Positions 1 to 64,000 of a DNA stretch of 64,000 nucleotides are shown one piece after another (position 1 is the stretch's first letter; the number at the start of each line of letters is the position of its first letter). This stretch comes from Moraxella sp. VT-16-12. Lineage in GTDB: Bacteria; Pseudomonadota; Gammaproteobacteria; Pseudomonadales; Moraxellaceae. The notes beneath the pieces were generated by a model. That model searched no databases and was not told where the DNA came from. It saw only the letters and a program-made list of their open reading frames with translations. The stretch lies in NCBI RefSeq assembly GCF_002224245.2, contig NZ_NKHK02000001.1:248001-312000 (forward strand), written 5' to 3'. The translations under genes were made by a program, and so were the position numbers.

Positions 1-660
1 ACTGGCAAAACCTATGCCAACAACTGGCTACACGTCGGCTTTGTCAATGTGGATGGTGAAAAGATGAGCAAATCGCTGAATAACTTTTTTACCATTCGTG
101 AAGTGATGGCAGATTTTCATGCCGAAACCATTCGCTTTTTTATTTTGTCTAGCCATTATCGCAGTCCGATTAACTTCTCTGACACCGCTCTAAAAGAAGC
201 TCACACCGCCTTATCACGACTATATCACGCTTTAAAGTCTTTTGAGAGGGTGGTGATTGATGATGGCGTGTGGGATAGCGAATATGGGCAAGCCTTTACT
301 CAGGCGATGAATGATGATTTTAATACCGCCAAGGCGATGAGCGTGCTGTTTGGTTTGGCAGGCGAGGTCAATAAAGCCATTAAGGCAGGCGATGATAAGC
401 AGGCTTTGTATTTTGCCACTATGCTAAAAACGCTGGCTTACCCACTTAATATCGCTCAGCAAAACCCCAGTGAGTTTTTGCAAGCAAGTTTGAGCGATGA
501 TGGGTTAAGCCAAGAGGAGATTTTGGCGAAGATTGATGCACGCAACCAAGCCAAAGCCGATAAAAATTATGCCCTTGCTGACCAAATCCGAGCTGAACTA
601 AAAGAGCAAGGTATTGAGCTAGAAGACAGTAGGGCAGGGACGACATGGCGAAGAGTATAA
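1..660 (+). CDS. cysS: Cysteine--tRNA ligase, C-terminal part (5' end outside window)
   Basis: Partial gene: reading frame 1 is open from the first base and ends with TAA at 658-660. It charges tRNA-Cys with cysteine using ATP, in the cytoplasm. The class I signature KMSKS is encoded at 61-75, followed by [11 protein letters not shown], the sequence that normally follows KMSKS in CysRS. The helical anticodon-binding DALR-like domain and the short C-terminal tail with DQIRAEL and [15 protein letters not shown] are typical of bacterial CysRS. About 219 codons of the roughly 460 expected are in the window, so the Rossmann fold, HIGH motif and zinc ligands lie upstream. The last 16 bases overlap the next gene, suggesting translational coupling. 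Confidence 0.97.
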
Positions 661-1499
661 AATATGGGGTGCTGGGCGGCTTGTTATTGACATTGACCGC
701 TTGTGTGTCGCCCAATATGAACAAAAACACGCCTGTTTTATGGCAATCACCCAAGCCTGTTTTTGCTGATGGTATGACAACAGCCGAGCGTATCCGAGCC
801 ATTGCTCACCGTGAGCATCAGGCATGGCATGGCTCTTTTATAGATGCAAAAGGTGGGATTCGTCGTTATCAAATCAGTGAAGCTGAACGGTTTTTGCTGA
901 CCGATGGTGCTCCTGCATGGCAAAGGGTGATGGCATATTGGCGAGATAGTGGCGGTATGGCAGAGCTGTCCGAACGTCAAAACTGCTTGGTTGGCGGTCT
1001 TGATGTCAATAAATGCCGAGTTTTTGTGATGGACAGTGCATGGTCAGCGGTGTTTGTCTCTTATGTGATGACTCAGGCAGGCGTGGCAGATTTTATTGGT
1101 TCTCCCAGACATTTTGATTATATTAAACACGCATGGCAACATGGCACGCCCTATGCTTATACCAATCCCAAGAGCACCGCTCCCAAGGTGGGCGATATGC
1201 TGTGTTATGTGCGGGGAAAAAATGGCGTGGCAGGCTTTGATGGGCTAAGTGAGTATCTGCACACCCAAAGCCACTGGCTAACCGCCCACTGTGATATTGT
1301 GGTTGATGTGAATGCTGATGATGTGTGGCTGATTGGTGGCAATGTCATGAATACGGTCATGCTCAGAAAACTTCCTTTGGGCGATGATGGTTTGATGACC
1401 CTGCCTGTAACTAAGGGTGATTGCCATCACAATAATGAAAACGCCTGCAACCTAAATCGGCAAAATTGGGCGGTGTTATTAAAGCTACAAGTGCCGTGA
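645..1499 (+). CDS. DUF2272-type lipoprotein
   Basis: A predicted outer-envelope lipoprotein of 284 residues. The N-terminus is a lipoprotein signal ending LTLTAC, with lipidated Cys20. The central part carries the [10 protein letters not shown] stretch that I associate with DUF2272, a family of unknown function with a papain/CHAP-like look. A conserved Cys is followed by a His-rich second half ([24 protein letters not shown]), consistent with but not proof of a cysteine hydrolase. The start overlaps the end of cysS by 16 bases and follows a purine-rich AGGGCAGGGA ribosome site. Translation may therefore be coupled to cysS, although no functional link is known. Cell-wall hydrolase activity is inference only. 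Confidence 0.75.
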
Positions 1500-1524
1500 T
1501 GTTTTAATTTGTCGGCTTGGTGGT

Positions 1525-1560
1525 AATGGGCAAATGAAATGGATTTGCCCATTTTTATTT
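1525..1560 (+). terminator. Rho-independent terminator after the DUF2272 gene
   Basis: An inverted repeat AATGGGCAAAT (1525-1535) and ATTTGCCCATT (1543-1553) encloses a 7-base loop and runs into a T-rich tract. It sits 25 bases after the lipoprotein stop codon and would end the cysS/DUF2272 transcript. Confidence 0.8.
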
Positions 1561-1732
1561 GATAAATTTTTATATAAAAATAATAAATAGTTTTTATATT
1601 TTTAAAAAATATAGGCAGCCTAAGTGCAAAATTATAATATAATTAATTAAATTTTTTACCTAAAATGACATATCTTTATAAATGTTTGTAATTAAAAAGA
1701 TGGTCATTCATTATAATTTTAGAGTAAACTTA

Positions 1733-1757
1733 GGGCGATGATGGTCGCCCTTTTTTG
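1733..1757 (+). terminator. Second hairpin with T-tract before the convergent macB end
   Basis: GGGCGA (1733-1738) and TCGCCC (1745-1750) form a 6-bp stem with a 6-base loop, followed by six Ts on the plus strand. It lies just beyond the 3' end of macB, which is read in the opposite direction, and may act as a backup terminator separating the convergent genes. The stretch between the two hairpins (1561-1730) is very AT-rich and shows no gene. Confidence 0.55.
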
Positions 1758-1760
1758 TTT

Positions 1761-3734
1761 TTAATGGTGTGCCAATGCGTCCACAGGGTTAAGTCGTGAT
1801 GCATTACGAGCAGGTAAAAAGCCAAAGATGACACCGATGAGTGTGGAGCAGACAAAGGCAACCACAATGGCTAAGGGCGAGTAAATTACCCCCACATTCT
1901 CACCCCCAAATTTATTTATCAAAGAGCCAACCCCAAACGCCAGCAAAATCCCCAGTGCCCCACCAAGTACGCATACCAACACCGCTTCTATCAAAAATTG
2001 TTGCATGATGTCAGATTGTCGTGCCCCAACTGCCATACGCACGCCAATTTCGCTGGTGCGTTCAGTAACAGACACCAACATGATGTTCATCACGCCAATG
2101 CCACCGACGATAAGCGAGATGATGGCAATGGACGAGATAAGCATGGTCATGATGTTGGTGGTAGATTGAACAGTTTCTTTAATGCTGTCAGTGTTAATGA
2201 TGTCAAAATCATCTGTGCCATGACGAGATGTTATTAGGTCGCTGATGGCATTTTCGGCGATGTCTGATGGTGTGTCATCATGTATCAGCACCACAAAGCG
2301 GTCAATGTAGCTTGTGCCAAGCATGCGGTGCATGACGGTGCTATAAGGCATATACAACTGTGGCGTGTTGGTTGTTCTGCCAAAGCTAGAATCTTTATCA
2401 GACAGCACGCCAATCACCTGCCCGGGTACACTGCCAACCATCAGTACTTGACCGATTGGGTCGCCTTGCCCGTGAAAAAAGGTTTTATAAGCGTTCTGGT
2501 CAATGATGATGTCTTGGGCGAGTGTGTCAATGCTGTCTTGATTAAAACCTTGCCCCATCATAAGCGTTTCACCTGTTACAGATAAATAGTCTTTGCCAAC
2601 GCCATTAATGCTGCCTGTTGATTCTGCGTCTTTATAACGAATGGTAACATTGGTATCCACTTGTGGGCTGACAGATTTGGCATAAGGCTGAGTGGCAACC
2701 GCTTGGGCGTCTTCGGCGGTCAGATTGTCATAACCAAAACGCCGACGTGGGTCGCCAAAAGGATAGCCATCAATGACGGTGATGGTGTTGGTGCCAAGTT
2801 TGTTGATGTCTTCTAGGATTTTGGCTTGTGAGCCTTGCCCGAGCCCTACGATAGAAACAACAGATGCAATACCAATAATAATCCCCAACATGGTGAGCAA
2901 AGTACGCATTTTGTGGGCTTTCATGGCATAGATGGATATTTTAAAAGCTTCTTTGAGCCTGTCAAAAAAGCCAAATAGGGCGTTTTTGTTGTTTGTGATG
3001 TGAGTGGTGGGTGGCGTGGTTTTTTGATAGTGGTTGTTATTGGTATAATAATCGTTGATGATGTGTCCGTCTTTTAGCTCAATGACACGTTGGGCTTGGG
3101 CAGCAAGGCTGGGGTCGTGTGTTACCATGATGATGGTATGACCTTGGTTTTTTAGGTCGTGCAAGATGTTCATGACTTCCTTGCCTGATTGGCTGTCTAA
3201 GGCTCCTGTGGGTTCATCTGCTAGGATAACATCTCCGCCATTCATCAAAGCACGAGCGATGGACACTCGTTGTTGCTGACCGCCTGAAAGCTGATTGGGG
3301 CGGTTGTGGATTTTTTCTCCCAAGCCAAGTTGGGTAAGTAGTTTGGTGGCTCGCTCTTTACGCAAAGTGGTGTCTGCCCCTGCATACACAGCAGGTACAG
3401 TTACATTATCCAAAGCACTGATGTCGCCAAGCAAATGATAACGTTGAAAAATAAAACCAAAATGCTCACGGCGAAGTTTGGCAAGCTCACCATTATCCAT
3501 CTCATCAACCGATTTGCCAAAGATGGTATAACTGCCTGATGTTGCCTTATCTAAACAGCCCAAAATGTTCATCAAGGTGGATTTGCCAGAGCCTGATTGT
3601 CCGATGATGGCGACCATCTCACCTTGATAAAGTGTCAAATCAATGCCATGCAAAATGCGAATACTGCCATCACCTGTGGGAAAATCTCGTGTTAGCTGAT
3701 TGATACAGATTAGGGGGGTTTTGGGTGTTGTCAT
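1761..3734 (-). CDS. macB: MacB-type ABC transporter, fused ATPase/permease
   Basis: Inner-membrane component of a tripartite MacAB-TolC-like pump that exports macrolides, lipopeptides or virulence factors. The ATPase domain comes first: Walker A GQSGSGKST (residues 45-53), signature LSGGQQQRV (149-157), Walker B VILADEP (169-175) and H-loop His206. A first membrane helix follows near residue 280, then a large periplasmic domain (about 310-530) and three C-terminal helices, ending LNPVDALAHH as in the family. I start at the ATG at 3734, giving 657 residues. An in-frame extension to 3815 would run into macA and adds 27 low-complexity residues. The start lies 4 bases after the macA stop, so the pair is one operon. 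Substrate is unknown. Confidence 0.92.
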   Translation of the reverse strand: MTTPKTPLICINQLTRDFPTGDGSIRILHGIDLTLYQGEMVAIIGQSGSGKSTLMNILGCLDKATSGSYTIFGKSVDEMDNGELAKLRREHFGFIFQRYHLLGDISALDNVTVPAVYAGADTTLRKERATKLLTQLGLGEKIHNRPNQLSGGQQQRVSIARALMNGGDVILADEPTGALDSQSGKEVMNILHDLKNQGHTIIMVTHDPSLAAQAQRVIELKDGHIINDYYTNNNHYQKTTPPTTHITNNKNALFGFFDRLKEAFKISIYAMKAHKMRTLLTMLGIIIGIASVVSIVGLGQGSQAKILEDINKLGTNTITVIDGYPFGDPRRRFGYDNLTAEDAQAVATQPYAKSVSPQVDTNVTIRYKDAESTGSINGVGKDYLSVTGETLMMGQGFNQDSIDTLAQDIIIDQNAYKTFFHGQGDPIGQVLMVGSVPGQVIGVLSDKDSSFGRTTNTPQLYMPYSTVMHRMLGTSYIDRFVVLIHDDTPSDIAENAISDLITSRHGTDDFDIINTDSIKETVQSTTNIMTMLISSIAIISLIVGGIGVMNIMLVSVTERTSEIGVRMAVGARQSDIMQQFLIEAVLVCVLGGALGILLAFGVGSLINKFGGENVGVIYSPLAIVVAFVCSTLIGVIFGFLPARNASRLNPVDALAHH

Positions 3735-3738
3735 AATA

Positions 3739-5034
3739 TTAAAATCTTGGTGGGCGGTTTTTGCGGTCGTTGGCTTTGTCGCTTGATTCGCTGATGATGA
3801 CTTTATCGCCTGCACTTAGACCTGATTTAATCTCAACATTAACACGGTTATTTAGACCGATTTGTACGTCCACAGGTTTGGCAAAACCATCACTACCAAT
3901 GACATTGACACTGTATTTGCCGTTGTTATTTTTTAGGGCAGATGCTGGAATGGTCAGCACATTTTTGACCGTATCAACAACGATATTTACCTGTGTGGTC
4001 ATATCAATGCGATATTTGCGTTCGCTGTTATCAATGTCCAAATGACCCACATAATAGATGGCTGACGTGCCAGATGTTGATGAACTGACTGTGTTGGCGG
4101 TTGGTTCTATGCCTGATAAAACTGCCTGTTGGCTTTGGTTGGGTGTGCCGATGATGTTAAAGCGGGCGGGCATACCAACTTTGACATGAATCACATCAGC
4201 TTCGGAGATTTGGGCGTTGATACGCAATTTGTCTAAATTGGCAAGCGTAACGATGGTCGGAGCAGATTGCATGGCGTTTACGGTCGTTCCTTGTTTTTGG
4301 CTGACCGAAACCACCGTGCCATCAATGGGGGCGATGATGGTGGTGTGTCCAAGCTTTTCGCTGGCAGTAGATAAATCATTTTGAGCTTTGTTAATGCTTG
4401 CTTTTTGGCTGGCGATGTTGGCTTTGGCATTTGCAACGTCGTTTTTGGCGTTTTGAATGTTGGTGCGAGCAACAGCCACGTTTGTTTGGGCGACTTCTAC
4501 GGCGATTTTGGCATCATCATAATCTTGGCGACTGACCGCGTCAATGCTGATGAGCTGTGCCATGCGAGCAAAGTTTTGTTCTGCCTTTTTAAGCTCACTC
4601 AGACGTGCTTGCAAAGTGGCTTGTTGGCTGGCAATCATGCCTTGACTGTTTGCCAAACTTGCCTGTGCCTGAGCAAGGCTGGCTTGGGCTTGATTTAGAT
4701 TGGCTTGGGCATTGGAGACGGTGTTTTTTTGTTCCACTTCGCTGATTTGGGCAATGATGTCGCCTTTTTTGACTTCATCACCAACATCCACGTGCAATTT
4801 GATGATTTCACCTGATACCTGAGCCCCAACATTGACACTATCAATGGCTTGGATTTTGCCTGATGCCATGATGGTGGTCTCAATGTCGCCCATGACAGCT
4901 TCGGCAGTTAGGTAGGCAGGTGGGGTGGGCTTGGGTGTTAAAAAATGGTAAAGGGCAAAGCCAATCAAGATAAGTAACACAATGACAACAACCCATTTGA
5001 TGGGAAATTTGGGTTTTTTAGCGACAACAGACAT
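3739..5034 (-). CDS. macA: MacA-type periplasmic adaptor (membrane fusion protein)
   Basis: Periplasmic adaptor linking MacB to an outer-membrane TolC-type channel. The 431-residue protein has one N-terminal membrane anchor (about residues 14-33) and a lipoyl half-motif with SGKIQAIDSVNVGAQVSG. A long alpha-hairpin rich in Ala/Gln (LNQAQASLAQAQAS type repeats) spans about 105-215, then come the second lipoyl half (TIIAPIDGTVVS) and beta-barrel/membrane-proximal domains. The hairpin is rich in NAQAN/AKAN repeats and longer than in many adaptors. GGAAAAATC precedes the ATG. No tolC lies nearby, so the channel must be encoded elsewhere. The 186-bp region upstream, before holA, is AT-rich and probably holds the promoter. 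Confidence 0.92.
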   Translation of the reverse strand: MSVVAKKPKFPIKWVVVIVLLILIGFALYHFLTPKPTPPAYLTAEAVMGDIETTIMASGKIQAIDSVNVGAQVSGEIIKLHVDVGDEVKKGDIIAQISEVEQKNTVSNAQANLNQAQASLAQAQASLANSQGMIASQQATLQARLSELKKAEQNFARMAQLISIDAVSRQDYDDAKIAVEVAQTNVAVARTNIQNAKNDVANAKANIASQKASINKAQNDLSTASEKLGHTTIIAPIDGTVVSVSQKQGTTVNAMQSAPTIVTLANLDKLRINAQISEADVIHVKVGMPARFNIIGTPNQSQQAVLSGIEPTANTVSSSTSGTSAIYYVGHLDIDNSERKYRIDMTTQVNIVVDTVKNVLTIPASALKNNNGKYSVNVIGSDGFAKPVDVQIGLNNRVNVEIKSGLSAGDKVIISESSDKANDRKNRPPRF

Positions 5035-5220
5035 GATTTTTCCAAACGTAAGGAAGGTGATTAAGAAATGGGCTGTGTGGTAAAAATGTTTAAATAAACT
5101 TTATAAACCAACCATTTAGGATTGTGAATATTTTAACAAAACTTTTTTTAAAAAAGATAAAACTTTATAAGACTTTATGGTTTTTTGTTAAGGAGATATG
5201 AAAAATTGTAACAATCGCAC

Positions 5221-6228
5221 CTAAACGGCAGTAATACCACAGATTTTTAGACACAACCGTTCTAACCCAAACCACACATTGTCTGCTGATACGCCTTTTA
5301 TAATTTTGTCAAGGGCATAAATTTCGGTGAGCCATGTACCACTTATTGCGTTTGTGCGGTGGGCACTTTGGGTGTATAGATGGATTTTATTTGACCAAAT
5401 GCCAAGTGTGGCAGGGTCTTTACCTGCTTGGATTTGGGTGATGAGCCGAGCATCTTTGGCAACAGCCCATAGGACAACGCTTGGGGCGGTGTCGGTGTGT
5501 TTTAGATGGTGTAGGATATTAAGTGCTTTGGGCGCGTTGCTACTGATGAGTGCATCTGACAAATCAAATACATTAAAATCCGCGCCTGCCACAAGTGCTT
5601 GCTCCAACTCATCTGTTGTTATTGTGTCGCCATGGGGCAAAAAAGACAATCGCCAAAGTGTCTGATAGGCAGAAAGTAAATGCTGTTCGGTGGCGTGTAG
5701 GAGCATTTGCCAAGCATTAGGAGCAAGCCTAAGCCCAAGTTGTTGAGCTTTAAATTTTAAAAACTCGCCACGCTGTTTTTCATCATAAATATTGCCATCA
5801 ATCAACAAGCCTTCTTGGTTAAAAAACTGTATCGCTTTGGTGGCAAGGGATTTTTTGTCTTGTTTGGGTAAGCACCAAACCAAATGGTTTTGGCTGTATC
5901 CATTTGCCACATCTTTGGCAAACTGATTCAGCGATGTCATCAGAGTTTTATCTTTGATGTCAGGTTTGTGTTTGCCTGTAACAATCAAGGCGGTATGTTC
6001 GCCAAATAGGTTTAGGCTAGATAATTCATTTGCTACATCGTACCAAGATTTGGGCGATGACAGCTCCATGCGGTTGATAATTTGATTGTTATTTGACCAA
6101 ATGGAACGACAGCCATCAATCAACCAATCCACCACCAACGGCTCATCAGTATGTACAAGCCACAACCCATAGCAAGACGTGGCGTTTTTCTCTAAGTCAT
6201 ACAGCAAAGGCAACAGGCGTGTTTGCAT
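5221..6228 (-). CDS. holA: DNA polymerase III subunit delta
   Basis: The delta subunit of the clamp-loader complex opens the beta sliding clamp during replication. The 335-residue length fits the family. The N-terminal ATPase-like fold begins LLPLLYDLEKN and includes the NLFGEHTALIV segment (clamp contact region). The middle lid region contains LAPNAWQMLL, and the C-terminal collar domain contains FNVFDLSDAL and AVAKDARLI. Delta normally lacks a working P-loop, and none is seen here. It follows lptE by 9 bases, matching the conserved leuS-lptE-holA order of gammaproteobacteria. The Shine-Dalgarno is weak, so translation may depend on the upstream gene. Confidence 0.92.
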   Translation of the reverse strand: MQTRLLPLLYDLEKNATSCYGLWLVHTDEPLVVDWLIDGCRSIWSNNNQIINRMELSSPKSWYDVANELSSLNLFGEHTALIVTGKHKPDIKDKTLMTSLNQFAKDVANGYSQNHLVWCLPKQDKKSLATKAIQFFNQEGLLIDGNIYDEKQRGEFLKFKAQQLGLRLAPNAWQMLLHATEQHLLSAYQTLWRLSFLPHGDTITTDELEQALVAGADFNVFDLSDALISSNAPKALNILHHLKHTDTAPSVVLWAVAKDARLITQIQAGKDPATLGIWSNKIHLYTQSAHRTNAISGTWLTEIYALDKIIKGVSADNVWFGLERLCLKICGITAV

Positions 6229-6237
6229 ATCAGTAAG

Positions 6238-6735
6238 CTATGGAGTATTTTGGTGTTTTTGGGCAATCGCTCGGTACTGCTCAGCAATCCGTTCAGCAAG
6301 ACTGTCATACAGCCATGTTCTTGCTGTGTCTCCTTGCCCATCTGTGGTGGCAACGCTGGCTTCATTGTATTGATAGCTGTGTTCTACTTGCAAAGGATAT
6401 GTGTATATTTGTTCATTGATGTGATATGCCACATCTGCCATCAGCACAAGACGAACTTCGGTGAGTGTGCCAACCAAATCATAACGGCGAAAGCGTATGT
6501 TTTTTATGGTGATGTTGTTGGTGGCGGACGTGGCGTGAATACCACGCATTTGCAGATGCTTGATGAGTGGCTGTTTTAGGGCAAAAGCATCTGGCGTGTC
6601 ATCGGTGGATATTTGTACAGCTTGGTGCTTAGGAGCAAGCTGTACCGCTTTATCTGTGCCACGCAACGCAAAACCGCACCCTGTCAGACTAATTAAAGAT
6701 AAGAAAATTAAAGTGGTGGAGAGTAGTTTTTGCAT
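6238..6735 (-). CDS. lptE: LPS-assembly lipoprotein LptE
   Basis: Outer-membrane lipoprotein that plugs the LptD barrel and helps deliver lipopolysaccharide or lipooligosaccharide to the surface. The 165-residue protein has a lipoprotein signal ending SLTGC (Cys20), directly followed by GFALRG, the usual LptE start. The rest is a compact alpha/beta domain with TLTEVRLVLMADVAYHI. Start ATG has CAGGGAAAATC upstream. It sits between a small membrane protein and holA in the leuS-lptE-holA group. Its presence implies LptD-dependent LOS export in a Gram-negative cell. Confidence 0.92.
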   Translation of the reverse strand: MQKLLSTTLIFLSLISLTGCGFALRGTDKAVQLAPKHQAVQISTDDTPDAFALKQPLIKHLQMRGIHATSATNNITIKNIRFRRYDLVGTLTEVRLVLMADVAYHINEQIYTYPLQVEHSYQYNEASVATTDGQGDTARTWLYDSLAERIAEQYRAIAQKHQNTP

Positions 6736-6777
6736 GATTTTCCCTGTTTTTGTGGGTAAAAATAATTTAAAATTATT

Positions 6778-7047
6778 TTATAAAAATGCCACACCATAGC
6801 CAATCCCATAAATCACCAATGCCAAAATGACAGCAGTAATCACGCTGGCGATGGTGGTAATGGCAGGTGGGGCGATGTTGTTTTGGGTGGTGTTGTGGCG
6901 GTCAGCTTTGACGTACGCCAAACGCAATAGGGTGTGAATGATGATAAAGGCAACAATTATCGCCCAATGAATTTGTAAAAACCCCACCACCAAATTACTT
7001 AAAATGGCAATGTTGGAAAGCAGGTGAATCAGTTTGGTTTTTGGCAT
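6778..7047 (-). CDS. Small membrane protein between leuS and lptE
   Basis: A hypothetical protein of 89 residues with two hydrophobic regions: about residues 7-45, probably one or two helices, and 62-88. A short polar loop between them (KADRHNTTQNN) is followed by APPAITTIASVIT. I do not recognise a family. It lies 67 bases after leuS and 42 bases before lptE, all on the same strand, so it is probably in the leuS-lptE-holA operon. Many gammaproteobacteria have nothing between leuS and lptE, so this may be a lineage-specific insertion. No functional residues can be named. Confidence 0.65.
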   Translation of the reverse strand: MPKTKLIHLLSNIAILSNLVVGFLQIHWAIIVAFIIIHTLLRLAYVKADRHNTTQNNIAPPAITTIASVITAVILALVIYGIGYGVAFL

Positions 7048-7114
7048 GGTAAAACATCAAAAATGGCAAGCTTTAAGTTGGGTGCAATCATCACCCAACT
7101 TGCCTTTAAAACAA

Positions 7115-9709
7115 TCAAACAACCACGCTCACCAGTTTATTTGGTACGATGATGACTTTTTTGGGCTCATTGGTGATGAATTTGGCGACATTATCACAAC
7201 CAAGAGCCATCTGTTTAATCGTTTCGTTGTCTGTGCCTGTGGGTACTTCAATCTCACCACGTACTTTGCCATTGACCTGTACCGCCATGACAATACTGTC
7301 GCTGACCAAAGCGGATTTGTCCAGTGCTGGGAAAGTGAGTAGGCGACCATCAAAACCAAAGGCTTCAAGCACATATTCACCAACGTGTGGTGCGTATAAA
7401 GCAAGCAAAGTCAGCAGGGTGATAATCGCTTCATGACGTGCCGCCAAATCGCCATCATGATGGACTTTAAACGCACCAATCTCATTGGCAAGCTCCATCA
7501 AAGACGACACGGGTGTGTTTAGTGCCAGATGTTCACCTAAGGCAACATCAATCTTGGCGATGGTCTCATGTGTTTTACGGCGTAAATCTTTGGCAGGCTT
7601 GGACAGAGTGTGTTTTGCCACATCAAGGGCGGATTTGTCCACATCTTGAATGCTAGTTAAATGCTCGTGCGACAATCGCCACACTTTTTTGATAAAGTTG
7701 TGTGGACCTTTTAGGGCAGAGTCTGACCATTCAAGCGTTTGGTCGGCAGGGGCAGTAAACATGGTGTACAAACGCACTGTATCTGCACCGTATTCTTTCA
7801 TGATGGTTTCGGGGTCCACACCATTATTTTTGGATTTTGACATTTTTTCAATCTTGCCAATCACCACAGGCTGACCATCGGCGATGAGTGTGGCTGTATC
7901 GCCTGATACTTGTACTTCGTGGGGGAAAAAGTAAGTCTTTGAGCCGTCATCATTTTCACGATAATACGTCCCCGCCAAAACCATGCCTTGTGCAAGCAAA
8001 CATTCAAAGGGTTCAGAGCCACCCACAAGCCCTTCATCACGCATGACTTTGTGAAAAAAGCGGGCGTATAATAGGTGCAAAATGGCATGTTCAATACCGC
8101 CCACATATTGATTGACAGACAGCCATTTGTCTGCCCCAGCTCGTCCCACCATTTGTGTGTCATCATGCGGTGTGGTAAATCTTTGGGCGTACCAACTGCT
8201 CTCCACAAAAGTGTCAAACGTGTCAGTTTCACGCTCGGCAGGCTGACCGCATTTAGGGCAAGTGCAATTGATGAATTCTGGTATGTTTTTTAAAGGGTTA
8301 CCACGACCATCAGGTATGACATCGGTGGGCAACACCACAGGCAAATCACTTTCAGGCACAGGCACTGTACCGCAGTATTCGCAGTTAATCATCGGAATTG
8401 GACAGCCCCAATAGCGTTGGCGAGATACGCCCCAATCACGCAGGCGATATTGTGTGGTGGCTTTACCCAGCCCTTTTTCGCTGACGATGGTGGCGATTTT
8501 GGCGGTGGCTTCGTCTTTATTTAAGCCATCAATCACCCCTGAGTTGATGCACACGCCATCTTTGTCAGAATACCAGTCTTGCCATTTTTGGATATTGTAA
8601 ATTTTATCTTTAAATTCAATGACTTGCTTTATGGGTAAGCCATATTTGTGAGCAAATTCAAAATCACGCTCATCATGAGCAGGCACGCCCATCACCGCCC
8701 CTGAACCATAGCTCATCAGCACATAGTTGGCGACCCACACAGGCACATCGTCCCCTGTGATGGGGTGTTTGGCAGTCAGTCCTGTATCCATGCCAAGTTT
8801 TTCGGCTTTGGCAAGCTCGCTTTCGGCGACAGAGCCTTGTTTGCACAGTTTGCAAAACTCATCAATCGCTGGGTTTTTGTGAGCGGCATATTTGGCAAGG
8901 GGATGCTCGGCAGAAACCGCCAAATAGCTGACACCCATGATGGTATCAGGACGGGTGGTAAATACAGTGAGTTTGTCTGTTTGTCCGTCAATGTCATAAG
9001 TAAAATCAAGCTCCATGCCATGACTTTTGCCAATCCAGTTATGTTGCATGGTCAGCACTTGTTTTGGCCATTTGCCTTCTAGAAGTTTTAAATCTTCTAA
9101 AAGTTCGTCGGCGTAATCGGTGATTTTAAAGTAATACATGGGAATGTCGCGTTTTTCAACAACTGCCCCAGACCGCCAGCCACGCCCTTCAATGACTTGT
9201 TCATTAGCAAGAACGGTGTTGTCTACAGGGTCCCAGTTTACGGTGGCAAGTTTTTTGTATACTAAGCCTTTTTTATAAAGTTGTAAAAACAGCCATTGCT
9301 CCCATTTGTAGTATTCAGGTGAGCAGGTGGCAAACTCACGAGACCAGTCAATAGACAGCCCCAAAGATTTTAGTTGTTCACGCATGTGCTTGATGTTTGC
9401 CATCGTCCACGCATGGGGGGCAACGGCATTGGCGATGGCGGCGTTTTCAGCGGGCAAACCAAAAGCGTCCCAACCCATCGGTTGCATGACATCATGACCT
9501 TTTTGGCGATAATAGCGACTTAGCACATCAGTGATGGCATAGTTACGCACATGACCCATGTGTAATTTTCCGCTTGGGTAAGGAAACATGGAGAGCATAT
9601 AACGGGTAGGTTTGCCGTGGTTTTCGTTGTCGGTGTGATAGCGATTGTCGGCGTGCCATTTGGCTTGCTGGGCGTGTTCTATGGTGCTAAAATCATAATC
9701 TTGGTGCAT
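7115..9709 (-). CDS. leuS: Leucine--tRNA ligase
   Basis: Charges tRNA-Leu with leucine. The 864-residue length and layout are typical of bacterial LeuRS. The HIGH-type motif is HMGH at residues 50-53 after PYPSGKL. The connective polypeptide editing domain contains TTRPDTIMGV and GAVMGVPAHDERD. A zinc-like CEYCGTVPVPE...CPKCG segment and the KMSKS loop (622-626, KMSKSKNNGVDP) follow. The C-terminal domain ends with VQVNGKVRGEIEVP. It is the first gene of a leuS / small membrane protein / lptE / holA run, and shares its upstream region with a divergent ArsC-like gene. Confidence 0.97.
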   Translation of the reverse strand: MHQDYDFSTIEHAQQAKWHADNRYHTDNENHGKPTRYMLSMFPYPSGKLHMGHVRNYAITDVLSRYYRQKGHDVMQPMGWDAFGLPAENAAIANAVAPHAWTMANIKHMREQLKSLGLSIDWSREFATCSPEYYKWEQWLFLQLYKKGLVYKKLATVNWDPVDNTVLANEQVIEGRGWRSGAVVEKRDIPMYYFKITDYADELLEDLKLLEGKWPKQVLTMQHNWIGKSHGMELDFTYDIDGQTDKLTVFTTRPDTIMGVSYLAVSAEHPLAKYAAHKNPAIDEFCKLCKQGSVAESELAKAEKLGMDTGLTAKHPITGDDVPVWVANYVLMSYGSGAVMGVPAHDERDFEFAHKYGLPIKQVIEFKDKIYNIQKWQDWYSDKDGVCINSGVIDGLNKDEATAKIATIVSEKGLGKATTQYRLRDWGVSRQRYWGCPIPMINCEYCGTVPVPESDLPVVLPTDVIPDGRGNPLKNIPEFINCTCPKCGQPAERETDTFDTFVESSWYAQRFTTPHDDTQMVGRAGADKWLSVNQYVGGIEHAILHLLYARFFHKVMRDEGLVGGSEPFECLLAQGMVLAGTYYRENDDGSKTYFFPHEVQVSGDTATLIADGQPVVIGKIEKMSKSKNNGVDPETIMKEYGADTVRLYTMFTAPADQTLEWSDSALKGPHNFIKKVWRLSHEHLTSIQDVDKSALDVAKHTLSKPAKDLRRKTHETIAKIDVALGEHLALNTPVSSLMELANEIGAFKVHHDGDLAARHEAIITLLTLLALYAPHVGEYVLEAFGFDGRLLTFPALDKSALVSDSIVMAVQVNGKVRGEIEVPTGTDNETIKQMALGCDNVAKFITNEPKKVIIVPNKLVSVVV

Positions 9710-9746
9710 AGTATCTCAAAGCAATCATCATAAAAAATAACAGACT

Positions 9747-9777
9747 ATTATAGCTGATTTTTGTTATAATTTGCCAA
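9747..9777. promoter_or_regulatory. Divergent promoter region of leuS and the ArsC-like gene
   Basis: Two perfect TATAAT hexamers lie in this 93-bp intergenic region. One on the plus strand (9765-9770) points to the ArsC-like gene. One on the minus strand (9747-9752) points to leuS, with TTGGCA (9772-9777) 19 bp upstream as a possible -35. The two promoters would overlap, so transcription in the two directions could compete. The plus-strand -35 is poor. Confidence 0.5.
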
Positions 9778-9803
9778 TATTTTTACAGATTTTGGAGTGA
9801 GCC

Positions 9804-10163
9804 ATGCTGACCATTTATGGCATTAAAAATTGCAATACCATGAAAAAAGCCTTTGATTTTTTAAATGATAAAGGCGTGGCGTATGAATTTTTTGATTATA
9901 AAAAGTCAGTGCTGCCAAAGGCGGATTTTGATAAGTTTGTCGTATTATTTGGCGATAAAGTCATCAACAAACAAGGCACAACCTACCGCAAATTTGATGA
10001 TGACACCAAGGCGGTATTGATGAGTGATGACACTTTTGCTATTTATGAGATTATTAAGGACAATCAAAGCGTACTCAAACGCCCAATGGTGATGGGAGAA
10101 TATCAAGGCAAAGAGGTGGCATTGATTGGTTTTGGTGATGAGTGGGAGCAAGTGTTGGCGTGA
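9804..10163 (+). CDS. ArsC/Spx-family thioredoxin-fold protein (YffB-like)
   Basis: A 119-residue thioredoxin-fold protein of the ArsC/Spx superfamily. The N-terminal IYGIKNCNTMKKA places the single active-site Cys at residue 10, as in YffB-type proteins, which have one Cys rather than a CXXC. The C-terminal half has LKRPMVMGE, the usual substrate/anion-binding segment of ArsC-like folds (R in LKRP). It could be a glutathione-dependent reductase or an RNA-polymerase-binding Spx-like factor. Arsenate reduction is unlikely because no ars genes are nearby. TTGGAGTGAGCC precedes the start. It is probably a single-gene transcript. Confidence 0.8.
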   Translation: MLTIYGIKNCNTMKKAFDFLNDKGVAYEFFDYKKSVLPKADFDKFVVLFGDKVINKQGTTYRKFDDDTKAVLMSDDTFAIYEIIKDNQSVLKRPMVMGEYQGKEVALIGFGDEWEQVLA

Positions 10164-10289
10164 TGTGTGGTGATTTGTCATGTGCTTAGCAGTTTGACCA
10201 TGTGGGCAGTTTATCCTATTATCCTAAATTTTATGCCTTTTATCGGAATGTTTCGGTGCTGATGGCTTGTTTGTATTTATTGATAACAT

Positions 10290-10317
10290 TTGTCAAAAAC
10301 TTTTGCTAAAATAGTAT
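10290..10317 (+). promoter_or_regulatory. Possible promoter of the M48 protease gene
   Basis: TTGTCA (10290-10295) and TAGTAT (10312-10317) are spaced by 16 bp and lie 28 bp upstream of the start codon. An overlapping TAAAAT (10307-10312) is an alternative -10. This is a weak match judged by eye. Confidence 0.35.
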
Positions 10318-10344
10318 GAGTTTTTTAGGATAAAGGAAGATGCA

Positions 10345-11217
10345 ATGAAACGTTTTTCTATGGCGGTTGTGAGTGCCACTTTAATGCTTTCTGGCTGTGC
10401 TACGGTGGCGGATTTGACAGGTAATACCAGCACCAGTTTAAATGCCCAAGCCAGCTCAGATTATCAAAAAATTTTAAGCGGTGAATCAATAGACACCACA
10501 TCTGCCACTGCCAAAACAGTACAGCGTGCTTTTATGCGACTGCGTCCTTATGCAGATGCGATGAACAAGACAGGCGTTAAGTTTGATTGGAAAATGACCG
10601 TTGTTCGCTCAAATACGGAGAATGCGTGGGCGATGCCGGGTGGTAAGATGGCATTTTATACAGGGCTTGCTGAAAATCTCAATTTGACCGAAGGTGAAAT
10701 TGCTGCGATTGTTGGTCATGAGATGGGTCATGCCTTACAAGAACATTCCAAAAAACAAGCAGGAGCCAGTGTGTTATCAGGACTGGCGGTGCAGATAGGA
10801 GCAGCAGCCATTCAGTCTAAGACAGGATATAGTGCCGGTGCGGTGAATTTGGGGGCGGATTTATTGCATGAATATGGTTTGGACAAACCTTATTCTCGTA
10901 ATCATGAGTATGAAGCAGATGCCATTGGCATGAAACTGATGGCACAAGCTGGATACAACCCCCAAGACGCCATCAACGTTTGGAAAAAAATGAACGCCAA
11001 GGATTCAAGTGGCAATACAGTCATTGGCAACATCATGTCCACTCACCCCAATAATGACAACCGCATCAAAGCGATGGAAAAGTTATTGCCTGAAAATATG
11101 GCGATTTATCAGGCAAATCAGCAGAAGCATGTGCCTGCCCAAGCGACCACGCCACAAACCAAAAAATCAACATCAAAACCTGCCAAATCCACCAACAAAA
11201 AAACCAACAAACATTAA
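10345..11217 (+). CDS. M48-family metalloprotease lipoprotein
   Basis: A zinc metallopeptidase of 290 residues, anchored as a lipoprotein (signal ending LMLSGC, Cys18) and so probably in the periplasm at a membrane face. The zinc site is complete: HEMGH with His125, Glu126 and His129, and the third ligand Glu190 in EADAIG. Relatives such as LoiP and YcaL take part in outer-membrane protein quality control. The last 40 residues are a disordered Thr/Lys/Pro-rich tail (KKSTSKPAKSTNKKTNK). AAAGGAAGATGCA gives a good ribosome site, and a strong terminator follows, so it is monocistronic. Confidence 0.88.
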   Translation: MKRFSMAVVSATLMLSGCATVADLTGNTSTSLNAQASSDYQKILSGESIDTTSATAKTVQRAFMRLRPYADAMNKTGVKFDWKMTVVRSNTENAWAMPGGKMAFYTGLAENLNLTEGEIAAIVGHEMGHALQEHSKKQAGASVLSGLAVQIGAAAIQSKTGYSAGAVNLGADLLHEYGLDKPYSRNHEYEADAIGMKLMAQAGYNPQDAINVWKKMNAKDSSGNTVIGNIMSTHPNNDNRIKAMEKLLPENMAIYQANQQKHVPAQATTPQTKKSTSKPAKSTNKKTNKH

Positions 11218-11221
11218 CCAA

Positions 11222-11246
11222 AAGCCCCCAATATTGGGGGTTTTTT
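11222..11246 (+). terminator. Rho-independent terminator after the M48 protease gene
   Basis: The perfect palindrome CCCCCAATATTGGGGG (11225-11240) is followed by six Ts. It begins 7 bases after the protease stop codon and also lies next to the end of the convergent DUF4349 gene. Confidence 0.85.
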
Positions 11247-11267
11247 ATGGGTGAAAAACTTAATTGA

Positions 11268-12260
11268 TTATGGTGTGTTATCTTTGGTGTCATCTTGGCG
11301 TGTTTTTTGGCTGTTTTTAGTGGTGCGTAATACTGGTCTAAACCGCCACTTTTTAACTCGCCAAAGAACAACCAGCACAATCATACCAAGTATGAATGCC
11401 CAAAGACTGCTTAGCCACAAGATGAACGCCAAGAAATATCCCCACCCTGCATATAGGCTTTGGATAAATTTATGTCCAAAATTAGCACGATTATCTTTGG
11501 CGATGTGGGCATTTGTATCGGGCATAATCTGCTCAAAAATTTGCGGTTCTTGATAAAGAGTTAGGCTGATGGTGCTAAATGCCACTTGTTCAGCAAGTGC
11601 TTTTCTGTCTAGCTCGGCAAGGGCTTGACGGTATTTTGATTGGGCAATGCTGTCTATATGGGCGGATTTGTCTGTCAAATCGTCCGTCTTGGCGGGATTA
11701 AGGCGTTCCAGATCCGCCTGTTTTTGGGCTTCTATCTGAGCGTGTAGTAGTTCACGCTGTAAGTCTAGTGCCACATCTTTGGCGATGTATTCTTGTTCAT
11801 GCAAAAACACCATTTGTTCTTGTACGTGGTTTAAAAATTCGTTCACACGTTCTTTGGGAATGCGTACGGTCATTTGGCTTTGACGCACGAAATGTGTCAG
11901 CGTTTTAATTTTGCCATCACCAATGGGATAGCTGTGTTTGTCAGTAATTTCATTAAAAATCTGCACTTTTTGTAAATATCCGCCCGTATTTAGCGTTAAA
12001 TCTTCAAGGGTTTTCACTGTTTTAACCACATCTGTTGTGCCAAAATGCACCTTCACATTAACAACAAACCGTTTATCAGCCAAATGAGTTTGTTCATCTT
12101 GAATGGTGCTTTGGCTATTTAGCAAATTGTTGTCTTGTTGTAGTGCAGCGTGTTCGGTGGTATTTTCAGCGACAGCTTGCTCGGCAAATTCATGTTCAGG
12201 AGCTTTTGAGCAAGCAGATAAGATAAATAGGATACATAAGAGCAGGGCAGATTTATGCAT
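11268..12260 (-). CDS. DUF4349-type lipoprotein
   Basis: A 330-residue protein of unknown function resembling the DUF4349 family. It has a lipoprotein signal (CILFILSAC, Cys17), then an acidic/Gln linker. A globular domain starts near VVNVKVHFGTTDVV with repeated VRIPKERVNEFL and a coiled-coil middle (ALDLQRELLHAQIEAQKQADLE is the helical core). Near the C-terminus two close membrane helices (about 275-305) precede a basic KKWRFRPVLRTTK tail. A lipoprotein with C-terminal helices is the usual layout of this family. I prefer the ATG at 12260 over a TTG 12 bases upstream because it gives a standard signal peptide and has GGACATT before it. Confidence 0.75.
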   Translation of the reverse strand: MHKSALLLCILFILSACSKAPEHEFAEQAVAENTTEHAALQQDNNLLNSQSTIQDEQTHLADKRFVVNVKVHFGTTDVVKTVKTLEDLTLNTGGYLQKVQIFNEITDKHSYPIGDGKIKTLTHFVRQSQMTVRIPKERVNEFLNHVQEQMVFLHEQEYIAKDVALDLQRELLHAQIEAQKQADLERLNPAKTDDLTDKSAHIDSIAQSKYRQALAELDRKALAEQVAFSTISLTLYQEPQIFEQIMPDTNAHIAKDNRANFGHKFIQSLYAGWGYFLAFILWLSSLWAFILGMIVLVVLWRVKKWRFRPVLRTTKNSQKTRQDDTKDNTP

Positions 12261-12492
12261 GGCAATGTCCAAGTTTTTTGGATAATATAACGAATTTTTA
12301 CTTTAAAATCAATCGTATATTGGCATAAGGGTGAATGGGGCTAGTGATGAAATTTTATGCTTTTATCTGATTTTTGTGAACATTTATCGTGTTTATGTTG
12401 GTGTTTTAAAATTTTTATGTTAATTTTTGTTCACAAATAAGTATTCATGTATCATCATGATATAAAAATGTAACTTAGTATGGAGTGATTTT

Positions 12493-13386
12493 ATGAAAAA
12501 ACATGCACTTGGCGTATTAACATTGGCGGTTGGTTCATTGTTGACTGCTTGCGGTGGTGGCTCTGGCAGTAGTGGTGTTGTTAGAGATGCGTTGTTGGAT
12601 AGCAAGCCTACGGTGAATAACAATACAACAAATAATGGAGCAAACAACAACGTTCCTGAGAATGGCTCTCCTGAGAATGGCTCTCCTGAGAATGGCTCTC
12701 CTGAGAATGGCTCTCCTGAGAATGGCTCTCCTGAGAACAATAACACAAATACTAATGATTTAAATGAAAATATTACCCCGCCATCAAAGTTAAAGACCAC
12801 TAAATACGGTCAAGTCATCGCTCAGCCAAAAGGTCAAAGTGTTTCTGAGGATATGCTCAAAGAAATACCTAATGTATCAGATATAAAAACACTGATTATC
12901 AATGGACATAAATTTAGTTTGGGTGCAGTAGGAGATTATGCTGGTGTGGATAAACATACCTATAATTTAAACCATGTCAGCTATGGTCTGATTGATGATT
13001 ATGCTCGGTCTCGCATGGAATATGCCTATTATCAAGGCAATCGTACGGTTGATATGCCAAAGTCAGGCGTAGCAAAATATGAAGGCGGTTTGGTGGCTAG
13101 TTGTAATGATGAGTTAGTTTGTCGTAATGAGTATCACTCAGGTAAATCATCATTTGAAGTGAATTTTGGTGAAAAATCTTTAAAAGGTTTACTGTCGGCT
13201 TTGGGGACAACATTGCAGGTTGCTGGTGAGATTCAAGGAAGTACTTTTTCAGGCAATCATCAAGATACTAAAATTTCAGGAGCGTTTTTTGGAGATGATG
13301 CCCAAGAGATGGCGGGCGTGTTTTATCATAAAAATGTTAAAACAGGTCTGGAAGCAGGTGGTGCTTTTGGGGCAACCAAGCAATAA
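12493..13386 (+). CDS. Surface lipoprotein with TbpB-like barrel (Slam-dependent type), PENGS repeats
   Basis: A 297-residue lipoprotein with signal ending SLLTAC (Cys20), then a Gly/Ser and Asn-rich flexible linker. Five tandem PENGS repeats (residues 55-79) and a partial sixth sit in that linker. The C-terminal part contains GAFFGDDAQEMAGVFYH, the pattern found in the C-terminal beta-barrel of transferrin-binding protein B, HpuA, factor-H-binding protein and other Slam-exported lipoproteins. Two Cys (SCNDELVC) could form a disulfide. I infer surface exposure by a Slam translocon; no Slam (DUF560) gene is adjacent. The ligand is unknown (iron/haem protein, complement factor or other). TATGGAGTGATTTT precedes the ATG. 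A terminator follows. Confidence 0.7.
   Translation: MKKHALGVLTLAVGSLLTACGGGSGSSGVVRDALLDSKPTVNNNTTNNGANNNVPENGSPENGSPENGSPENGSPENGSPENNNTNTNDLNENITPPSKLKTTKYGQVIAQPKGQSVSEDMLKEIPNVSDIKTLIINGHKFSLGAVGDYAGVDKHTYNLNHVSYGLIDDYARSRMEYAYYQGNRTVDMPKSGVAKYEGGLVASCNDELVCRNEYHSGKSSFEVNFGEKSLKGLLSALGTTLQVAGEIQGSTFSGNHQDTKISGAFFGDDAQEMAGVFYHKNVKTGLEAGGAFGATKQ
12655..12737 (+). repeat. 15-bp tandem repeat, five full copies plus part of a sixth
   Basis: The unit CCTGAGAATGGCTCT is repeated five times without change at 12655-12729, followed by CCTGAGAA (12730-12737). It encodes PENGS in the lipoprotein linker. Because the unit is 15 bp, copy-number change would alter linker length but not the frame. Confidence 0.97.
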
Positions 13387-13393
13387 AGTATCA

Positions 13394-13426
13394 AAAAAGC
13401 CAAGTGAAATGCTTGGCTTTTTATTT
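13394..13426 (+). terminator. Bidirectional terminator between the surface lipoprotein and argB
   Basis: AAAAAGCCAAG (13394-13404) pairs with CTTGGCTTTTT (13412-13422) around a 7-base loop. T-tracts on both strands suit both convergent genes. Confidence 0.9.
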
Positions 13427-13432
13427 GTCAGT

Positions 13433-14859
<1,427 letters not shown>

Positions 14860-15013
14860 GATTTGCCCTGATGATTAATTGATGATGATTGTTTAAAGAT
14901 TGATAAAATACATCAAATTTTTGATGTTTCTATCCATAAGTTTTGCTAATAAATGGGTGATAAAAGTTAAAACATCAACTGGTTTTGGTTGTTATTGGTT
15001 GGTGTGTTTGATA

Positions 15014-15047
15014 CAAAAACACCCAAAAACCACATGATTTTTGGGTG
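15014..15047 (-). terminator. Terminator of the rhodanese-grxC-secB operon
   Basis: On the minus strand CACCCAAAAA pairs with TTTTTGGGTG (plus positions 15038-15047 and 15020-15029) around an 8-base loop and is followed by TTTTTG. It lies 16 bases past the secB stop codon. Confidence 0.85.
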
Positions 15048-15063
15048 CTGTGTATGGTAAGTA

Positions 15064-15498
15064 TTAAGCGTTGCCTTCGTTTTGGCTTTGCAAGAATGCT
15101 TGCTCAAAATTAACAGGGGCAAGCAACAGCTGTGGGAAACTGCCACGAGCAACAATGTCGCTGATGACTTCACGAGCATAAGGGAAAAGCACATTTGGGC
15201 AATAGGCATTGAGCAGATGTGGCATATCAGCTTCTGGGATGTTGCGTAGTACAAAAATCCCTGCTTGTTGAACTTCGGCAACAAAAGCGGTACTACCAGC
15301 ATTTTTGGCGGTAACATTGACAGTTAGGACGACTTCTTTGTGGTCTTCATCAAGGTCAGAACTTGCGGTGGTCAGACCAATGTCAAGCTCAGGTTGCCAT
15401 TCTTTGGTGAATACTTCGGCACTAGGCACTTCTAGCGAGATGTCTTTAACGTAGATACGTTCAAGACCAAGCTGTGGGGCGTTTTGTTCATCTGACAT
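15064..15498 (-). CDS. secB: Protein-export chaperone SecB
   Basis: Cytoplasmic tetrameric chaperone that keeps preproteins unfolded and hands them to SecA. The 144-residue protein has the typical start ([17 protein letters not shown]) and the core segment [15 protein letters not shown]. The [24 protein letters not shown] run is also typical, here ending in the substrate-groove segment [24 protein letters not shown] precedes the ATG. It is the last gene of a rhodanese-grxC-secB operon like yibN-grxC-secB of enterobacteria; gpsA does not follow. Confidence 0.97.
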
Positions 15499-15525
15499 GG
15501 ATTGCTCCTAATGGTGAATGGAAAA

Positions 15526-15786
15526 TTAGTTGGCTAACAGTTCATCAAGTTTGCCTTGGCGGTTTAGGGCATCAAGGTCGCTAAAACCACCGATGAACGT
15601 ATCACCGATAAAAATCTTTGGCACGGTGCGGTAATGATTGGTTTTAACCGCCACTTCGTCTGTTTCAGCTTGACTCATGCCAAAAACATCAATCTCTGTA
15701 TAAGCCACGCCTTTTTGGTCAAGCAGTCGCTTGGCACTAATGCAGTAGGGGCAAGTGGCTTTTGAGTAGATGGTTACGGGTTTCAT
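15526..15786 (-). CDS. grxC: Glutaredoxin 3
   Basis: A small (86 residues) dithiol glutaredoxin that reduces disulfides and glutathionylated proteins with glutathione. The active site is CPYC at residues 12-15. The cis-proline segment TVPKIFIGDTFIGG and the C-terminal GGFSDLDAL glutathione-binding segment are present. It lies 27 bases upstream of secB in the same operon. GGAAACTTTT precedes the start. Confidence 0.96.
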   Translation of the reverse strand: MKPVTIYSKATCPYCISAKRLLDQKGVAYTEIDVFGMSQAETDEVAVKTNHYRTVPKIFIGDTFIGGFSDLDALNRQGKLDELLAN

Positions 15787-15866
15787 AAAAGTTTCCTATA
15801 CACAAACTGTTATTATAACTGCCCTAAATCATGAATTCAACTTAAAACATCAGTAATAAAAAGGTG

Positions 15867-16286
15867 CTATTTTTTGGCAGTTTTTGGTGTGGTTAAGGGC
15901 AGTCCTGATGATTGGTAGTTGATGATACCGCCTTCTAGTCGCATGGCATTGGGTTTGCCCACAAGCTGTACTGCCATGCCCGCTTGCATGCCCATATCGC
16001 ACACAAATATGATGGGTGTGGTGATGGTCTGTAGCTCAGGTAAATGGGTTTTAAGCTCGGTAAAAGGAATGTTGCGAGAGCCTGCAATGTGTCCTGTGGC
16101 AAATTTTTTGGCAGGGCGAATATCAATGACTTGGGCGTTTTCATTGTTCATGAGCATACCTAAGGCATTGGGAGCAACTTTTTTGCCACTTCTTTTGCTT
16201 TCTAAGGTAAAAAACATGATGGCAAGCACAAATAAAATCCCAAATAATATGGGGTGATTGCCCATAAATTCAAACCAGCGTTCCAC
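15867..16286 (-). CDS. Membrane-anchored rhodanese-like protein (YibN-like)
   Basis: A 139-residue protein with one N-terminal membrane helix (about residues 11-28) and a cytoplasmic rhodanese domain. The domain has VIDIRPAKKFATGHIAGSRN and the catalytic loop IIFVCDMGMQAG with Cys96, so sulfurtransferase activity is possible. The loop is CDMGMQ rather than the classical CxxGxR form. The start is a GTG at 16284-16286 with TTTGGAG placed correctly upstream; no in-frame ATG fits better. It heads the operon with grxC and secB, as yibN does in E. coli. Confidence 0.88.
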   Translation of the reverse strand: MERWFEFMGNHPILFGILFVLAIMFFTLESKRSGKKVAPNALGMLMNNENAQVIDIRPAKKFATGHIAGSRNIPFTELKTHLPELQTITTPIIFVCDMGMQAGMAVQLVGKPNAMRLEGGIINYQSSGLPLTTPKTAKK

Positions 16287-16431
16287 ATTTACTCCAAAGC
16301 TGTGTACAAACTATTTATTATACCCTAAAATCATCGGGTGTGTTGAGAGTTGATAACACATTTTACAAATAGGTAATGATTTGGCAACATAATGGCAGTT
16401 GTTTTTCAAAATTACGTTGAGTATGAAATAG

Positions 16432-17472
16432 TTAGTAATGTTTGGCTTTGGGGTGATGGTTTGCTTCGGCAACCAAGGTATTAAAACTTTCCACTCGCCG
16501 TGATAGCACTTTGCCATCTGCCACCGCTTGCCAAAAGGCACAGCCCTTAGCACTTTGGCTGTGATTACAGTCTCTAAATTGACACTGCCCATGCAAATCA
16601 TTGAGCTCATCAAAACCTTTTAAAATGTCATTACTTTGTAGGTGCCAAATGCCATATTCACGAATGCCGGGGCTGTCTATGATGCCCCCTTTATCAAGAT
16701 TAGCAGGGTCATAAGCAAACAGTCGGCTGGTGGTGGTGGTGTGCTGACCAAGTTGTGAGTTTTGTGAGATGATGTTGGTTGCTTGCATGGCGTGGGGTAA
16801 TAAGTGATTGATTAAACTGGATTTTCCAACCCCTGATTGTCCTGCAAAAATGACCAATTTACCATCAATATGCTGGCGTAGCTCATCAAGACCTATTTGT
16901 TCGTTGGCAGATGTGGTGATGACATCAAAGTGATATTTTTTGCCAAGTGATTGATATTCTTGTAAAATTTTAAGACTGGTAGGGTGCTCGGCAAGCAAGT
17001 CTGCTTTATTTAATACCAATAATGGATTTACATTTGATAAGCGACTAATCAGCAAATAGCGGTCTATCAATTCGGTAGCAGGTTTGGGCAGAGGGGCAAA
17101 CACCACCACAAGCATGGCAATATTGCTGGCAACAGGTTTAATTTTGTGGTAACGGTCAGGACGAGCAATGAGCGTGGTGCGTGGCAACACGGACTCTATC
17201 ACGCCTGTGTTTGTGGTGGTATCGGTGGTAAAACCCACAACATCACCAACCGTCAAGGGCGGTAGCGTGGTGCGAGCATGACAACGCCACACATCACCTG
17301 TTTGTGTGCTGTTTGTGGTTTTTGGTGGTATGGTTGTTTGCACATCTAGCTGTTTGCCAAAGTGGGAGATGACCACCCCTGTGGCAAGCACGCCATCATC
17401 AATGCTTTGGTGATTTTTTTGGATTTGGCGTGTTTGGTTTTGGGTGAGTTTACGTTTTTTGATAAAAGTCAT
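16432..17472 (-). CDS. rsgA: Ribosome small-subunit-dependent GTPase A
   Basis: A circularly permuted GTPase that checks late 30S maturation. Domains in order: OB fold, GTPase with the G4 motif LNKADLL before G1 GQSGVGKSSLIN and G3 DSPG, and a C-terminal zinc knuckle (CQFRDCNHSQSAKGC). I start at ATG 17472 (346 residues), which gives KKRKLTQNQTRQIQ, the usual RsgA N-terminus. A TTG at 17511 would add 13 residues. The Shine-Dalgarno is weak. Gaps of 145 and 209 bp to its neighbours suggest a separate transcript. Confidence 0.94.
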   Translation of the reverse strand: MTFIKKRKLTQNQTRQIQKNHQSIDDGVLATGVVISHFGKQLDVQTTIPPKTTNSTQTGDVWRCHARTTLPPLTVGDVVGFTTDTTTNTGVIESVLPRTTLIARPDRYHKIKPVASNIAMLVVVFAPLPKPATELIDRYLLISRLSNVNPLLVLNKADLLAEHPTSLKILQEYQSLGKKYHFDVITTSANEQIGLDELRQHIDGKLVIFAGQSGVGKSSLINHLLPHAMQATNIISQNSQLGQHTTTTSRLFAYDPANLDKGGIIDSPGIREYGIWHLQSNDILKGFDELNDLHGQCQFRDCNHSQSAKGCAFWQAVADGKVLSRRVESFNTLVAEANHHPKAKHY

Positions 17473-17681
17473 GACATCATTGGGTGCAAATTTAAAAAGA
17501 TTGTAGCCCAAAAAAATAGCCCTGCCAAGTCTTAATATGTTTTATGAGCTATCCATTCATCAAATAATGCCTATTAAAAGTAAGATAAATCATGACGCAT
17601 CATTAAACATTCATAAATCAGCGCCATAAATCTAAGTAAAATACAAAAACCAATCAATTGATGATAACCAAGTTTGGGTAA

Positions 17682-18014
17682 TCACTTTGTAATCCCTGTA
17701 TATTTCTTAAAATTTTGAGCATAGTCATCGATATTGTCGGCAAGCATTTTTTGGTATTGCTTGGTATAAAACTCAATGATGTCCGCTTTTTCTTTGGCAA
17801 AGTCATCGCCTTTGACAAAACCAATACTGGCAGCAGATACCGCAAAACGAGCAGCAGCATAGGTGAGACTGGCGGCCACTTGACCTGCGTGTGAGTTTGG
17901 TGATAGCTGACTGTTGGCAAGGGTGATGATGCTGTCCGCACGCTCAAAAAAAGCGTTGGCATCAGTGGGAAGTTGGGCGGTGTTTTCGCTGATTTGCTCG
18001 TTGATGGTTGTCAT
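17682..18014 (-). CDS. DUF3144-type protein
   Basis: A 110-residue soluble, mostly helical protein resembling DUF3144, a family of unknown function in gammaproteobacteria. Recognisable segments are FFERADSIITLAN near the N-terminus, and AASLTYAAARFAVSAA and IEFYTKQYQKMLADNIDDY later. No catalytic residues or membrane segments are seen. TAGGAAATACC precedes the ATG. It lies downstream of metK beyond a terminator, so it is probably transcribed alone. Confidence 0.8.
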   Translation of the reverse strand: MTTINEQISENTAQLPTDANAFFERADSIITLANSQLSPNSHAGQVAASLTYAAARFAVSAASIGFVKGDDFAKEKADIIEFYTKQYQKMLADNIDDYAQNFKKYTGITK

Positions 18015-18057
18015 GGTATTTCCTAAAATTTAAAAATAGGTTGGCTTGATATGATTA

Positions 18058-18086
18058 AAAAAGCCAATCACAGACTGGCTTTTATT
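18058..18086 (-). terminator. Terminator of metK
   Basis: On the minus strand AAAGCCA and TGGCTTT (plus positions 18076-18082 and 18060-18066) pair around a 9-base loop and are followed by TTTAATC. It lies about 20 bases after the metK stop codon. Confidence 0.75.
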
Positions 18087-18101
18087 TGATGTGATGGCAA
18101 A

Positions 18102-19268
18102 CTACCACTTAGCATCCGCTTTTAAGATGTCTGCCTTGTCAGTTTTTTCCCACGTAAAGGCGTGGTCTGTGCCATGACGACCAAAATGCCCGTAACTGGC
18201 GGTAACTTCATACATTGGCTGCAGTAAATCTAGCATACGAGTAATGCCGTAGGGGCTTAGGTCAAAATGGGTACGAATCAGGCGAATGATTTCATCATTG
18301 GAGACTTTGCCAGTATTAAAGGTATTGACTGAGATGGAAGTTGGTTCAGCCACACCAATGGCGTAGGACACTTGCACTTCAATACGCTCGGCAAGCCCTG
18401 CTGCCACGATGTTTTTGGAGACATAACGCCCCGCATAAGCTGCCGAACGGTCAACCTTTGATGGGTCTTTGCCACTAAATGCCCCACCACCGTGGCGAGC
18501 CATACCGCCGTAGGTATCTACGATGATTTTACGCCCTGTCAAGCCAGCGTCGCCCACAGGTCCACCGATGACAAATTTGCCTGTGGGATTGATGTGATAT
18601 TTGGTGCCGGCGTGCAAAAGCTCAGCAGGGATTACTTGTTTGATAATCTCTTCCATCACCGCTTCGTGTAAGTCGCTTTGGCTAATCTCTGGGGCGTGCT
18701 GAGTGGAGAGCACCAAAGCATCAATGGCAAGTGGGCGATGAGCGTCATCATAACGCAAACTTACCTGAGCTTTGGCGTCAGGGCGTAGCCAAGGCAGTGT
18801 GCCATCTTTACGCAGTTTGGCTTGACGCTCCATTAGGCGGTGAGCCAGTTCAATGGGAGCAGGCATGAGTACATCGGTTTCGTTGCAGGCATAGCCAAAC
18901 ATCAAGCCTTGGTCGCCTGCACCTTGGTCTTCTGGGCGTTGTCTGTCCACGCCTTGGGCGATTTCAGGCGACTGTTTGCCAATCATGTTAATCACCGCAC
19001 AGCTGCTGCCATCAAAGCCCAAATCACTGTGGTTATAGCCGATTTTATTGACTGTACGGCGAACGATGGCTTCTACGTCTATGTTGGCGTGCGTGCTAAT
19101 CTCGCCGGCCAGCACCACCGCGCCTGTCTTTACCAATGTTTCGCACGCCACACGAGCGTCTTTGTCTTGGCTTAAAATCTCATCAAGCAGAGCGTCAGAG
19201 ATTTGGTCTGCCATCTTGTCGGGGTGTCCTTCTGAGACAGACTCTGAGGTAAATAGTTGATAATTCAT
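18102..19268 (-). CDS. metK: S-adenosylmethionine synthetase
   Basis: Makes S-adenosylmethionine from methionine and ATP. The 388-residue protein carries the family signatures: [13 protein letters not shown] (ATP/Mg site), [32 protein letters not shown] and the P-loop-like [16 protein letters not shown]. The end [15 protein letters not shown] is also typical. The start codon has no clear Shine-Dalgarno (AAAATCCT precedes it). It is preceded by about 165 bases of leader with apparent RNA structure, described separately. metH, which supplies methionine, is also in this window but far away. Confidence 0.97.
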
Positions 19269-19444
19269 AGGATTTTCACAATTTAAATTAAAAAACTTAC
19301 GACATTCTGGTGGCTTTTCATCATTTGCCTTGATGAAAGATAAAACGATAAAATGGCAAATCTAGGCTTGACAGAACAGGCAATGCCCAAAATCGTAAGG
19401 CGAGAATATCTATCATTTATGTAGATATTTGGGGGTGAATTATA
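19269..19444 (-). promoter_or_regulatory. metK leader: candidate structured RNA with a -10 box
   Basis: On the minus strand a TATAAT (19439-19444) lies about 170 bases before metK. The leader then shows: an 8-bp hairpin AATATCTA/TAGATATT (19422-19429 with 19405-19412); a long-range 7-bp match CTTACGA/TCGTAAG (19393-19399 with 19296-19302), followed at once by six Us (19295-19290); and inside it an 8-bp hairpin TTTCATCA/TGATGAAA (19331-19338 with 19316-19323). That hairpin's loop AGGCAAA can pair with ATTTGCC at 19355-19361, a possible pseudoknot. The layout resembles a riboswitch or attenuator, but it matches no SAM riboswitch class that I can recall. A 31-codon ORF (19321-19416) overlaps the region and could be a leader peptide instead. 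The -35 is poor. Confidence 0.4.
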
Positions 19445-19519
19445 CATGATTTTTATTAAAAAAGGGCTGATAAACAAAAAAATATTTTCAATCAAGGATG
19501 AATGACGTTCATTAAAATT

Positions 19520-20347
19520 TTAGTCAAAGTAAAAATTATCCATATCTGTCAGCTCACGCTCTAATACCTTTGTCATGATTTGATGATTGATGAGCTGACT
19601 ATTTTGTAATAAGGTAAGATTATCAGGATTGAATAAAGGATTATTTAAAAGTGGATGTATGATAGATAATAAACATTGAGCAAGATAACTATTGATGGGT
19701 AAAATCATTGTTGGCTGTTTGTGATAAAAATTATTTGCCAAAATTTTTAAATACTCTTTTAATAAAATGGGCTTGCCAACAAAATCATACACGCCATTTT
19801 TATGATGAGTGATGATGTTTAAAACACCCAAACAAACATCATGAATGTGAATGGGCTGTATCATAAAGCGACCGTCATTAGGCAGTATCCAAATTGGCAA
19901 CTTGGCAAGGGTTACAAACAATCTGGTGCTGGCACCGCCTTTGCCAAATACCAGTGATGGGCGTATGATACTGACCTTAAAATCATCATCAGTCAAATCA
20001 AGAATGGCTTTATCGCCACGCCCTTTGCTGCCCAAAAACCCAATGGGATGCTGACTGTCTGCACCTAATGCAGATAGGTTTATCCAGCGTTTGACCCCTT
20101 GCTGTTTGGCGATGGTGGCAAGCTGTTTGGGGGTATGGTGATGGATGGTTTCCATGCGTTTATCATCGCTCATCACCCCAATGGCATTGATGACAAGGTC
20201 AATGCCAGCAAACAAATCAGGCATGATAGTTGGCTCATTAAAATCCAATGAGCGTGAGGATAGGGTTTTGACATTAAATAATGGTTTGATGGCATGATAA
20301 ATATGCCTGCCAATAAACCCTGTATGACCAAATAATAAAACATTCAT
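19520..20347 (-). CDS. NAD(P)-binding epimerase/dehydratase-like protein
   Basis: A 275-residue Rossmann-fold protein of the extended/atypical short-chain dehydrogenase group. The N-terminus LLFGHTGFIGRHI is the nucleotide-binding glycine motif. LVINAIGVMSDDKR, WINLSALGADSQHPIGFLGSK and IIRPSLVFGKGG follow; in place of the usual YxxxK there is an SK dipeptide in GFLGSKGRGD. Redox or isomerase activity is therefore uncertain. I start at ATG 20347 to give a canonical N-terminus rather than 33 bases upstream. It is the last gene of a run starting with a GbsR/MarR-like regulator. The substrate is unknown. Confidence 0.72.
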   Translation of the reverse strand: MNVLLFGHTGFIGRHIYHAIKPLFNVKTLSSRSLDFNEPTIMPDLFAGIDLVINAIGVMSDDKRMETIHHHTPKQLATIAKQQGVKRWINLSALGADSQHPIGFLGSKGRGDKAILDLTDDDFKVSIIRPSLVFGKGGASTRLFVTLAKLPIWILPNDGRFMIQPIHIHDVCLGVLNIITHHKNGVYDFVGKPILLKEYLKILANNFYHKQPTMILPINSYLAQCLLSIIHPLLNNPLFNPDNLTLLQNSQLINHQIMTKVLERELTDMDNFYFD

Positions 20348-20383
20348 CGGTGTTAATAGATTATCATGAAAAAATACCATATC

Positions 20384-21280
20384 CTAAGACGTTTTTAAAA
20401 AATTTAGGTCATTATCATAAAATGTAAATCCAAGCTCTAATAGCTGTTTGGGATAAACACGTTGTCCATCAATCAACAATATTGCCATTTCACCAAAAAG
20501 CAGTTTGATAAGCCAAGACGGTAAATGACACAAGGTGGGTCTTTTTAATAATTGACCAAGAGCCAAAGTAAAGCTGTGGTTGGTCATGGCATTTGGGTTG
20601 GTCAGATTATAAAACTGATGTGCAGGTAGGGTGCTATTGATATTTTTTTGTATGATAAATATGATGGCATTAACCCAATCACGCACGCTTATCCAGCTAA
20701 ATGACTGCTCGCCTGTGCCAAGTCGCCCGCCCAAGCCCAGCTTAAACGCAGGTAAAAGCTGTTTTAACATGCCGCCATGATTGTCCAGTACCACACCTGT
20801 GCGAATGATGGCGATGTGTTGCGTGTTGGCGGTGAGTGCCAAAGTTTCCCATGTTTGGCATAGCTTGCTAGCAAAATCTTCTGTGTTTGGCTTGCTGTGC
20901 TCATCAAAGATGACCGAGTGCTTTGCCGTGCCATAATAGCCAAGACCTGAACTGCTGATGAGCAGTTTTGGCTTAGTATCAAGCTGATTGATGTATGTCA
21001 AAACCGCCTGCGTGGGCAAAATTCTGCTGTTTAGTAGCTCGGATTTTCTGGTTTTGCTCCATCGTTTGTCGGCGATGCCTGCTCCTGCCAGATTGATGAT
21101 GACATCTACGGGCTTTTTAAAGCCCCTAAGCGTTTGGTAATCAATGACTTTGATGTTTTTGGGCGGTGTGATGCTACTTGGATTTTGGCTTACCCAAATG
21201 ATTTGATGCCCTAAATTTAACAACGCCATGCTCAGTCGCTGACCCAAAAACCCACTGCCACCTGTGATTAAAATTTTCAT
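20384..21280 (-). CDS. TIGR01777-type epimerase (YfcH-like)
   Basis: A 300-residue Rossmann-fold protein of the family to which E. coli YfcH belongs. It has the N-terminal ILITGGSGFLGQRL, SSSGLGYYG in the catalytic region, and RTGVVLDNHGGMLKQLLPAF with GLGGRLGTGEQSFSWI. The C-terminal DUF1731-like helices end LPSWLIKLLFGEMA and PKQLLELGFTF. Family members bind NADP but lack a clear known substrate. AGGAG stands 5 bases before the ATG at 21280 and only 2 before an adjacent ATG, so 21280 is preferred. It sits between the DUF2269 gene and a second epimerase-like gene. Confidence 0.85.
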   Translation of the reverse strand: MKILITGGSGFLGQRLSMALLNLGHQIIWVSQNPSSITPPKNIKVIDYQTLRGFKKPVDVIINLAGAGIADKRWSKTRKSELLNSRILPTQAVLTYINQLDTKPKLLISSSGLGYYGTAKHSVIFDEHSKPNTEDFASKLCQTWETLALTANTQHIAIIRTGVVLDNHGGMLKQLLPAFKLGLGGRLGTGEQSFSWISVRDWVNAIIFIIQKNINSTLPAHQFYNLTNPNAMTNHSFTLALGQLLKRPTLCHLPSWLIKLLFGEMAILLIDGQRVYPKQLLELGFTFYDNDLNFLKTS

Positions 21281-21316
21281 CATTACTCCTATTTTTATCA
21301 TGGTTAATTTAAATGC

Positions 21317-21793
21317 TTACATTGGTTTGATGACCATTAAAAAGAATATCACCACGACTGCCAAAAACGCAGGATAGCCTGCCAGCTCCCATTTTTTGGC
21401 GTATTGCCAGTAGCTTTGGGGTAGTGTACTGCTTGTGTCGCAGGCGTGTTTGGCGATGTTTTTCATTTGTAGTTGCCACCATACCACAGGCAGCCACAAC
21501 ATACCAACAAATAAATACAGCCCAATACTCACCCAAATCCATGTCGCTGACCAAGGGATACCCAGTTTTGACATCAGCCACACCCCTGAGATGGGCTGAA
21601 AAATCACACAAGGCGTGGTAAACCAAAAATCTGCCTTGCACACCCAGTAGCTGACCACCGATTGAGCAGAAACAGAGCCACTGCGATTGACCACAAACAA
21701 ATAAAATGCCGTGCCAAACCCTGTGCCAGTGATGATGACCGCAGATAAAATGTGCAAAGTTTTGACAAACTGATAAAGCAATAAACTGTCCAT
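21317..21793 (-). CDS. DUF2269-type integral membrane protein
   Basis: A 158-residue protein with four predicted membrane helices (about residues 8-32, 47-72, 80-103 and 134-156). The first helix contains LHILSAVIITGTGFGTAFYLF and the second FQPISGVWL, as in DUF2269, a family of predicted membrane proteins with no proven function. A conserved His (His14) in the first helix and several Trp residues could support haem or quinone contact, but this is speculation. AAGGAACACAG precedes the ATG. It is 9 bases after the DoxX-like gene. Confidence 0.75.
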   Translation of the reverse strand: MDSLLLYQFVKTLHILSAVIITGTGFGTAFYLFVVNRSGSVSAQSVVSYWVCKADFWFTTPCVIFQPISGVWLMSKLGIPWSATWIWVSIGLYLFVGMLWLPVVWWQLQMKNIAKHACDTSSTLPQSYWQYAKKWELAGYPAFLAVVVIFFLMVIKPM

Positions 21794-21802
21794 CTGTGTT
21801 CC

Positions 21803-22183
21803 TTATGTCGTTTGATGATATTGATACAAATACAATAACATTGCCATGATGGGCAGATTTTTCATGATTGGGGCAAAAGGGTGTATGAGTTGCTCTATCA
21901 ATAATGTTTTTGGTAGAAAAACAAATATCAACACATTATAAGTAATCACGCAGATGAGCTGTATCAGCCACAATAAAGGCGTTTGACGCAGCTTTGTCAT
22001 GATGAGTATGGCAAATAATATGTCCAAACATGACGCACCATATAATAACCATAAAGAAAATTGATGATGAAACCCCATATGTGCCAATAAATCAATACCA
22101 ATGTCTTGATAATGCAAAGAAATCATACCACTATATAACCACAATAGGGCAAGAGAATGATATAAATAATTAGGCGGTTTCAT
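21803..22183 (-). CDS. DoxX-like small membrane protein
   Basis: A 126-residue protein with four hydrophobic helices and the layout of a DoxX-like protein: LYHSLALLWLYSGMISL first, then LYGASCLDILFAILIM, LIQLICVITYNVLIF and a last helix (IMAMLLYLYQ). I choose ATG 22183, which has AAAGGAACATC upstream and overlaps the previous gene by 14 bases; an upstream in-frame start would overlap more. In several gammaproteobacteria similar DoxX-like modules are fused or adjacent to epimerase-like proteins, which fits this neighbourhood. Confidence 0.65.
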   Translation of the reverse strand: MKPPNYLYHSLALLWLYSGMISLHYQDIGIDLLAHMGFHHQFSLWLLYGASCLDILFAILIMTKLRQTPLLWLIQLICVITYNVLIFVFLPKTLLIEQLIHPFAPIMKNLPIMAMLLYLYQYHQTT

Positions 22184-22658
22184 GATGTTCCTTTGATGTG
22201 TTAAAATCTTTTGGATTGATTTTTGGAATAAATAATTTACCAATCAGCATGGCAGATATGCCACCAATAGAACCCATTGCCCAAAGTTTTGCCATATCAG
22301 ATGGCTCATTTAATGCCATATTTGACCAACACAAAAAATAAATCGCTGATATGAATGTGCCAACAACATATAAATGCACATAATCATGCCAATCAACAAT
22401 AATAAACCGCCGATAAGCCACATAAACCCCCATCAATAAAGCAGGAATAAAACCAAAAACAATGCCAAAGACACCAAAGATAACCACCATAAAAAGATAG
22501 GAAATATCTATGTTGTTAAAATTAGATATTGCCATGATACTGCTTATTAAACCAATGATACACCCACCAATAAAACCACCAAGCAAAACAAAAGCCAAAG
22601 GTACATATATTGGATAAGAAAAACTGTTTTTGTGCGTACGTCTTGTTTCTTTTTTCAT
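22170..22658 (-). CDS. Four-helix membrane protein B (paralogue of the next upstream gene)
   Basis: A hypothetical protein of 162 residues with about four membrane helices, near residues 18-40, 50-78, 92-112 and 124-145. It contains VFGFIPALLMGVYVAYRR, which aligns with GGVPALLTGMAVAY in the neighbour at 22700-23131, and both have a gly-rich last helix. I infer that the two arose by duplication. No catalytic residues are evident and I do not recognise the family. CAGGACACACC precedes the start. The 3' end overlaps the DoxX-like gene, suggesting one transcript. Confidence 0.65.
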   Translation of the reverse strand: MKKETRRTHKNSFSYPIYVPLAFVLLGGFIGGCIIGLISSIMAISNFNNIDISYLFMVVIFGVFGIVFGFIPALLMGVYVAYRRFIIVDWHDYVHLYVVGTFISAIYFLCWSNMALNEPSDMAKLWAMGSIGGISAMLIGKLFIPKINPKDFNTSKEHHETA

Positions 22659-22699
22659 GGTGTGTCCTGATAAGTGTAGTTAAGGTTGTTTATGTGGGA

Positions 22700-23131
22700 T
22701 TATTTGATAAATCTGCTCACCACAAATCCTGAAAATCCACCCACGCAGGCAAACATCAAACTTGTTGTGAGTGCTTCTAATGCGTGCAGATGGCTTAAAC
22801 ACACTACTAACGCACATAGTAAGCTGATGACAAAACTGATAACGGCTGGCTGTAATATGATGGCAGGTATGTTGTGATGGTTGAGTCTTTTGCTGTATGC
22901 CACCGCCATGCCTGTCAATAAAGCAGGCACGCCCCCAAGTATTGCCCCAAACAACAAAAATAAAGGCAATAAAGCCAAGGTGTCTGGCAAGGTATCAATC
23001 AGTCTGTCATTGATGATATTGATGATCAGCGTAACCCCAAAAACAAGCAGTGTCCCCACAAGCACACCCAATATGGTATAAGCGATGATGATAAATAAAG
23101 CAGAGTTGTTTTGGTGGAGCTTAGTGTCCAT
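22700..23131 (-). CDS. Four-helix membrane protein A (paralogue)
   Basis: A hypothetical integral membrane protein of 143 residues with four helices: about 12-36, 46-72, 84-108 and 118-140. The segment LFGAILGGVPALLTGMAVAYSKR corresponds in place and sequence to the matching segment of its downstream neighbour. AAGGACAGTTAA precedes the ATG. It lies 108 bases after a GbsR/MarR-like regulator and 41 bases before its paralogue. The function is unknown; context suggests control by that regulator. Confidence 0.65.
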   Translation of the reverse strand: MDTKLHQNNSALFIIIAYTILGVLVGTLLVFGVTLIINIINDRLIDTLPDTLALLPLFLLFGAILGGVPALLTGMAVAYSKRLNHHNIPAIILQPAVISFVISLLCALVVCLSHLHALEALTTSLMFACVGGFSGFVVSRFIK

Positions 23132-23239
23132 TTAACTGTCCTTTTATTTATAAATTTCTGTAAATACAGAAATAAATGATTAAAATTTTTAATATTTGCT
23201 AGAACCACACGCAATGACGCATTGTGTATGATTTTTGGG

Positions 23240-23758
23240 TTATTTTAAAAACTTTTGTACGGCTGTGCCTAGTTTTAAAAGTTTGGCGAGTGTGGGCGTG
23301 GAGAGCTTGATGATTTCATTAAGCCATGTAGAAATGCTCTCCATAAACAGATGAGTGTCTTTGATACGCCCTTGTACTTCTTTGTTTTCGTGGCTAAACT
23401 CTGGTGAGTGTATCAGCTCATCTAAAAAGGCGACCGTTGGGGCAAGCTCACGTTTGTAACGCTCTTCCATGATGACACGAGCCAATGCCCACACATCAGT
23501 ATTGGTGGTAAAATAATCGCGTCTGTCGCCTAAAATGTGGGTGGTCTGCACCAAATTTAGGCTTTGTAACTCTTTAATGCTATTAGAAACATTAGAGCGA
23601 GCCACACCAAGTGTTTCCACAATCTCTTCGGCATTCATCGGCTTGCCAATTAGATACAGTAGGGCGTGGATTTGGGCGACGGTGCGATTGACACCCCATT
23701 TGCTGCCCATTTCGCCCCAATGTAGCACAAATTTTTCGGTGGTGGGATTAAGTTTCAT
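23240..23758 (-). CDS. GbsR/MarR-family transcriptional regulator
   Basis: A 172-residue winged-helix regulator of the GbsR branch of the MarR superfamily. The N-terminal half has GSKWGVNRTVAQIHALLYL and the helix-turn-helix MNAEEIVETLGVARSNVSNSIKEL. The wing LGDRRDYFTT follows, and the C-terminal half is helical and probably dimerises. In gammaproteobacteria related regulators sit at the head of operons for DUF2269, DoxX-like and epimerase-like genes, as here. The ligand is unknown. The start overlaps nothing, and a 185-bp intergenic space separates it from icd. Confidence 0.85.
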   Translation of the reverse strand: MKLNPTTEKFVLHWGEMGSKWGVNRTVAQIHALLYLIGKPMNAEEIVETLGVARSNVSNSIKELQSLNLVQTTHILGDRRDYFTTNTDVWALARVIMEERYKRELAPTVAFLDELIHSPEFSHENKEVQGRIKDTHLFMESISTWLNEIIKLSTPTLAKLLKLGTAVQKFLK

Positions 23759-23905
23759 AAGAGTTTGGTGCTTGGCACAAAGATGAGTTTAGTTTATATA
23801 TTTTTGATATTTCTGTCAAGAGTGAAATTTAAAACATATTACTTGATTGATGATTTGTAAGTCAAACAAAATAACTTTAAATTGGTGATGTTGATTTTTG
23901 ATAAA

Positions 23906-23938
23906 AAATACCACCTATCGCTAGGTGGTATTTGTGAG
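23906..23938 (-). terminator. Terminator of icd
   Basis: A perfect 12-bp stem AAATACCACCTA / TAGGTGGTATTT (23906-23917 with 23922-23933) closes a TCGC loop. On the minus strand it runs into TTTATC after the stem. It lies about 10 bases after the icd stop codon. Confidence 0.92.
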
Positions 23939-23943
23939 ATGGG

Positions 23944-26516
<2,573 letters not shown>

Positions 26517-27002
26517 TCAGTGGTGATGACCGCCTTCACCGTGAGCATGACCATGAGCAATCTCTTCATCAGTAGCAGCTCGCACGTCCACCACTTCCAC
26601 ATCAAAGGTCAAAGCAACACCTGCTAGGGGGTGATTGCCATCTACAACAACGACATCATCAGACACATCTTTGACAGTAACAAGCATGACATGACCATCA
26701 TCAGTTTGGGTTTGAAACTGCATGCCTGCTTCAATGTTTTGTACGCCTTGAAAGTTGGCACGGGGGACTTCCTGCACTGCTTCGGCAAGGTACTCACCAT
26801 AAGCATCAGCAGGGGCGATGGTGGCGGTGAATTTGTCGCCTGCACTTTTGCCAAGCAGTTGTTGTTCAAGACCGGGGATAATGTTGTGATGACCATGCAG
26901 ATAGGCAAGGGGTGCATCTTTTGATTTATCAAGCACTTCACCTGCATCATTGGTCAAAGTATAATGAAATTTTACCACGGTATCTTGTGCGATGACTGTC
27001 AT
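26517..27002 (-). CDS. slyD: SlyD-like FKBP-type peptidyl-prolyl isomerase
   Basis: A 161-residue cytoplasmic prolyl isomerase/chaperone that may also deliver nickel or other metals. The FKBP core is split by an insert-in-flap chaperone domain: it begins KFHYTLTNDAGEVLDKS, then YLHGHHNIIPGLEQQLLG, the insert with PADAYGEY, and MLVTVKDVSDDVVVVDGNHPLAG. The tail is short and His-rich (HGHAHGEGGHHH), lacking the long Cys/His tail of E. coli SlyD. That is consistent with weaker metal binding. AGGAATTATTTT precedes the ATG. Confidence 0.9.
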   Translation of the reverse strand: MTVIAQDTVVKFHYTLTNDAGEVLDKSKDAPLAYLHGHHNIIPGLEQQLLGKSAGDKFTATIAPADAYGEYLAEAVQEVPRANFQGVQNIEAGMQFQTQTDDGHVMLVTVKDVSDDVVVVDGNHPLAGVALTFDVEVVDVRAATDEEIAHGHAHGEGGHHH

Positions 27003-27138
27003 AAAATAATTCCTATAAAATAATAAAAATGTTTTTGTTGCCTAAGACACCAAAAACCGGCGTATTATAACAAAGTTTATCATTTTCGTCATGTGTTATC
27101 TTTAAAGGTAGATGAACGATGCGTTTGACAAAAGTCAT

Positions 27139-28443
27139 TTATGTCGCTTGATTATCATGTTTTTGTAAACCAAGCACCCAATTTAAAAATATTGCCATAA
27201 AGGTTGCTGTGCCAATGCCACCCAAATCAAACGAACCAATCATCAAACCAAAATTGCCCGTGCCAAGAATGATGGTAACGGCGGCGACCATCAGGTTTTT
27301 GTTGTCTGAAAAATCCACCTTATTATCAATCCAGATTTTTGCCCCTGCAATGGTGATAAGCCCAAACACCACAATGGATGCTCCTGTCAGTACAGGACTG
27401 GGAATGGTTTGGATTAATGCACCAAATTTAGGCGACAGTCCAAGCAAAATGGCAAACGCCCCTGCCACCACAAATACCAAGGTGGAATAAACCCGAGTGA
27501 TTGCCATCACGCCAATGTTTTCACCATAAGTGGTCATGCCTGTGCCACCCACGCCAGCCGATAACGCCGTTGCCACGCCATCTGCCACAAATGCCCGCCC
27601 CAGTTGTGGGGTGAGGTTTTCGCCCGTCATCGCACCAACGGCTTTGATGTGCCCCAAATTTTCTGCCACCAAAATAAATGCCACAGGGGCGATAATCAGC
27701 ATGGCATTGACATCAAAAACAGGGGATGAAAAATTTGGTATGCCAAACCATTTTGCTTGCCCAATCACAGCAAAATCAATGGGCGAACCCATGCCAAGAC
27801 CATTAGTAACAATCACATAAATCACATAAGCAAGCACCAATCCTAAAAGTAGCAACAGCCGTTTGATAAAACCTTTGGCAAAGACGGCAATACCACTCAT
27901 ACATAAGACAGTTACCAAAGTCATGGTAAGCTCAAATGGTTTGCCTGCAACCGTTGATACAGTTACAGGGGCAAGATTAAGACCGATAATCATGACCACC
28001 GCACCTGTTACCACAGGGGGCATCAGTCGCTCAATCCACCGAGTGCCTGTGCCCATCACCACAAAGCCAATGATGGCGTATAGCACACCGCAGGCAATAA
28101 TGCCCCCCAACGCCACACCAAGATTGGGGTTTGCCCCAGAGCCTGTGGCGTGAGCGGTTGCCGCTGCCACCACACCAATAAACGCAAAGGAAGACCCCAA
28201 ATAACTTGGTACTCGTCCACCTGTCATCACAAAAAATAAAATCGTACAAATTCCGCTCATCATGATGGCAAGATTGGCATCAAAGCCCATCAGTATCGGA
28301 GCAAGCACGGTCGCCCCAAACATGGCAAGGACGTGCTGAATGCCAAGCATGATGGTTTGGGTGGGTGGCAGATATTCGTGTGTTTTGACAGGATTGGTGG
28401 CAATATTGCCCTGATAGGCAGAAAATTTGGGAAACCAAGACAT
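27139..28443 (-). CDS. Pyrimidine (uracil) permease, NCS2 family, RutG-like
   Basis: A 434-residue transporter of the nucleobase-cation symporter-2 family with about 13-14 helices. It imports uracil or related bases with protons. Family motifs: QHVLAMFGATVLAP near the N-terminus, AENLGHIKAVGAMTG in the middle with the conserved Glu, and GTGMTTYGENIGVMAITRVYST. From memory the C-terminal half is closer to RutG (SPKFGALIQTIPSPVLTGASIVVFGL) than to UraA. No rut operon for pyrimidine degradation is nearby, so it probably works as a salvage permease. AAAGGTAAAAAT precedes the ATG. Confidence 0.88.
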   Translation of the reverse strand: MSWFPKFSAYQGNIATNPVKTHEYLPPTQTIMLGIQHVLAMFGATVLAPILMGFDANLAIMMSGICTILFFVMTGGRVPSYLGSSFAFIGVVAAATAHATGSGANPNLGVALGGIIACGVLYAIIGFVVMGTGTRWIERLMPPVVTGAVVMIIGLNLAPVTVSTVAGKPFELTMTLVTVLCMSGIAVFAKGFIKRLLLLLGLVLAYVIYVIVTNGLGMGSPIDFAVIGQAKWFGIPNFSSPVFDVNAMLIIAPVAFILVAENLGHIKAVGAMTGENLTPQLGRAFVADGVATALSAGVGGTGMTTYGENIGVMAITRVYSTLVFVVAGAFAILLGLSPKFGALIQTIPSPVLTGASIVVFGLITIAGAKIWIDNKVDFSDNKNLMVAAVTIILGTGNFGLMIGSFDLGGIGTATFMAIFLNWVLGLQKHDNQAT

Positions 28444-28589
28444 ATTTTTACCTTTATTGTGCTTTACTATAACTGTGTGGTGTTTTATTAAATCAAAGAT
28501 GTGAATGAAAATTATAAATATCCATAAATCCCATCATGATAAATCTAAAAATCATCAGCCCAAAAAAAGCGATAACTAACAATCATCGC

Positions 28590-29177
28590 TTAGGATTTGG
28601 GAATAATTAAATCACTTTCAGACAGTCGCCATCGCCCCTTTTTTTTGCTGGCAGAGCGTCCTTTTAAGGCGGTGTTGCCAAGCAGTTTGTGCATGGAGTG
28701 GCTAGAATGAGCATGACAAATCGCACACGCCAAACCATCAGATGCGTCCGCTTGTGGAATCACTTCCAAAGCCAAAATGCGACATACCATGGCAGTAACT
28801 TGCTCTTTATCTGCCGCCCCATAGCCACAGACGGCTTGTTTTATCTGACGAGCGGTATATTCTGATACGGTCAAACCTTGTGCAGTCAAAGAAGCAATCG
28901 CCGCCCCACGAGCTTGACCAAGTTTTAAAGCAGAATCAGGATTGGTTGCCATAAATACTTGCTCAATGGCAGAATGTATTGGCTCATCATGGTATTTTTG
29001 GTAGTGCTGTACAATCCGAGCAATTCCCCCAAAAATCTGACTAATCCGCTTGGGCATCTCGGTGCTGTCAGTGCGTATCGTACCTGCATCCAAAAAGGTC
29101 AAATGGTCGCCTACGGCACGAATAACGCCGTAACCTGTCATGCGTGAGCCGGGGTCTATGCCGATAATCAAAGTCAT
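28590..29177 (-). CDS. ruvC: Crossover-junction endodeoxyribonuclease RuvC
   Basis: Resolves Holliday junctions with RuvAB in recombination and repair. I start at ATG 29177, giving the canonical N-terminus GIDPGSRMTGYGVI (first catalytic Asp8), and a 195-residue protein. The upstream extension to 29243 is not conserved in the family. Further catalytic sites are IEQVFMATNPDSALKLGQARG and SDGLACAICHAH (acidic and His residues of the RNase H fold). The ruvA and ruvB genes are not adjacent. The C-terminus is rich in Lys/Arg/Ser. Confidence 0.94.
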   Translation of the reverse strand: MTLIIGIDPGSRMTGYGVIRAVGDHLTFLDAGTIRTDSTEMPKRISQIFGGIARIVQHYQKYHDEPIHSAIEQVFMATNPDSALKLGQARGAAIASLTAQGLTVSEYTARQIKQAVCGYGAADKEQVTAMVCRILALEVIPQADASDGLACAICHAHSSHSMHKLLGNTALKGRSASKKKGRWRLSESDLIIPKS

Positions 29178-29301
29178 GATTTTGCCAAAAATTAAAGATA
29201 AATTACGTTCAAAGCCTTGAAAAATTAGCATTTGAACAAACATTGAATTATAACCTATTTTATGTCAAAATTCATCATTTGTATTAAGTTAAGGAAAAAT
29301 T

Positions 29302-29871
29302 ATGGGCGTGGTCGTTGGCATTGCACTGGTTTGGTTCATCATTGAGATGTTGCTTTGGTATCTGATTGCTCAATTTATTAGCGGTTGGTTGGTGTTTATT
29401 TGGTTTATTGTGGCGGCTGTGATTGGCATTGGTTTGATTAAAAAAACTGTTGGCACGCTAAACCCAATGGCTCAGCAAATGAAAAACGGCACCATTCCAA
29501 ATCCTGCCAATCAGCCCCCTGAAAACGTGATTACCAAATCTATCGCCACAGGTTTGGCGGGAGTGCTGTTTTTGCTACCGGGGTTGTTGACCGATGTGGG
29601 GGCATTATTAATCCTACTGCCTGCCATTCAAAAGATTTTGACCAATAAAGCCAAAAATTATGCCATGAATAATCAAGAAAAAATGATGGCAATGATGGCA
29701 AAACAAATGGGTGGCACAGGTATGTTTGGTAACATGGGAGCAAATGTCAATCCAAACAATCCTTTTGGACAAGGCAACCCCTTTGGACAAGGCGGTTTTG
29801 GTGGTTTTGGTCAAAGAACGGTGATTGATGGGCAATCCAAAATCAAACAAAAATCCGCCAATGACGACTGA
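29302..29871 (+). CDS. fxsA: FxsA family membrane protein
   Basis: A 189-residue inner-membrane protein; E. coli FxsA, when overproduced, relieves F-plasmid exclusion of phage T7. Two or three N-terminal helices start IALVWFIIEMLLWYLIAQFI. The family signature GLAGVLFLLPGLLTDVGALLILLP lies at about residues 77-100. The tail contains two NPFGQG repeats (NNPFGQGNPFGQGGFGG), Gly/Phe-rich and probably cytoplasmic. AAGGAAAAATT precedes the ATG, and a terminator follows, so it is transcribed alone. Its normal role is unknown. Confidence 0.88.
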   Translation: MGVVVGIALVWFIIEMLLWYLIAQFISGWLVFIWFIVAAVIGIGLIKKTVGTLNPMAQQMKNGTIPNPANQPPENVITKSIATGLAGVLFLLPGLLTDVGALLILLPAIQKILTNKAKNYAMNNQEKMMAMMAKQMGGTGMFGNMGANVNPNNPFGQGNPFGQGGFGGFGQRTVIDGQSKIKQKSANDD

Positions 29872-29895
29872 TGAGTGTTGATGCATAAAGGCGAC

Positions 29896-29932
29896 AAAAG
29901 GCGTATCAGGCAAGACAGCCCACGCCTTTTTT
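29896..29932 (+). terminator. Terminator of fxsA
   Basis: AAAAGGCGT (29896-29904) pairs with ACGCCTTTT (29922-29930) around a 17-base loop, followed by TT. A TATAAT at 29947-29952 just beyond it is the likely -10 box for the next gene. Confidence 0.7.
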
Positions 29933-29978
29933 GCTTAAAAATACGCTATAATAGAACTAAAATATAGCGAGTTGTTTG

Positions 29979-31781
29979 ATGGATATTGTACAATATTTGC
30001 ACGGTTTGGTGTCGCCAAATTTAGGCGAAGATGTTCAGGCTGATTTGTTAAAGCAGTATTATGCACTAAGTGTCTGCCACATGGCACAGACTGACGTTGA
30101 TGTGTCTAAACAGACGGATATTTTGGGTCTTTGGGGGGAGCAGACACAAGCTCTCATCAAGCGTTTATCACGCAGTTTTCATGTGTCGCCCCATGACCTA
30201 TCCACACAACTCAACCAAGCCACGCCCATGATGATGGCGGAGTTGTCAGGACTGCTTGAAGGTCAGTCTTGGCAATATGTGTTAGGCTTGGGTGTCAGTG
30301 CTTTGTATTTGCCAGCATGGGCAGGCGAGTTTATCAGCAGTCAATTTGTTTATTCTCATGACGTTAGTGATGACGGGGCGAGTGATGATGAGCAGTCAGA
30401 TGAGCATGATGAGAACGAGACAGTACTTAGTAAACAGACCGCACACATCAAACCATCGCACCATAAACCCAAAAAAACAAGCCCAATCGCTTGGGGGTTG
30501 GGTGTGTTGGCATTAGCAACACTGGTGGGGCTGTCAATGGGTGCTTGGTATGTGTATCAGTCCAACAAAGAAACACCTGTGGCGACACAAAATGCACCAA
30601 ACAGCACGCTCAATCCACCACGTCTGCTTTTAACCACAGGCGAAAATGGCACATTGTATGGCTGTTTGGCGGAAGTGGGGGATAATGCCTTACAAGCACA
30701 GTTCATGCAGATTGTGCAAAAAAACTTCGGTCAAGTGGATTGTATCATTGACATAGACAGTGCTTTTGGCTCATCGTTGGTGGGACTTGAACGCTTAGAA
30801 AGTATCATTGCAATGATAAAATCAGAAGCTTTTACCAGCATTGAGATTGTTGGTGGGCAAATCATGGTCAATCACCCAAAAACAGACGTTTTAAATCGTC
30901 TGGTGGGCGACATTGGTTTGCTTGCACCACAGTTTAGTGTACAAGCAGTACCGCCTTTGGATAGGGCAGGTGCCATCAATGCCAGCATTGCCAAAGCAAC
31001 AGACGCCATCAACGCCCTAACCGCCACATCAACACCATATCAGTTGGTGCGAGCGATTAATTTACAGCATTTGGATTTTTATGGTACGACCGAACTGCCC
31101 GCTCAGTATCATGCCCCACTTGGGTTGTTTGCTCAAAAACTTATCCAAAATCCCACCATCAAACTTATCATTGCCAGCCACACAGATGCCAATAATCCTG
31201 ATGGCACGGCAAATGTGGCACTTTCCCAAGCCCAAGCCCAAGCGGTCAAAGATTTTTTGGTACAATCGGGTGTGCCTGAATCTCAGTTGGTCGCCAAAGG
31301 CGTGGGTCATGCTTTTGCCATCAGTGATAATGTAACTGCAACTGGGCAATTTAAAAACCGCCGTGTGGAGTTTTTGGTGTTTGATGAAGCGATGATGACC
31401 ATGTTATCTGATAAGACCAATAAGATAGCTACCACCACCCCTGCCCCTTACGAACGCCCGCAAATGGTAGAATCTGCCCCTTATGTGCCAAGCGATGCAG
31501 TAGCCCCCATGCCTGTTAATGGCATGCCCCCTGCCATGTTGCCTGAGCCTGTGCAGAGTTCTGCTCAGTCTGCCCCTGTGCCACAGCACACACCACCTGC
31601 TTATGAGATGGGTGATGTAGATGGTGAAACAAGTGCATCATCAGAAACATTGCCTGAACCAAGCACGCCCAATGCAGCACATACAAATAGCAACATTCCC
31701 CAAGAGCTGTTGGAGCTGTCAGAGACGTCCATTGGTTCTGATGGGGTCATGCGTGGACCATCTTATGAGATTCGCAAATAA
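29979..31781 (+). CDS. OmpA-family protein with DUF937-like N-terminus, copy 1
   Basis: A 600-residue protein in four parts. Residues 1-130 are a helical domain beginning MDIVQYLHGLVSP, resembling DUF937/YidB-like domains. An acidic stretch and a membrane helix near 165-195 follow. Next comes a domain with two Cys (YGC and VDC), probably BON-like. The OmpA C-terminal domain (about 375-450) contains SHTDANN and NRRVEF, and the tail is long and Pro/Ala-rich. The OmpA Asp is kept (Asp403), but the position of the Arg that grips peptidoglycan is Gln419. The neighbour 31985-33715 is a homologue that keeps the Arg. The membrane helix suggests an inner-membrane protein with a periplasmic domain. I start at ATG 29979; a TTG precedes it. 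Confidence 0.8.
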   Translation: MDIVQYLHGLVSPNLGEDVQADLLKQYYALSVCHMAQTDVDVSKQTDILGLWGEQTQALIKRLSRSFHVSPHDLSTQLNQATPMMMAELSGLLEGQSWQYVLGLGVSALYLPAWAGEFISSQFVYSHDVSDDGASDDEQSDEHDENETVLSKQTAHIKPSHHKPKKTSPIAWGLGVLALATLVGLSMGAWYVYQSNKETPVATQNAPNSTLNPPRLLLTTGENGTLYGCLAEVGDNALQAQFMQIVQKNFGQVDCIIDIDSAFGSSLVGLERLESIIAMIKSEAFTSIEIVGGQIMVNHPKTDVLNRLVGDIGLLAPQFSVQAVPPLDRAGAINASIAKATDAINALTATSTPYQLVRAINLQHLDFYGTTELPAQYHAPLGLFAQKLIQNPTIKLIIASHTDANNPDGTANVALSQAQAQAVKDFLVQSGVPESQLVAKGVGHAFAISDNVTATGQFKNRRVEFLVFDEAMMTMLSDKTNKIATTTPAPYERPQMVESAPYVPSDAVAPMPVNGMPPAMLPEPVQSSAQSAPVPQHTPPAYEMGDVDGETSASSETLPEPSTPNAAHTNSNIPQELLELSETSIGSDGVMRGPSYEIRK

Positions 31782-31984
31782 CGCTTGGGCTTTATGTGTT
31801 TTATGTGAGTTTTTGTTATTTATTGTTGCCAGCTCTTTTTTTCTGCGGTCAAATTAACGACAATACATCTTAACTGTCAAACTGTATTTGATGTGTGATT
31901 AATCATTCATCTGATTTGTGTTTGGTATTTTTTCGTATAAAGATGCGTGGTATTTGGCATCTGTTTTAGTTAGGGAATTTTGTC

Positions 31985-33715
31985 ATGAACATTATTGAAC
32001 AACTTCATCAGCTCATCACCCCCAAAGTTTTGGAGCTTGTTAAACATCATACAGGTGATGATGAGAGCAAGCGACAGCTTTTGACTTCCATCTATGGGAT
32101 TTTGGGGGCTCGTTTGTCAGATGAGTCAGCAGTTGAGCGTGTAGAATCATTGATTAAAAATGATGCAGATGCATCACACGATGGCAAAAAACTGTTGGAT
32201 ACATTGCTTCAAGATGAGCATGGCAAATCACAAGTGCCACTACTGACAGGCGAGCTTGCCAAAGAGTATCATTTGCCTGAAAGCACCACCAGTGCCACAC
32301 TCACAACTGCCACACCCTTGGTGCTTGAACAGTTTAAAGGTTTGGCAGGTACTGGTTCTATCTCTGCCTACCTAAAAGATAAATTAGAAGATTTTGTGGC
32401 TCTTTTGCCAAGCTGGGCGACAGCATTATTGCCAATGGGTTTGTTGGCTGGCATTGCAGGCGTGGCAGGTTCTGTGGCAAGCACCGCCAAAGATGCGGTA
32501 TCAGATTTGGCAACGGGCGCAAGTAACTTGGCAAGCAATGTTGCTGATGGGGCAAAAGGTGCTGTCAGTTCTGTGGCAAGTGGTGTCAGCTCTGCAACAT
32601 CCAATGTCAGTCATGAAGTGGCTGAAACTGCCAAAAAAGGCGGTGGTTTTTTAAAGAGCTTATTGCCCATCATTGGTCTTATTATTTTGGCAGGTCTTAT
32701 TTGGCTACTGTTACGTAGCTGTCAAGACAAGCCTGCACCTGTGGCAAAACCTGCTGACACACCTGCCACCAAAGAAGCTCCTGCAAGTGTTGCCCCAGAA
32801 AACGCAAAACCTGCCACATTTAGCCTATCTACTGATGAAGCAGGTAATGCAGTTTATGCTTGTCAAGGTCAAGCAGGTGGTGAAGGTGTGTTCGCGTCCA
32901 TTCGCACTGCATTGGCAGGCGTGTTTGGTGCAACGGACAAATGTGAGCTAAATTTTTCAAAAGAGCATGCTGATATGTTGCCAGTTGGTGAGCATTTGCC
33001 TGCGATTTTTGGGCTGATGAAAGGCGTGCCAAATGCCAGTTTGACCGTTAATGACAAAAACATTCGCCTAAATTCTACCGACCCTGTGGCTTTGCAAAAA
33101 CTCATTGATGGCGTAAAAGGCATTGTGCCAAGTGATTTTGTGGTGGAAGCTGAGCCACAGATTGACGCTCAAACGGCGGTAACAACCAGCTTAGAGTCTG
33201 CCAAAACTGCCCTAGACAGTTTAACTGAGACGGCAACTGCCGAAGATGTGGTAGAAGCACTTAACCTACAAATCATCAACTTTGCCACAGCGTCTCATGC
33301 TGTCCCTGATGAAAACAAAGTGATTTTGGATACAGCAGCAGCCAAATTGACCAGCTTGCCAAAAGCTCGCCTAAAAATCACTGGTCATACTGACAACAAG
33401 GGCAACCATGCTTATAACCAAAAACTTTCTGAACGCCGTGCCAATGCGGTGCGTGAGTATTTGGTGTCTAAGGGCGTGCCAAATGAACAGATTGAGATTT
33501 TTGGGGCAAGCTCTGATGAGCCTGTGGCATCTAACGCCACCGAGCAAGGGCGTTTCCAAAACCGCCGTATTGAATTTACGCTCATTGAAAAAGATGGCAC
33601 GATAACTGCCGTGGGCAATGCTGACAACAGTCAAGCTGTCGCTAATGCAAATGCCAACGCCAGCGATGCCACCAAAACTGACGAAGCACCTGCCAAACAA
33701 GCTGATGCCAAGTAA
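31985..33715 (+). CDS. OmpA-family protein with DUF937-like N-terminus, copy 2
   Basis: A 576-residue paralogue of the gene upstream, with the same order of parts. The N-terminal domain starts MNIIEQLHQLITPKV. An Ala/Ser/Val-rich stretch (about 155-215) with repeated SNVADGAKGAVSS-like units is followed by a membrane helix LLPIIGLIILAGLIWLLL (about 224-241). A Pro/Ala linker, a two-Cys domain (YACQG, DKCEL) and a full OmpA domain follow. The peptidoglycan-binding Asp470 in GHTDNKG and Arg485 in LSERRANAV are both present, 15 residues apart as in Acinetobacter OmpA. The tail is Ala/Asn-rich. A role in anchoring the inner membrane to the cell wall is inferred. Confidence 0.82.
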   Translation: MNIIEQLHQLITPKVLELVKHHTGDDESKRQLLTSIYGILGARLSDESAVERVESLIKNDADASHDGKKLLDTLLQDEHGKSQVPLLTGELAKEYHLPESTTSATLTTATPLVLEQFKGLAGTGSISAYLKDKLEDFVALLPSWATALLPMGLLAGIAGVAGSVASTAKDAVSDLATGASNLASNVADGAKGAVSSVASGVSSATSNVSHEVAETAKKGGGFLKSLLPIIGLIILAGLIWLLLRSCQDKPAPVAKPADTPATKEAPASVAPENAKPATFSLSTDEAGNAVYACQGQAGGEGVFASIRTALAGVFGATDKCELNFSKEHADMLPVGEHLPAIFGLMKGVPNASLTVNDKNIRLNSTDPVALQKLIDGVKGIVPSDFVVEAEPQIDAQTAVTTSLESAKTALDSLTETATAEDVVEALNLQIINFATASHAVPDENKVILDTAAAKLTSLPKARLKITGHTDNKGNHAYNQKLSERRANAVREYLVSKGVPNEQIEIFGASSDEPVASNATEQGRFQNRRIEFTLIEKDGTITAVGNADNSQAVANANANASDATKTDEAPAKQADAK

Positions 33716-33726
33716 TCATGTGGCGC

Positions 33727-33763
33727 AAATCCAAACGGTCATGATTAGTCGTTTGGATTTTTT
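33727..33763 (+). terminator. Terminator after the OmpA-family pair
   Basis: An 11-bp stem AAATCCAAACG / CGTTTGGATTT (33727-33737 with 33750-33760) closes a 12-base loop and is followed by further Ts. It begins 12 bases after the stop codon. Confidence 0.92.
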
Positions 33764-33775
33764 ATGGCGTTTTAA

Positions 33776-34405
33776 ATGAGAAAAATGATGGCAAGTGTGA
33801 TTTTGTTTAACAAACCTTATGGTGTGCATAGCCAGTTTCGCAAAGACCATGAAAATATGGCAACATTGGCGGACTTTTTTGATGATAAAACATTAAGGGT
33901 GGCAGGACGACTGGATAAAGACAGTGAAGGCTTGCTTGTTTTGACTGATGATGGTCGGCTTAACCATGCCATCACCACGCCAAAATCAGATAAAAGATGG
34001 GGCAAAACTTATCTTGTTCAAGTGGAAAATATCCCCACACAAGCACAAATTGATGCTTTAAGAGCAGGCGTTACCCTAAAAGATGGCAAGACTTTACCTG
34101 CCATTGTCAAAGTGCTAGACACGCTCCCTATTGCTCTGTGGCAAAGACAACCGCCCATCAGAGAGCGTCAAACCATACCAACGGCGTGGCTGTCCATCAC
34201 CATTTTTGAAGGTAAAAACCGCCAAGTTCGGCGAATGACCGCTCATGTGGGTTTGCCATGCTTACGCCTTATTCGCCATCAGGTGGGTATATGGACACTT
34301 GGGGAGCTGGGTGTGGGGCAGTTTGTTCGCTTGGCGGTCAATCCCAACAAGCTCATCAGCCACCCACCTTTACCCAAAATCAAGCCACGCACCACCATCA
34401 CCTGA
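33776..34405 (+). CDS. rluE: 23S rRNA pseudouridine synthase, RluE-like
   Basis: A 209-residue RsuA-family pseudouridine synthase; RluE modifies U2457 of 23S rRNA. There is no N-terminal S4 domain, as in RluE. The catalytic Asp lies in GRLDKDSEGLLVLTDDG. The segments PPIRERQTIPTAWLSI and EGKNRQVRRMTAHVGLPCLRLIR are near the usual RluE form. The start is uncertain: ATG at 33776, 33785 or 33788 are in frame and none has a strong ribosome site. The last 36 bases overlap the end of the convergent M61 gene. Confidence 0.85.
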   Translation: MRKMMASVILFNKPYGVHSQFRKDHENMATLADFFDDKTLRVAGRLDKDSEGLLVLTDDGRLNHAITTPKSDKRWGKTYLVQVENIPTQAQIDALRAGVTLKDGKTLPAIVKVLDTLPIALWQRQPPIRERQTIPTAWLSITIFEGKNRQVRRMTAHVGLPCLRLIRHQVGIWTLGELGVGQFVRLAVNPNKLISHPPLPKIKPRTTIT

Positions 34406-36124
34406 TAGGAAGTATTCGCTATGTCTTGACAGCTTACCTGCTTTGACATCAAATACCATCAGTTCATCACGGCGAAAAACATGAACGCAAATATCATCGC
34501 CAGTCAGGGCAATGGTGCGATTTAGTTGGTCTTTGCTGGCTTTAATGCTGTCTATGGCGATGATGACATCACCAACAGACAGTCCTGCACGACTGGCGAC
34601 ACTATCACGTTGTAAATGACTGATTTTTAGCCCAAGGGGGTCATCTTTATAGGTCATGCCCCATTGTTTTGCACGGTCTTTGGTGATGATGGTGATGTTG
34701 TGGGGGCTTAATAGTGTTTGAATGGGTAAATCTTTTGTGCCAATGATGTAATTGTCATAAAAATCTTGCCAATTGTCCGCCCCCATCATCTTGCTGATGA
34801 CTTTGCCCAGCTCATCGGTGGTCAGCCCATAGCGTTTGTTTGATGTGTGTTTTGATAAGTCATAAAAATGCTTGATGACATCAAACAAACGATGACCGTG
34901 CTTTATCAACATCAAATCCAAGATAAGAGCGACCAAAGCCCCCTTGTTATAATAACTGATGCTTTGATTGGTGGTGTTTTCGTCAGGGCGATACAGTTTT
35001 ATCCAAGCATCAAAACTAGACTCTGCCACGCTTTGATGTGCTTTACCATCGGTTTGGGCGTAGCGGTTGAGCTGAGCGGTGATGAGTTTTAGGTAGCTGT
35101 CTTTGCTGATGACCCCAGCACGCAGCAGCATCAAGTCATCAATATAACTTGTAAAGCCTTCAAATACCCACAAAAGTGGCGTATAACTTTCGGCAGTCAA
35201 ATCATTATCCATCATCACATCAGGGCGTACTGATTTGACCCACCATGCATGAAAATACTCATGGCTACACAAGCCCAAAAATCGCTGATAATCTGCTGAC
35301 GGTTCGTCTTGTTCCAAGATACTTGGCAAATCAGTGCGTGGGGTGATAAGTGCGGTGGAGCTGATGTGTTCTAGTCCGCCATATTCACTCCCTGTCGCCA
35401 CAGTCATAAAGGTATAATCATCAAATGGCACATCACCCAGCCAATCTACATAACTTTGGCAAATCATCTGGACATCATCGCTTAGGCGGTGTATGTTGGT
35501 ATTGTGGCGACCTGTGATAAAAAAGCGGTGATGAACGGGGCGAGCGTTTGTTTTGACATTAAAATCAAAATACGTCTGCTGACTGATTTCAAAAGGATAA
35601 TCATAGCTGTCAAAAGCGGCGATGTTATTTAAAATAAAATCCACGCCATCATCATGAGTGTGTGTGTCATAAGGCAATCCAATGGCAAGGGTGGCGTTGG
35701 GATTTTTTTGTAAAAAAGCCTTAGGCACGGATAAAGTGATATTGCACAAATTTTGTTCTAATGACGACACCATCATCAGCAAAGAAGTAAAATTGCCAAA
35801 CAAACGTGTGCTGTCCACAAAAGCAGTACGCACAGACAAGTCATGACAGTACACATCATAATGCACACTAACTTTATCATGTTGGTGGGTGTGGGGCAGG
35901 ACGTAGGTGTTTTTGCTTGTTTTTTGAGCGATATGGTGTGTGTTATTGATGACATAGCTGACTTGGGCGATGTGCTTGCTAAACTCACGCACCAAATAAC
36001 TGCCTGCTATCCAAGTGGGCAACCATAAGCGAACATGGTCGATAGGAGCGATAAATTCTAGGTGAACACGCACCAGATGGTCATAATATTTGTCAAAACT
36101 TAGATGATAAGATGGGGCGGTCAT
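34370..36124 (-). CDS. M61-family peptidase with PDZ domain
   Basis: A 584-residue metallopeptidase similar to M61 glycyl aminopeptidases. The N-terminal beta-rich domain (PTWIAGSYLVREF) is followed by a thermolysin-like domain with HEYFH: zinc ligands His288 and His292, catalytic Glu289. The downstream Glu of WVFEGFTSY probably completes the zinc site. A PDZ domain at about 480-560 (AGLSVGDVIIAIDSI) ends the protein. No signal peptide is seen, so it is likely cytoplasmic. TCAGGAAAAATC precedes the ATG. Its 3' end overlaps rluE. Confidence 0.88.
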   Translation of the reverse strand: MTAPSYHLSFDKYYDHLVRVHLEFIAPIDHVRLWLPTWIAGSYLVREFSKHIAQVSYVINNTHHIAQKTSKNTYVLPHTHQHDKVSVHYDVYCHDLSVRTAFVDSTRLFGNFTSLLMMVSSLEQNLCNITLSVPKAFLQKNPNATLAIGLPYDTHTHDDGVDFILNNIAAFDSYDYPFEISQQTYFDFNVKTNARPVHHRFFITGRHNTNIHRLSDDVQMICQSYVDWLGDVPFDDYTFMTVATGSEYGGLEHISSTALITPRTDLPSILEQDEPSADYQRFLGLCSHEYFHAWWVKSVRPDVMMDNDLTAESYTPLLWVFEGFTSYIDDLMLLRAGVISKDSYLKLITAQLNRYAQTDGKAHQSVAESSFDAWIKLYRPDENTTNQSISYYNKGALVALILDLMLIKHGHRLFDVIKHFYDLSKHTSNKRYGLTTDELGKVISKMMGADNWQDFYDNYIIGTKDLPIQTLLSPHNITIITKDRAKQWGMTYKDDPLGLKISHLQRDSVASRAGLSVGDVIIAIDSIKASKDQLNRTIALTGDDICVHVFRRDELMVFDVKAGKLSRHSEYFLSGDGGAWLDFG

Positions 36125-36233
36125 GATTTTTCCTGACTGATAAATGGGAATATTTTAACGATAAAATGCCATTTTGTCTAAAAAAGTGAATGTCTTAATA
36201 TGCGTAAATGTAACTCAACTGTAAAAAATCGTG

Positions 36234-36320
36234 TATAATTAACCGCATTATTTTATAATGGCGGTTTACCCATTGCCATCAGGCGACAGGCAACACAAGC
36301 GGTTATTGTGTTGCTTTTAT
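36234..36320 (+). promoter_or_regulatory. Leader of the first AGCS symporter gene: promoter, palindrome and terminator-like hairpin
   Basis: TATAAT (36234-36239) is a likely -10; the -35 is poor. Just after it AACCGC (36241-36246) and GCGGTT (36261-36266) form an inverted repeat enclosing ATTAT/ATAAT, an operator or hairpin near the transcription start. A perfect 9-bp hairpin GCAACACAA/TTGTGTTGC (36290-36298 with 36306-36314) is followed by TTTTATTTT, like a rho-independent terminator placed before the gene. Together these suggest operator or attenuation control. The second symporter gene has no similar leader. Confidence 0.5.
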
Positions 36321-36358
36321 TTTGTGTGGCGATTATTTTGGTTTAGGAGCGGTTTGTA

Positions 36359-37855
36359 ATGTATGACAATCCATTTTCATGTGGTGCAGAAGCAGGCTTT
36401 GTAGAAGGCTTGCATTGCGTGGTCAAATCCTTAAATAGCCCCCTGTGGGACGTGTTGGTGTGGCTATTGGTGGGGATTGGACTGTTTTTTACAATAGGGT
36501 CAGGATTTGCCCAAGTGCGACTGTTTGGGCGAAGTATCAAGACGATGTTGGGTAGCCGTCAGGGGCATGATGGGCAAGGTATTACCGCATTTCAGGCGTT
36601 TGCCACAGGATTGGCAAGTCGTGTGGGTGTGGGAAATATTGCAGGCGTGGCGATAGCGATTAGCTTGGGCGGTGCAGGAGCGGTGTTTTGGATGTGGCTG
36701 ATTGCCCTGATTGGTATGTGTTCGGCATTGGCTGAGTCTAGTTTGGCACAGTTATTTAAAATCAAAGACCCTGTAACTGGTAAATTTCGGGGTGGTCCTG
36801 CTTACTACATAGAGCAAGGCTTGGGGCAAAAATGGCTTGGTGTGGTATTTGCTGTGGCACTCATTGTCTGCTTTGGTTTTGTTTACCAGTCCATTCAGTC
36901 TAACACCATCACCCAAGCACTGCAATCAGCCGTTGGCTGTACAGGAGCAAGCGATGCTTGTCAAGGTGATTGGCAGATTTACAAGCACGTGGTTGGGGCA
37001 ATGTTGGTCATTATGACCGCTCCCATCATCTTTGGGGGGATTGCTCGTGTGTCAAAAATTGCTGAGATTATTGTGCCAGTGATGGCGTTCATTTATCTGT
37101 TGGTGGCGGCGTTTATCATCATCACCAATGTTGCCAATGTGCCTGCGGTCATTGGGCTGATTTTTCAAAAGGCATTCACCTTTGAAGCAGCAGGCGGTGG
37201 CTTGTTTGGTTCGCTCATCTCGCAGGCGATGATGTTGGGTATTAAACGGGGTTTGTACTCCAACGAAGCAGGTCAAGGTTCTGCCCCCAATGCGGCAGCC
37301 GCTGCCAGTGTTAAGCACCCTGTGGAGCAAGGTGTGATACAAATGCTTGGGGTGTTTGTAGATACCATCATTGTTTGTTCGTGTACGGCATTTGTGATAT
37401 TGTTGGCAATGCCAGATAGTGCTACGGATTTGACAGGCGTGCAAATCACTCAAAAAGCTCTTGAAATGCACGTGGGCGGTTGGGGTCAGCACTTTTTGGC
37501 GGTGATGTTGTTTATGTTTGCATTTTCTACCATCATTGGTAATTATGCTTATGCTGAGTCCAATATGCAGTTTTTGAAAAACCACCCAGCGGTTATTGTT
37601 GTGTTTCGTCTTTTGGTGCTTGGCTTTGTGTATTTTGGGGCGGTTACCAAGGTGGAAGTTGTTTGGGATATGGGCGATTTGACCATGGGAACGATGGCAA
37701 TTATTAACCTGATGGCGATTGTGCTGTTGTCAAAATATGTGTTTGCTTTGGTGCAGGACTACACCAAACAGCTCAAAGCAGGCAGTCAAGAGCCAGTGTT
37801 TAGGCTAGATGAGCATGATGTCATGAAAGATAAGGTCAAATCAGGGATTTGGTAG
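36359..37855 (+). CDS. Sodium:alanine/glycine symporter (AGCS family), copy 1
   Basis: A 498-residue inner-membrane transporter with about 11 helices that couples sodium or proton entry to alanine or glycine uptake. Family signatures: the N-terminal WDVLVWLLVGIGLFFTIGSGFAQ, GLASRVGVGNIAGVAIAI, the substrate-site segment FRGGPAYYIEQGLGQKW and KRGLYSNEAGQGSAPNA. A second, more distant copy is at 47890-49398. TTTAGGAGCGGTTTGTA precedes the ATG at 36359. It is a single transcription unit, with a terminator-like hairpin in its leader and another after the gene. Confidence 0.92.
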   Translation: MYDNPFSCGAEAGFVEGLHCVVKSLNSPLWDVLVWLLVGIGLFFTIGSGFAQVRLFGRSIKTMLGSRQGHDGQGITAFQAFATGLASRVGVGNIAGVAIAISLGGAGAVFWMWLIALIGMCSALAESSLAQLFKIKDPVTGKFRGGPAYYIEQGLGQKWLGVVFAVALIVCFGFVYQSIQSNTITQALQSAVGCTGASDACQGDWQIYKHVVGAMLVIMTAPIIFGGIARVSKIAEIIVPVMAFIYLLVAAFIIITNVANVPAVIGLIFQKAFTFEAAGGGLFGSLISQAMMLGIKRGLYSNEAGQGSAPNAAAAASVKHPVEQGVIQMLGVFVDTIIVCSCTAFVILLAMPDSATDLTGVQITQKALEMHVGGWGQHFLAVMLFMFAFSTIIGNYAYAESNMQFLKNHPAVIVVFRLLVLGFVYFGAVTKVEVVWDMGDLTMGTMAIINLMAIVLLSKYVFALVQDYTKQLKAGSQEPVFRLDEHDVMKDKVKSGIW

Positions 37856-37882
37856 AAAAAAAGGGGCGAATGCTCCTTTTTT
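37856..37882 (+). terminator. Terminator of AGCS copy 1
   Basis: AAGGGGC and GCTCCTT pair (one G-U) around GAAT, followed by Ts, 3 bases after the stop codon. It is shared with the convergent thioredoxin-like gene. Confidence 0.75.
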
Positions 37883-37886
37883 ATGG

Positions 37887-38369
37887 CTAAGAAGCAAGCC
37901 ACAATCGCAGTTTCAGCGACCACAAAGGGGCAAATCCTGTAAAACTTTGTACCACTTGACCATCACGGATAACCACAAAAGATGGTACAACTTGACCGCC
38001 CCAAGTTTGAAACAATGAGCCATCTTCATCATTGATGACATCAAACTGATGGCCATGTTGTTTCATGTATTGTGCGACTTCATTATGATTGCCCGATGAG
38101 ACTGCCACGCTGATGACAGGGTAGTTTTGGGCGTGTAGTGTTTGAATGTTTGGGGAAATGGTGCGACACACGCCACACCATGACCCCCAAAAATACACCA
38201 GTACAGGGCGGTGATGGCTTTGGGTGATGATGTCTGTGCTGTCATTGAGTTGTAGCTGGGGTGGGGCGATGGGCGAGCGGTAAGCATTGATGGCAAAATA
38301 AATGACCAAAAATATCAGCACATAGACAAGTGTGCTTTTTAACTGGTTAAAAATTCGTGAAAAAGTCAT
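37887..38369 (-). CDS. Membrane-anchored thioredoxin-like protein (ScsD/TlpA-like)
   Basis: A 160-residue protein with one N-terminal membrane helix (about 11-28) and a periplasmic thioredoxin domain. The active site is CGVC (Cys65-Cys68) in VYFWGSWCGVCR, the form found in ScsD-like suppressors of copper sensitivity and TlpA-like reductases. The cis-Pro segment VVPSFVVIRDG is intact. It probably reduces or oxidises disulfides of envelope proteins. Its start overlaps the stop of the upstream hypothetical gene by 4 bases (ATGA), so they are translationally coupled. No scsABC genes are nearby. Confidence 0.85.
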   Translation of the reverse strand: MTFSRIFNQLKSTLVYVLIFLVIYFAINAYRSPIAPPQLQLNDSTDIITQSHHRPVLVYFWGSWCGVCRTISPNIQTLHAQNYPVISVAVSSGNHNEVAQYMKQHGHQFDVINDEDGSLFQTWGGQVVPSFVVIRDGQVVQSFTGFAPLWSLKLRLWLAS

Positions 38370-38848
38370 GTTTTGTGGCTTGTGGCAATCTGTATCAAAT
38401 AGGCCTTTAAAGTTTGTAAATCTTGTTGTATCTGTATGTCAGCATTATCATCACGCACCGCATAGCTTTTCACATAGGTATCATCTTGCCAAAATAGACT
38501 GACACTATTTGCTTTGATGGTTAAACCCAAAAAATATTTGGATAATTCATGCTCTATCTTTACCGATGATAAAGGGTGGGGCGTATCGCTGTGCCATGTG
38601 CCATCTTTGGCGATAAGTTCAGCAAAAGGCAGTCGCCATGTATCATCTATGACCGTATAACTTGCTGTCATTTTTTTGGGTGTGTTGATAAAGGCAGGTG
38701 TGGGGATAAGTTTGGGGTGTAGCTGTATGGTGCGAGCAAACAGGCGACATTTGCCCAATCTGACATCAGACATTTTGGGTTTTAAACCCATAATGCTGCC
38801 AATAAAAAATCCCATCACCACAACCACCACCCAAAAACCCAAGCTCAT
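38366..38848 (-). CDS. Hypothetical membrane-anchored protein
   Basis: A 160-residue protein not assigned to a family. An N-terminal helix (SLGFWVVVVVMGFFIGSIMGL) is followed by a soluble domain with two Cys/Leu segments and Trp-rich patches (DDTWRLPFAE, SLFWQDD). The protein is encoded between ftsK and a thioredoxin-like gene, 8 bases after ftsK. CTAGGAGATGGT precedes the ATG. Coupling to the thioredoxin-like gene suggests a shared envelope role, but the sequence gives no direct evidence of function. Confidence 0.6.
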   Translation of the reverse strand: MSLGFWVVVVVMGFFIGSIMGLKPKMSDVRLGKCRLFARTIQLHPKLIPTPAFINTPKKMTASYTVIDDTWRLPFAELIAKDGTWHSDTPHPLSSVKIEHELSKYFLGLTIKANSVSLFWQDDTYVKSYAVRDDNADIQIQQDLQTLKAYLIQIATSHKT

Positions 38849-38856
38849 ACCATCTC

Positions 38857-41616
38857 CTAGATGAGTAATTGGCGTTTATTGCGGCTGTCAGGCGCACTGA
38901 CCACGCCACGCTCTTCCATCAAATCCACCAAACGAGCGGCTTTATTATAACCAATGGATAATTTGCGTTGTAGGCTGGATATGGAGACTTTTTTACTTTC
39001 TACAAAAAATGCCAACGCTTGATTGTAATATGCTTCATCATCTGAATGTGCTGATGTATCCCCTGAGCCTTCACCTTCAAAGGTGTAATTGCTTGACAAA
39101 TCAATATAATCAGGTTTACCACGTTCTCGCCAAGCGTCAGTAATGCGATTGACTTCATCGTCTTTGACATAAGCCCCATGCACACGCTCGGTAAAGTTTT
39201 TGCCCGGTGCCAAAAACATCATATCCCCATGACCAAGCATATTTTCTGCCCCAGCTTCATCAATGATGATACGGCTATCAACAGCAGAGTTTACTCGCAA
39301 AGCAGCTCGTGAAGGAATGTTTGATTTAATCAAACCAGTAACCACACTGGCGACAGGGCGTTGGGTTGCCAAAATCAAATGAATGCCTGCGGCTCGTGAT
39401 TTTTGGGCAAGACGCACAATCGGCTCTTCGGCAGTTTTGCCAAGCTGCATAATCATATCGGCAAACTCATCAGCCACCACCACAATTTGTGGCAAAGGTT
39501 TGAGTTTGGGGGCAGATGAGGTGCTAACACTGTCATTGGGATTCCACAAGGGGTCAAACAATGGTTCACCCGACTGTTTAGCAAAGCTGACTTTTTTATT
39601 AAACTCAGATAATTTACGCACTCGTAAAAGACTCATCAGCTGATAACGGCGTTCCATTTCATCAACACACCAATTTAGGACGGCGGTGGCTTCTGTCATA
39701 TCAGTAATGACAGGTGTCAGCAGATGGGGTATGTCAGCATAGTTGGCAAGTTCTAGCTGTTTGGGGTCAATCAAAACCAGTTTTAGCTCATCAGGGGTGT
39801 ATTTTAAGAGCATAGACAGCAAAAAGGAATTGACCAACACCGATTTACCTGAGCCTGTTGTGCCTGCCACAAGCATGTGTGGTGCTTTGGCAAGGTCGGC
39901 AATCACAGCTCTGCCACTGATGTCTTGACCGATGGCAATGCTGATGCCAGCGTTGGGGTCTTGGTAGTCATCTGTCTGCAAAAGCTCAATCAGCCCAACA
40001 ATCTCACGATGGCGGTTGGGTACTTCAATGCCAATATAAGGCTTGCCTGCAATCACAGGCAGCACACGTAAGGACGTCATAGACATGGAGCGGGCAAGGT
40101 CTTGGGCGACTTTGGTAACTCTACTTGCCTTGATGCCTGCCGCCAACTCCACTTCAAAGCGAGTTACCACAGGTCCAACAATCGCACTCATCACCTTGGC
40201 ATTAATATTAAATTCTTGAAGTTTAATCTCTAAAAGCTCTGATAGACGTTCTAGCTCTTCTGGGGTATAAGTGGTTTTTTTGGGTGGGGCAGGGTCTAAC
40301 AGGCTCAGCTCCGGCACAGGAGATAGGCTCATGCGATACTCTAATGTGCTCATGGCATGAGATTTTTTGTTTTTGGCGGTGTCAGGCTCAAAAGATTGTG
40401 CAGGAGTATCGCTTATCTTATTATTTGCTGTGTCATCATCTGCAAAAAATCCGTCTTGTGTGTGGGTTTGCTGAGATGTGTTATCGTTGTATTGTGTGTT
40501 TGTGTCATCATGCAAATGGGGGGTTGCCACTTTGGCAGATGGGTTGGCATGAGTTAAAACTGATTTGTCATCATCTTGGCTGATGGTGTTGGGTTTTGTG
40601 CTGTGCTCTTGGACAGTTGCCTTTGGCGTTTGGTCTTTGTTTGAGTGGTCATCAAAGTTATTGGCGTGCTGGATTTTGACGTTGGTATGTACAGTAGTTA
40701 CCCCCATGCCATGACTGTCAATATAGCTTTTATCGCTGTGTTTTGTCGGCTGAACAGGGATGTTATTTGTGCTGGCGTGAATGGTGTCATCGTCTGCCGT
40801 TTGTTGTTGGTTGGTGTCGTCTTGGTCGTTTTGGATTTTGTCTTGGAGTGATGATAAATGGTGAGACAGTACTTTATCCCTTAGCCCTGAATGCTGTAAA
40901 AAATCGCCCAAACTTTCAGTGGGGACGGTATCAGGTGTTGGCGTTTCGGATTTTTTTGGAATAATGGTATTAAACAGCCCCTTATCTTTGCTGTCTTTGG
41001 GAGCGTCGTCTGTTTTGGTGTTTGTTTGAGTGTCATTAGGGGTTTGTGGAGTTTTGTTTTTGTTAAAAAAGAACTTTTTATAAGGCACATTTAAGGTCAA
41101 ACTTGCCACAATTGCAATAAGCACGCACAAAAACAATAAAGCCAGTGCTGAACCAAACAGTGCCACCAAGCCCCCATGAAGCTCATGCCCTACCACGCCA
41201 CCAAACCAAAGAGCGGTGGCATTGTCCGTGGTTGCTCCCCAACTGGCTAATAAGCCACTAATAAATATCAACAAAAAAATATGAGCAATCGCACTTAGTT
41301 GCCACGCCATCGTCTCATGTTTCCACCACAGACGTATCATCTCAAAGCACAAAGCAATGATGAGCCACCATGCCCCCAACCCGAAAAATACTCGTAAAAT
41401 ATCTGCCACCCACGCCCCAAGTTGCCCCATGATGTTGGTGGTGGTGTCGCTTTGTCCAACGTGCGACCATGCAGGGTCATTGACATTATAAGACAGCAAT
41501 GATAAAAATAAAAACGTTAATAGTAATGCACCTAACCCTGTAAAAAATAGCTGTTTGACGGTGGGCATTTTGCCAATAAATTTGGTGATGGTGGCATGTT
41601 TGAGCAGGTTTTTCAT
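38857..41616 (-). CDS. ftsK: DNA translocase FtsK
   Basis: Coordinates chromosome segregation with cell division by pumping DNA toward dif and activating XerCD. The 919-residue protein has four N-terminal membrane helices (to about 190). A long disordered Thr/Asp/Gln-rich linker (about 200-440) precedes the RecA-like motor with Walker A GTTGSGKS (585-592) and Walker B LVLIDPK. The winged-helix gamma domain ends EERGVVSAPDSRNKRQLLI. I start at ATG 41616; a TTG precedes it. The linker is shorter than in E. coli FtsK (1329 residues). It is followed by two small genes on the same strand. Confidence 0.95.
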   Translation of the reverse strand: MKNLLKHATITKFIGKMPTVKQLFFTGLGALLLTFLFLSLLSYNVNDPAWSHVGQSDTTTNIMGQLGAWVADILRVFFGLGAWWLIIALCFEMIRLWWKHETMAWQLSAIAHIFLLIFISGLLASWGATTDNATALWFGGVVGHELHGGLVALFGSALALLFLCVLIAIVASLTLNVPYKKFFFNKNKTPQTPNDTQTNTKTDDAPKDSKDKGLFNTIIPKKSETPTPDTVPTESLGDFLQHSGLRDKVLSHHLSSLQDKIQNDQDDTNQQQTADDDTIHASTNNIPVQPTKHSDKSYIDSHGMGVTTVHTNVKIQHANNFDDHSNKDQTPKATVQEHSTKPNTISQDDDKSVLTHANPSAKVATPHLHDDTNTQYNDNTSQQTHTQDGFFADDDTANNKISDTPAQSFEPDTAKNKKSHAMSTLEYRMSLSPVPELSLLDPAPPKKTTYTPEELERLSELLEIKLQEFNINAKVMSAIVGPVVTRFEVELAAGIKASRVTKVAQDLARSMSMTSLRVLPVIAGKPYIGIEVPNRHREIVGLIELLQTDDYQDPNAGISIAIGQDISGRAVIADLAKAPHMLVAGTTGSGKSVLVNSFLLSMLLKYTPDELKLVLIDPKQLELANYADIPHLLTPVITDMTEATAVLNWCVDEMERRYQLMSLLRVRKLSEFNKKVSFAKQSGEPLFDPLWNPNDSVSTSSAPKLKPLPQIVVVADEFADMIMQLGKTAEEPIVRLAQKSRAAGIHLILATQRPVASVVTGLIKSNIPSRAALRVNSAVDSRIIIDEAGAENMLGHGDMMFLAPGKNFTERVHGAYVKDDEVNRITDAWRERGKPDYIDLSSNYTFEGEGSGDTSAHSDDEAYYNQALAFFVESKKVSISSLQRKLSIGYNKAARLVDLMEERGVVSAPDSRNKRQLLI

Positions 41617-41763
41617 CAAAAAAGACTCATCTGACCGATAAAAGTAAGGATAAGGGCGACGATTAGTTAAAGGTTTATATTATATAGTATTATTGTGTCT
41701 TTTGTAAATTTTAGCTTGTATTTTATAAAAATAGTCCTAAATATAAGTCGGATTTATTTTTAA

Positions 41764-42729
<966 letters not shown>

Positions 42730-42756
42730 GGCTTATTACCCCACCTTTGCCCAAAC

Positions 42757-43149
42757 TTAATCAGCCTGATAAATGTTATCAAAATGCTGACGAATGTCTT
42801 GGGCAATGCGTGGCAGTTCACCAAAATGATGGTTGGTGTCAATGATGAGTGTTTGCCCCATCAGGCGCTGAGCGGTGTGATTGGACAGAACAACAATCGC
42901 ACATTGCACATGTTTGCGACTGACGATGATACGCTGCTGCTGACCTGATTTGGCATTGAGCGTAAATTCGGGCAACAAATTTGCCAGATGATCCAAAAGC
43001 TGTTGCAGTGCTGGTGATATTGGCGATATAGATGGGGTTGGGGTGGTTTTGCTGACAGATTTGCCAGTTTTGATGGGTTTTAATAAAGCCAACAAAAACA
43101 GCACCACCACCAACAGCACCAAACCAATCAGCCAAAACAATGCACTCAT
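42757..43149 (-). CDS. Small membrane-anchored hypothetical protein at the end of the TPM cluster
   Basis: A 130-residue protein with one N-terminal helix (LFWLIGLVLLVVVLFLLALL), a Thr/Ser/Pro linker and a small soluble domain with a basic stretch (QQQRIIVSRKHVQCAIVVL). The family is not recognised. AAGGAG stands 5 bases before the ATG at 43149, with an adjacent ATG and GTG just upstream. It begins about 20 bases after the last TPM gene on the same strand and is probably cotranscribed. Confidence 0.65.
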   Translation of the reverse strand: MSALFWLIGLVLLVVVLFLLALLKPIKTGKSVSKTTPTPSISPISPALQQLLDHLANLLPEFTLNAKSGQQQRIIVSRKHVQCAIVVLSNHTAQRLMGQTLIIDTNHHFGELPRIAQDIRQHFDNIYQAD

Positions 43150-43169
43150 CATCACTCCTTTAAATCATT

Positions 43170-44177
43170 TTACCAGTTGCCATCACCATGTCCTTGCTTG
43201 GTGTCTGGATTGTTGTACATTTGGTCATCGTCATATCGGTAGTCATCGTATGGATAATCGTCATATCGTGATGTGCTGTCATAAAACTCTGCTTTATCTT
43301 CTGTATCCCAAATCTCATTGGTATCACGCTTTTTGTCATATTCTATGGCATAATCTCTGCCAAAATAAAAGGCAAAGCCAAACACAGGTACGCCCAATAT
43401 CATCCACAGCCAGTCGCCTAACATCCAGCCCTTATACACTGCATAAACAAACATCGCACCGCCAACAAACAGATATATCACTGTCGCGATGGTGCTATTT
43501 AGATATTTTGTACTGATACGATAGATAAGCCAGCCTATCATAATGTTCATTGCTCCCCCGCCTATCAAATATTCTATGATTGTTATTCTTGATTTTCGGC
43601 GTAGTAGATTTTTTTCTTTTTCAGTTTTATCCATTTTTGCCAGCATTTGTGGGTCAATCTCTAATCGGCTTTCAATCTTATCAAAAGCTACTTCAATGCC
43701 TTTGGCATAATTGCCTTTTTTAAAGGCGGGTCGCACATGTTCTCGCAAAATGCGTTTTAGGGCAGCATCTGGTAAATTACCTTCTAGCCCATATCCTACA
43801 AGTATGTAGTTTGTGCGGTCCTTGGTAGCAATCAGCATCACCAAGCCATTGTCTTTGTCTTTATCGCCTAATCGCCAACGTTTGGCAACTGCCATGCCGT
43901 AATTAAACGTGGACATATCGCCTGTGGTGGGCACAATCACCACCGCTGCTTGCATGACACCTGATTGATGTATTTTGAGTAGGCGTTGTTCAAGGTGTTC
44001 ACGCTCACTTGGGCTTAGCACACCTGCTTCATCAATGACAGGGCGGTTTAGGGTGAGTTCATCGGGAGGGATAAAATCGGCATGGGCGTTTAATGCACCA
44101 AAAAATAAGGCACACAACATGAGTAATGCCAAAAATGCATATCTGACAAAAAGACGATGGTTGGTCAGTACTTGCAT
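43170..44177 (-). CDS. TPM-domain protein 4
   Basis: A 335-residue protein with a signal peptide (about 1-33, ending NAHA), then a TPM domain. The domain starts LNRPVIDEAGVLSPSEREHLEQRL and contains QAAVVIVPTTGDM and DNGLVMLIATKDR, with GYGLEGNLPDAALKRI. The TPM domain has been linked to phosphatase-like folds and photosystem II repair in plants; the bacterial role is unknown. Two or three membrane helices follow (about 205-275), then a charged C-terminus rich in Asp/Tyr (YDDYPYDDYRYDDD). AAGGTGGCTT precedes the ATG, a context nearly shared by the two other long TPM genes. It is the fifth gene of the lemA cluster. Confidence 0.8.
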   Translation of the reverse strand: MQVLTNHRLFVRYAFLALLMLCALFFGALNAHADFIPPDELTLNRPVIDEAGVLSPSEREHLEQRLLKIHQSGVMQAAVVIVPTTGDMSTFNYGMAVAKRWRLGDKDKDNGLVMLIATKDRTNYILVGYGLEGNLPDAALKRILREHVRPAFKKGNYAKGIEVAFDKIESRLEIDPQMLAKMDKTEKEKNLLRRKSRITIIEYLIGGGAMNIMIGWLIYRISTKYLNSTIATVIYLFVGGAMFVYAVYKGWMLGDWLWMILGVPVFGFAFYFGRDYAIEYDKKRDTNEIWDTEDKAEFYDSTSRYDDYPYDDYRYDDDQMYNNPDTKQGHGDGNW

Positions 44178-44209
44178 AAGCCACCTTGGTTTGGTGAAAA
44201 TGTTGCGGT

Positions 44210-44734
44210 TTATTTTAAGACAATCACCGTGTTATCCAGTTCGTTGCCTTGGGGGTCAGCACTTGGATAATGGGTTTTTAAAATTTGGCTGGCAGCATCA
44301 ATGAGTGTGATTAATCCTGTTTGCATTTCTTGTTTTTTAAAATAAACAAGCGTCTCTTGACATAAATTTTGCCAAGTGTCTGGGGAGACTTTTTGGTTGA
44401 TACCACGGTCAGCGATGATTTGTAAGTTGCGTTCACGCAAATTAAGATAAATCAAAATGCCGGTATTATGTTCAGTATCCCAAACTTTATAATGGCTAAA
44501 TACCCTGATGGCACGTTCACGACAGCCGATATGATAGGCTTGATTGAGTGGCAGGTGGTTTTCAATCACCAGCACAATCTCACCGTTATGTCCTTTTTCG
44601 GCTTGGGCGATTTTGGCGGTTAGTTCGGCTTTGACATCTTTGTTGAGCCAGCGGTTAAATAAGATTGGCATACAAAAGGTATGTCGTAGTAAACGAGTTA
44701 GGCTTTTTGAGCTAGAATTGGATACTTTTTGCAT
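44210..44734 (-). CDS. TPM-domain protein 3 (short)
   Basis: A 174-residue protein that is essentially a TPM domain: GEIVLVIENHLPL, ERAIRVFSHYKVWDTEHNTGILIYLNLRER and IIADRGINQKVSPDTW are the conserved pieces. It has no clear signal peptide and no C-terminal membrane helices, unlike the three other TPM proteins of the cluster; it is probably cytoplasmic or peripherally bound. AGGAAAACTCT precedes the ATG. It lies 24 bases downstream of TPM protein 2. Confidence 0.75.
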   Translation of the reverse strand: MQKVSNSSSKSLTRLLRHTFCMPILFNRWLNKDVKAELTAKIAQAEKGHNGEIVLVIENHLPLNQAYHIGCRERAIRVFSHYKVWDTEHNTGILIYLNLRERNLQIIADRGINQKVSPDTWQNLCQETLVYFKKQEMQTGLITLIDAASQILKTHYPSADPQGNELDNTVIVLK

Positions 44735-44758
44735 AGAGTTTTCCTAAATGTTTGAAAA

Positions 44759-45805
44759 TTACCAAGAGTCGCCAGCACCACCACCACCAAAATCGCCACC
44801 ACCACCACTATAACTGCTATCACCGCCACCGCTATCACCATAACCACCGCCACCGCCAACTCGGCTACGTTCAATTTCTTCAAGCTCTTCTTTGTTTAGG
44901 ATAAGCAGGGGTTTTGAATTCAGCTTGCTACATGCTAGCCATACCAAAGGCACGCCAATCATGACGCCATACCAACCCATTTTTAGCCAGCCACGATAAC
45001 CAATACCAGCAAAAAGCACCAGCACCAACAAAACGGACAACCCATAACTGTTTTTTTGACCCAACCATTTTGCCAAATAAACATTGACAGATTGACTGAT
45101 GACCAAAATGGCAACAATCGCAACAAGTGTCCACACCAATACAAAACTAAATAGCTGACCAAAATCATACTCAGCCTTGTCAGCGATTTGCTTATAGCCC
45201 AACATGTTATCTTCTAACAGCTCAACCACGCTGTCTAATGCCCAGTCTATGCCATCAAAATAATGATGACTACGAGAATAGTAGGACATATCTTGGGTAA
45301 TTCGGTGTTTGGTTTCTTTGGGTAAAAGATGTTCTAAGTTGTGTGTAAAAATGGCGTTTTGGGTATGCTTATGATGGGTATTATCAAAAAATATGGCGAC
45401 AAGTAGCTCTTGGTGCGTGGTATCTTTGGCTTGCCACTGTTTGACAAATTGTTGAGCGTCGGTCAGTGCTTGCTCGTCTTTTTTGCTAATCAGTAGGATT
45501 GTGGTGTGGATGTGGTGCTTGTGATACAGCTCTACTAAACGTTTGTCAAGATATTTGACTTCACCAATATTGAGCCAATTTGACTCGTCTATGATGGTAT
45601 GATTTGAATGTAAATCATCAAGGTCAAGCGTGGTATCAGGCTTGACAATCTCATCGGTCAAGACAGACTGTTTTTTGGCAACATCATAGCTGGCATAACC
45701 ATCATCTGCTCTACTGCTGACACAAAAAATTGCCAAACACAGCACCAAAAAGGTGCTAACAACATATCTAGTCAAGTGCCAATCATGATGAGTATGTGTG
45801 TTCAT
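44759..45805 (-). CDS. TPM-domain protein 2 with Gly-rich tail
   Basis: A 348-residue protein with a signal peptide (about 1-33) and a divergent TPM-like domain containing IIDESNWLNIGEVKYLDKRL and TILLISKKDEQALTDAQQF. Two to three membrane helices follow (about 220-300). The C-terminal 40 residues are Gly-rich and end GGGGAGDSW, the same ending as TPM protein 1. This layout is that of YgcG-like proteins. It is less conserved than its neighbours, with many His and Asp. CAAGGCTACTT precedes the ATG. Confidence 0.75.
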   Translation of the reverse strand: MNTHTHHDWHLTRYVVSTFLVLCLAIFCVSSRADDGYASYDVAKKQSVLTDEIVKPDTTLDLDDLHSNHTIIDESNWLNIGEVKYLDKRLVELYHKHHIHTTILLISKKDEQALTDAQQFVKQWQAKDTTHQELLVAIFFDNTHHKHTQNAIFTHNLEHLLPKETKHRITQDMSYYSRSHHYFDGIDWALDSVVELLEDNMLGYKQIADKAEYDFGQLFSFVLVWTLVAIVAILVISQSVNVYLAKWLGQKNSYGLSVLLVLVLFAGIGYRGWLKMGWYGVMIGVPLVWLACSKLNSKPLLILNKEELEEIERSRVGGGGGYGDSGGGDSSYSGGGGDFGGGGAGDSW

Positions 45806-45868
45806 AAGTAGCCTTGTTTAATGGATTGTTCCATGAAAAACAAATACTTTGCTTCAAGATGGTGATGA

Positions 45869-46903
45869 CTACCAAGAGTCGCCTGCACCGCCCCCACCAA
45901 AACCGCCACCACCGCCACTAAATCCACCTGATGAACCGCCAAATCCACCCCCAGATGAGCCACCAAAACCGCCACCGCCACCACCGCCGATGAATACGCC
46001 ACGCCCACCGCCCAACAGATTGATGCCCCCCATCAACAGCAGTATCCACAAAACAAAGGCAATGACCAAGGAGGGTACAAAACTTACCCCCATGATGACA
46101 GAGAGTATCACAAAACCTGTCGCCCCAAGACTTGAACCGATAAAACGCCCAAACATTGTCGTCAAAAATGACCCAATAACAAACGCAATGATAAAGGGCA
46201 TTCCTAAAATTCCTGCTTGTTCTTCGTCCATATTTTGAGCTTCGTCAGCACGAGCAAGCGTGTCAGGGTCAGCCCTTAGGCGTTCATCAATACGAGCGAT
46301 GCCTGCGGATAATCCTTGGGCGTATTGACCGCTTTGAAAAGATGGTTTGATGTCTTCACGAGTAATACGTTTTAAAAAGGCATCAGGCAACACACCTTCT
46401 ACGCCATAGCCTGTTACGGTGTAGATTTGGCGGTCATTGATGGCAACAAGCATCAAAATACCTTCGTCTGTGTCTTTTTTGCCCAAGCCCCAACGCTCGG
46501 CGGTCGCTAAGGCGTAATCAAAAATTGGTACGCCGTTGGTGGTTGGTACGATGACGATTGCCATTTGAGCAAGATTGTCATCATAAATCTTGCGTAGTTG
46601 GGCTTCTAGGTGAGTCTTTTCGCTAGCTGTCAAAACATAAGCTTCATCAATGATGGGACTATTTAGGATAAGTTTATCCGAAGCGATGGCAGGGCGGTTT
46701 GATGTGGTGGCTTGTGCTGTTGTGTTGTCTGTTTGGGCTTGGGCGGTAGCAGTTGCTTGGGCTTTGCTTAGCTCAGACAGCACAATCAAATCTTCGGCGG
46801 TGGCGGTCGCACTGGCATAAACTGCCACACCCCCAATGCTCATCCATAAGACCAACAAACTTTTTAGGGCAAAAGAGACAAACAAAGAGCGGACAGTATT
46901 CAT
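45869..46903 (-). CDS. TPM-domain protein 1 (YgcG-like) with Gly-rich tail
   Basis: A 344-residue protein with a signal peptide (ending near VAVYASA), a typical TPM domain and membrane helices near 245-295. The TPM domain has LNSPIIDEAYVLTASEKTHL, QMAIVIVPTTNGVPIFDYAL and ERWGLGKKDTDEGILMLVA, with YTVTGYGVEGVLPDAF. A Gly/Phe/Ser-rich tail of about 40 residues ends GGGGAGDSW. It starts 9 bases after lemA, matching the lemA-TPM pairing seen in many bacteria. AAAGGTAACTT precedes the ATG. The tail is likely flexible and exposed. Confidence 0.85.
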   Translation of the reverse strand: MNTVRSLFVSFALKSLLVLWMSIGGVAVYASATATAEDLIVLSELSKAQATATAQAQTDNTTAQATTSNRPAIASDKLILNSPIIDEAYVLTASEKTHLEAQLRKIYDDNLAQMAIVIVPTTNGVPIFDYALATAERWGLGKKDTDEGILMLVAINDRQIYTVTGYGVEGVLPDAFLKRITREDIKPSFQSGQYAQGLSAGIARIDERLRADPDTLARADEAQNMDEEQAGILGMPFIIAFVIGSFLTTMFGRFIGSSLGATGFVILSVIMGVSFVPSLVIAFVLWILLLMGGINLLGGGRGVFIGGGGGGGFGGSSGGGFGGSSGGFSGGGGGFGGGGAGDSW

Positions 46904-46912
46904 AAGTTACCT

Positions 46913-47557
46913 TTATTGAGCAGTTGCCGAGCCTGAATTGGCGGTTGCTGAACCTGAATTATTGCCAAAATTAACTGTTGGGGCGGTACTGACGGCTTTT
47001 TCGTTTTCTACGGTAAAGTTGGCTTTTGGACTCATGCCAAACACTTTGGCGGTCAGGTTGGTGGGAAACTGACGCACGGTGGTGTTGTAGCCTTGCACGC
47101 TTTGGATGTAGTTGTTGCGAGCAACCGTAATGCGGTTTTCAGTGCCTTCTAGTTGAGCTTGCAAGTCTTGGAACATGGCATCTGCTTTAAGCTGTGGGTA
47201 GTTTTCTGAAACCATCATCAGTCGTGATAGGGCGGACGTCATGCCTGCTTGGGCTTCTTGGTACTGTTTCATGGCAACAGGGTCATTGAGCGTCTCTGGG
47301 GTAAGCTGAATGCTACCAACACGAGAGCGAGCCTGGGCAACCTCGGTCAGTACTTCTTTTTCGTGCTGGGCGTAGCGTTCTACCACCGCCACTAAGTTTG
47401 GCACAAGGTCGGCACGGCGTTGGTATTGATTGAGCACTTCTGACCATTTGGCGTTGGTGTCTTCATCTAGGGCTTGTAGGTTGTTGTAGCCACAGCCTGT
47501 TAATGATAAAGAGCTGGCAAGAAGCAGGGCTAAACTGAGTTTTTTTGGGGTATTCAT
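46913..47557 (-). CDS. lemA: LemA family lipoprotein
   Basis: A 214-residue LemA-like protein. I start at ATG 47557, which gives a lipoprotein signal ending LSLTGC (Cys22). Upstream in-frame sequence to 47725 is in the promoter region. The mature part is a helical bundle: NNLQALDEDTNAKWSEVLNQYQRRADLVPNLV at the start is the family hallmark, then YNTTVRQFPTNLTAKVFG. The end is Ala/Ser/Thr-rich (NSGSATAQ). LemA proteins are often paired with TPM-domain proteins, as here. Lipidation of a LemA protein is not unusual in this group. Confidence 0.88.
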   Translation of the reverse strand: MNTPKKLSLALLLASSLSLTGCGYNNLQALDEDTNAKWSEVLNQYQRRADLVPNLVAVVERYAQHEKEVLTEVAQARSRVGSIQLTPETLNDPVAMKQYQEAQAGMTSALSRLMMVSENYPQLKADAMFQDLQAQLEGTENRITVARNNYIQSVQGYNTTVRQFPTNLTAKVFGMSPKANFTVENEKAVSTAPTVNFGNNSGSATANSGSATAQ

Positions 47558-47889
47558 GATGGCTCTCTTAAAATTGTTGATGAGTTTATGATGACGATTT
47601 TTGGGTAAAATTACAAGCTCATTTACATAAGCATAACAAAATACGGCAAGTAATTTGAAAAAACATAAAAAACCGCCCACAAATGCCAGATTGTTTGATG
47701 AAGCCAAAATAAACAAAGCCACCACGCAATCATGATGTTATGTAGAAAAATTGTAATTTTTAACAAAAAAAAGCTAGAAATTGTTGCTAAATTATGGCAA
47801 ATTGGTACACCTAATGGCGTATTTGTTGTTTATATGATTTTAAGCCAAGCCATTGTTTATGTATCCAATTTTAATCCAATCAAGGAATT
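47558..47889. other. Divergent intergenic region of lemA and AGCS copy 2
   Basis: These 332 AT-rich bases contain no gene that I can support. They must hold promoters for lemA (minus; TTGTTA and TGTAAT with 18 bp spacing is one possible pair near 47611-47640) and for the second AGCS symporter (plus). No strong hairpin or known riboswitch is seen. Confidence 0.4.
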
Positions 47890-49398
47890 ATGATGGAAAG
47901 TTTTATTAATGAGTTAAATGGTATTATTTGGAGTCCTGCCCTGATTTATTTGTGCTTGGGTGCAGGGCTGTTTTATTCAATTTTGACCCGCTTTGTACAA
48001 GTGCGACTTTTGGGTGAGATGATTAGATTGATGTTTAGTGGCACAAAAAGTGCCGAAGGCATCTCATCATTTCAGGCATTTGTGGTGGCACTAGCCAACC
48101 GCGTGGGTGTGGGTAACATTGCAGGTGTGGCGGCAGCGATTGGTTTTGGTGGACCGTCAGCGGTGTTTTGGATGTGGGTGGTGGCATTTTTGGGGGCTTC
48201 TACGGCTTATGCTGAATCCACTATGGCACAAATTTATAAAGAAAAAGACCCCATCACAGGTCAGTATCGTGGTGGTCCTGCTTACTATTTTGAAAAAGGT
48301 TTGGGTCAAAAATGGTATGCGGTCATTTTTGCCATTGCAGCGGTCATCTCGTGCGGGATTTTCTTGCCGGGCGTACAGGCTAACGGCGTGGTCAGTGCCG
48401 CCACTCGCATCACAGGTGAAGGCAGTATGATGAACTTTTTGGGTGCCGAAGTTGGTAGCTTTCGTGTCGTCATCATGGCGGTGATTGTCATTGCGTTGGC
48501 AGCGATTATTTTTGGTGGTATTAAGCGTATTGCTCGTGTGGCGGAGTTTATTGTGCCATTTATGGCGGTAGGCTACATCATTCTTGCTTTGCTTATCATG
48601 CTGATGAATTTGGATAAAGTACCTGCGGTGTTCGGTCTTATCATGAGCGATATTTTTAATCCGATGGCAGGGCTTGGAGCTGCGATTGGCTGGGGTGTAA
48701 AACGTGGCGTGTATTCTAATGAAGCAGGTCAAGGCACAGGTCCACACCATGCAGGAGCAGCAGAAGTACAGCACCCAGCTCAGCAAGGTCTGGTGCAAGC
48801 GTTCTCTGTTTATGTGGATACTTTGCTTGTGTGTTCAGCGACCGCCTTTATGATTTTAACCATGGGCACTTATGCGGTTCAAAATGAAAAAACCAAAGAA
48901 TTTATTGGTGGTCAAGAAGCGTTAATGGCGGACATTGGCACACCTGCCTTTACCCAAATGGCATTAGAAGCGACCTTTGGTGGTTTTGGTAACTACTTTA
49001 TCGCCATTGCCATTTTCTTCTTTGCCTTTACGACCATTTTGGCGTACTATTATATTGCCGAAGTGAACATTGCTTATCTGACTCGCAAAATGAGTACCAG
49101 CACCCAAAAACTGTGTGCATGGATTCCCAAAGTTACCATCATTTTATTGGTTGCCTATGGCAGTTTAAATAGTGCTGGTTATATTTGGAATTTGGGCGAT
49201 GTGGGCGTGGGTATGACCGCTTGGCTAAACATCATTGGTATTTTGGTGATGTTCTTTGCTGCCAGACCTACCATGAGAGCCTTAAAGGACTACGAAGAAC
49301 AGCGTAAAGCAGGCGTAAAAAATTACACCTTTGACCCTGTGAAACTTGGTATCAAAAACGCAACCTTCTGGGAAGAAAAATTGCGTGATAAGCAGTAA
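47890..49398 (+). CDS. Sodium:alanine/glycine symporter (AGCS family), copy 2
   Basis: A 502-residue transporter with the same signatures as the copy at 36359: LANRVGVGNIAGVAAAIGF, QYRGGPAYYFEKGLGQKW and KRGVYSNEAGQGTGPHHAGAAE. It likely imports alanine, glycine or a related amino acid with sodium. The two copies are clearly different in sequence and are probably not recent duplicates. AAGGAATT precedes two adjacent ATGs (47890 and 47893); spacing favours the second slightly. A terminator follows. Confidence 0.92.
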   Translation: MMESFINELNGIIWSPALIYLCLGAGLFYSILTRFVQVRLLGEMIRLMFSGTKSAEGISSFQAFVVALANRVGVGNIAGVAAAIGFGGPSAVFWMWVVAFLGASTAYAESTMAQIYKEKDPITGQYRGGPAYYFEKGLGQKWYAVIFAIAAVISCGIFLPGVQANGVVSAATRITGEGSMMNFLGAEVGSFRVVIMAVIVIALAAIIFGGIKRIARVAEFIVPFMAVGYIILALLIMLMNLDKVPAVFGLIMSDIFNPMAGLGAAIGWGVKRGVYSNEAGQGTGPHHAGAAEVQHPAQQGLVQAFSVYVDTLLVCSATAFMILTMGTYAVQNEKTKEFIGGQEALMADIGTPAFTQMALEATFGGFGNYFIAIAIFFFAFTTILAYYYIAEVNIAYLTRKMSTSTQKLCAWIPKVTIILLVAYGSLNSAGYIWNLGDVGVGMTAWLNIIGILVMFFAARPTMRALKDYEEQRKAGVKNYTFDPVKLGIKNATFWEEKLRDKQ

Positions 49399-49404
49399 TT
49401 CCCA

Positions 49405-49437
49405 TAAAAAACACCGCTTTAATGGCGGTGTTTTTTT
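49405..49437 (+). terminator. Terminator of AGCS copy 2
   Basis: ACACCGC (49411-49417) pairs with GCGGTGT (49425-49431) around a 7-base loop, and the A-run before and T-run after extend the stem and form the tail. It lies 12 bases after the stop codon. Confidence 0.88.
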
Positions 49438-49441
49438 GCAA

Positions 49442-49737
49442 TCAAATCAAGATGATGTTAATTTTTTGCAAGCTATCTTTTAGCCAAACTGCCAAATCAT
49501 GAGTTTTAATAAAAACACATTTCTTTGTCAATCTGCCTTTAATGCCAACAAATTGACAAGTTGTGAAGTCATCATCAACATAAGGGGCATCATCTGACAA
49601 ATAAATGGCATTGCCATTTAAATCTTGTCAGTCATACCTAAAAAGCCATCTTGCAAATACAGGGGCAGTTCCCCATATTTTAATTCTGCTTCAATGGTGT
49701 ACAGCTTAGTAAGATTAATATCTGGACTATTTGTCAT
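49442..49737 (-). pseudogene. Frameshifted small gene downstream of topA
   Basis: A broken reading frame overlapping the end of topA. From ATG at 49737 the frame encodes about 37 residues starting [16 protein letters not shown] and meets TAA at 49618-49620. A second frame, open from about 49624 to TGA at 49442-49444, continues in coding style (NGNAIYLSDDAPYVDDD, then FIKTHDLAVWLKD). Adding one base (or removing two) near 49624 would join the two into a protein of about 97 residues. The family is not recognised. It may be a true mutation or a sequencing error. It explains most of the gap between the AGCS terminator and topA. Confidence 0.6.
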
Positions 49738-52378
49738 TGACCCACGCCCCATGTCGCCACATCAAGGCAAATTTGGTCATCTTGCCATCTTTTTCTGAGC
49801 CAATATACTGCTCGCCTAGCTTTCTAGACCAACGCACGATGGTTGGATTGCCCTCATTATCCGTCTCTGGGGCAGTCAAAAGATAGTGAAATTTGGGGTC
49901 AAGCTCATCTTGAACGCCTTTTAATTCGCTCACCTTTGGTGGACGAGTTTCACGCACTTTGGGGAATTTAGATGCTGCTAAAAACAAACCTGCCGCCCCT
50001 TCACGCAAAATATAATGGTCGTCAAACTTGGCAGAGCGAAGATGTGGCATGGCAATCGGCGTCATGCGTGGCGGTGCTGCTTCGCCGTTTTTGAGTACTT
50101 TACGGGTATTATCACAGTTGTTGCAAGCAAAATACGCCCCAAAGCGTCCTGTTTTAAGTGCCATTTTGCCATCGCATTTGTCGCAATCAATGGTGGGTAC
50201 GTCCGTGTCTTGTTTGGTTTCAAACACGCCTTTTTCTAAGACATAACCATCACAATCAGGATTATTGCCACACACGTGCAGTTTTAAGCCGCCATCCACG
50301 ATATAGCCGTCCATGGCGGTGTTGCATTTAGGACAGCGTTTTTTGGTGAGCAAAGCGGTGATTTCGTCTGTTTCATCATCTAGCGTTTGACTGGCAAAGG
50401 CTTCTACGGGCATTAAATTTTTGGTGCCTTTGCAACGTTCTTTGGGGGGCAGGTTGTAGCCTGTACAACCCAAAAACACGCCCGTGCCCCCTGTGCGAAT
50501 CTGCATGGGGCGACCACATAAATCACACGCCACATCAGGCACATCGGTTGGGTCATTGGGTTTCATGCCGTCTTTGGTTTTGGCGGTTTCTAATTTGCCT
50601 TTAAAATCACCATAAAAATTATCCAGCACCGCTTTCCAGCTGCTTTGCCCTTGTGCCACATCATCTAGTTTGTCTTCTAAATGAGCCGTAAACGTATAAT
50701 CCATCAAATCCGGAAAACTGCCTATCAAACGGTCAGTAACGATATCACCCATTTTTTCGGCAAATAAGCGTTTGTTTTCGGTCTTGACATAACCACGCTC
50801 TTGAATGGTGGAGATGATGGACGCATAGGTGGATGGTCGCCCAATGCCCCGCTTTTCTAGCTCTTTGACAAGGCTGGCTTCGGTGTATCTGGCAGGGGGC
50901 TTGGTAAAATGCTGACTTGGCTCGATACTGTCCACCGCCAAAGTATCGCCCACTTTGACATCAGGCAGCATCACATCGTCTGTTTTGGCAGGGGGCAGCA
51001 CTTTGGTGTAGCCATCAAACACCATCACTCGCCCTTTGGCTTTTAATTCCACATCGGCACATTGCACGCTCAACGTTGCTGATTGGTATTTGGCAGGGGT
51101 CATCTGACACGCCACAAACTGTCGCCAAATCAGCTCATAAAGCCTTTGAGCATCTCGCTCCATGTCTTTTAATTGTGTTGATAAAATATGTACATCAGAA
51201 GGACGAATGGCTTCGTGAGCTTCTTGGGCATTTTGTTTGTTGCCATAGACGTTGGGCTTGGTGGGTAAATACGCTTGCCCATACTGACCATCAATAAACC
51301 CACGCACCGCCCCAATGGCATCAGCACTTAAAAAGGTACTGTCAGTACGCATATAGGTGATATAACCTGCTTCGTATAGTCGCTGAGCAAGGAGCATGGT
51401 TTTTTTGACATTAAAGCCTAAGCGAGTGCTGGCAGCTTGCTGTAAAGTGGAGGTGATAAATGGGGCGGATGGTTTGGATTGGGTGGGTTTTTCGTCTCGT
51501 TCGCTGACGATAAAGGGGTGGTTTTTTAACACTGCCACCACTTGCAAGGTTTGGCTTTCGTTTTTTAAAGATAGCTCTTTGCCGTTTTGTTTAACTGCTT
51601 CTAAGCGTATGATTTCATTATATTTTTCATGGTGGGTGTCGCTATGAATTTGCCAATACTCTTTTGGCACAAAAGCACGAATTTCTCGTTCTCTTTCCAC
51701 CACCAAACGTGTTGCCACGCTTTGCACACGCCCTGCTGACAAACCACGAGCCACTTTTGCCCATAAAAGGGGCGACACCATAAAGCCCACCACACGGTCC
51801 AAAAAACGCCGTGCTTGCTGAGCGTTTACCCTATCCATGTTGAGTGTGTCGGGGTGATTAAAGGCTTCGGTAATGGCGTTTTTGGTGATTTCGTTAAACA
51901 CCACACGGCGGTATTTGCTGTCATCACCACCAATGACTTCTTTTAAATGCCACGCAATGGCCTCTCCTTCACGGTCAAGGTCGGTTGCCAAATAAATGGT
52001 GTCGGCGTCTTTGGCTAGGGCTTTTAACTCTTTGATGACTTTGGTTTTGCTTGGTAAAATCTCATACTGTGCCACCCAATCATGCTCAGGGTCAACCCCC
52101 ATACGTCGCACTAGGGCATTTTGGGCTTTTTGTTCACGGCTAAGTCCTGTTTCATCAGCTTTTGTGGCACGTCCTGAGCCTGATACAGGCAAATCTCTGA
52201 CATGACCCACACTAGAACGGACAATGTAGCCACTCCCCAAATATTTGTTGATGGTTTTGGCTTTGGCAGGCGACTCCACAATGACCAAAGATTTGCCTTT
52301 GGCCAGATGAGGGGTGTTATCAGTTGTTGTCTTGGTGGTGGTTTTGTCGCCAGTGCTAGGTTTTTTGGGGAGTGCCAT
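49727..52378 (-). CDS. topA: DNA topoisomerase I
   Basis: Relaxes negative supercoils. The 883-residue type IA enzyme has a Toprim domain ([20 protein letters not shown] and [15 protein letters not shown]), and the active-site Tyr342 in [10 protein letters not shown]. Three C-terminal zinc-ribbon repeats are present ([17 protein letters not shown] and CDKCDGKM pairs, each with a second Cys pair). A winged or basic C-terminal domain ends [11 protein letters not shown]. The N-terminal 25 residues are Thr/Lys-rich. GTACAGGTAACTC precedes the ATG. It is divergent from metH; the stop overlaps the start of the broken gene downstream. Confidence 0.96.
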
Positions 52379-52540
52379 GAGTTACCTGTACTTTGTTTTG
52401 TTATTTATCTTTTTTATAGTTATATGGCGTAACACGCATTTTGTCAATGGTTTTTTACAAAATTGGTAAGCTGATAACAGCAAAGATGACGACATAAACA
52501 CATTGCCTTAGAGCAAATATTAGTGAAAACACCATAAAAG

Positions 52541-52549
52541 TGCTATAAT
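52541..52549 (+). promoter_or_regulatory. Extended -10 promoter of metH
   Basis: TGCTATAAT is a perfect extended -10 element 29 bases before the metH start. Transcription would begin about 20 bases before the ATG, leaving too little leader for a cobalamin or SAM riboswitch. The -35 is poor, as is usual with an extended -10. Confidence 0.6.
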
Positions 52550-52578
52550 AGTCCATTTTTATTTTAATCAAGACCACC

Positions 52579-55500
52579 ATGAGCCAAACCTGTTGCCACA
52601 CCACCGATAAGCCCACCACGCACCAGCCACACAACCCTGCTAATTTTCGCTTAACGCCACCAACCAACTTCCCTTGTAAAGACTGCCAAATCACCGCCAA
52701 AGCGCGTTTGACTGCCCTGCTAAAAGAGCGAATTTTAATCCTAGATGGGGCAATGGGAACAGAAATCCAAAATTATAAACTTCAAGAAGCCGATTATCGG
52801 GGTGAGCGGTTTGCCAGTATCACCCAAGAAGTCAAGGGCAATAATGACTTGCTTGTCTTAACTCAGCCACAGATTATCCAAAATATCCACAAAAGTTATT
52901 TGCTTGCTGGGGCGGACATCATTGAAACCAACAGTTTTAATGGCACGCAAATCTCTATGGCGGATTATGGCATGCAAGATTTGGTGTATGAAATCAACAA
53001 AACCGCCGCCCAACTTGCTCGCAGTGTTGCCGATGAAATCAGCCAACAAGAGCCAGAAAAACCCAGATTTGTTGCAGGGGTGCTAGGCCCGACATCTCGC
53101 ACTTGCTCTATCTCGCCTGATGTCAATGACCCTGCTTTTCGTAATGTTACCTTTGATGAGTTGGTGGATAATTACACCGAAAGCACCTTGGCACTCATTG
53201 AAGGGGGCGTGGACATTATTTTGATTGAAACAGTGTTTGATACCCTAAACGCCAAAGCCGCCATTTTTGCCGTAACAGGGGTGTTTGAAGACATCGGCTT
53301 TGAACTTCCCATCATGATTAGTGGCACAATTACTGACGCATCAGGGCGGACGTTGTCAGGACAAACTGCCGAAGCCTTTTATAATTCCATTCGCCATGCC
53401 AAACCGCTGTCTGTGGGCTTTAACTGTGCCTTGGGGGCAGACGCTCTAAAACCGCACATTCAAACGCTCTCAGACATCGCTGATGTGTTTGTGTCGGCTC
53501 ACCCTAATGCAGGTCTGCCCAATGAGTTTGGTGAATATGATGAAACCGCCGAGCAAACATCTGGTATGCTTGAAGGCTTTGCCAAATCAGGCATTTTAAA
53601 TATCGTGGGGGGCTGTTGTGGTACCACGCCAGAGCATATCGCCGCCATCAAGCAAGTGGTTGAAAATTATCCACCACGCAAAATCCCTGATATTCCCCCA
53701 GCCTGCCGACTGTCAGGGCTAGAAGCCTTTAATATTACTCGTGATAGTTTGTTTGTCAATGTTGGTGAACGCACCAACGTTACCGGTTCTAAAAAATTTT
53801 TGCGACTGATTAAAGAAGAAAAATACGCCGAAGCCTTAGACGTGGCTCGCAATCAAGTAGAAGGTGGGGCTCAAATTGTTGATATTAACATGGACGAAGG
53901 CATGCTTGACAGCAAGCAAGCGATGATTCACTTTGTTAATTTAATCGCCAGTGAGCCAGATATTAGCCGTGTGCCACTGATGATTGATTCGTCAAAATGG
54001 GACATTTTGGAAGAAGGGCTAAAACGCACCCAAGGCAAAGCGGTGGTCAATTCCATTTCTTTAAAAGAAGGCTATGACGAGTTTGTAGAGAAGGCTCGCC
54101 TGTGTCAGCGTTATGGGGCGGCGATTATCGTCATGGCGTTTGATGAAGTCGGACAAGCCGACACTGAAAGCCGTAAGATTGAAATTTGTAAACGCTCTTA
54201 TGACATTTTGGTAAACGATGTGGGTTTTCCATCAGAAGACATCATCTTTGACCCCAATATTTTTGCGGTGGCGACAGGTATTGAAGAGCATAACAATTAT
54301 GGTGTGGATTTTATCAATGCCACCAAATGGATAACCGATAATCTGCCCAATGCCATGGTCTCAGGTGGCGTGTCTAACGTGTCGTTTAGTTTTCGTGGCA
54401 ACCCCATTCGTGAAGCCATTCATGCGGTGTTTTTGTATCACGCCATCAAAGCGGGCATGACGATGGGCATTGTCAATCCTGCTATGCTTGAACTGTATGA
54501 CGACATTCCCAAAAATGCCCGTGATGCCATTGAAGATGTGATTTTAAATCGCAATCAAGGCGACACAGGACAAGAAGCCACCGAACATTTGATGGAAGTT
54601 GCCGAAAGCTATCAAGCAGGTGGCAAGAAAAAAGATGGCTCGCAGGATTTGGCATGGCGAGAGTTGCCCGTAGAAAAACGCATTGAATATGCCTTGGTCA
54701 AAGGCATTACCACCTTTATTGACACTGACACCGAAGAAGCTCGGCTCAAATATCCCCGTCCGCTTGACGTGATTGAAGGACCACTCATGGACGGCATGAA
54801 TGTGGTGGGTGATTTGTTTGGTGAAGGTAAGCTATTTTTACCACAAGTGGTCAAATCCGCTCGGGTCATGAAACAAGCGGTGGCATGGCTACAACCTTAT
54901 ATTGAAGCTGAAAAAACCGAAGGCGAGTCCAAAGGCAAGGTTTTGATGGCAACCGTCAAAGGTGATGTGCATGACATTGGCAAAAACATTGTTGGCGTGG
55001 TGCTTGGCTGTAATGGCTATGAAGTGATTGATTTGGGCGTGATGGTGCCATGCGAAAAAATCCTAGACACCGCCATAGCCGAAAACGTGGACGTGATTGG
55101 GCTGTCAGGTCTTATTACCCCAAGCCTTGATGAGATGGTTTATGTCGCCAAACAAATGCAAGAGCGTGGCATGAATCTGCCCTTAATGATTGGTGGGGCG
55201 ACCACATCAAAAGCTCATACGGCGGTAAAAATTGAACCACAATACCAAAATGATGCGGTGATTTATGTAACAGACGCCAGCCGTTCGGTGGGTGTGGTAA
55301 CGACTTTATTATCCAAAGAAAAACGCCAAGCCTTTATTGACGAAACCCGAGCTGAATACGCCGCCGTGCGTGAACGCCTAGCCAATCGCAAACCCAAAGC
55401 CCCCAAACTCACCTACGCCCAGTCAATAGAGCAGGGTTTTAAATTTGATTGGGAAAACTACACGCCACCTACACCAAACAGACTTGGTCAGATTGTCTTT

Positions 55501-56358
55501 GATGATTATCCCTTAGAAAATTTATTGCCTTATATTGACTGGACACCGTTTTTTATTTCTTGGGGATTGGTGGGCAAATATCCCAAAATTTTTGATGATG
55601 ACGTGGTCGGTCAAGAAGCCAAAGACTTATTTGCCAATGCCAAAGCGATGATAGATAAGTTTATCAAAGAAAAAAGCGTAACCGCCAAAGCCGTTATCCG
55701 CCTTGCCCCTGCCAAACGTATCGCTTCTGATACAGTGGTGGTGTATGATGAAGAAGGCAATGAAGCCTTTCACTTTGAACACCTGCGTCAGCAGTCTGAC
55801 AAAAATAGCGGTAAGCCAAATTATAGTTTGGCGGACTTTATCTCACCAAATGGCAATGATTATTTGGGCGGATTTACCGTCTCCATCTTTGGGGCAGAAG
55901 AGCTTGCCAACGACTATAAGGCAAAAGGCGATGATTATAGTGCGATTATGGTGCAAGCGGTGTGTGATAGATTTGCCGAAAGTTTTGCCGAAAAGCTCCA
56001 CGAGATGATTCGTAAAGAAATTTGGGGCTATCAAGTAGATGAAAATTTAACCAACGAAGAGCTTATTAAAGAAAAATATGTGGGCATTCGTCCTGCCCCC
56101 GGCTACCCTGCCTGTCCAGAACACACCGAAAAAGGCAAATTGTTTGATTGGCTAGACACCACAAAGGCAATCGGTACTTATCTGACCGAAAGCTATGCGA
56201 TGTGGCCGCCGTCTAGCGTGTCGGGCTTTTATTATAGCCACCCTGACAGCACCTATTTTAATATTGGTAAAATCAGTCCTGACCAACTAGAAGACTATGC
56301 CAAACGTAAGGGTTGGGATATAAAGACAGCAGAGAAGTGGCTGGCTCCGAATTTGTGA
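52579..56358 (+). CDS. metH: Cobalamin-dependent methionine synthase
   Basis: Transfers methyl from 5-methyltetrahydrofolate to homocysteine through methylcobalamin. All four modules are present in 1259 residues. The homocysteine domain has [20 protein letters not shown] and the zinc Cys pair [10 protein letters not shown] (346-347). The pterin domain has [16 protein letters not shown]. The cobalamin domain has GDVHDIGKN, with His798 as the axial ligand. The activation domain has [16 protein letters not shown]. The N-terminus carries about 40 extra residues with CC and CKDC motifs compared with E. coli MetH, and no later ATG fits. Adenosyl-methionine made by MetK serves in reactivation. Confidence 0.96.
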
Positions 56359-56426
56359 ACTTGGGAATGATTTTTGCACATTATGATATGATTTTTATAT
56401 GATAATTGATAAGCTAAGGAGCTATT

Positions 56427-56852
56427 ATGTTTAAAAGTGTGTTTAAAAAATCCTTGTATATTACCTTTGTCATGTCAGCACCGATAGCCTATGCTATGCC
56501 AGATTTAACAGGCTGGCAACATGTATCCACTAGTAACACAGTCCATATTTATATGTCGCCCAAATATATGAGCAAAGTCGGACATAAAAAAGTGGAAGCG
56601 TGGGAGACGTTTGTTTTTTATCAAAATGATGTTGATATGCAGATGTACATAGGTGAGTATTCTAAGTCTTTGGTAGTATATGACTGTGCAACACGCTCTT
56701 TTGGGACAAAACAAAGGGTGTCTTACACCCAAACAGGGCAGGTAAAACTTTCTGGCTCAATCCTCGATTATCAAGTCAAGATGCAGAGAGTTATCCCACA
56801 GAGCGTGGGGGAGACTCAGCTAAACTATGCCTGCTCACAGTTTGGCTGGTAA
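56427..56852 (+). CDS. Secreted protein with possible surface-adhesin-E-like domain
   Basis: A 141-residue protein with a signal peptide (cleavage near AYA-MPDLTG). The mature part is small and beta-rich, with Trp near the start (GWQHVS), then EAWETFVFYQNDVD and VYDCATRSFGTKQRV. Two Cys (CATR and near the end YACSQFGW) could form one disulfide. The layout resembles the adhesin-E-like family of small secreted proteins in Moraxella, Acinetobacter and Haemophilus, but this is from memory. AAGGAGCTATT gives a strong ribosome site. Confidence 0.55.
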   Translation: MFKSVFKKSLYITFVMSAPIAYAMPDLTGWQHVSTSNTVHIYMSPKYMSKVGHKKVEAWETFVFYQNDVDMQMYIGEYSKSLVVYDCATRSFGTKQRVSYTQTGQVKLSGSILDYQVKMQRVIPQSVGETQLNYACSQFGW

Positions 56853-56948
56853 AACCCCTTGCAAAGTGCTTAAATTTCATGTATGGTATAGATGTCTGAT
56901 GTGATTTGTCAGACACCTTTTTATTAGCTCATGACCAAGGAGAGTATC

Positions 56949-58463
56949 ATGCGTTATGCCAATCCCAATACCGAAGGTGCAAAAGTTAATTTTAAAGCCC
57001 AATACGACAACTTTATCGGTGGCAAATGGGTTGCCCCTGTTAAAGGTGAGTATTTTGATGACATTTCACCTGTTGATGGTAAAGCCTTTGCTAAAGTCGC
57101 AGATTCAACAGCAGAAGACATTGAGCTTGCCTTAGATGCTGCTCATGCTGCTGCTCCAACATGGAATAAGTCATCACCAACTGAGCGTTCCAATCTATTA
57201 TTAAAAATCGCTGACCGTTTGGAGCAAAATTTAGAGCTTTTGGCGGTGGCTGAGACGTGGGAAAACGGTAAGCCTGTGCGTGAAACCTTGGCGGCGGACA
57301 TTCCTTTGGCGATTGACCATTTTCGCTATTTTGCAGGCTGTATCCGTGTCCAAGAAGGCGGTATTTCTCCGATTGATGATGACACTGTCGCTTATCATTT
57401 TAATGAGCCACTTGGTGTGGTGGGACAGATTATCCCTTGGAACTTCCCCATTTTGATGGCGGCTTGGAAAATCGCCCCAGCCCTTGCCGCTGGTAACTGT
57501 ATCGTGCTAAAACCTGCCGAGCAGACACCTGTGAGTATTTTGGTATTGGTTGAGTTGATTGAAGATTTGTTGCCAGCAGGCGTGCTAAATATCGTCAATG
57601 GCGATGGTCTAAAAGTGGGTAAGCCGCTTGCTACCAACCCACGCATTGCCAAGATTGCCTTTACTGGCTCAACCGAAGTCGGTCAGTACATCATGCAGTA
57701 CGCCACCGAAAACATCATTCCTGTAACTTTGGAGCTTGGTGGTAAATCGCCCAACATTTTCTTTGCTGATGTGATGGACAAAGACGATGAGTTTTTGGAT
57801 AAGGCATTGGAAGGCTTTGCTATGTTTGCCCTCAACCAAGGCGAAGTGTGCACTTGCCCATCTCGTGCTTTGGTGCATGAGAGCATTGCTGATAAGTTCT
57901 TGGTAAAAGCCATTGAGCGTGTCAAAAACATCAAAACAGGACATCCATTAGACACCGAGACGATGATTGGGGCTCAGGCGTCCACCGAACAGCAAGAAAA
58001 AATCTTGCGTTATATTGACATCGGCAAGGGCGAAGGAGCAACGCTATTGACAGGTGGTGGCGAACGCAAAGAAAATACCGATGGCGGATTTTATATTGAG
58101 CCAACCGTCTTTAAAGGCACTAACGACATGCAGGTGTTCCGTGATGAAATCTTTGGACCTGTACTGACCGTTACCACCTTTAAAGACTTTGACGAAGCCA
58201 TGAAGATTGCTAATGACACCATGTATGGCTTGGGTGCTGGCGTGTGGTCTCGTGATGTCAATACCGCTTATCGTGCAGGACGTGCCATACAGGCAGGTCG
58301 TGTGTGGACAAACTGCTATCACATTTATCCTGCACACGCAGCCTTTGGCGGTTACAAAAAGTCAGGCATTGGACGAGAAAATCACAAGATGATGCTTAGC
58401 TATTATCAGCAAACCAAAAACTTGCTGGTCAGCTATTCGCCAAAAGCGATGGGCTTTTTCTAA
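56949..58463 (+). CDS. aldB: Aldehyde dehydrogenase, AldB/ExaC type
   Basis: An NAD(P)-dependent aldehyde dehydrogenase of 504 residues, close to AldB and ExaC, which oxidise acetaldehyde and related aldehydes to acids. Motifs: [20 protein letters not shown] in the Rossmann fold, FTGSTEVGQ, catalytic base Glu262 in LELGGKSPN, and catalytic Cys301 in [11 protein letters not shown], the AldB-type spelling. I start at ATG 56949, which has AAGGAGAGTATC upstream; the earlier in-frame start at 56931 lacks one. No alcohol dehydrogenase is adjacent. Confidence 0.93.
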
Positions 58464-58482
58464 TCACAGCAAGCCAAACATC

Positions 58483-58513
58483 AACAAAGTCTCCATTTGG
58501 GGACTTTGTTTTT
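58483..58513 (+). terminator. Terminator of the aldehyde dehydrogenase gene
   Basis: A 12-bp stem (58483-58494 with 58499-58510, one G-U pair) with an ATTT loop is followed by TTT. It starts 20 bases after the stop codon. Confidence 0.88.
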
Positions 58514-58633
58514 GTGAAAAAGTGATGGATTTAATGGCATTGGTCATCATTTGGATAGATTTGTGATACAATTAACCTAAATAATAGTAAATTTAGTAAC
58601 AGCAAATTTATGTAAATTATCAAGGGGTTTGTG

Positions 58634-59302
58634 ATGAAAAAACTTGCTTATGTCATGACAAGTGGTTTGCTTGTATCAGTCATGCTATTTGGTTGTCAAA
58701 AAGAAGATACAGAAGCCAAAAAGCAGCTCGCTCAAATGCAACAAGAGTTAGAAGAACAAAAACGTATCACCGCCGAAATGCAGGCAAAAGCACTCAAAGA
58801 GCAAAGCGAAAAGGAACAAGCACAAGCCGAGCATGAGCAAGAAGAACTCCAAAAAGAAATAGAGCAAAAAGGGCAAAACAAAGAGACCAACAATCAAGCC
58901 CAAAAAGCCCCAGCTCCCACCCAAAGAGATGCCAGCACCCAAGAAGAAAAAGCCCAAACTGCTCCGCCCAAGCCCCAACCCAAAAAAATCACCGAAAAAA
59001 TCGTGCGTTATCCTGCCACAGTTGTAACCAGTTCAGGTTATGGTCAGTTGTCATTGCGTGGCGAGCCATCAACCAAGGGTATTGAAGTGGGGGTGCTTGA
59101 TGATGGCGATGAAGTGCTAGTTACCGCCAAGACCAGTAAATGTGAAGTGATTGGCAGGGTAGAAGGCTGTTGGGTCAAGGTGGACATCAATGGCATCAAG
59201 GGCTATATGTTTGATGGTTATCTCAATCGTGAAGTATTATCGCAAGCAGAAAAAGAAAATCTCTATGGCGGTCAAGAAGGGCAAGACGAATACACTTATT
59301 AA
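58634..59302 (+). CDS. Lipoprotein with coiled coil and SH3-like domain
   Basis: A 222-residue lipoprotein (signal ending VMLFGC, Cys21). Residues about 25-85 are a Glu/Gln/Lys-rich coiled coil, followed by a disordered Gln/Pro/Ala-rich linker. Residues about 125-200 form a bacterial SH3-like domain (SSGYGQLSLRGEPSTKG, VLDDGDEVLVTAK, GCWVKVDINGIKGYMFDGYL). Such proteins bind cell wall or other envelope partners. I start at ATG 58634; a GTG lies just before it. CAAGGGGTTTGTG precedes it. An extended -10 (TGATACAAT near 58564-58572) is the likely promoter. Confidence 0.8.
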   Translation: MKKLAYVMTSGLLVSVMLFGCQKEDTEAKKQLAQMQQELEEQKRITAEMQAKALKEQSEKEQAQAEHEQEELQKEIEQKGQNKETNNQAQKAPAPTQRDASTQEEKAQTAPPKPQPKKITEKIVRYPATVVTSSGYGQLSLRGEPSTKGIEVGVLDDGDEVLVTAKTSKCEVIGRVEGCWVKVDINGIKGYMFDGYLNREVLSQAEKENLYGGQEGQDEYTY

Positions 59303-59388
59303 GTGATGACTTTGCCGTCATTCATGAGTTTTTGATTTTACTGTGTGGTGTGGAAAGTTTTATCAAAGGAGAGATGGGTTTGAAGTGG

Positions 59389-60099
59389 TTATGATAGCTC
59401 TGCCCATTTTTCTTTATCTTTAAACATGCATTCATCAAAGACCACGCAAGAGCCACATTTTGGCGAGCGTGCCATACAAGTATAACGTCCATGTAAAATC
59501 AAATAATGATGAGCGTCCACCAAAAATTGGTTAGGAATGCGTTTCATCAAGGCATTTTCTACCGCCAGCACTGTTTTACCTGTGGCAAGTCCTGTGCGAT
59601 TACCCACCCGAAAAATATGCGTATCCACCGCCATCACAGGCTCACCAAAGGCAGTGTTTAAAACCACATTGGCGGTTTTGCGACCAACGCCCGCCAAGGC
59701 TTCTAGCTCGCCTCTGGTGCGTGGTACTTGCCCGCCATGTTTGTCTAGCAAATCTTGGCAAGTTTTGATGACATTGGCAGCTTTTGAGTTGTACAGACCG
59801 ATGGAGCTGATGTGGCTTTTTAGACCTTCCAGACCCAAATCCAAAATCGCTTGTGGGGTGTTGGCGACTTTAAATAGCTTGTCGGTGGCGATATTGACGC
59901 TTTTGTCGGTGGCTTGGGCAGAGAGCATGACGGCGATGAGCAGCTCAAAATCGGAGCTATAATTTAGCTCGGTAACTGGCTCTTTGATGTGCTGGCTTAA
60001 TTTTTCAAAAAACGCCAAACGTTTGGTGGTATTCATGGAGCGCGATGGTGGCGTGTCGGCAGTTTTGGCGATGGCAAGTTTGGTTTTTGTTTTAGTCAT
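59389..60099 (-). CDS. nth: Endonuclease III
   Basis: DNA glycosylase/AP lyase that removes oxidised pyrimidines. The 236-residue protein has the helix-hairpin-helix LAGVGRKTANVVLN with catalytic Lys141, catalytic Asp159 in AVDTHIFRV, and the 4Fe-4S ligands Cys208, Cys215, Cys218 and Cys224 (C-x6-C-x2-C-x5-C). E. coli Nth (211 residues) corresponds to a start near residue 22 here (60036); the first ATG at 60099 is also possible. Neither has a clear ribosome site. The gene is divergent from the phosphopantetheinyl transferase. Confidence 0.95.
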   Translation of the reverse strand: MTKTKTKLAIAKTADTPPSRSMNTTKRLAFFEKLSQHIKEPVTELNYSSDFELLIAVMLSAQATDKSVNIATDKLFKVANTPQAILDLGLEGLKSHISSIGLYNSKAANVIKTCQDLLDKHGGQVPRTRGELEALAGVGRKTANVVLNTAFGEPVMAVDTHIFRVGNRTGLATGKTVLAVENALMKRIPNQFLVDAHHYLILHGRYTCMARSPKCGSCVVFDECMFKDKEKWAELS

Positions 60100-60188
60100 G
60101 GTGGTTTATCAGGAAAGTGGCAAGAAAATGGCTAGACAAAAAATCAGGGCTATTATACCATAAGTTAATTTTGGGATTTTGTTCACCA

Positions 60189-60782
60189 ATGATTTATCTG
60201 CACCATACACCACTTAGCAGGATTTTATCAAAAAATATCACACAAGTAAGCAAAAGCGACCGTGATACCATCCGTGAGTATCGCCATAAGATTTTAACTG
60301 CCTTTTGTCAATCCCATAATCTGCCCACGCCCATTTATGACAAACACGCCTTTGGTAAGCCTTTTATTGCCAATGCACCACTTGCTTTTAATCAGTCGCA
60401 CTGTGTGAGTGATTATGTGCTTGTTTATAGTTTGACCATTTTGGATGTTGGTGTGGACATAGAAAATATTCATAGAAAGCCAAATTTTATGGCATTGGCA
60501 AAACGCTATTTTCATGATAAGGAATATCAGCTTTGGCAAAAGTCTCACTATAATACACATCTGTGGTTTAAGCTTTGGACCATCAAAGAAGCGGTCTTAA
60601 AAGCTCATGGTTTGGGTATTCGTCTTAATTTAAATGAGCTTAATGCCATATTTATCCGTGATGATGGCGGATATGTCTGTCATGATAAACTTGGCAAGTT
60701 TTATTTTAAAAATTTGATGATAAATGATTGTGTGATAACGGTGGCGTTTCAAAAACCATCTTTTGACATTATTAATGTATAA
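60189..60782 (+). CDS. 4'-phosphopantetheinyl transferase superfamily protein
   Basis: A 197-residue Sfp-type transferase that attaches phosphopantetheine from CoA to carrier proteins. The magnesium and CoA sites are present: FNQSH (67-71), GVDIE with Asp90 and Glu92, and WTIKEAVLKAHGLG (130-143). The ATG at 60189 gives a standard N-terminus; an in-frame ATG at 60117 would add 24 unlikely residues overlapping the promoter. No polyketide or nonribosomal peptide genes occur in the window, so its target may be fatty-acid ACP or a carrier elsewhere. The Shine-Dalgarno is weak. Confidence 0.85.
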   Translation: MIYLHHTPLSRILSKNITQVSKSDRDTIREYRHKILTAFCQSHNLPTPIYDKHAFGKPFIANAPLAFNQSHCVSDYVLVYSLTILDVGVDIENIHRKPNFMALAKRYFHDKEYQLWQKSHYNTHLWFKLWTIKEAVLKAHGLGIRLNLNELNAIFIRDDGGYVCHDKLGKFYFKNLMINDCVITVAFQKPSFDIINV

Positions 60783-60806
60783 AATATCAAAGTATAAAAT
60801 TAAAGT

Positions 60807-61145
60807 TTATTTTGTGGTTTGCTGATGTGTTTTTGGTTCTTTGCAATGCCGACAATGTGTTGCGGATAATGCCAGGCTGTTTTTAAATAAATATCCAAGT
60901 TGGGACTTATAGAAAAATTCTCCACAAAAAGGACATACACTGTTAATTAATATAATCTTACCCATGAGTAAAAGATACAAAAATATCAATATCATGGCAA
61001 GACCATCATTAAGACCAAGTTATATTAAATACAGCACAAATGGCATGACAATAAATGGGCTATAAATACTAAATCTTACCCAAAATATCATGCTTTTATG
61101 TCTTTGGTATTGTTCTTGATATGGTTCATCTTGTTTGTTAGTCAT
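60807..61145 (-). pseudogene. Small zinc-ribbon membrane protein gene interrupted by an in-frame stop
   Basis: From ATG 61145 the frame codes MTNKQDEPYQEQYQRHKSM followed by a membrane helix, meets TAA at 61020-61022 (codon 42), then continues in the same frame. The continuation has a second helix (MILIFLYLLLMG) and a zinc-ribbon-like end with CPFC and CRHC pairs, stopping at 60807. Without the stop it would be about 111 residues with two helices and a C-terminal Cys4 knuckle, a layout seen in small Acinetobacter/Moraxella proteins. The ATG overlaps the stop of the AsrA-like gene (ATGA), so the intact gene would have been coupled to it. It could be a recent nonsense mutation, a sequencing error or two short peptides. 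Confidence 0.6.
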
Positions 61146-63529
61146 GAGTTTTTGCCTTTTTCATCATTTTGCCAACTCAATAAATGGCTGATAATTTTGC
61201 CAAATAAGGTATTCTTTTTATACTCGCCTTTTTTGTTTTTGTCGTGGATGGGTAGATTGGTCAAAATAAATAAGGCATCATAAATGCTGTCAATCGCGTA
61301 AATATGAAACTTGCCATCTGCCACCGCTTGTATGATGTTATCAGGGAGCATGAGCTGTCTGATGTTGGTTTTTGGAATAATTACCCCTTGTGTGCCATTA
61401 AGTCCACGCTCTGCACACGCATCAAAAAAACCTTCTATCTTTTGATTGACACCACCTATCGCCTGAGCTTCACCAAGCTGATTCATAGAGCCTGTAATGG
61501 CGATATTTTGAGCCAGTGGCACATTTGCCAAGGCGGACAGCAGCACACAGCATTCGGCCAACGTGGCACTGTCGCCATCAATTTGTCCGTAGCTTTGTTC
61601 AAAAGCAAGGCTTGCTGAAAAATTTAGTTCACTAAACTCACTAAATAGCGAGCGTAAAAAACTTGTCATAATCAGCATGCCCTTAGCGTGTAAGCTGCCA
61701 CCAAGCTCCACGTCTCGCTCAATGTCCAAAACTTCACCTGCACCAAATTTGGGGGCGACAAGTGCGGTCAAACGAGTAGGCACACCAAACTCACTGTCAG
61801 CATAGCTGATGACAGTCAGAGCGTTGATTTGTCCAATGGCAAAACCTTCTGTATTGATGAGCTGTTGCCCGTTTTGAATCTCTTGCCAGTATAACTCTTT
61901 TAAATAACCTTTTCGCTCTTTGATGTCGGCTAGGGCTTGTTGAACATGGCTTTGATTAACACGAAGAGTGTTTGTTTTTTGGGTGTTGTGATGATTGGTG
62001 CTGATAAGAAACTGTCTTGCTGATTCCACAACAAGCTGTAAAATCCTATCATGATGTAATGCCAATTTGTCTTTATCATCAGCATGCACGGACAACTCAT
62101 CTAATATCGCCCCAAAAGCAGTTTTGTCAAATGGCGGTAATTGATGTTTGACAATCATCTCTTGCATGGTTGCAATCAAGCACAACTGGCTGTCGTGATT
62201 GCGAATGATGGTGTCATGAAAATCAGCTCGTATTTTAAATAGCGAATTAAATTCAGGCTCAAATTCCAATAACTCATAATATAACTCAGGCTCACCAAGC
62301 AAGATGACCTTAACTGATAAAGGTGTGCTGTCAGGCTCTAAGGAGACCGACCCTGTGAGTGTGAGCAGTTGCTCTAAGCTAGATATGCTAAGCTGTTGGG
62401 ATTGTAGGGCTCGCTTTAAGCCTTGCCAAGCGTAAGGGTGTTCTAGCAAACTGCTGGCTTCTAAAATTAAATAACCGCCATTGGCACGATGCAAAGCCCC
62501 TGCTCGTATCATGCTGGCATCGGTTAAAATCGTGCCAAGTTGTGTGATGTATTCAATATGTCCAAGTAAATTGGGGTGGGTGGGCATGTCTTCAAAAACG
62601 ATGGGCGAGCCTGTGTCTGGCATATGACTGATCACCACATTGACATAATAACGGTTGGGGATATTACCAAGCGTTTTTACCATAAAATCTTCATCATCTT
62701 CTACGATAAATAAGATGTTGCTGATGATGTCATTTTCATAATCTGCCAAATATGCCTTGATTTTTTTATCAGCTTTGCTGGTGCAGTATTTTTTGATGAT
62801 GGGAGCAAATAGTGGTTTGGTGATTTTGATGATGAGCGTTTCGTGCAATTCATCTATTTTTTTATTAACGTCATCTTCTAGCTCATCAAGCATAAAGTTG
62901 ATTTTGGTTAATTTTTTTTGTAGTTTATCAATGGCGTTGTTATTGATGGGTTTGCTGTCGTCAATGGGGGCAAAAACTGCGTTTTGTGTGGTGGATTGTA
63001 GTAAAGTGAGATTGTGAGCTTTGGCGGTGGCGTTGATGTCATCCATCAAAGCTTGCTCTTGTTTTTTGGCAGTTTGTTTGATGTTGGCAATGGCGTTCTG
63101 ATAGCTTTGGCTGTTAAATTTGGTAAGGACTTTGTTATAAAGTGTGTGCCAAAGGCGGTGCATGTCCTTGGCAAAACTTGCACCAAACCCTGCTGGCAAT
63201 GTCAAAGCGATGGGACGGCGGTGAGCGTCAAAATTATGTACATAGACCAGGTCAGGTGGTGTGGGCTCGTGCTTGGCTCGTTTGGATAACAAAGCACTGA
63301 TGAGTGTGCGTTTGCCAAGCCCATTTTCGCCTACCGCAAAGACATGATAGCCGTTTGCTTTGATGTCCAAAGCGGTTTGTATGGCTTTAACAGCACGAGT
63401 TTGCCCGAAACTTAGGTGATTGGGCATTGGGGCAAATGTATCTGGCAGGGCGGACGTGTCGGTATATCGTTTTAGGGCGGTGTGGGGCAAGCGATAGGGA
63501 GAAAGTGGGTTGGTGTGTGTGATGGTCAT
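61142..63529 (-). CDS. Lon-family ATP-dependent protease (AsrA/LonB-like)
   Basis: A 795-residue AAA+ protease similar to P. aeruginosa AsrA, a stress-linked protease. The P-loop GENGLGKRT (67-75) is a variant of GxxGxGKT. A charged coiled-coil insert (about 150-260) follows, then the rest of the AAA module (ANGGYLILEASSLL, VILLGEPELYYEL). The C-terminal Lon protease domain has the catalytic Ser654 in DGDSATLAE and Lys697 in GGVNQKIEGF. Their spacing of 43 residues is the same as in E. coli Lon. There is no N-terminal Lon substrate-binding domain. It is followed by the stop-containing zinc-ribbon gene. Confidence 0.9.
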   Translation of the reverse strand: MTITHTNPLSPYRLPHTALKRYTDTSALPDTFAPMPNHLSFGQTRAVKAIQTALDIKANGYHVFAVGENGLGKRTLISALLSKRAKHEPTPPDLVYVHNFDAHRRPIALTLPAGFGASFAKDMHRLWHTLYNKVLTKFNSQSYQNAIANIKQTAKKQEQALMDDINATAKAHNLTLLQSTTQNAVFAPIDDSKPINNNAIDKLQKKLTKINFMLDELEDDVNKKIDELHETLIIKITKPLFAPIIKKYCTSKADKKIKAYLADYENDIISNILFIVEDDEDFMVKTLGNIPNRYYVNVVISHMPDTGSPIVFEDMPTHPNLLGHIEYITQLGTILTDASMIRAGALHRANGGYLILEASSLLEHPYAWQGLKRALQSQQLSISSLEQLLTLTGSVSLEPDSTPLSVKVILLGEPELYYELLEFEPEFNSLFKIRADFHDTIIRNHDSQLCLIATMQEMIVKHQLPPFDKTAFGAILDELSVHADDKDKLALHHDRILQLVVESARQFLISTNHHNTQKTNTLRVNQSHVQQALADIKERKGYLKELYWQEIQNGQQLINTEGFAIGQINALTVISYADSEFGVPTRLTALVAPKFGAGEVLDIERDVELGGSLHAKGMLIMTSFLRSLFSEFSELNFSASLAFEQSYGQIDGDSATLAECCVLLSALANVPLAQNIAITGSMNQLGEAQAIGGVNQKIEGFFDACAERGLNGTQGVIIPKTNIRQLMLPDNIIQAVADGKFHIYAIDSIYDALFILTNLPIHDKNKKGEYKKNTLFGKIISHLLSWQNDEKGKNS

Positions 63530-63714
63530 AAATAAAACTGATTAAAATAAAGAAAAATTGCCTGTTTGACATGAAGCGAACATGATAAGCATGCTGTTAT
63601 CATCATTGAATGTTAATCATGGCATAAATTTGGCGAACTGGTGCTTTGTGGGTGGGTGAGATTTGCAGATTTATCATCAAGCATAAATCAGGGATATTTT
63701 AACAGATAATAGTA

Positions 63715-63723
63715 TGATAAAAT
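63715..63723 (+). promoter_or_regulatory. Possible extended -10 of rsmG
   Basis: TGATAAAAT at 63715-63723 is an extended -10 element about 30 bases before the rsmG ATG. The rest of the 220-bp region upstream is AT-rich with no further gene. Confidence 0.4.
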
Positions 63724-63752
63724 AGGGCGTTTGTAAATTGACTTGATACAAA

Positions 63753-64000
63753 ATGACCTATCATAAAATCTCCACACACGCCAAAAGTTTTGCTGATGAG
63801 TTGCAACATTTTGCTGATGAGCTGCATTTGACGTTTAGTGATACCCAAATCACACAGTTGCTTGGCTATTTAGATAATCTTCTGCTGTGGACAAAAGCGT
63901 ACAATCTTACCGCCATCACCAGTCCACAAGAAGCCTTTGTTAAACACATATTGGATTGTTTGGCAGTTGTCTCTAAGCTGCCGTTTTTTGATAAAACGGA
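63753..64000 (+). CDS. rsmG: 16S rRNA (guanine527-N7)-methyltransferase, N-terminal part
   Basis: Partial gene running off the end of the window; 82 codons are visible. RsmG methylates G527 of 16S rRNA in the 530 loop using S-adenosylmethionine. The recognisable start of the family is present: helical N-terminus, then LLWTKAYNLTAITSPQEAFVKHILDCLAV, the usual WNKxYNLT and HxxDSL segments (here HILDCL). The SAM-binding motif VGSGaGFPG would lie just beyond the end. The ATG at 63753 lacks a strong Shine-Dalgarno. Its usual partners mnmG and parAB would be expected downstream or nearby. Confidence 0.9.
   Translation, partial: MTYHKISTHAKSFADELQHFADELHLTFSDTQITQLLGYLDNLLLWTKAYNLTAITSPQEAFVKHILDCLAVVSKLPFFDKT

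Follow-up and report, generated by a model that had tools for sequence, protein, structure and literature searches.

A conserved structured RNA in the metK leader of Moraxella, a candidate terminator-embedded metabolite switch

Several leader RNAs resemble the one described here in layout, position or expected output. The HMP-PP (thiS motif) riboswitch (PMC6478431) is a compact element at thiamin genes, associated with a single pathway, and its terminator stem carries a loop of abnormally high conservation; it is an ON switch in which the ligand suppresses termination, and its aptamer state possibly includes a pseudoknot. RNAs restricted to single taxa and lying immediately 5' of metK are described in PMC2864571, namely the SAM/SAH motif of Rhodobacterales and the SAM-Chlorobi motif of Chlorobi. 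In Leyn et al. 2014 (PMC4239095), metK is under the control of SAM-I (S box) elements, and comparative genomics yielded a metXZ element, a lineage-specific RNA at methionine genes of beta-proteobacteria.

Here, we describe a conserved RNA structure in the leader of metK in Moraxella, define its parts across the genus, and propose how it may couple the supply of S-adenosylmethionine (SAM) to transcription of the gene. The work started from a preliminary description of a 64,000-nucleotide stretch of DNA from Moraxella sp. VT-16-12 (hereafter the window), in which the metK leader occupies about 165 nt of the minus strand and begins directly after a TATAAT hexamer. The positions of its parts are collected in Table 1.

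Table 1. Parts of the metK leader and adjoining features, in window coordinates
Feature	Position	Strand	Remarks
-10 promoter hexamer TATAAT	19439..19444	(-)	in 21/21 Moraxella leaders, 11-12 nt 5' of CCAAAT
5' conserved element CCAAATATC with hairpin P0 (AATATCTA/TAGATATT)	19405..19432	(-)	CCAAATRYC in 21/21; hairpin P0 itself 19405-19429, upstream of P1
P1 left arm CUUACGA, outer/terminator helix	19393..19399	(-)	changes on both sides in 6/7 pairs
P2, small hairpin (GGC/GCC)	19379..19387	(-)	5' side, between P1 and inner stem; from RNAalifold of the clade
Inner core stem, left strand GUUCUG	19372..19377	(-)	pairs with 19304-19309; 6/6 bp in 21/21
Conserved core, 5' half UCAAGCCUA	19363..19371	(-)	invariant or nearly so in 21 leaders
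P3 helix AUUUGCC/GGCAAAU with loop	19323..19361	(-)	arms 19355-19361 with 19323-19329; covaries in the window's clade
Conserved core, 3' half GAAAAGCCAC	19310..19319	(-)	AAAAGC.AC in 21/21
Inner core stem, right strand CAGAAU	19304..19309	(-)	0-1 nt from P1 in 21/21
P1 right arm UCGUAAG	19296..19302	(-)	pairs with P1 left arm
U-tract, six U, terminator-like	19290..19295	(-)	directly 3' of P1
Weak Shine-Dalgarno-like GUGA	19276..19279	(-)	AAGTGA at the matching place in most relatives
metK (S-adenosylmethionine synthetase), downstream gene	18102..19268	(-)	ORF of 388 aa; protein-search relatives in 94/96 genomes

In layout, the HMP-PP riboswitch appears to be the closest precedent: there too a compact structure serves one pathway, and the stem below a conserved loop continues into a U-tract. 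The likeness is one of arrangement and not of family, as the two are unrelated in sequence, the metK element has no Rfam match, and it would be expected to act as an OFF switch rather than an ON switch. With the SAM/SAH and SAM-Chlorobi motifs it shares a place directly upstream of metK and a restriction to one taxon, although the taxon differs. The core of those motifs is different from that of the metK element, and they act through control of the ribosome site, in contrast to the apparent terminator here. Transcription termination would be the expected output of the metK element as it is of SAM-I. SAM-I has a separate terminator and antiterminator and an aptamer built on a four-way junction; in the metK element P1 itself meets the U-tract, and no Rfam match links the two. 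The metXZ element belongs to other genes and another lineage.

Relatives of the locus were gathered from 96 related genomes, which were searched both with the DNA and with the MetK protein. The genus sample consists of 22 Moraxella genomes, which take in M. catarrhalis, M. bovoculi, M. cuniculi, M. oculi, M. oblonga and others, and metK was found in 21 of them. The remaining genome, G019, stands outside every count of 21; it is complete, gave no metK and almost no candidates whatever the search, and seems unsearchable rather than metK-less. The downstream protein we take to be MetK, the name given to it in the preliminary description. A regular expression for the core finds the element 5' of metK in all 21 genomes, with its parts in a single order from 5' to 3': CCAAATRYC, the left arm of P1, the optional P2, the left strand of the inner stem, UCAAGCCUA, a variable insert, RAAAAGCCAC, the right strand of the inner stem, the right arm of P1 and the U-tract.

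Comparison of the 21 leaders revealed which of the pairings seen in the window are general. Aligning the leaders of relatives, the check proposed at the outset, found the paired positions to be conserved with compensatory change. The long-range helix followed directly by six U, here P1 and the U-tract, is present as first described and is kept by compensatory changes across the 21 leaders, shrinking to only 5 bp in three of them (G005, G006 and G008). The inner stem, absent from the pairings first listed, is likewise kept by compensatory changes: it occurs as AUUCUG/CAGAAU or GUUCUG/CAGAAU, as AUUUUG/CAAAAU in five genomes and as CGCUUG/CAAGUG in G003. What lies between the two core halves varies, being P3 in the window's clade, one base in 12 of the 21 leaders and a different insert of 53 nt in G015. 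P3 is present and covarying in 8/8 genomes of the window's clade (variants GCC/GGC, AC/GU and GUU/AAC), and its left arm, once thought to form a pseudoknot with the loop of an 8-bp hairpin, instead belongs to this nested helix. The 8-bp hairpin in question (TTTCATCA/TGATGAAA, loop AGGCAAA, 19316-19338) can be drawn in the window sequence; by eye it is limited to the window's species among the 21 leaders, and it would consume the invariant core bases 19315-19319.

P2 is variable and by eye was not found in 6/21 leaders. RNAalifold on a MAFFT alignment of the window's clade gives it 4 bp with covariation. A second 8-bp hairpin noted earlier, P0, is likewise present in the window sequence; the window's clade and G015 share its nearby partner, whereas the 5' element has no good partner in 7/21 leaders (G005, G016, G012, G014, G009, G007 and G020). 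In G004, G006, G008 and G013 the AAATACC of the 5' element pairs with a GGTATTT adjoining the inner stem, a pairing that would cross P1 and may represent an alternative fold, though not a general one (4/21 genomes). By eye, the leaders of L042 and L048-L050 contain CTTGTG or a near copy of it twice, near the 5' end and as the left arm of P1, and the 5' copy is a possible competitor for the right arm. At the other end of the leader, the window has only a weak GTGA in place of a clear Shine-Dalgarno, as had been remarked, and most relatives carry AAGTGA about 6 nt 5' of the ATG.

Sequence identity is distributed very unevenly over the element. It averages 93% in the core loop (19 nt, UCAAGCCUA...RAAAAGCCAC) and 86% in the inner stem, and falls to 53% at the third codon positions of metK and 47% in P1. 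Despite that 47% identity, 95.9% of P1 cells are paired (21 distinct sequences). Such a pattern, with pairing kept in a helix of free sequence and sequence kept in the loop above it, is what a binding pocket carried by a structural stem would be expected to leave. RNAalifold places two further G-C pairs in the loop of the core, and being invariant they allow no covariation test. The U-tract keeps a fixed place directly after P1: at positions 1 to 6 after the helix, T is found in 18, 19, 21, 21, 21 and 18 of the 21 leaders, which overall contain 36% T, and each of the 21 has at least four T among the six. The window lies in contig C11 of G000; its copy of the leader, a duplicate of the one from G000, was left out of the identity figures, as well as of the all-pairs test and tree simulations given below. 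The metK coding sequence of G005 (L042) groups with those of G016 (L043) and G012 while its leader is nearly that of G007 (L050), a mismatch that suggests recombination near the border between leader and gene.

Folding of the window leader by itself is unremarkable, with a minimum free energy of -31.8 kcal/mol (z -0.59) that 55 of 200 shuffles equalled or bettered. Evidence for the structure comes from the comparison of leaders. In alignment A5 (21 leaders), where the P1 alignment was fitted to the covariance model, 97.8% of the cells of P1 and the inner stem are paired, and changes on both sides occur in 10 of the 13 pairs (4/6 in the inner stem). None of 500 shuffles reached the observed pairing of the two helices, and sliding their registers lowered it to 25-45%. 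To allow for the model-fitted alignment and for the shared ancestry of the sequences, we ran a tree-aware simulation, in which columns evolved independently along the leader tree and the metK tree with as many changes as were observed. For P1 the simulated columns were on average 50-55% paired, with a maximum of 73% against the 95.9% observed; for the inner stem they averaged 77-80%, with a maximum of 97% against 100% observed. In both cases 0/2000 simulations reached the observed value on either tree. The number of P1 cells changed on both sides was likewise reached by 0/2000 simulations, while for the inner stem alone this number was reached by 80/2000 on the leader tree and 7/2000 on the metK tree. 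An all-pairs G-test with the tree null over 2346 column pairs gave none at E<0.05, the best structural pair having E 0.07-0.38, probably due to sequences that are too few and too closely related.

A check that needs no alignment points the same way. In 18/21 leaders the 9 nt 3' of the inner stem can pair over at least 7 bp with another segment of the same leader, compared with 10% of shuffled arms. When only Watson-Crick pairs are counted, at least 6 bp are found in 11/21 own leaders, versus 10% for arms of other groups and 3% for shuffles; with G-U pairs allowed, 54% of cross-group arms also reach at least 6 bp. We also built a covariance model, R1, from 12 leaders of other clades, deliberately leaving out G003 and eight leaders of the window's clade. 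R1 found 9/9 of these unseen leaders (E 1.1e-8 to 5.8e-7 in 199 kb) and gave no match in the supplied metK regions of other genera. Its search set was made up of 30 metK loci (L031-L060), four of L022-L030 and the window; outside it stood L001-L021, which are the same places, and L022-L024, L026 and L028, from the genomes of L052, L056, L057, L055 and L059.

For the window's clade aligned by plain MAFFT, RNAalifold recovered P2 and P3 in addition to P1 and the inner stem. When all 21 rows were aligned by MAFFT (A1), it returned only the inner stem and the two G-C pairs of the loop, missing P1 because MAFFT shifts this helix by one column between clades. Together these analyses make a conserved structured RNA in the Moraxella metK leader well supported by comparative sequence evidence. 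The predicted probability of P1 without ligand ranges from 0.00 to 0.99 across leaders, and P1 is therefore not uniformly ligand-dependent.

We determined the distribution of the element with a second model, R2, built from 22 aligned matches. R2 finds the element in 20/22 genomes of the genus, missing G019 and also G003, whose core is present by regular expression. There is one copy per genome, at metK, except for a weak extra match in G000. Overlapping samples of 299 genomes from the family, 390 from the order and 398 from the phylum, searched with stricter filters that can lose weak matches, gave matches in Moraxella only. The core pattern, scanned across 84,980 species, returned 11 stretches, ten from Moraxella and one from a spirochaete MAG (L097). 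The last lies inside a coding sequence, presumably queF from its appearance, and was taken as chance. The matches to a looser 16-base pattern that were listed for viral contigs are such as chance would produce, and they were put aside.

Other matches were set aside. The extra match in G000 (L062, 1501-1587; G000:C4:28275-28361, minus) has E 0.002-0.003, a 7-bp stem and a near-core loop and no U-tract; it overlies a terminator-like hairpin of the opposite strand, and no other genome of the genus gave a second match. Its neighbours we take to be a hemE-like gene and a fimbrial-type gene, and the match itself to be chance or a relic. A still weaker one, L063, was discarded as well. Six extra DNA matches in G007 (L064-L069) to about 19352-19390 of the leader are identical copies of a repeated coding region, presumably insertion-sequence-like, and not copies of the element; their likeness to the leader, 82% identity over 39 nt, is probably coincidence.

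The element matched no Rfam family. The window gave no Rfam 15 match at the gathering threshold; at E<=10, positions 19100-19700 gave six weak unrelated matches, none below E 0.66, and the 20 other leaders had no match at E<=1 to any family, SAM and SAH riboswitches included. Among the papers listed on metK leaders, SAM riboswitches and Moraxella noncoding RNA, supplements aside, we found no description of it, and the main text of three large motif surveys (PMC11109978, PMC8632094 and PMC6429828) mentions neither metK nor Moraxella. The element thus appears to be undescribed so far and confined to Moraxella. The structured RNA that the preliminary description had supposed in this leader is borne out by the covariation and by the R1 matches to leaders outside its training set.

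The regulatory setting of the gene gives a reason to consider SAM. MetJ (PF01340) was detected in 0/22 Moraxella genomes, with a positive E. coli control, and Leyn et al. 2014 (PMC4239095) report that Moraxellaceae have no orthologs of MetR; a regulatory gap may thus exist that the element fills. In that paper the MetR box is ATGAA-N5-TTCAT. A MetR-box-like palindrome, TGAA-N5-TTCA, stands at 19499-19511 of the window (minus strand), beginning 67 nt before the -10 hexamer, and the palindrome begins exactly 37 nt before that hexamer in 8/21 Moraxella metK promoters (L040-L046 and L050). The nine promoter sites match in number the nine occurrences of the palindrome counted over the 86 kb of the 21 loci.

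The Moraxella leaders combine covarying helices of a conserved 5' UTR structure, an invariant unpaired core, a U-tract fixed to the closing stem and an exclusive link to metK, a SAM-pathway gene that follows the element in 21/21 genomes. From this we infer, with moderate confidence, that the leader is a Moraxella-restricted cis-regulatory RNA that senses a metabolite as an OFF switch, with its aptamer embedded in the terminator and SAM as the likeliest ligand. SAM is favoured because the gene is metK and because MetJ was found in none of the 22 genomes; as the element occurs at one gene only, nothing but its association with that gene points to the ligand. We propose more tentatively, as a possibility short of probable, that Moraxella species, M. 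catarrhalis among them, have a new SAM riboswitch class of their own: the aptamer would be the upper part of the terminator hairpin, and the ligand would build the terminator directly.

In the proposed mechanism, transcription would start just 5' of CCAAAUAUC. A start downstream of 19393, which had been raised against the element, is not indicated: the TATAAT precedes the element in every one of the 21 leaders, so that transcription most likely starts upstream of it. The nascent RNA would then form a small aptamer in which 6 bp close an asymmetric loop, UCAA-GC-CUA...RAAAA-GC-CAC, and which would adjoin the outer helix P1 (with 0-1 nt between them on the 3' strand), and P1 would lead straight into the U-tract. 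Binding of a ligand to the invariant loop would fix P1 on the inner stem, giving one stacked helix of about 13 bp before the U-tract. This helix would act as an intrinsic terminator and stop metK transcription when SAM is plentiful. Without ligand, P1 would form late or weakly, and the polymerase would read through. Termination control is favoured because the inner stem and P1 would stack into the U-tract. A consensus terminator scan of the leader, limited to loops of 3-8 nt, found none, and no antiterminator common to all clades was found among the 21 leaders.

It seems unlikely, though worth weighing first, that the element is a metK riboswitch or attenuator that senses another compound (SAH, methionine or another SAM-cycle metabolite) or acts on translation. 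The core is invariant in the manner of a ligand pocket, yet metK alone would be under its control, and the weak conserved AAGTGA just 3' of the U-tract would suit an effect on translation. SAM, however, is the product of MetK, the attachment of the U-tract to P1 favours termination, and no conserved pairing that would mask the start site was noticed. A protein-binding site is a more doubtful proposition: MetK itself or another RNA-binding regulator would recognise the conserved loop and stabilise or block the terminator, and a short stem with an invariant loop would fit this too. MetK is not known to bind RNA autogenously. Control by metabolites is usual for metK leaders (PMC2864571).

A leader-peptide attenuator, in which translation of a 31-codon ORF (19321-19416) would sense methionine supply and decide whether P1 forms, is very improbable. 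Such an ATG ORF is present in the window and had been named as a rival, but the ORFs of the 21 leaders vary in start and length and hold 0-2 Met codons each, and it is the loop that is conserved and no reading frame. Chance complementarity in AT-rich sequence, which the shuffle comparison of the window alone and the all-pairs search would allow, is hardly credible either, being refuted for P1 and the inner stem by the tree-aware helix test, the shuffled alignments and the recovery of untrained leaders by R1, and still standing for the 8-bp hairpin within the core.

The reading that we prefer, a SAM-responsive terminator-embedded switch, makes the metK element a direct and testable candidate answer to how Moraxella controls SAM synthesis. 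If SAM is bound, the element would add one more independent way of recognising SAM, and a small one, and would provide an OFF counterpart to the terminator-embedded layout of the HMP-PP riboswitches. Its occurrence in one genus suggests that broad surveys can miss RNA classes of this kind. In Moraxella, whose members include pathogens of humans and of animals, it would be a regulatory element of an important gene.
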